Below, in pieces: positions 1 through 35,397 of a DNA stretch of 35,397 bases. Below the pieces are notes generated by a model that saw nothing but the letters and a program-made list of their open reading frames with translations, was not told the DNA's origin and did not search any database. Position 1 is the first letter of the stretch; each line of letters begins with the position of its first letter. The stretch spans positions 1 to 35,397 of the IMG/VR virus record IMGVR_UViG_3300025061_000146; one strand, 5' to 3'. The DNA comes from a virus. A program made the translations under genes and the position numbers.

Positions 1-333
1 ATGAACGAACACAACAGCAGCAAAGAGCATTATCACATGAATGAAAAAAGCGCCTCAAAAAAAGCCAGTCTTAAAGACTGGCATCGCGCCGACATCGTCG
101 CCGCTGTCCGTAAAGCTGGCTGGTCGCTGCGCAAGCTCGCAACGCATCACGGCTATAAATCGGCCACCACGCTAACCACTGCCCTTGATCGACACTGGCC
201 GAAAGGCGAACGGCTAATTGCCGAAGCGATTGGCACCGACCCAATGACCATCTGGCCGACCCGTTACGTGGGCAAGGATACCACTGGTGCTGATAAACGC
301 CATCGTGACCATACCGATAGAAACGCAGCATAG
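1..333 (+). CDS. ner: Ner-type DNA-binding regulator
   Basis: Small basic protein (110 aa from the first ATG) with the Ner/Nlp-type winged-helix pattern: SLRKLATHHGYKSATTL followed by ALDRHWPKGERLIAEAIG and the family-typical ending MTIWPTRY. In Mu, Ner is an early repressor that shuts down early and repressor-gene promoters by binding the control region between them. A second ATG at 37 has a plausible ribosome site (AAAGAG at 22-27, 9 bases away) and gives 98 aa, closer to Mu Ner (75 aa); the first 12 codons may be untranslated. It sits first in the early run, as Ner does in Mu. The divergent repressor gene expected to its left is outside the window. Family call is firm; the exact start is not. 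Confidence 0.85.
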   Translation: MNEHNSSKEHYHMNEKSASKKASLKDWHRADIVAAVRKAGWSLRKLATHHGYKSATTLTTALDRHWPKGERLIAEAIGTDPMTIWPTRYVGKDTTGADKRHRDHTDRNAA

Positions 334-437
334 GACTAACTCCAATCATGTGCCACTCAGCCTAGCTAACGCCGATCAACGCGCCTAGGTGCAGAGTAGC
401 GCCACGTTTGTAGCCACTGAACAAGGAACCACTTCCA

Positions 438-914
438 ATGACCCGTAAACGCTGGAAGCCCGTTCAACCCCACAGCTTGGAACACGCCACACGCCTGTGC
501 ATCGACTACGCACTGCACAAGCATAACCGCAGCGTGGCCCAAGTGGCCGATCTGGTCGGGGTGAGTGAATGGACGGTTTACAAATGGATTGCTGATGGCT
601 GCATACCTACCCGCCGCATTCGTCCGTTTGAGTTTGCGTGCGACGCCACCTTTATCACCCAGTGGATCGCCGGTAGTGCGCAGAAGTTAGTGATCGATAT
701 TCCAGCGGGAAAGAAGTGCAGCCAGAACGACTTAATGGATTTGCAAACCTGTTTAAACAAAGCGGTTGAACACCTCAGCCACTTCTACCGCGAACAGCGT
801 GATGTAGAGGGCACGTTAGAAGGTGTCACCCAGGCGATTAAGCAACTTGCTAGCCATCGTGAAAACGTGCGCAAAGCCAGCGCGCCAGAACTTGAACTGT
901 TTGAGAGAGCATAG
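438..914 (+). CDS. Helix-turn-helix early phage protein
   Basis: A 158-aa protein preceded by a good ribosome site (AAGGAA). Residues about 32-58 form a helix-turn-helix: SVAQVADLVGVSEWTVYKWI, followed by a turn and PTRRIRPFEFA. The C-terminal half is helical and charged. Proteins of this type occur in the early region of B3/BcepMu-like transposable phages, between Ner and the transposase. A role in early regulation is inferred from the HTH and position; I do not recognise a named gene. The 104 bases between it and the Ner gene hold no clear promoter or terminator that I can support. Confidence 0.7.
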   Translation: MTRKRWKPVQPHSLEHATRLCIDYALHKHNRSVAQVADLVGVSEWTVYKWIADGCIPTRRIRPFEFACDATFITQWIAGSAQKLVIDIPAGKKCSQNDLMDLQTCLNKAVEHLSHFYREQRDVEGTLEGVTQAIKQLASHRENVRKASAPELELFERA

Positions 915-916
915 AG

Positions 917-1129
917 ATGACAGAAGCCAGCCAAGAAACCACACAACAACCGCTTTTAAGCGACCAAGAGCTTGCCGCCGAGATTGTTGCGCTGTTGCAT
1001 AAGCGCGCCAAAAACAACTACGCCGCCTACGGCGCACTGGCGCAGGCGGCGGTGGATTATGACGGCGCGTTAGGGCTCGTTCTCTTCGGAGGCAGTATGG
1101 CCCGAGTTCTTCACGGTGGAGAACTCTGA
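917..1129 (+). CDS. Small hypothetical early protein
   Basis: A 70-aa reading frame starting two bases after the stop of the HTH gene, so probably translated with it. The first 50 or so residues look protein-like, with an amphipathic stretch LSDQELAAEIVALLHKRAKN. The last 20 residues (after VDYDGA) are read through sequence that also encodes the end of a minus-strand gene (overlap 1070-1129). The tail may therefore be a secondary extension left when the leftward gene entered the locus. No family recognised. Confidence is moderate because the overlap with the opposite-strand gene is tail-to-tail and the frame is short. Confidence 0.5.
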   Translation: MTEASQETTQQPLLSDQELAAEIVALLHKRAKNNYAAYGALAQAAVDYDGALGLVLFGGSMARVLHGGEL

Positions 1130-1327
1130 GGCCATGAAACGATACGACTCCTCAAATAGCGCCTGGATAGATGGCGGCTCCTTTGGTGGAGCGTCATCTG
1201 AGGCTCTGCTTCTTTCCAGTGCTGCCCTCGTCTTAGCCATATCCGAGCGCTCTATCTCGTGCTTGTGGCTGGCTACCGCCATGTCGCGTGCAATGCGTAA
1301 TAGCTCAAGCCTTGTCTCTTCTTTCAT
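1070..1327 (-). CDS. Leftward 85-aa hypothetical gene inside the early operon
   Basis: This is the only convincing minus-strand gene in the window. Its ATG is the complement of 1325-1327, with an AGAGGAA ribosome site on the minus strand (complement of 1333-1339) five bases ahead. The stop is TAA at 1072-1070. The product is charged and helical: it begins MKEETRLELLRIARDMAVAS, with IERSDMAKTRAALERSRASD in the middle and an acidic end. A longer reading starting 15 codons upstream exists but lacks a ribosome site. It is read away from the transposase gene, and the 89 bases between them contain an inverted repeat. No family recognised. It could be a control protein or an accessory gene acquired by the phage. 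That it is a gene is supported by the ribosome site and residue composition only. Confidence 0.6.
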   Translation of the reverse strand: MKEETRLELLRIARDMAVASHKHEIERSDMAKTRAALERSRASDDAPPKEPPSIQALFEESYRFMASEFSTVKNSGHTASEENEP

Positions 1328-1358
1328 GGGCGTTCCTCTAACAGTGGATTGGGTTTGG

Positions 1359-1390
1359 GTTGCACCTCTCAATCTACCGCAGAGTGCAAC
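1359..1390. promoter_or_regulatory. Inverted repeat in the divergent region before the transposase gene
   Basis: GTTGCAC at 1359-1365 and its perfect complement GTGCAAC at 1384-1390 are separated by 18 bases, in the 89-base space between the minus-strand gene (start 1327) and the transposase start (1417). Centre spacing of 25 bases is suitable for a dimeric DNA-binding protein, and as RNA it could fold into a hairpin in the transposase leader. No convincing -10/-35 pair was found on either strand. Role as operator or leader hairpin is inference. Confidence 0.45.
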
Positions 1391-1416
1391 GCCCGCCTAT
1401 TCAAGGGGTGCCGCTC

Positions 1417-3375
1417 ATGAATGAATGGTATTCCGCTAAAGAGCTGGCGGGCTTGCCGGGGATGCCGGGCACTTCGCAGAACGTCACAGCAAAAGCCAAG
1501 CGCAAAGGTTGGGAGAAGCGCAAGCGCAGCGGGCAAGGTGGTGGCTGGGAGTACTCCCTTACCTCGCTGCCTTTAGAAACACAAACCGCACTCCTAAAAC
1601 AGCAGGCTCCAGCGCCTTTAACGCGCCCAAAATCCACCGCTGCCACGGTCGACCGCGAGTCGCTATGGGATGCCTACGAGCGCAAACCACAGAGCGTGAA
1701 AGATGAAGCGGCCCGCCGGTTACAAGCCCTTCAAGCGGTAGAGCGGTTGGTGGATAACGGCGCGGGAAAAGTCGCCGCCGTTGACCAAGTCGCCGCTGTG
1801 TATGGCGAAAGCCGCGCCACGCTGTACCGCTGGCAAGGGGGCGTGAAAGGTGCTGACACCAGCGACTGGCTAGCCCTATTAGCCCCTGGCTACGCAGGCC
1901 GCACCGCCACCGCTGAATGCGATGTTGCCGCGTGGGAGTTTTTCAAGTCCATGTTCCTGCGCTATGAAGGCCCCACCGAAGCGGGCTGCTACGACCTGCT
2001 GCAAGAAGCCGCTGTTCAGCACGGCTGGAAAGTGCCCAGCTTGCGCACTATCAACCGCTGGGTGAAAGAGATCCCGCTTACCGTGCGCGTCCTTGCCCGC
2101 GAAGGCGAGTACGCCATGATGCGTCTCTACCCCAGCCAGCAGCGCACCGTGCGCGACATGCACGCCCTGTATTGGATCAACGGCGACGGCTACCAACACA
2201 ACGTGTTTGTGAAGTTTCCCGACGGCTCTATTGGCCGTCCGAAAACGTGGTTCTTCCAGGACATCTACAGCCGCCGCATCGTCGGCTTCCGCACCGACCG
2301 CACCGAGCACACCGATGTGATCCGCCTCGCCCTGGGCGATGTGATCGAGCGTTATGGCATCCCCGAACACTGCACGATCGACAACACTCGTGCCGCTGCC
2401 AACAAATGGATGACCGGCGGCGTTAAGAACCGCTACCGCTTCAAAATCAAAGAAGAAGACCCGATGGGCCTGATGCCACAGCTTGGCATCCAGGTGCATT
2501 GGACAACCGTCCACAACGGGCGTGGCCACGGCCAAGCCAAGCCCATCGAACGCGCCTTTGGTGTGGGTGGGTTGGGTGAGTACGTCGATAAGCACCCCAA
2601 GTTCAGCGGCGCTTATACCGGTGAAAACCCCATGGCCAAGCCCGAGAACTACGCCGAAACCGCCGTTGAGTGGGACGTGTTCGCCGACGTACTCGCCGAC
2701 CGTATACGTGCCTGGAACGCCAAAACCGGCAGACGCAGTGAAGCCTGTGGTGGGCAGCTCAGCTATGCCCAAGCGTTTGACGAAAGCTACCAGCGCAACG
2801 CCCACCGTATTCGCCGTGCCACCGCTGCCCAGCGCCGCATGTGGCTACTGGCTGCTGAGTCCGTACTGGTTCAGCGCGATAGCAGTTTGGCACTCAGTGT
2901 GGGTAGTGGGCCCCAAGGCAAAAACCGTTACGGCGATGACTGCCTGATCAACTACATCGGCAAACGCGTGGTGGTGCGGTTCGACCCCGACCAGCTGCAC
3001 GAGCAAGTGCACGTGTACCAGAACGATGGCCGCTACATCGGCACCGCCGACTGCATCCACGCTGCCGGTTTTGGCGACACCAGCAAAGGTCGCGAATGGC
3101 GCAGGCTGCACACCCAGCGCCTCAAGGCTGGCAAAGCAGCTAAGAGCGCCGAAGTGGCACAGAGCGCACTGGAAGCCGCGCAGTTTATGCCAGCACCTGA
3201 GCCAGAAGACCACACGCCCATACAGAGCGATGTGACGCGGGGCAGCTTTGGCGAGCGTAAGCGGGTATCAGGCAGTGATGTGGTGGAAAGCGATGACGAC
3301 GACGCAGCAGAAACCTACGGCTTCCACGATCACATCGCCACCTCATTAGAGCAGTGGAAAAAGCAGCAGCTATAA
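1417..3375 (+). CDS. A: Mu-type DDE transposase (MuA)
   Basis: Catalyses strand transfer in replicative transposition, the phage's integration and replication route. From ATG 1417 it is 652 aa (MuA is 663). I prefer this start over a TTG at 1360 because AAGGGG lies 8 bases ahead and the product then begins at the Mu-type N-terminal DNA-binding domain (NEWYSAKELAGLPGMPG). Candidate catalytic triad: Asp257 (WINGDGY), Asp322 (CTIDNT) and Glu378 (PIERAFG). The D-64-D-55-E spacing closely matches MuA D269/D336/E392. Further DNA-binding helices lie at about residues 80-240, including GESRATLYRWQGG. The C-terminal about 60 residues are acidic and charged, as in the region of MuA that contacts MuB and ClpX. 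It is followed by two hairpins and then the MuB gene. Confidence 0.96.
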   Translation: MNEWYSAKELAGLPGMPGTSQNVTAKAKRKGWEKRKRSGQGGGWEYSLTSLPLETQTALLKQQAPAPLTRPKSTAATVDRESLWDAYERKPQSVKDEAARRLQALQAVERLVDNGAGKVAAVDQVAAVYGESRATLYRWQGGVKGADTSDWLALLAPGYAGRTATAECDVAAWEFFKSMFLRYEGPTEAGCYDLLQEAAVQHGWKVPSLRTINRWVKEIPLTVRVLAREGEYAMMRLYPSQQRTVRDMHALYWINGDGYQHNVFVKFPDGSIGRPKTWFFQDIYSRRIVGFRTDRTEHTDVIRLALGDVIERYGIPEHCTIDNTRAAANKWMTGGVKNRYRFKIKEEDPMGLMPQLGIQVHWTTVHNGRGHGQAKPIERAFGVGGLGEYVDKHPKFSGAYTGENPMAKPENYAETAVEWDVFADVLADRIRAWNAKTGRRSEACGGQLSYAQAFDESYQRNAHRIRRATAAQRRMWLLAAESVLVQRDSSLALSVGSGPQGKNRYGDDCLINYIGKRVVVRFDPDQLHEQVHVYQNDGRYIGTADCIHAAGFGDTSKGREWRRLHTQRLKAGKAAKSAEVAQSALEAAQFMPAPEPEDHTPIQSDVTRGSFGERKRVSGSDVVESDDDDAAETYGFHDHIATSLEQWKKQQL

Positions 3376-3408
3376 AAAAAGCCCTGCGGAGGTGCAACTC
3401 CACAGGGC
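3374..3408 (-). terminator. Rho-independent terminator reading leftward
   Basis: On the + strand seven A's (3374-3380) precede a hairpin with stem GCCCTG/CAGGGC, one mismatch, GGAG/CTCC and a six-base loop GTGCAA (3381-3408). Read on the minus strand this is a textbook terminator: GC-rich stem followed by seven T's. There is no T-run on the + side, so it should stop leftward rather than rightward transcription. It overlaps the transposase stop codon. No leftward gene is visible immediately to its right. Confidence 0.6.
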
Positions 3409-3417
3409 CTACACAAC

Positions 3418-3430
3418 GCCCCGAAGGGGC
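3418..3430 (+). other. Short hairpin between transposase and MuB genes
   Basis: GCCCC-GAA-GGGGC, a five-pair GC stem with a three-base loop, 28 bases ahead of the MuB start. It lacks a T-tract, so it is unlikely to terminate strongly. It may mark an RNA processing or stability point between the two genes, since MuA and MuB are needed in different amounts. Confidence 0.4.
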
Positions 3431-3458
3431 TTATCAAAAAGCAACTGGAGTATAACAG

Positions 3459-4403
3459 ATGAGCAATAACGTAGCCGAATTCAAACAAAAACGTAACGAC
3501 GAACTCGCCGAGCAAGTCGCCGACGCTATGAAGGCCGAAGGGCTTTCGCAGACCGCCACCGCGCAACTGATCGGCGTGCATAAAACCCGCTTTAACCAGT
3601 GGTTAAAAGGCAGTTATCGCGGTGATAACAGCCAGGTAGAAAGCGCTGCCAACCGCTGGCTGGAAAGCCGTCGCCAGAACGAAAGCCTCAACGCCAGCCT
3701 GCCCGCCGCGCCTGAGTGGGTCGAAACCCCCAGCGCCCGCGCTGTTATCTCCGCGCTCGGCTTTGCTCAAATGGCCTCGACCATCTCTGTTATCTACGGC
3801 GGTGCAGGCGTTGGCAAAACCCAAGCAGTGGGCCAGTACCGTCAGCAGTCACCCAATGTGTGGGTGGCCACCGCTACCCCCGCCACGTCAGCGCCTGGCC
3901 CCATCCTAACCCGCATTGCGCAAGTGCTCGGCATTCGTGCCACGGGTGCCGTACACATGATCGAAACCAACATCATCGAACGCCTACGCGACAGCCGTGG
4001 CCTGCTGGTCATCGACGAAGCCCAACACCTGAACCCACGTGCCCTGGATCAGATCCGCCAGATCGCCGAAGGCGCAGGCATTGGACTCGCTCTGGTCGGT
4101 AACGAAATCGTCTACACCCAGCTCACAGGCGGTAATCGCAGTATCGGATTTGCCCAGCTATTCAGCCGTGTGGCCAAGCGCGTTCGCCTATCACGCCCCA
4201 AGGCAGGTGACATCGACGCGTTGCTAGATGCCTGGGGCATTAACGACGCAGCCTCGCGCACGTTAGGTCATGAGATTGGCAAACGCCCTGGTGCCTTACG
4301 CGGCCTGAGCCAAACCCTGCGCCTCGCCAGCCTGTTCGCCAGCGGCCAGCCCAGCGTGACGCACATTCGAGCAGCCTGGAAAGACCTGGGAGGTGATGTA
4401 TGA
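3459..4403 (+). CDS. B: MuB-type transposition ATPase
   Basis: AAA+ ATPase that binds target DNA and activates the transposase. It is 314 aa (MuB is 312). Residues 20-55 form an N-terminal helix-turn-helix (GLSQTATAQLIGVHKTRFNQ). Walker A is GGAGVGKT at 114-121, and Walker B is LLVIDEA with Asp186 and Glu187, followed by QHLNPRALDQIR. A C-terminal helical part (KRPGALRGLSQTLRLA) matches the MuB C-terminal domain. The ribosome site is CTGGAG, and the stop overlaps the next start (ATGA at 4400). Confidence 0.95.
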   Translation: MSNNVAEFKQKRNDELAEQVADAMKAEGLSQTATAQLIGVHKTRFNQWLKGSYRGDNSQVESAANRWLESRRQNESLNASLPAAPEWVETPSARAVISALGFAQMASTISVIYGGAGVGKTQAVGQYRQQSPNVWVATATPATSAPGPILTRIAQVLGIRATGAVHMIETNIIERLRDSRGLLVIDEAQHLNPRALDQIRQIAEGAGIGLALVGNEIVYTQLTGGNRSIGFAQLFSRVAKRVRLSRPKAGDIDALLDAWGINDAASRTLGHEIGKRPGALRGLSQTLRLASLFASGQPSVTHIRAAWKDLGGDV

Positions 4404-4720
4404 GCCATCAAGCCAGTGAATGGTTGGCCTACGGGCCTGCTCAATTTAGCGACCAGCCATACCCCATGCTGTGCCTGGATACCGCGACCGATCATGAATA
4501 CACACTCGCCCATGATGCCGCGATGGCCGGGCTTGTCGATGCGGATTTGCCCAAGCTCAAAACCTTTATCTGGTACCGCCCCAGCGGTGAGCGAGCAGCT
4601 AAGCGCATTGCACGCGAGCTGACGCTGCTGGGTGTGGCGTTCCTTTACCCAGGCGATGACGGCTTGGCCATTCAGGTAGGCAGCCGTCACCAGCTCATCG
4701 CGTTAGGAGCCTTGAAATGA
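4400..4720 (+). CDS. Hypothetical early protein
   Basis: A 106-aa protein whose ATG overlaps the MuB stop; the ribosome site GGGAGG lies inside the end of the MuB gene, so the two are probably coupled. No transmembrane segment or known motif seen. A patch of alternating charged and aromatic residues (LKTFIWYRPSGERAAKRIAR) is followed by a hydrophobic strand LLGVAFLYPGDDGLAIQVG. Family not recognised. Position after B is where transposable phages carry small accessory replication or host-control genes. Confidence 0.7.
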   Translation: MSHQASEWLAYGPAQFSDQPYPMLCLDTATDHEYTLAHDAAMAGLVDADLPKLKTFIWYRPSGERAAKRIARELTLLGVAFLYPGDDGLAIQVGSRHQLIALGALK

Positions 4721-5151
4721 ACACTTACACCGACGCCTACCTGGAGTACTACGCCGACCGCTATGTCGCGCTGTACCTGCGCGGCCACGGCATCACGTTG
4801 CCGCAATACTTGGCCGCGCCTGACCGCTACGAGCACCTAGCGTTTGCGCCGCTGCCATTGCTGCCCGCCCAGCACAACGTGGTGCTGCGCCTATGGCACG
4901 CCTGGGATACCGGCCTCACAGAGCAGGCCGAAGAGGAAAGCGACGACATCGAGGCGCAAGCCGCCGGATGGGACTGGCGCGATCTGCTCGATCAGTGGCG
5001 CGACGAAGTGGATCAGTCCGAGCGTGAGCTGTGCCAATTGAGCCAGCGCAACGGTGCCGCTTTTGAGCCCATGCGCCACCACCGCCACAACCGGGGCAAT
5101 GCCCGCTGCACTTCAAACTTCGCCCGCAAGCAAGCGCGCAATGGAGCCTGA
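4717..5151 (+). CDS. Hypothetical early protein, acidic
   Basis: A 144-aa protein with an ATGA overlap with the previous gene. The N-terminus is rich in Tyr (TYTDAYLEYYADRYVALY). The middle is strongly acidic (EQAEEESDDIEAQ) and then a Trp-rich segment WDWRDLLDQWRDEVDQSERE. The last 30 residues are basic with many Asn, His and Arg. No signal peptide or membrane segment. Not recognised. Gene packing argues that it is real. Confidence 0.65.
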   Translation: MNTYTDAYLEYYADRYVALYLRGHGITLPQYLAAPDRYEHLAFAPLPLLPAQHNVVLRLWHAWDTGLTEQAEEESDDIEAQAAGWDWRDLLDQWRDEVDQSERELCQLSQRNGAAFEPMRHHRHNRGNARCTSNFARKQARNGA

Positions 5152-5152
5152 C

Positions 5153-5401
5153 ATGACCAACCCCATCATGCGCCTGATCGACATCGATGAGATCGGCGAT
5201 GCCAGCGTGAGCCAGCTACTACACGACATGGGAGCTGCAAGCTCGGAGCAAGTCGCGGTGGCCATTACTCGTAGCCACCAGTTTCAGCCGTTCGCCGCGC
5301 TGATCTGCCTGCACGGCCCTAACACCCAGCGCTACCTGGATGCCATACGCCAGGTAGAGCGCGATATCAAACTTGATCAACGTTACGGAGCAAGTCAATG
5401 A
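5153..5401 (+). CDS. Hypothetical early protein
   Basis: An 82-aa protein read from ATG 5153, one base after the stop of the upstream gene. An upstream in-frame start at 5054 lies inside that gene and is unlikely. The sequence is helical, with MRLIDIDEIGDASVSQLLHD at the start and YLDAIRQVERDIKLDQRYG at the end. It overlaps the DUF3164 gene by ATGA. Function unknown. Confidence 0.65.
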   Translation: MTNPIMRLIDIDEIGDASVSQLLHDMGAASSEQVAVAITRSHQFQPFAALICLHGPNTQRYLDAIRQVERDIKLDQRYGASQ

Positions 5402-6036
5402 ACACACCCGCTACCGACAACCAGCAACAGCCAGTACCCGAAGGCTTCCGTATGGACGCCAAAGGCCGTTTGATTCCAGAAGCTCAAATCAAGCCGATTG
5501 ATCAACTGCGCGACGAGTTGGTGCTGTCGATCATCGACCGCGCCTGCGAGCTACGCGACATGCTGCGTGACTTTAAAGGCGACGTGTTCAGCGAGATCCA
5601 GGGCTTCGTAGAGACCAGCGCCCAGGAGTACGACGTTCAATTAGGCGGCAAGAAAGGCAATGTGACCATGGTGAGCTTCGATGGCCGCTACAAGATCCAG
5701 CGCGCCATCCAGGAGCACATCACCTTCGATGAACGGCTGATGGCCGCCAAAGGGCTGATTGACGAGTGCCTAAAAGAGTGGACTGCCGACGCCCGCCCAG
5801 AGATCGCCACCATCGTACAAGACGCTTTCCGTGTGGATGGCGCGGGCAACATCCGCACCGGTCAGGTGCTGAGCCTGCGCCGTCTGGATATTGCCGATAA
5901 ACGGTGGCTACGCGCCATGGACGCCATCTCTGACGCGGTGCAAGTCACCGGCTCCAAGAGCTACATCCGCATCTATGAGCGTATTGGCAGCACCGATCAA
6001 TACAAGCCCATCAGCCTAGATATCGCGGGGGTGTGA
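5398..6036 (+). CDS. DUF3164 family protein
   Basis: A 212-aa protein matching the DUF3164 family that is common in the early regions of Mu-like phages. Recognisable parts are the N-terminal PEGFRMDAKGRLIPEAQIKP, the DVFSEIQGFVE segment, the GNVTMVSFDGRYKIQRAI strand region and the C-terminal LDIADKRWLRAMDAISDAVQ. The biochemical role of the family is not established; its constant position near transposition genes suggests replication or host takeover. ATGA overlap with the previous gene. Confidence 0.85.
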   Translation: MNTPATDNQQQPVPEGFRMDAKGRLIPEAQIKPIDQLRDELVLSIIDRACELRDMLRDFKGDVFSEIQGFVETSAQEYDVQLGGKKGNVTMVSFDGRYKIQRAIQEHITFDERLMAAKGLIDECLKEWTADARPEIATIVQDAFRVDGAGNIRTGQVLSLRRLDIADKRWLRAMDAISDAVQVTGSKSYIRIYERIGSTDQYKPISLDIAGV

Positions 6037-6037
6037 G

Positions 6038-6280
6038 ATGACCACCGTTACCAACGCCTCATCCATCCGCGTCAGCCCTGCCATGGGTGGCTTTGTTGCC
6101 ACCCTGCGCGGCAAGCGTGCCACCGGCACTACCCACCGTGCAGCAGCCCTAAACGTAGCGCGCAAGGTGTACGGCCCAAAGGTCAACGTAGTGAACGACT
6201 ACCTACGCGACTCCGATACAGCGGCGGGCATCCAGTACCGCTACCACATCACCCATCGCGCTAACCGAGGTGCTGCATGA
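6038..6280 (+). CDS. Hypothetical small early protein
   Basis: An 80-aa basic protein starting one base after the DUF3164 stop. It has a short beta-like stretch (SIRVSPAMGGFVATLRGK) and a possible helix (TTHRAAALNVARKVYG). No known motif. Close packing with neighbours on both sides supports it as a gene; function unknown. Confidence 0.6.
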   Translation: MTTVTNASSIRVSPAMGGFVATLRGKRATGTTHRAAALNVARKVYGPKVNVVNDYLRDSDTAAGIQYRYHITHRANRGAA

Positions 6281-6486
6281 GCGAACAAATCAAAACCAGC
6301 ACTAAGGCAATGATCACGATAGAGCCCAACGACAACGGCGGCTTCACAGTCTCTGCAGGCTTCAATGGCGAAGAAGCTTCATCACCACAACTTAAACGGG
6401 CAGGCAAGTTAGCCCTGCTGGGAATGCTGGCTATTAAAGAGGCGCTAGAAGAAGTCAGTGGCACGACCAAAACAACCATTCACTAA
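6277..6486 (+). CDS. Hypothetical small early protein
   Basis: A 69-aa protein overlapping the previous gene by ATGA. The central part (AMITIEPNDNGGFTVSAGFN) looks like a beta hairpin, followed by a helix (KLALLGMLAIKEALEEVSG). This is the last gene of the tightly overlapping run that starts at MuB and is followed by two hairpins. Function unknown. Confidence 0.6.
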   Translation: MSEQIKTSTKAMITIEPNDNGGFTVSAGFNGEEASSPQLKRAGKLALLGMLAIKEALEEVSGTTKTTIH

Positions 6487-6492
6487 GCGAAA

Positions 6493-6543
6493 CGCCCCGC
6501 TCTTTTGAAGAGCGAGGCGTCTGCTGGGCGTGGTGGCCCAGCA
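6493..6543 (+). other. Two tandem hairpins ending the first early gene block
   Basis: Hairpin one has stem CGCC..CGCTCTT / AAGAGCG..GGCG around loop TTG (6493-6519). Hairpin two has TGCTGGGC / GCCCAGCA around six bases (6522-6543). Neither is followed by a T-run, so simple termination is doubtful. They fall in the only sizeable gap of the early run (6487-6568) and may attenuate transcription or set an mRNA end. Confidence 0.45.
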
Positions 6544-6568
6544 CTGATGAGCAGCCAAGGGGAGAGGA

Positions 6569-7267
6569 ATGGACAGCAAAGCGTTAGACAAAATCAAAAA
6601 GTGCCTACGGCTTACCAAGTCGAGCAATGCCAATGAAGCCGCCGCCGCATTGCGCCAGGCGCAGAAGCTGATGGCCATTCACGGGGTGACCACTGACGAC
6701 GTGGCCATGAGCGATGTAGGCAGCCACACCGCTAAAACAGGCGCGGGGAAAACGCCACCCGCCTACGTGACCATGTTAGGCAGTATGGTCGCCAGTGCCT
6801 TCGGCGCTGAGACGGTTTATCAGCAGGTTTACGACGGTGAGCGATGGGCGCTTAACGTTGAGTTCTATGGCTTAAATGGCGCTGCCGAAGTCGCGGGCTA
6901 CGCCTTCGAAGTGTTAGGCCGACAGCTAAAGCGAGACCGCACCACATTCTTGGCCACCCTCAATAAGCGGCTAAAGCGAGCCACCAAGGTGCGCCGGGGC
7001 GACCTGTACGCACAGGCCTGGATTAACGCCGTGGGTAAGCAGGTAACGCGCCATCATCGCACTGAAGCTGAGAATGCCATCGTGGAAGCTTACAAAGCCA
7101 AGCGCTGGGATGATCTGGAAACCATGAAGCCACGCGATAACACCAAGGGCATGCGCAGCCATGACCACGCGGCCATTCACCAAGGCTACCAGGACGGCAA
7201 GAAAGTTAGCTTTCATCAAGGCGTGAACGGCAGCCGACACGCTCAGATCGGTGAGGTGGCGTCATGA
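6569..7267 (+). CDS. DUF2786 domain protein
   Basis: A 232-aa protein with a strong ribosome site (GGGGAGAGGA). The N-terminal 40 residues match DUF2786: KIKKCLRLTKSSNANEAAAA followed by LRQAQKLMAIHGV. The rest holds a conserved-looking middle (VEFYGLNGAAEVAGYAFEVL) and a basic end. DUF2786 proteins occur in phages and bacteria without a proven function. In this phage type the gene lies between transposition and gemA genes. Confidence 0.8.
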   Translation: MDSKALDKIKKCLRLTKSSNANEAAAALRQAQKLMAIHGVTTDDVAMSDVGSHTAKTGAGKTPPAYVTMLGSMVASAFGAETVYQQVYDGERWALNVEFYGLNGAAEVAGYAFEVLGRQLKRDRTTFLATLNKRLKRATKVRRGDLYAQAWINAVGKQVTRHHRTEAENAIVEAYKAKRWDDLETMKPRDNTKGMRSHDHAAIHQGYQDGKKVSFHQGVNGSRHAQIGEVAS

Positions 7268-7674
7268 ACAAATGGAAGCAGTTAGAAGAGCAGCTCTCGG
7301 GCGTCTTCGCCAGCGCCATGATCAAAGCTGACGGCTATGAAGTGGCCTTCTACAAGCGCCTTGGCAAGGGCGAACGGCTGGTCATTGAGACCTACGTGAA
7401 CGGTTATATCAAGGGGGAATGGTTTTCAACGGGTGAGAACGGCACACCCAAGCACCCCGAAGCCCGTTTCTTTCGTCCTCACAAATGCCGCCTGTACAAG
7501 CTGAAAGATTATTCGAAGCTCAAGCGAGTATTTGGCAAGAAACAGGCCGACAAGATGGTGGAGCTTATAACAGTGGCATACAGCCCAACGTGGAACAGCC
7601 CGCGCACGCTGATCAGCCACCTGAAAAAGAACTTCCCAGATCTGGAGCTGGTGAGCAGCGAGGTAGCGTCATGA
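7264..7674 (+). CDS. Hypothetical phage protein
   Basis: A 136-aa protein with ATGA overlaps at both ends. It contains a beta-rich part (GYEVAFYKRLGKGERLVIET) and a basic central section (RPHKCRLYKLKDYSKLKRVF). No catalytic motif recognised. The C-terminal NSPRTLISHLKKNFPDLELV is helical. Its cotranslation with the DUF2786 and Cys-rich genes suggests a shared process, but I cannot name one. Confidence 0.65.
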   Translation: MNKWKQLEEQLSGVFASAMIKADGYEVAFYKRLGKGERLVIETYVNGYIKGEWFSTGENGTPKHPEARFFRPHKCRLYKLKDYSKLKRVFGKKQADKMVELITVAYSPTWNSPRTLISHLKKNFPDLELVSSEVAS

Positions 7675-8117
7675 GCCTAGAACGCATCCCTTGCAAGCCA
7701 GAAGGTGAAGAATGGGCAGAGTCCTTCGACATGCTCTGCGGCATGTGCAAGCGCCTCGGTGAGTGCGAAGTCGTGGAAGGCATGATCGACATGAAGGACG
7801 GCACGCCCTGGCCCCAAGGCGGCTGGGTAACGGACCCAGGCGCGGGCATCACCTGCCTAAGCTACGAACCGAAGCCGGTGCGTATCTTGAAAGGCCAGGA
7901 GCTGGAAGACGCACTGAACCAAGCGGTACCGATGTGCGGTGGCTGTGCAGCGCGCAAAGGGTCTGACGCATCCAAGAGCCTGCACACCCAGCGCGACTTC
8001 AACGCCTCCGTGAAGCGTCAGGGCATTTTTGCCTGCCACGAGGGTAGCAACCTCGGCAAACCCTGCGGCGGCTGGTGCAACGCGGTACGCCGCCAGATGA
8101 AGGGAGCCAAGCCATGA
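7671..8117 (+). CDS. Cysteine-rich hypothetical protein, probable metal binder
   Basis: A 148-aa protein from ATG 7671, overlapping the previous stop. A longer in-frame start at 7485 lies within that gene and is rejected. Cysteines come in pairs or clusters: MLCGMCKRLGEC near the N-terminus, MCGGCAARKG in the middle, and FACH with KPCGGWC at the end. This spacing suggests one or two zinc or iron-sulfur sites. The last eight codons overlap the GemA gene (ATG 8114). Family not recognised. Confidence 0.7.
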   Translation: MSLERIPCKPEGEEWAESFDMLCGMCKRLGECEVVEGMIDMKDGTPWPQGGWVTDPGAGITCLSYEPKPVRILKGQELEDALNQAVPMCGGCAARKGSDASKSLHTQRDFNASVKRQGIFACHEGSNLGKPCGGWCNAVRRQMKGAKP

Positions 8118-8683
8118 TCAGCAAAGGCAAACTAGCACAAATACATATTGCTAAAGCACAATTAGGCCTAAGCGATGAAGAGTACCGCGCAATACTTGCG
8201 CGTACAGCGGGCGTGAGCAGTGCCAAAGAACTAGATAACCGCACTGTGGGTGGCGTGATGTTTGAGCTGCGCCGCCTCGGGTTTCAGCCCAAAGCGCCCA
8301 AGAAAGCCGGTCGCAAGCCCAACACCTTCAACAAGCATGAACAGATGGCCAAGATCGAAGCGCAACTGACCGATATGGGACTGAGCTGGGAATACGCCGG
8401 AGCGATCGCCAAGCGCCAAACCGGCATCGAGCGCATCGACTGGCTGCGCACGGAAGCGCAGTTCAAGGGGGTGATTGCTGCGTTGGAGGTTGAACAGGAT
8501 AAACGCCACCTCATCGCCTACGTCGATGAGTGCCTGGTGGATATGGGCAAAACCCGTGAAGAACTGGCCGAGCGCTACCGCCTGCCCAATAAGTGGGAGC
8601 GCAACCTGTCGGTGTTGCAGAAGCTGGCCGAGATACTGCCGGAGCCAGCGCGCTACGTTCAGACCTTTGACCCCAGCTGTTAA
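8114..8683 (+). CDS. gemA: GemA / Mu gp16-like regulatory protein
   Basis: A 189-aa protein from ATG 8114. The N-terminus ISKGKLAQIHIAKAQLGLSD, followed by EEYRAILARTAGVSSAKEL, is the hallmark of the gp16/GemA family (DUF1018) of Mu-like phages. GemA in Mu is reported to modulate host gene expression and DNA topology; its molecular action is not settled. The basic linker KAPKKAGRKPNTF separates this from a helical C-terminal half. It sits a few genes before the Mor-like activator, the usual order. Confidence 0.9.
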   Translation: MISKGKLAQIHIAKAQLGLSDEEYRAILARTAGVSSAKELDNRTVGGVMFELRRLGFQPKAPKKAGRKPNTFNKHEQMAKIEAQLTDMGLSWEYAGAIAKRQTGIERIDWLRTEAQFKGVIAALEVEQDKRHLIAYVDECLVDMGKTREELAERYRLPNKWERNLSVLQKLAEILPEPARYVQTFDPSC

Positions 8684-8720
8684 GCAGCGATTAAACCACG
8701 ATTAACCGCCGGAGAAAGAC

Positions 8721-9173
8721 ATGGAAACCCGTTGCCCGTGCTGCCACACCACCTTCAGCCTGGAGCACGCCATGGAAGACGAATCGCTGCGCGAGATGAT
8801 GGCCATCTTGTCAGACCTTCCCCGTGAGGTGTCGCGCCCACTGGTCGCCTACATCGGCCTGTTCCGGGGCAAGACCCGCGCCATGGCCTATGAACGCCAA
8901 CTGCGCATCATGCGCGAAGCACTGGCACTGGCCACTGATACGCTGGTGGTAGGCGCAGCACTCTCCGACACCGTCGAAGCGATCCGCACCAAGCGCGACA
9001 CCGGCGAAGACACGCGCCCGCTGCGCAACCACAACTATCTCAAGCGCGTGGTAGAAACCCAAGGCGCACGGGCCGAAGCCACACGCCTGGCACCGGCACC
9101 CACCCAACACAAGCCAGCCGCCAAAGGTATGATGCGTGCCTTGGAAGCGGCCAACCGGAGCCGTCAAGGATGA
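8721..9173 (+). CDS. Phage protein with N-terminal zinc-finger-like motif
   Basis: A 150-aa protein with a GGAGA ribosome site. The N-terminal CPCCHTTFSLEHA (Cys5, Cys7, Cys8, His9) looks like half of a zinc knuckle; no second Cys pair follows, so metal binding is uncertain. The middle is helical, and the end is basic (KPAAKGMMRALEAANRSR), suited to nucleic acid binding. Together with the next gene it may act in replication. Two direct repeats CGATTAA (8688-8694 and 8699-8705) lie just upstream, purpose unknown. Confidence 0.65.
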   Translation: METRCPCCHTTFSLEHAMEDESLREMMAILSDLPREVSRPLVAYIGLFRGKTRAMAYERQLRIMREALALATDTLVVGAALSDTVEAIRTKRDTGEDTRPLRNHNYLKRVVETQGARAEATRLAPAPTQHKPAAKGMMRALEAANRSRQG

Positions 9174-9556
9174 GCCCAATAGCCCAGTGGTTCCGTAACG
9201 AAGTGACCGATGGCGTGATGCGCCTGCTAGTGCTGCGCCTGCCCAGTGCACCGTGGGAAGACGAAGCCGAATACACCACTAAAACCTGGGTAGAGGTACT
9301 GTGGTCCGCGCCAATCGGCTGGGATGAACAGCAAGACGTTCGCCGCCTACGCTACGCCTTTAACCGCTTGGCTGCGCAATCAGAGCGCTGGCCAGCGCCG
9401 CGCCAACTGCTCGGCATGCTGCCGGAACGCACGCCGCGCCCACGGCTACCCAAGCCACCCATGAGCGAGGCCAAGCGCCACGCCAACCGGGAGCGCCTGA
9501 AAACGATGATTGCCGAACTCGGCCTGAACTCAACGCGAGGAAACCACCGTGAATAA
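9170..9556 (+). CDS. Hypothetical middle-region protein
   Basis: A 128-aa protein overlapping the previous gene by ATGA. Sections RLRYAFNRLAAQSERWPAPR and RPRLPKPPMSEAKRHANRER are basic. The motif 'AFNRLAAQSERWPAP' followed by proline-rich sequence resembles small proteins found before Mor in many Mu-like phages, of unknown role. Ends 8 bases into the Mor-like gene. Confidence 0.65.
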   Translation: MSPIAQWFRNEVTDGVMRLLVLRLPSAPWEDEAEYTTKTWVEVLWSAPIGWDEQQDVRRLRYAFNRLAAQSERWPAPRQLLGMLPERTPRPRLPKPPMSEAKRHANRERLKTMIAELGLNSTRGNHRE

Positions 9557-9977
9557 GCACGATGATGACACACTCGATATGGGCTTCGAGATACCCGACG
9601 ATGCGTTAGAGCACCTAGACCCGGAGATCCTCAAGAAATGGCCGCAGGGTTTGAGCGACATGCTAAGCGTGGTGGAGCATGCCCTGGTGAAAGCGGGAGA
9701 GGATCAGCACTGTGCCCGCCGACATGCCTTTACCGTAGTGCGTGCCATTTCTCGCTTAGCAGGTGGCCGCAGCCTTTACGTACCGCAAGGCAAGCACTTA
9801 GAGCGCGCCTTGCGCGACCGCGCCCTATGGGAGCTGCACAACGGTCACAACGTTGAAGAACTAGCGGCACGCGCAGGCATTACCGTGGTACAGGTGTACA
9901 ACATCATTGCCGAGCAACGGAAGTTGGCGCGTGCCAGGCATCAATCGGATCTGTTCAACGAAACCGCAAACGGCTAA
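9549..9977 (+). CDS. mor: Mor-type middle transcription activator
   Basis: A 142-aa protein starting with GTG at 9549, with GAGG shortly ahead. It shows the Mor/C family pattern: a dimerisation part (LSDMLSVVEHALVKAG, then CARRHAFTVVRAISRLAGG), the strand GRSLYVPQGK, and a C-terminal helix-turn-helix (NVEELAARAGITVVQVYNII). In Mu, Mor activates the middle promoter that makes C, and C then activates the late promoters. Here no second family member is found, so this protein may drive late transcription directly. That is inference. Confidence 0.9.
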   Translation: MNKHDDDTLDMGFEIPDDALEHLDPEILKKWPQGLSDMLSVVEHALVKAGEDQHCARRHAFTVVRAISRLAGGRSLYVPQGKHLERALRDRALWELHNGHNVEELAARAGITVVQVYNIIAEQRKLARARHQSDLFNETANG

Positions 9978-10007
9978 GCTAACCGCGATAATTACGGGGG
10001 ACATATC

Positions 10008-10352
10008 ATGAAAGCATTGGTAGCAGGGATCGTATTCGCGTTAATGGCAACCGTAGCAATAGCCCAAGATAAAGCGGTTACGTTTAGCGAATACTCGGCG
10101 ACAACACAGGCAGCATTCACTCATTCGCAACGCTGCAAAGCCGAGATCACTACTAGCGGTGTAGGTGAACGTTGCAGCCGGTTCTTTGAATACCTAGGAC
10201 GTTATCAAAATGTGGCGGCAGCGTTTCAGGCTAGAATGGCAAACGAGGGAACAGCAGCGTTCGATGGTGCTAGCAGCCCAACCATCAGCGGCCATGAGCA
10301 TTTTGAAGAGCGTTTGACGACCAATATTCACTACATCACAGAGATGATGTGA
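10008..10352 (+). CDS. Secreted (periplasmic) small protein, probable accessory gene
   Basis: A 114-aa protein with a clear signal peptide: MKALVAGIVFALMATVAIA, then cleavage before QDKAV. The mature part is about 95 residues with two cysteines (QRCKAE and GERCSRFF) that could form a disulfide. It is flanked by its own terminator, and its base composition looks more AT-rich than neighbours. It occupies the place of the C activator gene between Mor and lysis in Mu. A lysogenic-conversion or superinfection-related cell-envelope role is possible; nothing in the sequence proves one. Confidence 0.7.
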   Translation: MKALVAGIVFALMATVAIAQDKAVTFSEYSATTQAAFTHSQRCKAEITTSGVGERCSRFFEYLGRYQNVAAAFQARMANEGTAAFDGASSPTISGHEHFEERLTTNIHYITEMM

Positions 10353-10375
10353 CGGCTTCCGCGTTTCCCCTAACA

Positions 10376-10403
10376 AACCCGCCCGGCGGGTTGTTTACTT
10401 TTT
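10376..10403 (+). terminator. Rho-independent terminator
   Basis: Stem AACCCGC / GCGGGTT with loop CCG (10376-10392), followed by a T-rich tail GTTTACTTTTT. It separates the secreted-protein gene from the lysis cassette and lies directly before the repeated late element at 10406, so late transcription starts fresh after it. Confidence 0.75.
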
Positions 10404-10405
10404 AG

Positions 10406-10431
10406 TCCCTAAAAATCCCTAAAACGCTTTA
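10406..10431 (+). promoter_or_regulatory. Candidate late-promoter element, copy 1 (before lysis genes)
   Basis: Two direct repeats TCCCTAAAA start 10 bases apart (10406 and 10416), one helical turn, followed by GCTTTA. The end TAAA-ACGC-TTTA is a short dyad. A second copy at 18582-18607 is identical in 23 of 26 bases and the three differences are all transitions. The element lies between a terminator and the lysis cassette, the place of Mu's C-dependent promoter Plys. A loose -10-like TATCCT lies at 10457-10462; TTTATT at 10428 is an alternative. Confidence 0.6.
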
Positions 10432-10512
10432 TTCCCAGTGTTTCCCGCTAAGCCCCTATCCTGACCTCACTGCACTGTGCTTACCGCCCACACCGCATTG
10501 AGGCCTCCAACC

Positions 10513-10824
10513 GTGAACACCCAAACCCGCAACAACCTGCTCGATAAACTGCGCATTGGCCCTTGGCTGATCCTCGCTATTCTCACCACCATTGGCGTGG
10601 CGTTCATGTACCCCCATCAGCTTGGCGTGTTGCTTTGGTCGCTAACCAAGCTGTGCTGGGGCGCGTACCTCGGCTACTGGATCGACCGCAGCATCTTCCC
10701 CTACGCACGCCCAGGCGACTATCAGTGCAGCGACGGCTATGACTTGAGTGCCATTGCGTTACTCATGCTCCGCCGCGCCATCATCATCGCCGCCGCAATT
10801 CTGGCTCTCGGGTTGGGGGTGTGA
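10513..10824 (+). CDS. Putative holin
   Basis: A 103-aa membrane protein read from GTG 10513 (GAGG nine bases ahead); an earlier in-frame GTG at 10477 has no ribosome site. Hydrophobic segments: residues about 17-32 (GPWLILAILTTIGVAF), about 36-55 (LGVLLWSLTKLCWGAYLGYW) and about 82-102 (RRAIIIAAAILALGLGV). Three short membrane helices and position before the endolysin fit a class I-type holin, which opens the inner membrane at lysis time. The family resembles the putative holins of B3-like phages. First gene after the candidate late element. Confidence 0.75.
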   Translation: MNTQTRNNLLDKLRIGPWLILAILTTIGVAFMYPHQLGVLLWSLTKLCWGAYLGYWIDRSIFPYARPGDYQCSDGYDLSAIALLMLRRAIIIAAAILALGLGV

Positions 10825-10825
10825 C

Positions 10826-10990
10826 ATGGCCGCTGAAACCGCCGCCGAGCTAATCGAGAAAGGCTGGCGCGACCTTGCTGAGCTTGAGGCAGCGATAATG
10901 CCGCCCGCTGCCTTATTAGCTAGCTATTACCGCTTGAAGGACACCCTCCAGCGTGCCGAAGCAGCGTTGGAAAAGGAGCGCCCAGAATGA
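10826..10990 (+). CDS. Small lysis-cassette protein of unknown function
   Basis: A 54-aa protein from ATG 10826, one base after the holin stop and overlapping the endolysin start by ATGA. Helical and amphipathic: MAAETAAELIEKGWRDLAEL at the start and YYRLKDTLQRAEAALEKERP at the end. An upstream in-frame start at 10748 lies inside the holin gene. No membrane segment. It could modulate lysis, but there is only position to suggest it. Confidence 0.6.
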   Translation: MAAETAAELIEKGWRDLAELEAAIMPPAALLASYYRLKDTLQRAEAALEKERPE

Positions 10991-11640
10991 ACGATCTAAA
11001 AGCCTACCTGCGCGCTAACGGCACCTGGATAGCCATGAGTTTAGTGCTGGCCACGCTGCTAATGCTGGAAGCCTGCCAACCTGCCCACGCCCAAATACCC
11101 AGCGCCGCCCACGGCTACCAACGCGAGCTAACCCGCATCGTGCAACAAGAATGGGGCATGAACGGCCGTGTGGCCGTGCATGCCGCGCAGATCCACCAGG
11201 AAAGCGCCTGGCGCTCCAGCGTCAACAGCCCAGTGGGCGCGCAGGGGCTTAGCCAGTTTATGCCCAGCACTAGCGCGTGGATCGCCGAGATTTACCCCGA
11301 CCTTGGCCGCGCTGCGCCATATTCCCCTACCTGGGCGATGCGTGCCCAGGCGCGCTATAACCGTTGGCATTGGCAGCGGCTACGCAGCGCCGCTGACGAA
11401 TGCCAACGCTGGGCAATGGCTCTTAGCGCCTACAACGGCGGTTTGGGCTGGGTGAACCGAGATAGACGCTTAGCGACAGCCGCCGGGGACAACCCCGGCG
11501 TTTGGTTTGGTAGCGTCGAGAAATACACCAACCGTGCTGGCTGGGCCAAGCGCGAAAACCGCCACTACGTGCGCCACATTTTGCTTGAGTTAACGCCCCG
11601 CTATTCGAGTGCTGGCTGGCAAGGGGGTGCGCCATGCTAA
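10987..11640 (+). CDS. Lytic transglycosylase endolysin (SLT domain)
   Basis: A 217-aa peptidoglycan lyase. The SLT pattern is clear: catalytic Glu72 in IHQESAWRSSVNSPVGAQGL, then SQFMPSTSAWI, and later the AYNGG motif (ALSAYNGGLGWVNRD). An N-terminal hydrophobic stretch (residues 14-27) ends in AHAQ, so export by signal peptide or as a signal-anchor (SAR-like) form is likely; a lipoprotein reading (LEAC, Cys30) is less likely because of Glu at -2. Mu also encodes its endolysin at this place. It overlaps both neighbours by a few bases. Confidence 0.92.
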   Translation: MNDLKAYLRANGTWIAMSLVLATLLMLEACQPAHAQIPSAAHGYQRELTRIVQQEWGMNGRVAVHAAQIHQESAWRSSVNSPVGAQGLSQFMPSTSAWIAEIYPDLGRAAPYSPTWAMRAQARYNRWHWQRLRSAADECQRWAMALSAYNGGLGWVNRDRRLATAAGDNPGVWFGSVEKYTNRAGWAKRENRHYVRHILLELTPRYSSAGWQGGAPC

Positions 11641-11987
11641 GCAAGATCGGTCTAGCTGTTGTTGGTGTGCTGGTGATCGCACTGGTCGTGCAGTACCAGT
11701 ACGCCAGCCACTTAAAAGAGATGGTGGCCATTGAGCGCCAAGCGTATGAAAAAGCCAATGCTGACAAACAGGCAGCGCAAGCGGAAGCCCTTGCAACCCT
11801 GGATGAGTTATTAGACGCCCAGCAGCGCTACCGTCTCGCTGAAGCCGATATTAAAGCGCTTCAAGAAGAATTGGCCGAGCAGGCCCAGGACTATCAAGCA
11901 CTTCGCCAGCGCATACAACGCTCACCCGCCAGCGACGACGGCCCCGTAGCCCCGGTGCTGCGCGACACTTTGGAGCACCTGCCGTGA
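11634..11987 (+). CDS. Inner-membrane spanin (Rz-like)
   Basis: A 117-aa protein with one N-terminal membrane helix (IGLAVVGVLVIALVVQY) and then a long coiled coil rich in Ala, Glu and Gln (about 27-95, e.g. AEADIKALQEELAEQAQDYQ). This is the i-spanin layout: anchored in the inner membrane, spanning the periplasm and joining an outer-membrane lipoprotein partner to fuse the membranes at lysis. The partner gene follows with a GTGA overlap. Confidence 0.85.
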   Translation: MLSKIGLAVVGVLVIALVVQYQYASHLKEMVAIERQAYEKANADKQAAQAEALATLDELLDAQQRYRLAEADIKALQEELAEQAQDYQALRQRIQRSPASDDGPVAPVLRDTLEHLP

Positions 11988-12280
11988 CTCGAACCGTCCT
12001 GATACTGGCGGCCACCGCCGCGCTGGCCGCCTGCGGCAGCACACCGCCCGCATTGTCACCACCCCCGACCGTAACCGTATACGAGTGCGTAACCCCGGCG
12101 GGGCTGACTGAACGCGAAGGCGCGCCGCGTCCCCCTATTGGTGACTACACACAGGAAGACGTGGCGCTGTTCATCACCGACCTGCACCAGTGGGGCGCGC
12201 GCGGTTGGCTGCGCGTTGCCCGTATCCGAGAGCACGCCGATAAGTGCTTACAAAGTGCCGACGAAGAAGAAACTGAGTAA
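11984..12280 (+). CDS. Outer-membrane spanin lipoprotein (Rz1-like)
   Basis: A 98-aa protein with GTG start overlapping the i-spanin stop. It has a lipoprotein signal, VLILAATAALAACGS, with lipobox LAAC and lipidated Cys17, followed by a proline-rich stretch (STPPALSPPPTVTV) typical of Rz1. The remaining 60 residues are charged. Together with the gene before it this forms a tandem two-component spanin pair rather than an embedded one. Confidence 0.85.
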   Translation: MTRTVLILAATAALAACGSTPPALSPPPTVTVYECVTPAGLTEREGAPRPPIGDYTQEDVALFITDLHQWGARGWLRVARIREHADKCLQSADEEETE

Positions 12281-12289
12281 GGGGACGTA

Positions 12290-12634
12290 ATGGAAATTAT
12301 CAACTGGAACGCGGCCAAGGTGCTGTTTGATGTGATGCAAGCAGTACTGACGGCACTCATGGCAGTGTACGTGTACTGGCTCAATAAGCACCGTGCCAGC
12401 CAAACCGCGATTAAAGGCACCAACGAGCGCATCGATGGCGTCGAAAAGAAAGTGGTCAACTTGGAGCACAAGATGGAGCGCCTGCCTAACCACGAAGACC
12501 TAACAAAGCTACAAGAGCAGATGTCAAAAACCAACGTGCTGCTGGCCGAGATCAGTGCTAGCCAAAAAGCTACATCGGTTCAGGTCAATCGAATGAATGA
12601 CTACCTTATGAACCAGCCGCGTGGAGGCCACTGA
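12290..12634 (+). CDS. DUF2730 family protein (Mu gp25-like)
   Basis: A 114-aa protein with one membrane helix near the N-terminus (VLFDVMQAVLTALMAVYVYW) followed by a coiled coil (NERIDGVEKKVVNLEHKMER). This matches DUF2730, found at this exact place between lysis and terminase genes in Mu-like phages (Mu gp25). Role unknown. The stop overlaps the next start (TGATG). Confidence 0.85.
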   Translation: MEIINWNAAKVLFDVMQAVLTALMAVYVYWLNKHRASQTAIKGTNERIDGVEKKVVNLEHKMERLPNHEDLTKLQEQMSKTNVLLAEISASQKATSVQVNRMNDYLMNQPRGGH

Positions 12635-12933
12635 TGGACTACAACGACTTCGAAACCGAAGGCCGCCGCCTGTGCATCCTTCGCATTCTGTCGCGCCGTA
12701 CCCAGTTCACGGCGAACGAATACAGCCTGAATGATGAGCTGAAAGGTGCCTACGCCCATATCGTAAGTACCGATCGGCTACACAACGATCTGGCTTGGCT
12801 GGATGAACAAGACCTGATCATTCTGCAGCGCCCGCGTGCAGGCTGGATCGTGACGCTAACATCACGCGGTTCTGACTGTGCCAATGGGCTGGCCAATGTG
12901 CCTGGCGTCGCCAAACCACGCCCAGGAGCATAA
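12634..12933 (+). CDS. Mu gp26-like (VpaChn25_0724 family) protein
   Basis: A 99-aa protein with a winged-helix-like layout: RRLCILRILSRRTQFTANEY, then STDRLHNDLAWLDEQDLIIL and GWIVTLTSRGSDCANGL. This is the family seen as Mu gp26 and VpaChn25_0724, always upstream of the terminase genes. It may bind DNA during packaging, but that is not shown. Translation is coupled to the gene before. Confidence 0.8.
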   Translation: MDYNDFETEGRRLCILRILSRRTQFTANEYSLNDELKGAYAHIVSTDRLHNDLAWLDEQDLIILQRPRAGWIVTLTSRGSDCANGLANVPGVAKPRPGA

Positions 12934-12936
12934 GCC

Positions 12937-13485
12937 ATGGCCCCCCGCAATAAAGTGTTTAGCCTGCCCCAGGAAGTGCGTGACGAGCTAAATGAGAAGC
13001 TGGTATCGACCGGTTTTCAGGGCTACGCAGGCTTGGCTGATTGGCTGAAAGAGCGTGGTTTTGAAGTCTCGCGTAGCTCGGTACAGCGCTATGGCCAGGA
13101 CTTGCAAGAAGAGTTCGAAGAGGCCATGGGCAGCGTTCGCCGTACCACTGAAATGGCCAAGGCCATGGCGGATGCGGTGGAAGACGACGAAGGCAACTTG
13201 ATCGACGCTACCGCGCGCTTGGTGCAAGAGCACCTGCTGCGCATCTCATTAGAGTTTCGCAAGATGGAGATCGAGCCAGACGCCGCCGCCCACCATCTGG
13301 GCAAGGTCTCCAAGGCACTGGATAGCTTAGGCCGCCTGTCGCTCAGTCAGAAGAAGCATGCCAAAGAGTTGCGGGCACAAGTCGCCAAGGAAGCGGCTGA
13401 GAAGGCCGAAACTAGCATGGCAACCCAGGGCATGAGCCAAGAAGCCATTGACTCTATCAAGCGTGACATTATGGGGATTGCCTGA
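12937..13485 (+). CDS. Small terminase subunit-like protein (DUF3486, Mu gp27)
   Basis: A 182-aa protein of DUF3486. The N-terminus (KVFSLPQEVRDELNEKLVST and GFEVSRSSVQRYGQDLQEEF) is a helix-turn-helix that in this family recognises phage DNA for packaging. The rest is a long helical region and a charged end (KKHAKELRAQVAKEAAEKAE). It lies directly ahead of the large terminase (overlap TGATG). Usual length for the family. Confidence 0.88.
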   Translation: MAPRNKVFSLPQEVRDELNEKLVSTGFQGYAGLADWLKERGFEVSRSSVQRYGQDLQEEFEEAMGSVRRTTEMAKAMADAVEDDEGNLIDATARLVQEHLLRISLEFRKMEIEPDAAAHHLGKVSKALDSLGRLSLSQKKHAKELRAQVAKEAAEKAETSMATQGMSQEAIDSIKRDIMGIA

Positions 13486-15011
13486 TGAGCACGGCGCTGC
13501 CTGAATCCGTCCTGCTGCCGTACCAGAAGGCGTGGATCGAAGACGAATCGGACCTCAAGATTGCCGAGAAAAGCCGCCGTACCGGTTTGACCTGGGGCGA
13601 AGCGGCGGATGCAGTGCTGTCGGCCAGTAGCGCCAAGGCCGCCGGAGGCACCAACCACTTCTACGTGGGAAGCAACAAAGACATGGCCATCGAGTTTATC
13701 GATGCCTGTGCCATGTGGGCCAAAGCATTCAACCGAGCCGCCAGTCACATCAAGGAAGAGCTATATCAGGATGAGGATAAAGACATCCTCACTTTCAATA
13801 TCCACTTCTCCAGCGGCTTCAAGATTCAAGCGCTCAGCTCGCGCCCCAGCAACATGCGTGGCCGCCAAGGTAACGTCACAATCGATGAAGCCGCATTCCA
13901 TGATCAGCTTGCCGAAGTGCTCAAAGCTGCCTTAGCTCTCACCATGTGGGGCGCGAAAGTGCGCCTGATCAGCACCCATAACGGCGTGGAAAACCTGTTC
14001 AACGAACTGATCCAGAACAGTCGTGCAGGTAAACAGCGTTATAGCGTCCACCGCATCACCTTAGACGACGCCTGTGAGCAAGGGCTGTATCAGCGCATCT
14101 GTCTGGTGCGTGGCAAGCCCTGGAGCCAGCAGGCCGAAGACGAGTGGAAGGCTAACCTGCTGAAGGACACCGCCACCAAAGAGGATGCGCTAGAAGAGTA
14201 TTACTGCGTACCGAAAGCGGGCGGAGGTGCCTATCTTTCCCGCGCCATGATCGAAGCGCGCATGGTCGATGCACCGGTGATCCGCTTTGAAGGCAGCGCC
14301 GAATTCAACGCGGTACCAGAACACTACCGGGCGCTTGAGATAGCCGACTGGTGCAATGAACACCTGCTGCCCCTGCTTGAAAAGCTCGACCCTAAACTGA
14401 GCCACTGCTTTGGTGAAGACTTTGGGCGTAGCGGTGACTTAACCGTGATTGCCCCCATGGCCATCACTCAGCAGCTCGTGCGTCAGGTGCCGTTCCTTGT
14501 CGAGCTACGCAACGTGCCGTTCAAGCAGCAAGAGCAAGTACTGTTCTTTATCGTTGACCGGTTGCCGCGGCTACAGGGTGGCGCGCTGGATGGTCGCGGT
14601 AACGGCCAGTACCTGGCAGAGCAAGCCGCTGAACGCTATGGAAGCATTGTCGAGGTGATCATGCTTTCCCAGAGCTGGTACCTCAACAATATGCCCCCGT
14701 TTAAAGCAGCGTTTGAAGATGAGTTGATCAGCCTTCCCCGCGATAGCCACGTGGTCGATGACCTGCGCGCCCTGCAAGTCATCAAGGGCGTGCCCAAGCT
14801 GCCCGATGCCAAAACCGGCGATAGCAAAGACCGCCATGGCGACGCGGCTATCGCACTGGCCATGGCGTACTACGCCAGCCTGATGGACGTGGTGCCCATA
14901 GAATTCACCCCCGCGCCCCTGCCTGGTGTATCCAACCAGGACGACGACAGCGACGACATTGAAAACACCAGCTTTGGCGGTTTTAAAAACACAGGAGGCG
15001 GCGCATGGTAA
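13485..15011 (+). CDS. Terminase large subunit (Mu gp28-like)
   Basis: DNA packaging motor, 508 aa. The ATPase part has the variant Walker A KSRRTGLTW at 29-37 and Walker B VTIDEAAFHD at 131-140, with GRQGN just before. The nuclease part has GEDFGRSGDLTVIAP (Asp312) and DGRGNGQYLAEQAAERYG, and ends in KDRHGDAAIALAMA (Asp453), the acidic residues expected in an RNase H-like nuclease. It cuts phage DNA together with flanking host DNA for headful packaging in Mu. The stop overlaps the portal start. Confidence 0.95.
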   Translation: MSTALPESVLLPYQKAWIEDESDLKIAEKSRRTGLTWGEAADAVLSASSAKAAGGTNHFYVGSNKDMAIEFIDACAMWAKAFNRAASHIKEELYQDEDKDILTFNIHFSSGFKIQALSSRPSNMRGRQGNVTIDEAAFHDQLAEVLKAALALTMWGAKVRLISTHNGVENLFNELIQNSRAGKQRYSVHRITLDDACEQGLYQRICLVRGKPWSQQAEDEWKANLLKDTATKEDALEEYYCVPKAGGGAYLSRAMIEARMVDAPVIRFEGSAEFNAVPEHYRALEIADWCNEHLLPLLEKLDPKLSHCFGEDFGRSGDLTVIAPMAITQQLVRQVPFLVELRNVPFKQQEQVLFFIVDRLPRLQGGALDGRGNGQYLAEQAAERYGSIVEVIMLSQSWYLNNMPPFKAAFEDELISLPRDSHVVDDLRALQVIKGVPKLPDAKTGDSKDRHGDAAIALAMAYYASLMDVVPIEFTPAPLPGVSNQDDDSDDIENTSFGGFKNTGGGAW

Positions 15012-16597
15012 GCCCAGCCAAGAAGTATCGGCGTAATTTGATCAAAACGAATAGCCCTGCGCTGAAAGAGCAACAGACCAACGACGCCCGAATTGGTCAG
15101 CTCAAGCGGGAGTTTGCCGAGCACCCCACGAAAGGGCTAACACCCGCACGGCTCTATCAGATCCTGGAAGCGGCTGAGCAAGGCGACCTCAAAGCACAAA
15201 GCGAGCTGTTCGATGACATGGAAGAAAAGGACGCGCAGATCGGTGCGGACTTAGGCAAGCGTCGCCAGCTCGCTGCTGAATTAGAGTGGCAGATCGTGCC
15301 GCCGGACGGCGCGGATGCTCGCGAGAAGAAAGCCGCCGAGCACGCGGCTGAAGTGTTCAGTGGCTTCGAAGTCGAGGATCTCATTCTGGATCTCGGTACC
15401 GGCATCGGCCACGGCTGGGCGAACCTTGAGCTTTCATGGCAGCGAGATGGCGCACTGCGCTACATCGAGCAGCCCACGCTGCGCCCCCATAGCTGGTTCA
15501 GGCTCCACCCGGATGACCAGAACTGCATCACCCTGCGCGATAACAGTGCCACCGGTGCCGAGCTATGGCCGCTGGGCTGGGTGCAACACCGTCACCGCGC
15601 CAAGAGCGGCTACGTCGCCCGCATGGGGCTGCACAGAATGCTGGCATGGCCTTACCTGTTCCAAAACTACGCCCTGGGGGATCTCGCCCAACTGCTGGAA
15701 ATCTACGGCCTGCCTGCTCGTATCGGTAAGTACCCCAAGAACGCCACTGAGCGTGAGAAAGCCACGCTACTGCGTGCCGTTGTCACGCTTGGCCAAAACG
15801 CCGCTGGCATTATCCCAGACGGCATGGCCATCGACTTTACTGAAGCGGCGGGCAAAGGCAGCTCTGCCGATATCTACAAAACCATGATGGATTGGTGCGA
15901 ACGCGCAAAAGCCAAGGCGATCCTAGGCGGCACACTAACAAGCGGCACCGGCGAAGGTACGAACACTAACGCCCTCGGCAATGTGCATGAGCGAGGGCAA
16001 ACCAGCCTGATACGTTCTGACGTCAGGCAATATGCAGGTAGCATCGGTAAAAACATCCTCTGGCCGATGGCCGCACTCAACTTCGGCATCGACAAGCCAC
16101 AGCGTGCGCCTCGTTTCTACCTCGATTGTGGCGAAACCGAGGATCTCGAACGCCTCTCCAAGAGCCTGCCACCCCTCGTGAATATGGGTATAGAAGTGCC
16201 GGTGTGGTGGTTCCATGAAACGTCGGGTATTCCCAGAGCCCAAGAAGGTGAGGAAGTACTCAAGCCAGCGGCAGCGCCAAGCCCGTTTATGGGCGCATTA
16301 CGGCAACTGCCAGCGAGCCCACGCCTGGCGGCGCTACGGCAAGACGCGCAGCCGATGACGCCCTCTGATGCGCTGGCTGAACAGATGCAACGTGAAGGCC
16401 AAGGGGAAATCGCTGAATGGCTAGCGCGTATCGAAGCGATGCTCGACAGCGCCGAAAGCCTAGAGGAGTTCCGCGAAATGCTCATGGCTGCCCAGCCAGA
16501 ACTAGAAGAAGCGGGGCTGGGTGAAATGATTGGCGATGCCCTCACGGCAGCACAGGCCGCAGGCCGTAGCGACATTGAGGATGCCGCCGATGAGTGA
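15005..16597 (+). CDS. Portal protein (DUF935, Mu gp29-like)
   Basis: A 530-aa portal subunit of the DUF935 family (Mu gp29 is similar in length). Seen features: N-terminal KYRRNLIKTNSP and KGLTPARLYQILEAAEQGD, the core GKRRQLAAELEWQIVPPDGA, GLHRMLAWPYLFQNYALGDL with LLEIYGLPARIGKY, and GTLTSGTGEGTNTNALGNVH. It forms the ring at the head vertex for DNA entry and tail joining. It overlaps the terminase end by 7 bases and the MuF start by 8. Confidence 0.94.
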   Translation: MVSPAKKYRRNLIKTNSPALKEQQTNDARIGQLKREFAEHPTKGLTPARLYQILEAAEQGDLKAQSELFDDMEEKDAQIGADLGKRRQLAAELEWQIVPPDGADAREKKAAEHAAEVFSGFEVEDLILDLGTGIGHGWANLELSWQRDGALRYIEQPTLRPHSWFRLHPDDQNCITLRDNSATGAELWPLGWVQHRHRAKSGYVARMGLHRMLAWPYLFQNYALGDLAQLLEIYGLPARIGKYPKNATEREKATLLRAVVTLGQNAAGIIPDGMAIDFTEAAGKGSSADIYKTMMDWCERAKAKAILGGTLTSGTGEGTNTNALGNVHERGQTSLIRSDVRQYAGSIGKNILWPMAALNFGIDKPQRAPRFYLDCGETEDLERLSKSLPPLVNMGIEVPVWWFHETSGIPRAQEGEEVLKPAAAPSPFMGALRQLPASPRLAALRQDAQPMTPSDALAEQMQREGQGEIAEWLARIEAMLDSAESLEEFREMLMAAQPELEEAGLGEMIGDALTAAQAAGRSDIEDAADE

Positions 16598-17846
16598 ACC
16601 GTCGCTGTCGGTGGTGATGAACCGACCCTTTAATGAGCAAACGGCGTTCTTTCGCCAGAAGCTAGGTAATTTGGTGCCCACCGCCCGTTGGGATGACCTT
16701 ACCCGCAGCGAGCACGATTCAGGCTTTATGATTGCCGGGGCGACGAAAGCGGATTTACTCAGCGACATTGCCAGCGCCATAGACCGCACCATCACCGAAG
16801 GTAAGGGCATTGGGGAGTTTCGCCGCGACTTTCGCAGCATCGTGGAAAAGAACGGCTGGCATGGCTGGACAGGCGAAGGCACTGCCGCCGGGCGTGCCTG
16901 GCGCACCCGCGTCATTTACCGCACCAATGCCCAAACCAGCTATGCCGCTGGCCGTTTCGCTCAGTTGCGGGAAGGTAACTTTACCTTCTGGATCTACCGC
17001 CATAACGACAGCGTGCGTAACCCTCGCCGCGAGCATCTTGGGTGGGATGGCCTAACGCTGCCTGCTGACCACCCGTTTTGGGCCACGCACTACCCGCCCA
17101 ATGGCTGGGGCTGCCGTTGTTATGTCGTGGGGGCACGGCGGGAATCCATCGCAAGGCGCATGGGCGGTGACCCCGATAAAGCCTTGCCGGAAGGTTGGGA
17201 TGCGACCGATCTAAGCACCGGCGCACCGGCGGGCATTGGGCAAGGCTGGGACTATGCGCCCGGTGCCAGTGTTAACCGCACCGTCAACACCATGGCGGAA
17301 AAGGTGCGCCACTGGGATTACCAAATAGCCAAAGGCTACATGCAGGGCGTGCCTGAGCAAATGCGCGACCAACTGGCCACCAGCTATCGCTCATTACCTT
17401 CTGTAGGTGATGACGCCCGTCGCTACGCCCAGCGGGTGCTCAACGGCACCGATCAAGAGCGTCTGGAACCTGTACGCACCTTGGGGCTGCTCACCACACG
17501 AGACACGGCGAAAGTGGCCGACATCAATGGGCAAGACGTCAACGGCTTTGATTACTCGATTGACCCCTTTGTGGTGAAGCGCGTGCAAGAGCGCCACGGC
17601 GGAGAAGCGGAACGCCAGCGCGGCCAACGCCCTGTTACGCCTAGCGACTACGCGCTATTGCCGCAGCTATTGAACGAAGGGGAAGCACTGGTAGATGCTG
17701 GGGAGTCACGCGCCACCAACACAGCGCAAGTACGCCGGGAGCTAACGATCAACGGGGAAACGTTCGTGGCTATCTTTGAGATCCGCCGCAAGCGCCGTAC
17801 ACTGGCCTTACAGACGTTCTATATCCGCACGGGCGCGGTTGACTAG
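16590..17846 (+). CDS. MuF head protein with C-terminal PBECR2-like nuclease domain
   Basis: A 418-aa protein from ATG 16590 (an in-frame ATG at 16530 lies within the portal gene). Residues about 50-190 are the Phage_Mu_F domain: GKGIGEFRRDF, RVIYRTNAQTSYAAGRFAQL and the closing Cys motif HYPPNGWGCRCYV (Cys175, Cys177). Residues about 315-418 look like a separate domain of the phage BECR-fold nuclease type (PBECR2-like): KRVQERHGG with His336, TPSDYALLPQLLNEGEAL, then VRRELTINGETFVAIFEIRR and RTLALQTFYIR. MuF proteins help head assembly and may enter the cell with DNA; MuF-linked toxin domains are known. The nuclease reading is from pattern only. Confidence 0.88.
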   Translation: MSEPSLSVVMNRPFNEQTAFFRQKLGNLVPTARWDDLTRSEHDSGFMIAGATKADLLSDIASAIDRTITEGKGIGEFRRDFRSIVEKNGWHGWTGEGTAAGRAWRTRVIYRTNAQTSYAAGRFAQLREGNFTFWIYRHNDSVRNPRREHLGWDGLTLPADHPFWATHYPPNGWGCRCYVVGARRESIARRMGGDPDKALPEGWDATDLSTGAPAGIGQGWDYAPGASVNRTVNTMAEKVRHWDYQIAKGYMQGVPEQMRDQLATSYRSLPSVGDDARRYAQRVLNGTDQERLEPVRTLGLLTTRDTAKVADINGQDVNGFDYSIDPFVVKRVQERHGGEAERQRGQRPVTPSDYALLPQLLNEGEALVDAGESRATNTAQVRRELTINGETFVAIFEIRRKRRTLALQTFYIRTGAVD

Positions 17847-17972
17847 ATGAGAACTCGAACCCGCCCTCAGCCTAACGTCCGCAACGCTTCGTGGCATGAG
17901 CCACAACGGTTTGATGCACGGGTTCGATACCAGGAGTATAGCCATGGCCGCCGCAAAGATCCAAGTCGATAA
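17847..17972 (+). CDS. Possible 41-aa basic peptide between the MuF and gpG genes
   Basis: An ATG follows the MuF stop directly (TAGATG) and opens a 41-aa frame ending 29 bases inside the gpG gene. The peptide is very Arg-rich (MRTRTRPQPNVRN, then WHEPQRFDARVRYQEY and HGRRKDPSR). No clear ribosome site, but reinitiation after the MuF stop is possible. It fills the 97-base gap, otherwise unusual in this tightly packed region. It could equally be chance. Confidence 0.3.
   Translation: MRTRTRPQPNVRNASWHEPQRFDARVRYQEYSHGRRKDPSR
17855..17927 (+). other. Nested inverted repeats before the gpG gene
   Basis: TCGAACCCG (17855-17863) is the exact complement of CGGGTTCGA (17919-17927). Inside the enclosed segment lies a perfect hairpin GTGGC-ATGA-GCCAC (17891-17904). 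As RNA this would form a long stem capped by a second hairpin, ending 17 bases before the gpG start and close to its ribosome site (CAGGAG). It may affect translation of gpG. Confidence 0.4.
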
Positions 17973-18414
17973 CACGCAGGTATTGGAAGCGCTCAACCGC
18001 TTGGTGCAGCAAAGCGGTGATTTAAGCGAGCCGTTGCAGGAAATCGGCGAGTATCTGGTAGAGAGCACCAAGCAACGCTTCGCTACCAAAACCGCACCAG
18101 ACGGCACCGCCTGGAAGGGCAACAGCCCTGTCACCATCGACCGCAAGGGCCGAGACGATGCACTGATCGGTGAAACAACCCAACTGGCCGACGCCATCTT
18201 TCCTAATGTGTCAGGCAATACACTAGAAATTGGCTCAACACGTCAGTACGCGGCCATGCAACATTTTGGTGGCCGCCGTTCGGATTTTGCCCACCTGTGG
18301 GGAGATATTCCCGCACGCCCTTTCTTGGGCCTGTCGGATGACGACGAGGATGTCGTGCTGGAGGTTCTCAGCGATTACTTTGCCAGCGAAGTAGTCGACC
18401 ACCTCGCGCTATAA
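17944..18414 (+). CDS. Virion morphogenesis protein (Mu gpG-like)
   Basis: A 156-aa protein from ATG 17944, chosen because AGGAG lies 7 bases ahead; the earlier in-frame ATG at 17896 has none. Matches the phage virion morphogenesis family: QEIGEYLVESTKQRFATKTA, PDGTAWKGNSPVTIDRK, IGSTRQYAAMQHFGGRR and the ending DIPARPFLGLSDDDEDVVLE. In Mu, gpG is linked to head/tail assembly and tail completion. It closes the packaging and head block that began at 12290. Confidence 0.9.
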   Translation: MAAAKIQVDNTQVLEALNRLVQQSGDLSEPLQEIGEYLVESTKQRFATKTAPDGTAWKGNSPVTIDRKGRDDALIGETTQLADAIFPNVSGNTLEIGSTRQYAAMQHFGGRRSDFAHLWGDIPARPFLGLSDDDEDVVLEVLSDYFASEVVDHLAL

Positions 18415-18420
18415 TATCGC

Positions 18421-18477
18421 AACGCCCTACAAGCCGCTGTAAGGCGTTAAACGGCAAACAGGCATCTACGTTGCCGT
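18421..18477 (+). other. Two adjacent hairpins after the gpG gene
   Basis: Hairpin one: AACGCC..TACA / TGTA..GGCGTT (18421-18448). Hairpin two: ACGGCAA / TTGCCGT with a 13-base loop (18451-18477), followed by AAAAATAG rather than T's. They lie at the start of a 230-base gene-free stretch that ends the gpG transcript unit and precedes the second late element. They may mark the end of the first late transcript. Confidence 0.5.
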
Positions 18478-18514
18478 AAAAATAGTTCACCACGTCACGG
18501 CGTTTTTAAACACG

Positions 18515-18522
18515 GTTTAAAC
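18515..18522. other. GTTTAAAC palindrome in the late intergenic region
   Basis: An 8-base perfect palindrome with an imperfect upstream neighbour (GTTTTTAAAC just before it). It is the most AT-rich spot of the 18415-18644 gap. Apart from this palindrome, the hairpins at 18421-18477 and the element at 18582, I see nothing else in that gap. Confidence 0.3.
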
Positions 18523-18581
18523 GGGGTTTCATAACCTGCCCGTGCCTTACATTGCATATTCCCGCAAGCCCCACCGAAATA

Positions 18582-18607
18582 TCCCCAAAAATTCCTAAAA
18601 TGCTTTA
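18582..18607 (+). promoter_or_regulatory. Candidate late-promoter element, copy 2 (before protease/capsid genes)
   Basis: Second copy of the element at 10406-10431: TCCCCAAAA, then one base, TTCCTAAAA, then TGCTTTA. It matches copy 1 in 23 of 26 positions; the changes at positions 5, 12 and 20 are all C/T. It lies 38 bases ahead of the protease start, the place of the Mu promoter PI. Hexamers starting 26 bases after the element (TATCCT in copy 1, GAGAAT here) each match four of six -10 positions; the true -10 is not certain. Confidence 0.6.
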
Positions 18608-18613
18608 AATCCA

Positions 18614-18646
18614 ATGCCCCCGGAATCCCATCGAGAATGGGGGCAT
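18614..18646 (+). other. Hairpin covering the protease start codon
   Basis: ATGCCCCC (18614-18621) is complementary to GGGGGCAT (18639-18646), whose last two bases begin the protease ATG at 18645. The inner part can also pair as CCCAT/ATGGG. The only ribosome-site-like bases (GGGGG) are in the stem, so the start is partly closed. This suggests low or controlled translation of the protease relative to the scaffold, which has its own strong site inside the gene. Confidence 0.45.
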
Positions 18647-19766
18647 GAAAACACGAACCGCAGCACCTCACCCCATCGCCGTTTGCGCGGCCAGTCACAC
18701 CGCTCCCATTGCGGCGTTGGCGCTGCGTGTATCGCGAGACGACGGCAAGACCCGCCTCATTCCAGCCGGAGAATTTAACGCCCCCCGTGGCGCGATGAGC
18801 GGCAGTGGCCCATGGCAGCTAGACGCCACTGGTGCCCAGGCCATCATCGCGCTCGCTGCCGCCCGTTCTACCGATATCCCCATCGACTATGAGCATCAAA
18901 CGCTCATGGCCGAACGCAACGGCTTACCGGCTCCTGCCGCTGGCTGGATTGACCCGCGCTCGCTGGAGTGGCGCAACGACGGCCTATACGGCCAAGTGAC
19001 GTGGACGGTTGCCGCGAAAGCAGCGATAGACGCCGACAGCTACCGCTATCTATCCCCCGTGTTCCCGTACGACGCCGACACCGGTGCTGTGCTGGATCTG
19101 CTGCACGTTGCCCTGACAAATACCCCGGCGATCGACACCGCCATTACTGAACTCGCCGCAGCCCGAGCCGGGCGCGGTGCCTCTGAAGCGACATCCTCAA
19201 AGGAGAACACCGTGGACCGCGAAAAACTGATCGCCCAGCTAGGGCTAGCGACAGACGCCACCGATGAGCAGATCGACACCGCCATCGCCGCGCTTAAAGC
19301 AGGCGACGCTGACGCCAAGGCATTGCGTGAGGCACTTGGTGCCAAAGACGACGCAAAGCCTGCTGACGCCGTTGCTGCCTTGAAAGCCTCCAGCGCTGCC
19401 GCCGCCCATGACATGAGCCAGTACGTACCTGTGGCCGTGTACCAAGAAACCACTCAGCAACTGGCCGCCCTGAAAGCCAATAGCAACACCGCTGAGCTGG
19501 ACGCGCTGATTAAGAAAGGCCTAGACGATGGCCGCATTCCAGGTAAAGCCACCGCCGATTGGCTACGCGCGCAAGGCATCGCTGCCTGCAAGGCGCATCT
19601 CGATGGCGCACCTAGCATCGCCGCGCTGAAAGCTACCCAGACCCAGGGCAAGCCGCCGGAAGGCAGCGAGACCAAAGGCGACGGCAAGCTAACCGAAACC
19701 GAGCTGGCCGTGTGCAAGGCCGCTGGCCTTACGCCCGAACAGTACCGCGCCGCCAACCCAGCGTAA
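18645..19766 (+). CDS. Head maturation protease with fused scaffold (Mu gpI-like)
   Basis: A 373-aa protein. Residues 1-180 match the Mu-like protease family: IPAGEFNAPRGAMSG, DIPIDYEHQTLMAERNG with the conserved His, PAPAAGWIDPRSLEWRNDGL and SYRYLSPVFPYD with a conserved Ser. Residues 190-373 are helical, Ala- and Lys-rich and resemble the scaffold part. The protease cleaves scaffold and capsid proteins during prohead maturation. A second start at 19212 should make the scaffold alone, as for I and Z in Mu. It is the first gene after the second late element. Confidence 0.92.
   Translation: MKTRTAAPHPIAVCAASHTAPIAALALRVSRDDGKTRLIPAGEFNAPRGAMSGSGPWQLDATGAQAIIALAAARSTDIPIDYEHQTLMAERNGLPAPAAGWIDPRSLEWRNDGLYGQVTWTVAAKAAIDADSYRYLSPVFPYDADTGAVLDLLHVALTNTPAIDTAITELAAARAGRGASEATSSKENTVDREKLIAQLGLATDATDEQIDTAIAALKAGDADAKALREALGAKDDAKPADAVAALKASSAAAAHDMSQYVPVAVYQETTQQLAALKANSNTAELDALIKKGLDDGRIPGKATADWLRAQGIAACKAHLDGAPSIAALKATQTQGKPPEGSETKGDGKLTETELAVCKAAGLTPEQYRAANPA
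19199..19205 (+). promoter_or_regulatory. Internal ribosome site for the scaffold protein
   Basis: AAAGGAG inside the protease gene, six bases ahead of an in-frame GTG at 19212. It is much stronger than the site at the protease start, predicting more scaffold than protease. Confidence 0.7.
19212..19766 (+). CDS. Scaffold protein from an internal in-frame start (Mu gpZ-like)
   Basis: Begins at GTG 19212, codon 190 of the protease gene and in the same frame, giving 184 aa. The product is helical and shows scaffold features: Ala/Lys-rich (LGLATDATDEQIDTAIAALK), a middle coiled part (YQETTQQLAALKANSNTAEL) and the ending TELAVCKAAGLTPEQYRAAN seen in Mu-type scaffolds. In Mu the I gene likewise holds the scaffold gene Z as its 3' part. 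The internal start is inferred from its ribosome site and the Mu precedent. Confidence 0.7.
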   Translation: MDREKLIAQLGLATDATDEQIDTAIAALKAGDADAKALREALGAKDDAKPADAVAALKASSAAAAHDMSQYVPVAVYQETTQQLAALKANSNTAELDALIKKGLDDGRIPGKATADWLRAQGIAACKAHLDGAPSIAALKATQTQGKPPEGSETKGDGKLTETELAVCKAAGLTPEQYRAANPA

Positions 19767-19802
19767 CGGCTGGCCACCCTTAACACGCAAGAGGACACGC
19801 AC

Positions 19803-20240
19803 GTGACCGCTGCAACCCAAAACCGAAACACCCCGCACCGCTTAGGGCTGTCTCGCGGCCATCTGGTCGCGGCGGCTGCAGAGTGCTTCGCGGGCACTAT
19901 CGCCGTCATCAATGCCGACGGCTTTACCGAGCCAGGCAGCACCGCCACGGGCCTAACAGCCGCTGGTGTGTTCGAGCACTACCAGGACAACACGGCAGGC
20001 GCGGACGGCGACCAGGTCGTGGAAGTGAAGCGCGGTAATTTCTACCTGGTTAACTCTGCCGGTGCGGATGAGATCACCGCCGCCGACGTGGGCAAGGTTT
20101 GCTACGTCGTCGATGACCAGACCGTTGCTAAAACCAGCGGCACAGACACCCGCTCCCCCGCTGGCATTGTCGACGACGTCGACGATGGTGGCGTGTGGGT
20201 CAACATCGACCCGACTAACGGCGTGGCCGCTAGCGCGTAA
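19803..20240 (+). CDS. Probable capsid cement/decoration protein
   Basis: A 145-aa protein starting with GTG 19803 (AAGAGG ahead). Beta-rich with turns: HRLGLSRGHLVAAAAECFAG, EVKRGNFYLVNSAGADEITA, VGKVCYVVDDQTVAKTSG and AGIVDDVDDGGVWVNIDP. The last pattern is typical of capsid cement proteins of the DUF2190 sort, which bind outside the mature head. It lies between scaffold and major capsid genes, the usual place. The family call is by pattern and position. Confidence 0.7.
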   Translation: MTAATQNRNTPHRLGLSRGHLVAAAAECFAGTIAVINADGFTEPGSTATGLTAAGVFEHYQDNTAGADGDQVVEVKRGNFYLVNSAGADEITAADVGKVCYVVDDQTVAKTSGTDTRSPAGIVDDVDDGGVWVNIDPTNGVAASA

Positions 20241-20254
20241 TAAGGACTGCCTAC

Positions 20255-21157
20255 ATGAATCTTACCCAAGCCAACTTGAAGGTGCTGTTCCAGGCCTACA
20301 ACGCTGCCTTCCAGCAGGGCTTTAGCTCAATGGGGGAACAGGCAGCGCTTTATGAGCTGTTCTGTACCACCGTGCCAAGCACCACTGCCGTGGAGGTGTA
20401 CCCGTTCCTCAAGAGCCTACCGCGCATGCGCGAATGGCTGGGCGATCGCGTCATCCACAGCCTGGAAGGCGCGGCGTTCAGCATCAAGAACCGCAAGTTC
20501 GAGCTGACCGAAGGCGTGCCACGGGATTCCGTAGAAGACGACACCTACGGTCTGTGGTCACCCATCTTCCAAGAGTTTGGCCGTAGCTCACGTGAGCACC
20601 CCAACGAACTCGCCGTGGAAGTGCTGGAGCAAAACCCCGAGTGCTACGACGGCCAGCCGCTGTTTGATACCGACCACCCGGTGCTGGATAAGTCGGGCAA
20701 AGAGATCTCGGTCAGTAACGACATGGGCGGCACAGGCGACGCCTGGTACGTGATGGACAACACTCGTGTGATCAAAGCGGTCATGTTCCAGAAGCGCCGT
20801 GATTACAACTTCCGCTCCATTACCGATCTCAACGACACGCAAGTGTTTATGACCGACAAGTTCCTGTTCGGCGTAGATGCCCGCGTGAATGGCGGGGCCG
20901 GCCTTTGGCAGCTCGCCGTGCGTTCTCGCAAGCCGTTTAACGCCGAGAACTACGAAGAAGCACGCCAGGCACTGACGAAGCTGAAAGGCGACTACGAACG
21001 CCCGCTGGCACTGCGTCACTCGCACACCATGGTGCCTAACTCCATGGAAGGCGCTGCCCGTGCCGTGTTGCAAAGCCAACTCGCAGCAGGCGGTGAAACC
21101 AACAAGTGGGCCAACACCTCGACGCTGGTGTTGAACCCCTGGTTAACCAGCGCTTAA
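20255..21157 (+). CDS. Major capsid protein (Mu gpT-like)
   Basis: A 300-aa head subunit of the Mu gpT family. Clear landmarks: NLTQANLKVLFQAYNAAFQQ at the N-terminus, VEVYPFLKSLPRMREWLGDR, GVPRDSVEDDTYGLWSPIFQ, CYDGQPLFDTDHPV, and ERPLALRHSHTMVPNSMEGA near the end. Good ribosome site (AAGGA, eight bases ahead). The gene is followed by a 12-pair hairpin, which may protect the mRNA of this highly made protein. Confidence 0.95.
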   Translation: MNLTQANLKVLFQAYNAAFQQGFSSMGEQAALYELFCTTVPSTTAVEVYPFLKSLPRMREWLGDRVIHSLEGAAFSIKNRKFELTEGVPRDSVEDDTYGLWSPIFQEFGRSSREHPNELAVEVLEQNPECYDGQPLFDTDHPVLDKSGKEISVSNDMGGTGDAWYVMDNTRVIKAVMFQKRRDYNFRSITDLNDTQVFMTDKFLFGVDARVNGGAGLWQLAVRSRKPFNAENYEEARQALTKLKGDYERPLALRHSHTMVPNSMEGAARAVLQSQLAAGGETNKWANTSTLVLNPWLTSA

Positions 21158-21177
21158 CGGCACGTTAAACCGCCTAC

Positions 21178-21205
21178 CGCAGTGCCTGCTCTTGCGGGCA
21201 CTGCG
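21178..21205 (+). other. Strong hairpin after the major capsid gene
   Basis: Stem CGCAGTGCC-TGC / GCG-GGCACTGCG (12 pairs, one of them T-G) with loop TCTT. No T-tract follows, so it is not a standard terminator. It sits 20 bases after the capsid stop and 17 before the next start; it may protect the 3' end of the capsid message or lower downstream expression. Confidence 0.55.
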
Positions 21206-21222
21206 CAACGGAGAGCACCACC

Positions 21223-21684
21223 ATGGCAACACGTAAAACCACCGCGCCGAAGGCTAAACAGGCAGCCCCGACGAAAGCGGAAGCGCCCAACGCTGAGCAG
21301 GAAAGCCAAGCGGACGCAAAGGCGACCAAGCCAACGCCTGAGAAGGTGTCGGAAACTCCCACGCCCAACGATGCCGTAACACCGGACGCTGAGCAGATCT
21401 CGACAGATAGCACGCCTACCGAGATCCAGGGTGACACCGTCACGGGCGATGGCTCCGGCAAGGCGCTTCCGCCGATGGAGGAAACGCCAGGCGTTTTCGT
21501 TCGCACCAAGCGCCGGATCAAAAGCCGCCGCCGTGCGGGCTTCCGCTTCAACCGTGAAGGTGTGGGCATTGCGCTAGAACTGCTCAGCGAAGAGCAGCTC
21601 CAGCAGCTGCGCGCTGACCCAGCCCTGGAAGTGGAAGACTGCACCTTCCCGCTGGAAGAAGCGACAAGCGAGCCGGAGGCCTAA
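21223..21684 (+). CDS. HI1506/FluMu-type head protein
   Basis: A 153-aa protein. The first 85 residues are low complexity (Ala, Lys, Pro, Thr, Glu), then comes the conserved module GVFVRTKRRIKSRRRAGFRF and EGVGIALELLSEEQLQQLRA with a closing PALEVED. That module is the HI1506-related or FluMu domain of Mu-like phages. Its role is unknown but it always lies between major capsid and DUF1320 genes, so a connector role is likely. Confidence 0.8.
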   Translation: MATRKTTAPKAKQAAPTKAEAPNAEQESQADAKATKPTPEKVSETPTPNDAVTPDAEQISTDSTPTEIQGDTVTGDGSGKALPPMEETPGVFVRTKRRIKSRRRAGFRFNREGVGIALELLSEEQLQQLRADPALEVEDCTFPLEEATSEPEA

Positions 21685-21687
21685 CCC

Positions 21688-22098
21688 ATGCCCTACTGCA
21701 CGCAAGCGGATCTCATCGAGCGGTTTGGTGAAAACGAGCTGCTCGCCATCGCCCGCGATGAAAGCGGCACCGCTATCGATGCCGCTGTTGTGGAACGCGC
21801 TTGCGACGACGCCAGCGGCGAGATCGACGGCTACGTAAGTGCAGCGGGCTATCCCGTGCCGCTATCGCCGGTACCACGCATCGTGATTGCCAATGCATGT
21901 GATATCGCCCGCTATCGGCTTTACGACGAGCACGCCACTGACCAGGTGCAAAAGCGCTACGACGACGCGGTGAAGTTCCTGAAAAGCGTCTCGCGGGGTG
22001 AAGTGCGCTTGGGTATATCAAGCGGTGCCGCCAGTAGCAGCGCAGGCAGCGTGCAAATGAACTCAGGCCGCCAGGTGTTCGGTGGCGGCGGATTTTAG
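21688..22098 (+). CDS. DUF1320 head-tail connector protein (Mu gp36-like)
   Basis: A 136-aa protein of DUF1320 (gp436 family): YCTQADLIERFGENELLAIA at the start, ACDDASGEIDGYVSAAGYPV, RIVIANACDIARYRLYDEHA and KRYDDAVKFLKSVSRGEVRL. The glycine-rich end (GRQVFGGGGF) is also typical. Such proteins form the head-completion adaptor below the portal. Close to both neighbours (3 and 9 bases). Confidence 0.9.
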   Translation: MPYCTQADLIERFGENELLAIARDESGTAIDAAVVERACDDASGEIDGYVSAAGYPVPLSPVPRIVIANACDIARYRLYDEHATDQVQKRYDDAVKFLKSVSRGEVRLGISSGAASSSAGSVQMNSGRQVFGGGGF

Positions 22099-22107
22099 GA
22101 GATGGCC

Positions 22108-22383
22108 ATGAGTGCCAAACAAACAACGAAAGTCGAGAAGAAAGCCCCGCCTACGCCGCGCAAAGACGCACAGGTGCGGGTGAAGACAAAATCACCCGGC
22201 GTAAAGCGTCAGGTGTGCGGCGTAATCCTCACCAACGAATGGAAGTACCTGACGTTGGATGACAAAGGCAGCGCCTACAAAGCGCTAGCTCGCGACCCGG
22301 CCATTGTGATGGAGCATGCGGCTCCGCCTGCCAAGGTGGTGGCCGCTGACGCTGAAGTGCCAACAGGCAAAGAGGCCAAGTAA
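22108..22383 (+). CDS. Hypothetical small head-tail region protein
   Basis: A 91-aa protein from ATG 22108; AGGAG at 22097-22101 is six bases ahead, while an in-frame ATG at 22102 directly touches it and is unlikely. The N-terminus is basic with Lys and Pro; the middle VCGVILTNEWKYLTLDDKGS has two short strands. No family recognised. The stop overlaps the next start (TAATG). Confidence 0.65.
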   Translation: MSAKQTTKVEKKAPPTPRKDAQVRVKTKSPGVKRQVCGVILTNEWKYLTLDDKGSAYKALARDPAIVMEHAAPPAKVVAADAEVPTGKEAK

Positions 22384-22820
22384 TGCTCTCGCTGACGCCC
22401 TGGCTAGCACGGCTAAACGCCACTGACGGATTGCCCACCGTGCAGTTGGCGGCGGATATAGAAGCCGCTAAGAGCAACGCCCAGCTACCCAACATGATGC
22501 TGGTGCTAGGCCGTGAAACCGTTAGCCACGGGCCAATGAGCAACCAGGCGCGCCACCGGGTAAAAACCGAGGTGCTGCTGGTCACCGGCATTCGCCGCCG
22601 TAACCAGCCGTTAGGGCCAGTAGCCACAGCGGGTGAAGACGAGCTAGCGCAGCTGCGCGAGCCTGCCCTAACCCAGTTAATTAACTGGATGCCGCCTAGC
22701 TGCGACATCCCCGTGAAATGGCAACGCGGCCAGCTTTTGGCCCTACAAAGCCACGCACTGTTTTGGGCCGACGTGCTAACCGCCGAGTACTGGTGGCCAC
22801 TTGAGGAGAATTCCCCGTGA
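22383..22820 (+). CDS. Probable tail terminator / head-tail joining protein
   Basis: A 145-aa protein lying directly before the tail tube gene, the usual place for a tail terminator in siphovirus-type tails. It has an alpha/beta pattern: LARLNATDGLPTVQLAADIE, PNMMLVLGRETVSHGP, KTEVLLVTGIRRRNQPLG and DELAQLREPALTQLINW. The ending YWWPLEENSP is short and acidic. Function inferred from place and pattern; ends four bases inside the tube gene. Confidence 0.65.
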   Translation: MLSLTPWLARLNATDGLPTVQLAADIEAAKSNAQLPNMMLVLGRETVSHGPMSNQARHRVKTEVLLVTGIRRRNQPLGPVATAGEDELAQLREPALTQLINWMPPSCDIPVKWQRGQLLALQSHALFWADVLTAEYWWPLEENSP

Positions 22821-23770
22821 CTATGAAAACGAACCGTCGGGCGATGCGATTCGCCCTGGAATCAGAATACAACGATGGCACCACCACGCCCGAAGCGGCC
22901 ACCGATGCCATCTTGATGCGCGAGATTTCCGTCACCCCGTTATCGGGCAGCAACATCGCCCGCACCTTTGTCCGCCCCTACTACGGCAACTCGCCGCAAG
23001 CGCCCGGTGAAAAGCATGTGGAAGTGGTCGTTGAAGTGGAATTGAACACCAGTGGCGAGTTAGGTACGCCACCACCTTGGGGCAAACTGCTGCGCGCCTG
23101 TGGGTGGAGTGAAGTGATTGAGCCAGGCGAACGCGTGATCTATTCGCCTGTTTCGGAGGACGAAGACTCCGGCGTTTTCTTCAGCAATGTAGACGGCAAC
23201 CTACACAAGGGTCGCGGTGCGCGGGGCACCGCTGCATTCACTGTCAACGCTGAAAACATGCCAGTGATCCGTTTCACCTTCAGCGCATTGATCAGCCCTG
23301 TGACAGCTGAACAGTTGCCTAACGTCACGCTTAGTCACTGGAGAGACGCGTTGGCCGTTAACTCGCTCAATACTGAGCCGTTGGAATTCATGGGTGCCAC
23401 CGTACCGTTTAACCAGTTCTCGCTGGACATGTCAGGTCAGGTTGTTCATAGCAAAAACGTTGGTGCTAACGATATCCACATCACCGGACGTTCACCGTCG
23501 GGTCAGTTGATTATTGAAGATCCGGGTGTTGGTGCCGTGAATTACTTCGAGATGTCACAAAACGCGCAGACCGGGCCGCTCAGGCTCGTACATGGAAAAA
23601 CACCAGAAGACAGAATCGAGATCATTCAGAAAGAAGTGGGCATTGAATCGCCAACGTATTCGGATCAAGACGGCATCCAGATGCTGTCCATCAACTACAT
23701 GCCCGAGCCCATCGATGGCAACGACGAAGTCGTGGTCGTTGTGGGTAATCCTATTCCCGCAGGTCCTTAA
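22817..23770 (+). CDS. Tail tube (major tail) protein
   Basis: A 317-aa protein with GTG start 22817, chosen because AGGAG is eight bases ahead; an ATG two codons later is spaced less well. Beta-rich with the tail-tube pattern: FALESEYNDGTTTPEAATDA, ISVTPLSGSNIARTFVRPYY, VEVVVEVELNTSGELGTPPP, GRGARGTAAFTVNAENMPVI and FTFSALISPVTAEQLPN. There is no sheath gene upstream, so the tail should be flexible and non-contractile. Followed by a hairpin. Confidence 0.85.
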   Translation: MTMKTNRRAMRFALESEYNDGTTTPEAATDAILMREISVTPLSGSNIARTFVRPYYGNSPQAPGEKHVEVVVEVELNTSGELGTPPPWGKLLRACGWSEVIEPGERVIYSPVSEDEDSGVFFSNVDGNLHKGRGARGTAAFTVNAENMPVIRFTFSALISPVTAEQLPNVTLSHWRDALAVNSLNTEPLEFMGATVPFNQFSLDMSGQVVHSKNVGANDIHITGRSPSGQLIIEDPGVGAVNYFEMSQNAQTGPLRLVHGKTPEDRIEIIQKEVGIESPTYSDQDGIQMLSINYMPEPIDGNDEVVVVVGNPIPAGP

Positions 23771-23772
23771 AC

Positions 23773-23789
23773 ACCGCCCAAGCGGCGGT
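23773..23789 (+). other. Hairpin after the tail tube gene
   Basis: ACCGCC / GGCGGT with a five-base loop, directly after the tube stop. No T-tract. A similar unlinked hairpin follows the major capsid gene; both proteins are made in large amounts, so an mRNA-stabilising role is plausible. Confidence 0.45.
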
Positions 23790-23829
23790 TAACCAGCGTT
23801 TCACGCACGATTAACTAGGAGAGCGACCC

Positions 23830-24153
23830 GTGTTCAAACTCAATACCAACCGTACCTATAAACAGCCCGTTCACCTCACCCTGGTGGATGAAAATGGTAA
23901 AGACGAAAAAGGCACGTTTTCCGCCATTTTCAGAGTGATGCCAAACCCCGAAACCCGTGAGCTGTTGGATGATGCCACGCTGCTGGACCGCGTACTGGTC
24001 AGCGTCTCGGACATCGAAGTGCCCGATGAAAACGGTAAGCCTTTGGAAGGCGAAGCACTGCGTGATGCCGTGAGAAACGATCCCGCTGCTGCGTTCGCTC
24101 TGATCAACGCGTATCAGGACAGCATCATAAAAAAGAACCGTCGTCGGAACTGA
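23830..24153 (+). CDS. Tail assembly chaperone, short form (gpG type)
   Basis: A 107-aa protein with GTG start (AGGAGAG ahead). Begins with a beta section (FKLNTNRTYKQPVHLTLVDE) and continues TFSAIFRVMPNPETRELLDD and ends in FALINAYQDSIIKKNRRRN. This is the first part of the two-product tail chaperone found between tube and tape measure in long-tailed phages, which coats the tape measure before tube assembly. It carries a slip site near its end (24129-24135); ribosomes that do not slip stop at TGA 24151. Confidence 0.82.
   Translation: MFKLNTNRTYKQPVHLTLVDENGKDEKGTFSAIFRVMPNPETRELLDDATLLDRVLVSVSDIEVPDENGKPLEGEALRDAVRNDPAAAFALINAYQDSIIKKNRRRN
24129..24135 (+). other. -1 frameshift slip site A AAA AAG
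   Basis: The codons ATA-AAA-AAG give the heptamer A AAA AAG in phase, one of the most efficient bacterial -1 slip sites, also used by dnaX. An AGGA (24116-24119) lies nine bases upstream, similar to the stimulating ribosome-binding-like sequence in dnaX. A nine-pair stem TGGGCTGAG / CTCAGCCCA lies at 24171-24198, about 35 bases beyond, further than usual. Confidence 0.8.
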
Positions 24154-24518
24154 TCGAAGCCGGTAAGCACTGGGCTGAGGCAAATACGGCTCAGCCCAAC
24201 CTGGTCAAGGACGACCTCGCTGCCCTCGGTATCACTCTGAGCGGAGAGCTAGCCGAAGAAGCCGAGGCAGCAGAAGCCGAGCCGGATCTATTCGATGTAC
24301 TGCCGGAAAATTGGCAAGCCGTTGAGACCTTTCTTAGATGCTCTCGTCAGTGGCTATTCAGGGGCATGGAAGGCAAACGCGAGGCGCTAGATGTGCAAGC
24401 AGTAGTCAGCGTTATCAGCCTCTGCCAGCTCCCCCCAGAGCAGCAACTTGAGCGGCTTGATCAAGTGCAGCTAATCGAACTCGGCGCACTCAGCGTTATG
24501 AACCAACCCCGCAACTAG
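24135..24518 (+). CDS. Tail assembly chaperone extension made by -1 frameshift (gpGT type)
   Basis: Reading on from the slip site in the -1 frame gives an open stretch of 127 codons to TAG at 24516, starting EPSSELIEAGKHWAEANTAQ and ending NQPRN. It contains EAEPDLFDVLPENWQAVETF, then LRCSRQWLFRGMEGKREALD and VVSVISLCQLPPEQQLERLD, a pattern like DUF1799, the frameshift part of the chaperone. It has no good start of its own, so it should exist only as a 229-aa fusion with the short form (102 + 127 residues). In lambda the analogous fusion binds the tape measure and recruits tube protein. Confidence 0.8.
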   Translation, partial: EPSSELIEAGKHWAEANTAQPNLVKDDLAALGITLSGELAEEAEAAEAEPDLFDVLPENWQAVETFLRCSRQWLFRGMEGKREALDVQAVVSVISLCQLPPEQQLERLDQVQLIELGALSVMNQPRN

Positions 24519-24522
24519 CCCC

Positions 24523-24547
24523 GGCGTGCTGCCATCCATGGCACGCC
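24523..24547 (+). other. Hairpin between tail chaperone and tape measure genes
   Basis: GGCG / CGCC closes an inner stem TGCCAT-CC-ATGGCA (with a short bulge). No T-tract. It is the third hairpin after an abundant tail or head gene and lies 43 bases before the tape measure start, so it may lower tape measure expression. Confidence 0.45.
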
Positions 24548-24590
24548 AGGATACCGTCCCTCCCTGGACATAACGTTAGAAGGAAACATC

Positions 24591-27500
24591 GTGTCGAACA
24601 ATCTAACGCTTAGCGTCACCCTGACCGGCGATGGAAAGCAGCTCTCGGGCACCCTAAAGAATGCCCAGGGTGAAGTGCAGGCGTTTGGGGGTACGACTGA
24701 GCGTGAGGGTGGGCGCGCTGAACGTTCATTGGCCAATGTTGAACGTCGCGCCGGTACGGTGGGTCGCGAGCTTCAGGTGCTACGCCGCCTCGCGGCTCCC
24801 GTGGGCGCGGCGTTAGCCGGTATGTTTGCTACGCGGGCACTGCAAGGTCAGGTCGATTATGCCGACCAACTGCAAAAAACCAACTTACGGATCGGCGCGA
24901 GCGTTGAAGCGCTCAGCCAATACAATCATGTCGCTAGCCTCTCCGGCGTCGCGTTTGGCAACCTAACTACCGCGTGGCAGCGTCAAACGCGCCGTATTTC
25001 TGAAGCAGCGCAAGGCACGGGAGCCGCCAAAGACGCTTTGGAGGCATTAGGCCTAAGCGCCAAAGAGCTGAACCAATTAGCCCCTGAAGACCAGTTTGAG
25101 CGGATTGCCGAAGCCCTCCAAGGCGTGGAAAGCCAAGCCGACCGCACTGCGCTGGCCATGAAGCTGTGGGACACCGAGGGGGTTGGGCTTTTACAGATAA
25201 CCAACCAGGGAGCCGACGCCATTCGCGCCATGCGCGAAGAGGCCGACCGCTTGGGGCTGACCATCAGCCAGGACACCGCTGATGCAATGGCCAACTACAA
25301 CGACGAGATGGCACGGTTTCAGGCCGTGGCCACCGGCGTTACCCGCCAAGTTGCGTCCGAGCTAGTCCCCGCCATGACCACCGGCCTGCAAACCGCTAGC
25401 GAGTGGGTCGACCAAATGGGCGGTGCTGCTGAAATTCTTGATACCGTTAAGGATGCAGGCACTGGTGTCGCGGTAGTGATGGCAGGCCGCTACGTAGGGG
25501 CTATTGCCGCCAGCCAAGCAGCGATGACGGCTAAAGCCGCTGTGGTGGCCACTACCACGGGCGCTATCAATGTACTGACGGGTGCCACCACCCGCCAAGC
25601 TGCTGCCGCAACGGCCATGGCAGGCGCTACTCGCGTGGCTGCGGGTGCGCTTGCATTGATCGGTGGCCCAGTCGGCGCGGCGGTCATTGCTGCTGGTGCT
25701 GTCATTTACTTCCGTGAAGAGCTGGGGCTTGTCCCAAAACCGGCCATTACAGCTGCCGGTGCTGTCGATGAGCTGGCGCAACGTGTTGACGGTGCTGCTG
25801 ACTCGATGCTCAAGTTTGAAGTTGCAGCGTTTACAGCTGAGCTGGTGAGCTTGCAAGCAGCAGCACAACAAGCAGAGGAAAATTTAGCTCGCCTAGAGCG
25901 CACCGCTAATGAGCCTTACAGCTACGGTCAAGGCCAGCAAGGCGACCTCACCGCAGGTGCCGATCGCCAGCGCGCTCAGTTGGAGAGCCTCAACAACCAA
26001 ATCAATGCCCGTGAAGATGCCATTGCTAAGCTGACAGCCCGCATTGAACAAATGAATGCGGCAGATGAAGACAGTGAAGATGCGCAGCGAGAGCTACAAA
26101 TCACTATCGATGGGCTGAACAACACCACTGAAAAAGCTGTTGCTGGTACCAATGAACTCACAAAATCCACCGAAGCCCAGTCGGACGCCCTAGAAGACCT
26201 CTACGATCGCTTAATCCCAGGCCGCCGCGAAACCGTCCAGCTAGCGCGAGATATGCAAACGCTAACACTGGCCATGGCGATGGGCACCGGTAATATCGGC
26301 CAAAACATCCAAGCGATGGGCTTGCTCCAACAGCAGTATATTGAAGCCCAGAACGATACCGACGATTTAGCTGATAAAACCGTTAAAGCCGCGTACACGA
26401 TGGAGGGTGCGTGGGATGAAGTGCGGCTAAACGGCCTGCGCCGCCTGGATGATGGTTTTGCCAGCCTCTGGGAAGGCGCGATCGACGGCAGCCTAAATGC
26501 TGGCGAGCTGATGAAAAAGGCGCTGGCACAGACCCTGGCAGAAATGGCGCACATGGCCATCACCCGCCCGATCACCGTGCAGTTGGCCACCAGCATGGGT
26601 TTGAACGGCGGCGCAGGCGGTGGTGCTGGCGGTGGCTTCAATGGCATTGGTAGCTTGATCAATGGCGGTAAGTCTTTATTGGGCATTGGTGGTGGCTCTA
26701 CCGCTGCTGCGGCAGGCGGCCTCTACTCAGGGGCCAGTACTGGCCTGGCGGCGGGTGGTTTGTATGGAAACGCGGTCACTGGCGGTGTTGCTAGCACCGG
26801 CATTATGAGCAGCATTACCGCTGGCGTAAGCGCCGCGATGCCCTGGATTGCTGGCGGCTTGGCGATTGATTCATTGCTTGGCGGAGGCATCACGAAAGCT
26901 ATATCTGGCCTATTCGGTGGCCGTTCGCGTGGCCCTAGCTTTGATTTAATGACTACCGATCAAGATCCCAACAGGGTATTCGAAGACGTACAGCACGGCG
27001 TAAAGGCGCGCAGTGCGTTTGGGAATATCGGTTTTTACGGTGCCAATACAAATAGATTGCAAGAAACATTCGGTTCATTCGGACAAGCAACTGAATTTCT
27101 TGAAGCTATTGCCGCTAGCGATGACTTATTGGCTAGTCTTGCGCGCTCGCCCGAAGAGCTAAATGCTATGAGCGCGGCAGTTAAGGAGGTCCGGCTGCAG
27201 GCGTCTGATGCGGCAGGCATAACTGAGCAGCTCGGGCGCAGAACTGCCGCCGCGATCGGTGCAATGAACAGCGACTTTGGTGCGCTGATTGACTCCGCTA
27301 TCACTCAGATCGCCGACCCGGACAAGATGACGAATGCTCTTCTTGCCGTACTCAACATCGAAGATTTGATCCAGTCGCTAAATGGCCAAATCCAGAGCGA
27401 TGTTGCGGCTCACCTGGAAGCCAACACCAGCAACATTCAAGGCACTGCAGACAGCCTCACCCAAGCGATCAACGCCACCGTGCTGCTCGGCAATAGCGCA

Positions 27501-30500
27501 CAGCGCCTGAACCTCCAGTTTGATGACACAGCAGGCGGTGCCATCCATTACGCGTGGTCGATGCAGGAAGCCGTTGGCGGCCTTGATGCACTCAACAACA
27601 TGAGTGCCAGCTACTATCAGAACTATTTCACAGCCTCTGAACGCGAAGCCATGCAGCGCGAAGAGCTGACGCGGACCATGCAAGAGCTTGGGTTTGAGCT
27701 CCCGAAAACCCGTGAAGGGTTTCGGGAGCTGATGGAGGCTCAGAACCTAAACACAACTGCTGGGGTACAGAACGCCGCCGCTCTGATGCAGTTGGAGGGG
27801 GCGTTTGCACAGCTGACGCCTGCCGTTAGTGAAGCTGGAGACGCTGTTAGAAGTACAAGTGACATTCTCCAGGAGCGCGCCCAACTTGAGCGTGAACTGT
27901 TACAAGCACAGGGCGATACCAACGCGCTTCGGCAGCTTGATCTCGAAGCACTGGATGAGTCCAACCGTGCCCTGCAACAGATGGTCTGGGCAGAGGAGAA
28001 AGCCGCAGAAGATCGGCGCGAAAGGGAGCGCCAGGCAGCCCAAGATCAGAGAGATGCGGCGGCGGCTGCCCGCGACGCAGCCCAGGCATACGCGGACGCC
28101 ATTCGCACAGCAGAGCAAGCGGTTCAGTCGGCAAAACAGCAGGTGCAGCAGTCCTATCAGCGCTTTGACCAACAATCTTTTGATTTGCAGCTGGGTTACT
28201 TGGACCTGCTGGGTGACTCTGAAGCCATGCTAGCCATGCAGCGCGAACGTGAGCTGCAAACCATTGATGACTCGCTGCGCCCCTTCCAGGAACGTCTGTG
28301 GGCGCTGCAAGATGAAGCCAAAGCCCAGCAGCAGGCGCGTGAAGCCTCACGTAACTACGTCTCGGAACTGGAGCGCGTACGCGGCGAACTCTCCGGCGCA
28401 TTCGGCAACATTAACGGCTGGATTGATCAGCAGCAAGCCACTGGCGGCACGCCCGAGATGAATCTCGCCAATGCCCAGGAGCAACTTGCTCGCCAGTTGG
28501 TACTTGCCGAAAACGGCGACCGCAGCGCCCTGCAGAACATCACACAATACGCAGACCGTGTGCTACAAGCCAACGACGCTTATAACGCATCAAGCAGCGC
28601 TGGCCAGCGGGTAGAGTCGGACGTTATCAATGCGCTGAAGGGTTTGCCGAAAGCGCTGAGCGCTGAAGAGTTTTTAGCAAAAGAGATCACAGATAAGCTC
28701 GGCGAAGTCATCACCTCGTTTGACGACATGATCAAGCTGAGCCTTGCCGACGAGATTGAACGTGCCGTCTTTGCCAGCCAGTACACGATCGGCACCCTGA
28801 TCGACTTCGCAGTGGGCAGCAACGACCTGCCCGACGACCTGCGTACCGTGCTCGGCAGCCAGGCGCATCGTCTGGACTCCACCATCAACTACTTGATCGG
28901 CACGTCCGAGCTTGATAACGACGACCGCGCCCTGGCGCTCAATGTCAGTAACAACCTGGTCAGCACCGTTGATCAGATACTGGGAAGCGAACTCACCTGG
29001 GCAGATAAGCGCCTGGCGCTGGACACGACTAACACGCTGAGCAGCACCATCGATCTAACCCTCGGCAGCGATGTGTCAAAAGAAACCCGTCGCCTTGCGC
29101 TGCTTAACAGCAACCTGATGGTCGCCACGATTGATGCTGTTCAGTCGAGCAGCATCGCAGATGATACGCGGGCGCTGGCGCTCAACAGCACCAACACAAT
29201 CTCAACAGACGTGCATGCACTGCTGGGCTCGAATGTCAGCAGCGCCGCCAAGCAGCTGGCGCTCAAGACGTACAACGCCATTTCAACCACCGTTCACGCC
29301 ATTGTGACCAGCGGTAGCTCAGAAACCGCAATGAACCTAGCGCTGAACAGCACCAACAGCATCCGCTCGTTTGTGCGGGCCATCGATCATCGTTTAACCG
29401 ATGAAGATGCAAAAGCACTGGCGCTGAATAGCAGTAACACCCTGACAGCGACGATTCAGGGCGTGATGGCGTCGAGCATCGGCGACGACGCTAAGAAGTT
29501 AGCGCTCAGCAAAACCAACACGCTCACCACCACGATTAAAGCCGCCCTGGCTGATGGCGCGCTCAGCCGTGATGAACGCCGGTTGATTGATACGCAGTCG
29601 GAAACCGTCGTCAAAACCCTGAAAACCAACGGTGGGTTGAGCCTGAACCGTGACGAATGGGCCGTAATCAACGCCGCTAGCGGCACCAAGCGGCTTAATA
29701 TGCTCGCTGATATTGCATTCAAAGATGCAGATCTAAAACACCTTGACGATGTTGCTAAAAACACAGCGGACGGCGGTAAGAGTATCGCTGAACGGGCTAA
29801 AGAGCAGCTCGATAGCCTTAACACTCTAGGCGACGCGATGGACAGTAATGTTGCCGCGTTGATTGGCCTTGATAAGTCGGTTTTATCCTTATCTGGAGCC
29901 ATTAATAAATTACTCAATGCAAACGAAAATCTGCTCAAGCTATCAATGCCGGACAAGTCTGGTGGATTCAGTGGCTCAGGTAGGCCAACGATGCCGGGAG
30001 CCCCTGACGGAAGTGTCGCCGATCCCAGTGCTGACCCCGACACCGTCGCAGGTGGCTTGGGCCGGATGTATCAGCGCTTCCAGGATGAATGGAACAGGTT
30101 GAGTAGGAACTCTCAAGTAGCTAACAACACACCTGACGACATCGTTAACCGTGCGTATCGCGGTGTTGGCGGCAAGGTTGTTGCCGAGATGGCTGAACTT
30201 ATACGTGGAATACGAACTGCCGGAGGTGACGTCTCTGGGGGGTACATACGAGACCTCAACCCTCTCCACTTTTTTGCCCAGGGCGGCGTTAGCGGATCTC
30301 ACCGCACTGGTCTGGAATATGTTCCGTTTGATGGCTATGTCGCCGAACTACACAAGGGTGAAAAAGTACTGACGGCGGATGATGCCGCTGCCCTGCGCAA
30401 CATTAATGTTAGTAGTCGCGCACTACCCGCGCCCACGGCTGCACCACTCCCCAGTTTCCCCTTGCTTGGCAAAAACGACCTAGCTGAGTTGCTACGCGAC

Positions 30501-30689
30501 CTCAAGCGTGAAGTCGCTGAACTGAGAAAGGAAAACGCCAAGCTGCAGGGTGAAAGCAACAAACACCTGGCAGCGGCGAATAATCAACGTGGTGCGGCGG
30601 CTAAAGGCCAGATCGCCGCCACCGAGCGCGGCAACAAGATGCTGAAAAAGCTCGAAGAGGATAAGCGAATGCAGGTGGCCAAGCGATGA
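24591..30689 (+). CDS. Tail tape measure protein, very long (2032 aa)
   Basis: GTG start 24591 with GAAGGAAA ahead. Sets tail length and likely enters the cell envelope with the DNA. Seen in order: an N-terminal chaperone-binding and coiled part, Ala-rich hydrophobic membrane-like stretches at about 285-380 (e.g. AAGALALIGGPVGAAVIAAG), coiled coil about 430-530, a glycine-rich hydrophobic part about 675-770, a Gln/Ala/Arg coiled coil about 1085-1270, about ten or eleven tandem 27-residue repeats (about 1394-1718), and the C-terminal motif GLEYVPFDGYVAELHKGEKV common in tape measures. At about 0.15 nm per residue a 300-nm tail would be expected if all of it is used, longer than the tails of B3-like phages. 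Confidence 0.93.
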   Translation: MSNNLTLSVTLTGDGKQLSGTLKNAQGEVQAFGGTTEREGGRAERSLANVERRAGTVGRELQVLRRLAAPVGAALAGMFATRALQGQVDYADQLQKTNLRIGASVEALSQYNHVASLSGVAFGNLTTAWQRQTRRISEAAQGTGAAKDALEALGLSAKELNQLAPEDQFERIAEALQGVESQADRTALAMKLWDTEGVGLLQITNQGADAIRAMREEADRLGLTISQDTADAMANYNDEMARFQAVATGVTRQVASELVPAMTTGLQTASEWVDQMGGAAEILDTVKDAGTGVAVVMAGRYVGAIAASQAAMTAKAAVVATTTGAINVLTGATTRQAAAATAMAGATRVAAGALALIGGPVGAAVIAAGAVIYFREELGLVPKPAITAAGAVDELAQRVDGAADSMLKFEVAAFTAELVSLQAAAQQAEENLARLERTANEPYSYGQGQQGDLTAGADRQRAQLESLNNQINAREDAIAKLTARIEQMNAADEDSEDAQRELQITIDGLNNTTEKAVAGTNELTKSTEAQSDALEDLYDRLIPGRRETVQLARDMQTLTLAMAMGTGNIGQNIQAMGLLQQQYIEAQNDTDDLADKTVKAAYTMEGAWDEVRLNGLRRLDDGFASLWEGAIDGSLNAGELMKKALAQTLAEMAHMAITRPITVQLATSMGLNGGAGGGAGGGFNGIGSLINGGKSLLGIGGGSTAAAAGGLYSGASTGLAAGGLYGNAVTGGVASTGIMSSITAGVSAAMPWIAGGLAIDSLLGGGITKAISGLFGGRSRGPSFDLMTTDQDPNRVFEDVQHGVKARSAFGNIGFYGANTNRLQETFGSFGQATEFLEAIAASDDLLASLARSPEELNAMSAAVKEVRLQASDAAGITEQLGRRTAAAIGAMNSDFGALIDSAITQIADPDKMTNALLAVLNIEDLIQSLNGQIQSDVAAHLEANTSNIQGTADSLTQAINATVLLGNSAQRLNLQFDDTAGGAIHYAWSMQEAVGGLDALNNMSASYYQNYFTASEREAMQREELTRTMQELGFELPKTREGFRELMEAQNLNTTAGVQNAAALMQLEGAFAQLTPAVSEAGDAVRSTSDILQERAQLERELLQAQGDTNALRQLDLEALDESNRALQQMVWAEEKAAEDRRERERQAAQDQRDAAAAARDAAQAYADAIRTAEQAVQSAKQQVQQSYQRFDQQSFDLQLGYLDLLGDSEAMLAMQRERELQTIDDSLRPFQERLWALQDEAKAQQQAREASRNYVSELERVRGELSGAFGNINGWIDQQQATGGTPEMNLANAQEQLARQLVLAENGDRSALQNITQYADRVLQANDAYNASSSAGQRVESDVINALKGLPKALSAEEFLAKEITDKLGEVITSFDDMIKLSLADEIERAVFASQYTIGTLIDFAVGSNDLPDDLRTVLGSQAHRLDSTINYLIGTSELDNDDRALALNVSNNLVSTVDQILGSELTWADKRLALDTTNTLSSTIDLTLGSDVSKETRRLALLNSNLMVATIDAVQSSSIADDTRALALNSTNTISTDVHALLGSNVSSAAKQLALKTYNAISTTVHAIVTSGSSETAMNLALNSTNSIRSFVRAIDHRLTDEDAKALALNSSNTLTATIQGVMASSIGDDAKKLALSKTNTLTTTIKAALADGALSRDERRLIDTQSETVVKTLKTNGGLSLNRDEWAVINAASGTKRLNMLADIAFKDADLKHLDDVAKNTADGGKSIAERAKEQLDSLNTLGDAMDSNVAALIGLDKSVLSLSGAINKLLNANENLLKLSMPDKSGGFSGSGRPTMPGAPDGSVADPSADPDTVAGGLGRMYQRFQDEWNRLSRNSQVANNTPDDIVNRAYRGVGGKVVAEMAELIRGIRTAGGDVSGGYIRDLNPLHFFAQGGVSGSHRTGLEYVPFDGYVAELHKGEKVLTADDAAALRNINVSSRALPAPTAAPLPSFPLLGKNDLAELLRDLKREVAELRKENAKLQGESNKHLAAANNQRGAAAKGQIAATERGNKMLKKLEEDKRMQVAKR
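28770..29744 (+). repeat. Tandem 27-residue (81-bp) coding repeats in the tape measure gene
   Basis: About ten to eleven consecutive units of 27 residues (one of 28). Unit consensus: L-A-L-N-x-x-N-T-hydrophobic-x-x-T-I/V, then x-A-hydrophobic, a G/S-S-x pair and a charged end (DDxKR or similar). Examples of unit starts are LALNVSNNL, LALDTTNTL, LALNSTNTI and LALNSSNTL; first units are degenerate (FASQYTIGT, LGSQAHRLD), as are the last (LIDTQSETV, VINAASGTK). DNA identity between units is low, so the duplication is old. Confidence 0.8.
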
Positions 30690-32122
30690 CAACGTGGACG
30701 CTAACCATTCAAGCGCTTGACGAAGAAAGCACCCCGCAGATGCTGCGCTTTAGCTTGGGCGTTTATCTCGATGAGGATGACAACTTCTACGATCCGCGCA
30801 TTCAGCAGCCGGGGCTATATGAAGCGGGCCTCTACGCGGGCCAGCTGCTAAGCCAGAGCCGCTCTGGCTACGGCGAGACGACGCTTATTAATACTGACGG
30901 CGGGCTTGATTATTTGGCTGACTACGCCGTCGATGGTCGTGAAATGATCTTGGCTTTTGACGGTGTGCCGCAGGTCATCGGCACTGTCGCACGCCTGGCG
31001 TTTTCAGAGGATGAGGTCTCGGTAGTGCTTCGCGACCCGCTGGAGCCGCTGCGTTCGCCGCACCCAATGGGGGTTTATGAGGGCGATAACGTGCTGCCTG
31101 ATGGCTTGGAAGGCACTCAGGACGACATTGCAGGTGAGCCCAAGCCGCTGGTATTCGGTGAAGTGCGCAACGCTCAGCCCGTACTTGTTAATACCGCGCT
31201 GCTTATCTACCAGGTGTCATCACTGACCGATTGCACCGTAACGGCGGTTTACGATCGCGGCGTCGCGTTGGATAACGGCGGTGCGTACACAAGCCTAGCG
31301 CAACTGCAAAGCACTGCGCCGGAGCCGGGAGAGTTCCGCGCTTACCAGGGTTATCTCCGCTTGGGTGATAGCGCGTCGGGCACGCTAACGGTGGATGCAG
31401 AGCAAGCCGATCCTCGTGCCGGTGCGGTTGCTCAAGCGTTAGCCACGGCACGCGGCTACACACTGCATGCAAGCGACGTAACCGCGCTTAACGCCTACGG
31501 TGCAGTGCGCTTCTACATTACTACCCAAACGAACACGCTAGAGCTACTAGACCGCATCGCAGAAAGCATTGGTGGTTGGCTTGCCGTGCAAGCTGACCAA
31601 GTACTGCGCTTGGGCATCTGGGATGCGCCGGAGCCAACCGGCGCTGCCATTCGTGACTACTCAATAGCTACGGTCAGCCGCAGCGCCACCGGTGCGGGCG
31701 ATAACGGCCTGCCGATTTGGCGTGTGAATATTGACTGCGACCGCATCGAGACGGTGCAGCAGGATCTGGAGAGCAACGTTTCTGACGCCCGACGGGCAAG
31801 GCTCGCACGTCAGACCCGACGTGTTGTGGCCACGGATGAAGCCGTTCGCGACAGGCACCCACTGGCGGGTGAAATCACCATCAATAGCGTGCTTGCCAGT
31901 TACTCGCAGAGCCAGGCAGTTGCCGACCGCGTGCTGGCACTGCTCAGCGTTCGTCGCGATACCGTCACCGTCGAAGCCTTGGAATCCCCGCTGCCCGCAG
32001 TGGGCGGGAATCTCACACTGATAACGCCACGGCAGGGCTACGGCGCAGGGCGGGCGATGCGCGTGACGGGCTACCGGCTCAACGCTGAAACCGATGAACT
32101 AACACTCAATATGTGGGGCTGA
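30686..32122 (+). CDS. Tail tip / hub protein of B3-like phages
   Basis: A 478-aa protein with ATGA overlap with the tape measure. Mixed beta domains: TIQALDEESTPQMLRFSLGV, a surface part LSQSRSGYGETTLINTDGGL, AYDG-like FDGVPQVIGTVARLAF, and SIGGWLAVQADQVLRLGIWD with SNVSDARRARLARQTRRVVA. The ending VTGYRLNAETDELTLNMWG is typical of a hub or distal tail module. Family naming is uncertain; the place behind the tape measure supports distal tail or hub function. Confidence 0.7.
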   Translation: MTTWTLTIQALDEESTPQMLRFSLGVYLDEDDNFYDPRIQQPGLYEAGLYAGQLLSQSRSGYGETTLINTDGGLDYLADYAVDGREMILAFDGVPQVIGTVARLAFSEDEVSVVLRDPLEPLRSPHPMGVYEGDNVLPDGLEGTQDDIAGEPKPLVFGEVRNAQPVLVNTALLIYQVSSLTDCTVTAVYDRGVALDNGGAYTSLAQLQSTAPEPGEFRAYQGYLRLGDSASGTLTVDAEQADPRAGAVAQALATARGYTLHASDVTALNAYGAVRFYITTQTNTLELLDRIAESIGGWLAVQADQVLRLGIWDAPEPTGAAIRDYSIATVSRSATGAGDNGLPIWRVNIDCDRIETVQQDLESNVSDARRARLARQTRRVVATDEAVRDRHPLAGEITINSVLASYSQSQAVADRVLALLSVRRDTVTVEALESPLPAVGGNLTLITPRQGYGAGRAMRVTGYRLNAETDELTLNMWG

Positions 32123-32123
32123 T

Positions 32124-32999
32124 ATGGCACTTGATCCAAACAAAATCGCGCTGTGCTGGCCCAACTACATCGATGACGCTGTAGTGAGTGGCGGCGCATG
32201 GGTATCCACGCTGCCGCTGGAAAAAATTCAGGATGACCGCACTTCTGTCGTCGCCAAGTCAGCCTCGCTCGACCCTTCCGACACTCAGTTTTCAATCACG
32301 CTGCCGAAGCGCGAGCGGCTACAAGTGCTGGCTATTTACGCCCATAACCTCAGCGCTACCGCGACCTTCAGGGTGCGCGCCTACCGCGACGCCGCGCAGA
32401 CCGATCTCATCTATAACACAGGCTGGCAAAACGTCTGGCCCGTGCTGTACGGGCTAGATGACGTGATATGGGGCAACGACAATTTCTGGAACCGTCGTCT
32501 ATCAGAAGACGATCGGAAGAAGTACACGCCGTTGATGACGGCGCTATTCGATGAGCGGGTGATGGGTAGAAGCCTGCATGTTGAGCTGCTCGATACTGCC
32601 AACCCGGACGGTGCGATCATGATCGGCCGCGTGATGCCCGCCGACGTCTGGCAGCCGATCAAAAACCTCGCGTGGAACGTCGATCACGGCTATGACTCCG
32701 GCACTCAAATCACCCGAGCAGGCGACTCAAAACGCACAGGCTACGCCCGCCGTGTAACGCCTAAGCGAACCGTCAGCTTTAATCTTCCGCTGCTGACCGA
32801 AGACGAGGCATTCCTGCGTCTGCACCGGCTTCAGCGCACCCAAGACATCGTCGGAGAAATTATTTACCTCTGGTCGCCTGAGCCTAGCCCGGTCAACTTC
32901 GCACGCGCCATGGTGGCGCAACAGACTGAGCTAAACGGCATCACACACCCGTATCACGGCAATTATGAACACGCGATGGCATTATTGGAGATCCTGTAA
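32124..32999 (+). CDS. Structural tail tip protein
   Basis: A 291-aa protein one base after the previous stop. Contains SITLPKRERLQVLAIYAHNL and FRVRAYRDAAQTDLIYNTGW, with a jelly-roll-like beta pattern, later YARRVTPKRTVSFNLPLLTE and IIYLWSPEPSPVNFARAMVA. No enzyme motif. Proteins like this occur between hub and fibre genes of B3-like tails. Function at the tail tip is inferred from place. Confidence 0.7.
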   Translation: MALDPNKIALCWPNYIDDAVVSGGAWVSTLPLEKIQDDRTSVVAKSASLDPSDTQFSITLPKRERLQVLAIYAHNLSATATFRVRAYRDAAQTDLIYNTGWQNVWPVLYGLDDVIWGNDNFWNRRLSEDDRKKYTPLMTALFDERVMGRSLHVELLDTANPDGAIMIGRVMPADVWQPIKNLAWNVDHGYDSGTQITRAGDSKRTGYARRVTPKRTVSFNLPLLTEDEAFLRLHRLQRTQDIVGEIIYLWSPEPSPVNFARAMVAQQTELNGITHPYHGNYEHAMALLEIL

Positions 33000-34514
33000 A
33001 TGACCAACTCAGTCACCTTCCCCGTTGCCCTAGGCGGCGACGGCAAAACCTACACAGACGATGCCGATCCAGATACCGGACTGGATGGCCTGGGTTATAC
33101 AACGCGCTTTATCCCATGCCTGAAGCAAGCGGTGGCAATGGCTGGATACACTGCCAAATACGCTGCAAAAATTGGCGCAGCGGCTGCTAATGCGGATCGG
33201 GCTGAGGATGCTAAACGTTATGTTGAGGCAGTCGCTGAGGCGTACAAAGTCAACCTACTTGAGCAATTCAAGCGTGACGCGACGTTAGGCCTGGACTTCG
33301 TCGGAGGACGCTACTGGAAAGATGATGGCGAGCGGTTTGAGACGACTGATCCAAGCCAGCTGCTGACCATACAGCGGAATGGGCCAAAATATGCGCTATT
33401 GGCAAGCGGGCGTCTGAAAGAGTATGCAGCTGATAAATTAGCAAGAGAGTATGGTCATCAAGCCGGGCAATATACGGCGTTAATTGAAAGCGGGAGTACG
33501 AATCGCTGGATATACGCTAACGACTTTAGTGCAGCTAGCCCGTCTCAATCCTGGATTGACAGCTCTATTGAGTCGCCGTTAGAAGGTTATAACTATCGAA
33601 GGCATATTGTGCCGCCAGAGGGCGGTAGTAATGTTTTGCTTAGTAATCTTACGGGCGGTGTAGGCCGTTTAACTATTAGCGTTTTTGTTGGGTATGAGAC
33701 AACAATGCCCGCGCTACTCTTTAATCTTGATGACACGCAGTTAAACAGTCATCGAGCTTGCGTAGATCTTTCAACGGACAGTTTGGGTGCGACTTCGTCA
33801 GGAAGTCCAAAATTAACAGTAACGCCTTGTATTAACGGGAGAATTATATCAATAACGTTTGATAACTTTGACGTCACAACTGTGCGCGGTGGCGTTTTAT
33901 TTAAGAGCGGCGCAGGCAGCACAGGATATGCGTCGGGCGATATAGGCGGCTTGTCTATAGACTTAGCCTGCATGAGTATTACTGACCGTCAATTTTCATC
34001 ATTTATACCGACGTCTGGTTCTGCGACAACAAAGCCGTCAGATGCCGTTACCATGCTGCTTGGAGATGAGTTTAATACAAGTGGCGGCACCTTTATTTTT
34101 GAACACTATGGTGCATTCGTAGATGATCGACTGATGTTTTTTGCAGTTGGTCAAGATTCCAATAATTATCTGTCATTCGGCTACAACACATCAACGTTAG
34201 GTTATTTGGTGCCTCAACAGGGCGGCATAAATCAGCGTCCACCGAACTATGAAGATCCTGCTATTTGGGGGGCTTCGTATCAAACTTTTCCGTCGGGTGA
34301 TTTGCGCCTAATTATTGCAGTTAATGGAGTTGTTAGAGTTGATATTGTCTACGAAGACGGCGCGAAGTGGGTAGCAGATTGGGGAAAAATATCATTAGGT
34401 TCTAGGTTTGGAGCTTTTAATGCAGGGGCTGTGAAATGTGCGGGAGTTTTTTACAGCCCGGCGCCGGTGTCCCCGTCTGAAATTAGCAAATTAACACAGA
34501 GAGGTGACTTATGA
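33000..34514 (+). CDS. Receptor-binding / tail fibre-like protein
   Basis: A 504-aa protein in two parts. Residues 1-130 are helical and fit the phage's usual composition (VEAVAEAYKVNLLEQFKRDA). From about residue 140 a module begins that resembles phage surface proteins: YTALIESGSTNRWIYANDFS, then a beta-rich lectin-like part and the marker FSSFIPTSGSATTKPSDAVT, common in head-spike and fibre proteins with concanavalin-like folds. The C-terminal 100 or so residues are another beta module. Base composition from about 33360 to 34500 is clearly more AT-rich than the rest. It is the likely host-range determinant. Confidence 0.75.
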   Translation: MTNSVTFPVALGGDGKTYTDDADPDTGLDGLGYTTRFIPCLKQAVAMAGYTAKYAAKIGAAAANADRAEDAKRYVEAVAEAYKVNLLEQFKRDATLGLDFVGGRYWKDDGERFETTDPSQLLTIQRNGPKYALLASGRLKEYAADKLAREYGHQAGQYTALIESGSTNRWIYANDFSAASPSQSWIDSSIESPLEGYNYRRHIVPPEGGSNVLLSNLTGGVGRLTISVFVGYETTMPALLFNLDDTQLNSHRACVDLSTDSLGATSSGSPKLTVTPCINGRIISITFDNFDVTTVRGGVLFKSGAGSTGYASGDIGGLSIDLACMSITDRQFSSFIPTSGSATTKPSDAVTMLLGDEFNTSGGTFIFEHYGAFVDDRLMFFAVGQDSNNYLSFGYNTSTLGYLVPQQGGINQRPPNYEDPAIWGASYQTFPSGDLRLIIAVNGVVRVDIVYEDGAKWVADWGKISLGSRFGAFNAGAVKCAGVFYSPAPVSPSEISKLTQRGDL

Positions 34515-35125
34515 TCGACGCTATTCTTTATCTGCCAGCCGCTGCTGCTTTGCCCGTACCTCTCATCGATGAAGATGGCAATCCAGCTCTCAGCGATCCT
34601 CGCACCGTCAACGCAAATGGAGACTGTCTCCACTACGTCCGCCTGTTGCCAGAGCTGCTAAACGAATGGCGGTCATACGTAACAGTGCTAGCAGAAACCC
34701 CATACGCTGGTGTCGGCACAGCTGACCGTTTATATCAGCAAATCCAAAACGACCCCAACGCGCTAGCACTCTACGATTCGGTCTACGACACAAGCCCTCG
34801 TGAAGTTGACGACAGTGAGGGTGGCACACAAACCATCACGCCACCGTTCAAATTCGGCATGCTCGCAGAATCGCAACTGCCAGTGCCAACGTCAATCAGC
34901 GCACGTCAAGGCATGGAGCAACTTATCAGGTTAGGCCTGGATGACTATGTCGATGCCGCCGTGGACGCAATAGAAGACCCACTTGAACGCAAACTCACCC
35001 GAAATTGGCTCAACCGCGCCAGCGAATGGGAGCGCGCCAACCCCCAGCTCATCACCATGGCCACCGCACTCAAACTGAACAAGGCCCAAACCGACGATTA
35101 CTTCAGAGCGGCAGCACTGCTATGA
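34511..35125 (+). CDS. Tail fibre-associated protein
   Basis: A 204-aa protein with ATGA overlap with the fibre gene. The C-terminal 75 residues (SARQGMEQLIRLGLDDYVDA and AIEDPLERKLTRNWLNRASE, then ATALKLNKAQTDDYFRAAAL) form a helical module seen at the end of many small phage proteins behind fibre genes. The N-terminal part may be a strand domain. A fibre assembly or chaperone role is plausible from position. GC content returns to the phage norm here. Confidence 0.65.
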   Translation: MIDAILYLPAAAALPVPLIDEDGNPALSDPRTVNANGDCLHYVRLLPELLNEWRSYVTVLAETPYAGVGTADRLYQQIQNDPNALALYDSVYDTSPREVDDSEGGTQTITPPFKFGMLAESQLPVPTSISARQGMEQLIRLGLDDYVDAAVDAIEDPLERKLTRNWLNRASEWERANPQLITMATALKLNKAQTDDYFRAAALL

Positions 35126-35397
35126 ATAACCAGCTCAACCAAACCGGCGGGCGACTGCTACGCCTCAGCGCTTGGCTTAGCCAGGGGGGTAATGTGGTGC
35201 TATTCAATGGCTCGCCCGATGAAACAGTTTCGGGCCGCGCCTACCGTCAAGGCGTTCTGCAGCTAAACCCTAAATGGGCAAGCCGCAGGCGGCTGATCAA
35301 CCGCGTGTTTTTCTGGCAAACCGATCACTGCAAGATCAGCCACCAGCAAGACGTCAAAATGGCCAAAGCCATCATGGCGCTGTATTCGCAACACTAA
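35122..35397 (+). CDS. Small hypothetical tail-end protein
   Basis: A 91-aa protein from ATG 35122 (ATGA overlap); an in-frame start at 35005 lies inside the previous gene. It holds the pattern VVLFNGSPDETVSGRAYRQG and RRLINRVFFWQTDHCKI, which I know from small unnamed proteins in many phages and prophages, usually near the tail end. One Cys and one His sit next to each other (DHC). No function is established. It ends exactly at the window edge (TAA at 35395-35397). Confidence 0.65.
   Translation: MNNQLNQTGGRLLRLSAWLSQGGNVVLFNGSPDETVSGRAYRQGVLQLNPKWASRRRLINRVFFWQTDHCKISHQQDVKMAKAIMALYSQH

Follow-up and report, generated by a model that had tools for sequence, protein, structure and literature searches.

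A Mu C-type candidate activator site shared by the lysis and protease promoters of a Mu-like phage

The closest described systems are those of phage Mu. Mor binds two 5-bp inverted repeats within a 16-bp element that is centred at -43.5 and replaces the -35 element, and at the Mu promoter Pm the C-terminal domain of the RNA polymerase alpha subunit (alpha-CTD) sits on A/T-rich DNA upstream of the Mor site (PMC4390567). Mu C activates lys, I, P and mom, its effect at the first three being on open-complex formation (PMC4461284).

The DNA analysed here (the window) is the whole of IMG/VR virus record IMGVR_UViG_3300025061_000146, 35,397 nucleotides. It resembles the Mu C system with its promoters Plys, PI, PP and Pmom in several ways: a Mor/C-family activator, promoters at the lysis and I genes, a weak -10 without a good -35, and a dyad at about -43.5. 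It differs in having another dyad sequence, two sites rather than four, one activator rather than a Mor-then-C cascade, and an I mRNA that is probably leaderless, whereas the Mu I start codon lies well downstream. The Mu Pmom dyad, TTATGCCCCAATAA, has the same centre (~-43.5) when counted on the Mu sequence from what we take to be the Pmom -10. The dyad of the window group, TAAA-NYGC-TTKA, is not that of Pmom; the sequence varies between clades and so was not taken as defining. Mor and Pm share with the window a site centred at -43.5 in place of the -35 and A/T-rich DNA just upstream, the alpha-CTD site of Pm and a possible one in the window (PMC4390567). However, the window sites would drive late blocks rather than the middle operon, and both dyad sequence and arm spacing differ.

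A conserved dyad at two probable late promoters

The element occurs at 10406–10431 (TCCCTAAAAATCCCTAAAACGCTTTA) and 18582–18607 (TCCCCAAAAATTCCTAAAATGCTTTA), both intergenic, and the copies agree in 23 of 26 bases, with C/T changes only. No third copy was found at up to 3 mismatches on either strand of the whole window (chance expectation from dinucleotide shuffles, 0.00). The first copy lies 3' of an intrinsic terminator and 5' of the holin and transglycosylase genes, and the second 5' of a Mu-like I protease gene (Table 1). The preliminary description had reported this pair, its uniqueness and its correspondence to Plys and PI, all of which hold. It had also read the element as two direct repeats, TCCCTAAAA, combined with a TAAA-N4-TTTA dyad. 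Both are literally present in the window, the direct repeat in copy 1 and, with one change per half, in copy 2; relatives keep only the dyad side.

Two matches were rejected as further sites: TCGTAAACCGCTTGA, at the same place inside conserved coding DNA in L175 and L176, and TCTTGAAGCGCTTTA, antisense in the lysis block and recurring inside conserved coding DNA. Both look like coding coincidences.

Relatives were fetched from viral contigs and bacterial genomes with the Mor-like protein encoded at 9549–9977, and every named host belongs to the Halomonadaceae. Among relatives of at least 56–58% identity, almost all have a site after the activator gene and before the lysis genes, and a second site precedes the I gene where the contig extends far enough. 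Collapsing identical promoters left 33 distinct lysis and 23 distinct protease (I) promoters from Halomonadaceae Mu-like phages, which share a string of about CYCCTAAA-NYGC-TTKA-WTCC with the core dyad TAAA-N4-TTKA. The working unit consists of the dyad TAAA-NYGC-TTKA, preceded directly by an A/T tract and followed, after 25 nt, by a hexamer resembling a -10. The Plys and PI dyads alike hold 1.68 bits of information per column, vs 0.2–0.4 further upstream, and the A/T fraction of the tract is 0.81 over the 33 Plys sequences vs 0.32–0.58 further upstream. Symmetry is imperfect in many Plys copies, which have TTGA in place of TTTA.

The hexamers are mostly TAGCCT or TATCCT at lys, and GATCAT and its variants at I; the promoter table was filtered on such hexamers, and on an ATG at PI, so that the uniformity of the 25-nt gap is partly by construction, and unfiltered scans agree with it. 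No sigma70-type -35/-10 pair was found at Plys or PI. With the hexamer counted as -12 to -7, the dyad is centred at -43.5, and given this assigned -10 it would take the place of the -35 as at Mor/C-type promoters. As in those systems, the sites stand at the lysis and I transcription units.

Table 1. Positions of the activator gene, the two promoters and their neighbouring features in the window
Feature	Position	Strand	Remarks
Mor/C-family late activator gene, 142 aa	9549..9977	+	PF08765, E 2.4e-23; only Mor-family ORF in window
Intrinsic terminator hairpin then T-rich tail, just upstream of Plys	10376..10392	+	
Plys A/T tract, -56..-53, possible alpha-CTD contact	10413..10416	+	function suggested by Mu Pm (PMC4390567)
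Plys putative activator dyad TAAAACGCTTTA, -49..-38, centre -43.5	10420..10431	+	conserved in relatives
Plys -10 hexamer TATCCT, predicted +1 ~10469	10457..10462	+	25 nt past dyad, as in relatives
Start of lysis block: holin and transglycosylase genes	10477..11640	+	PF13272, PF01464
PI A/T tract, -56..-53	18589..18592	+	A/T fraction 0.83 over 23 PI
PI putative activator dyad TAAAATGCTTTA, centre -43.5	18596..18607	+	conserved in relatives
Inverted repeat ATGCCCCC/GGGGGCAT; loop holds -10, right arm holds first two I start-codon bases	18614..18646	+	
PI -10 hexamer GAGAAT	18633..18638	+	25 nt past dyad, 6 nt before ATG
I protease/scaffold gene, ATG = predicted +1 (probably leaderless mRNA)	18645..19766	+	PF10123

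Pairing of activators with their probable sites

The phage encodes a Mor-family (PF08765) activator at 9549–9977, the sole match to this family among all ORFs of the window. Its product is 37–39% identical to Mu C, and its relatives in the PDB are 9vw8, 9l0x (Mu C) and 1rr7 (Mor). Directly after the gene lies a small ORF (10008–10352) with a signal-peptide-like N-terminus. Relatives of this ORF come after the activator gene in some members of clade 1 and also in clade 2 (L202, L203).

A strict pattern, which fits the Plys form only and therefore undercounts PI, gave 11 matches in 8 of 275 Halomonadaceae genomes. All 8 carry a mor-like gene, and each match lies within ~2 kb downstream of it; the remaining 267 genomes have no such site, and the reversed pattern used as a control gave no matches in the 275. 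In IMG/VR, all 15 matches to the clade-1 PI pattern stand in front of an I gene.

Site and activator also change together. Clade-2 activators (L202, L203, L208–L215) are 46–48% identical to that of the window, and the phages that encode them carry TTTAA-N4-CGCTA at Plys and PI alike, with the 25-nt gap to the -10 unchanged, while their -10s, type of lysis leader and I gene match those of clade 1. No clade-1 sites were found in L208–L215 and no clade-2 sites in clade-1 loci. Because the two promoters are ~9 kb apart, one local exchange does not explain the swap. Alteromonadaceae phage B23 and Chromohalobacter phage YPCBV-1 likewise represent phages with their own PF08765 activator and a matched dyad before both the lysis and the I genes, and they differ from the window in the dyad itself: CTGAA-N4-TTCAG in the B23 type, CTGAAG-NCC-TTCGCC or a near variant in the YPCBV-1 type. 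Of 27 matches to the B23-type pattern in IMG/VR, most lie before I or lysis genes of Mu-like phages. No earlier description of the late promoters of B23 or YPCBV-1 was found in the literature searched. In L220, a minus-strand match to the B23-type site is followed by a -10, 6 nt and an ATG, before a gene whose product has, by eye, a Mu gpN-like N-terminus; this may be a third late promoter resembling PP, in a different phage.

Four more Mor-family phages, HS6, Pmp9, martha 12B12 and ZX4290, were searched with no site given in advance. An element is common to the lysis and I regions in HS6 (23 of 24 positions) and Pmp9 (15 of 16); martha 12B12 and ZX4290, two of the four, showed no clear common element. 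In Pseudoalteromonas phage HS6 (L256) this 24-bp element, TTCCCGAAACSCCGCACGGCCAAC, lies upstream of the endolysin and protease genes, within 9780–9990 and 20200–20345, and is probably that phage's own late activator site. The naturally occurring pairs of activator and site lend themselves to a study of DNA selection by Mor/C proteins.

Weighing the possible readings of the element

We hold with considerable confidence that the element is the operator of the phage's single Mor/C-family late activator, the product of 9549–9977, and drives Plys and PI; binding, activation, alpha-CTD contact and RNA starts are predictions. The dyad TAAA-NYGC-TTKA, with its centre at -43.5 where a -35 would otherwise lie, would be bound by an activator dimer, and the adjoining A/T tract may hold the alpha-CTD. 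The activator would then turn on host RNA polymerase at the two -10 hexamers, giving a lysis transcript from Plys and a head transcript from PI, the latter with its predicted 5' end at the A of the I start codon. Contact with the alpha-CTD may not apply throughout, since the B23 and YPCBV-1 clades have no A/T tract upstream of the dyad.

It is improbable that the element instead belongs to host regulation, as the binding site of a transcription factor of the host or as a host-type promoter or UP element, with the Mor-like protein acting elsewhere. The A/T tract would suit such a role, and host RNA polymerase must be used in any case; against it, the strict site is absent from 267 of the 275 family genomes and never stands away from a mor-like gene, both sites vary together with the phage activator, the remaining promoter parts being kept, and there is no sigma70 consensus pair. 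A dyad at promoters of a temperate phage might also suggest the operator of a phage repressor, or of another phage DNA-binding protein, that shuts the late genes in lysogeny. This we regard as very improbable, given that the left end, with the early promoter and the repressor region, has no copy, that the centre at -43.5 upstream of the -10 is as for an activator, and that the change of site follows the Mor-family clade. Hardly any weight is given to the direct repeat TCCCTAAAA as the functional unit, with two tandem half-sites one helical turn apart. For all that it can be seen in both copies of the window, the left repeat is missing even from the closest relatives, L003 and L028, which carry CCCCCGAAAA and CCCTGAAAAA at its position, and from all others; the A/T tract alone remains there, and the direct-repeat design of the preliminary description is to be dropped.

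The dyad, the A/T tract, the constant 25-nt spacing, the restriction to two promoters and the joint change of site and activator can be read directly from the compared genomes. Only the last of these speaks for the activator binding the site and being needed for transcription. The preliminary description had tentatively named the Mor-like protein as the reader of a new type of late activator site. With both sites varying according to the activator clade, the protein is very probably the reader. A late activator site is retained; its sequence and the arrangement downstream of PI are new, but its type is not, since the -43.5 position, the missing -35 and the upstream A/T tract match Mu Mor/C. 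It is thus very probably a Mu C-type site with a new sequence and not a new mechanism. What is new is the site sequence, the parallel variation of the two sites and the activator, and the apparently leaderless I arrangement. Sequence alone yields a probable late regulon for an entire group of Mu-like phages.

The start of the I gene

A stretch of 6 nt separates the PI -10 from an ATG, both in the window and in all intact PI sequences that were identified purely by site score; therefore +1 should be the A of the I ATG, and the I message probably has no leader. Coding from this ATG onward is real: in codons 2–20 of related I genes, changes fall at third, first and second positions as 490:117:105, counted pairwise and not as independent events. 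The B23 types show this order of -10, 6 nt and ATG at both lysis and I, and their lysis transcript also looks leaderless; in YPCBV-1, neither transcript does.

Across lineages, an inverted repeat at PI has the -10 in its loop and a right arm that ends at or in the ATG. Its arms differ by lineage (GCCCCC/GGGGGC, CATGCCCGC/GCGGGCATG, GGGCGC/GCGCCC and TGCGCCC/GGGCGCA); that of the window, ATGCCCCC/GGGGGCAT, has a folding energy of -18.2 kcal/mol (z -3.3). Lysis promoters with a leader have no inverted repeat over the -10. When arms are exchanged between lineages, the share with at least 5 pairs drops from 59% to 14%, suggesting that the repeat is partly covarying; this is suggestive only, because some B23-pattern sequences have no repeat and GC-rich arms favour pairing. 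The PI transcript itself would have no left arm, and any effect would thus be on read-through RNA or promoter DNA. In read-through RNA, the repeat could hide the I start codon.

A doubtful extension is that all capsid protease/scaffold comes from the gene's own leaderless transcript, driven by the activator, with read-through RNA folding over the AUG and staying silent, and that this occurs in at least two Mu-like lineages (the Halomonadaceae phages and the B23 types). If the I message is indeed leaderless, translation of a late structural gene would begin in a manner that Mu is not known to use, with the start codon possibly hidden in read-through RNA. No papers on leaderless late phage genes with such an inverted repeat were found in the literature searched.

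Similarity ends sharply to the left of the PI site in L171, L172, L202 and most clade-1 loci, and several phages carry unrelated cargo ORFs there, so that the PI site marks a module boundary. L166 (record G013) has two PI-type sites 1.6 kb apart, at 544 and 2188. The first precedes the 5' end of an I gene whose codon 7 is a stop and the second an intact I start, an arrangement that looks like a partial duplication with an insert between.
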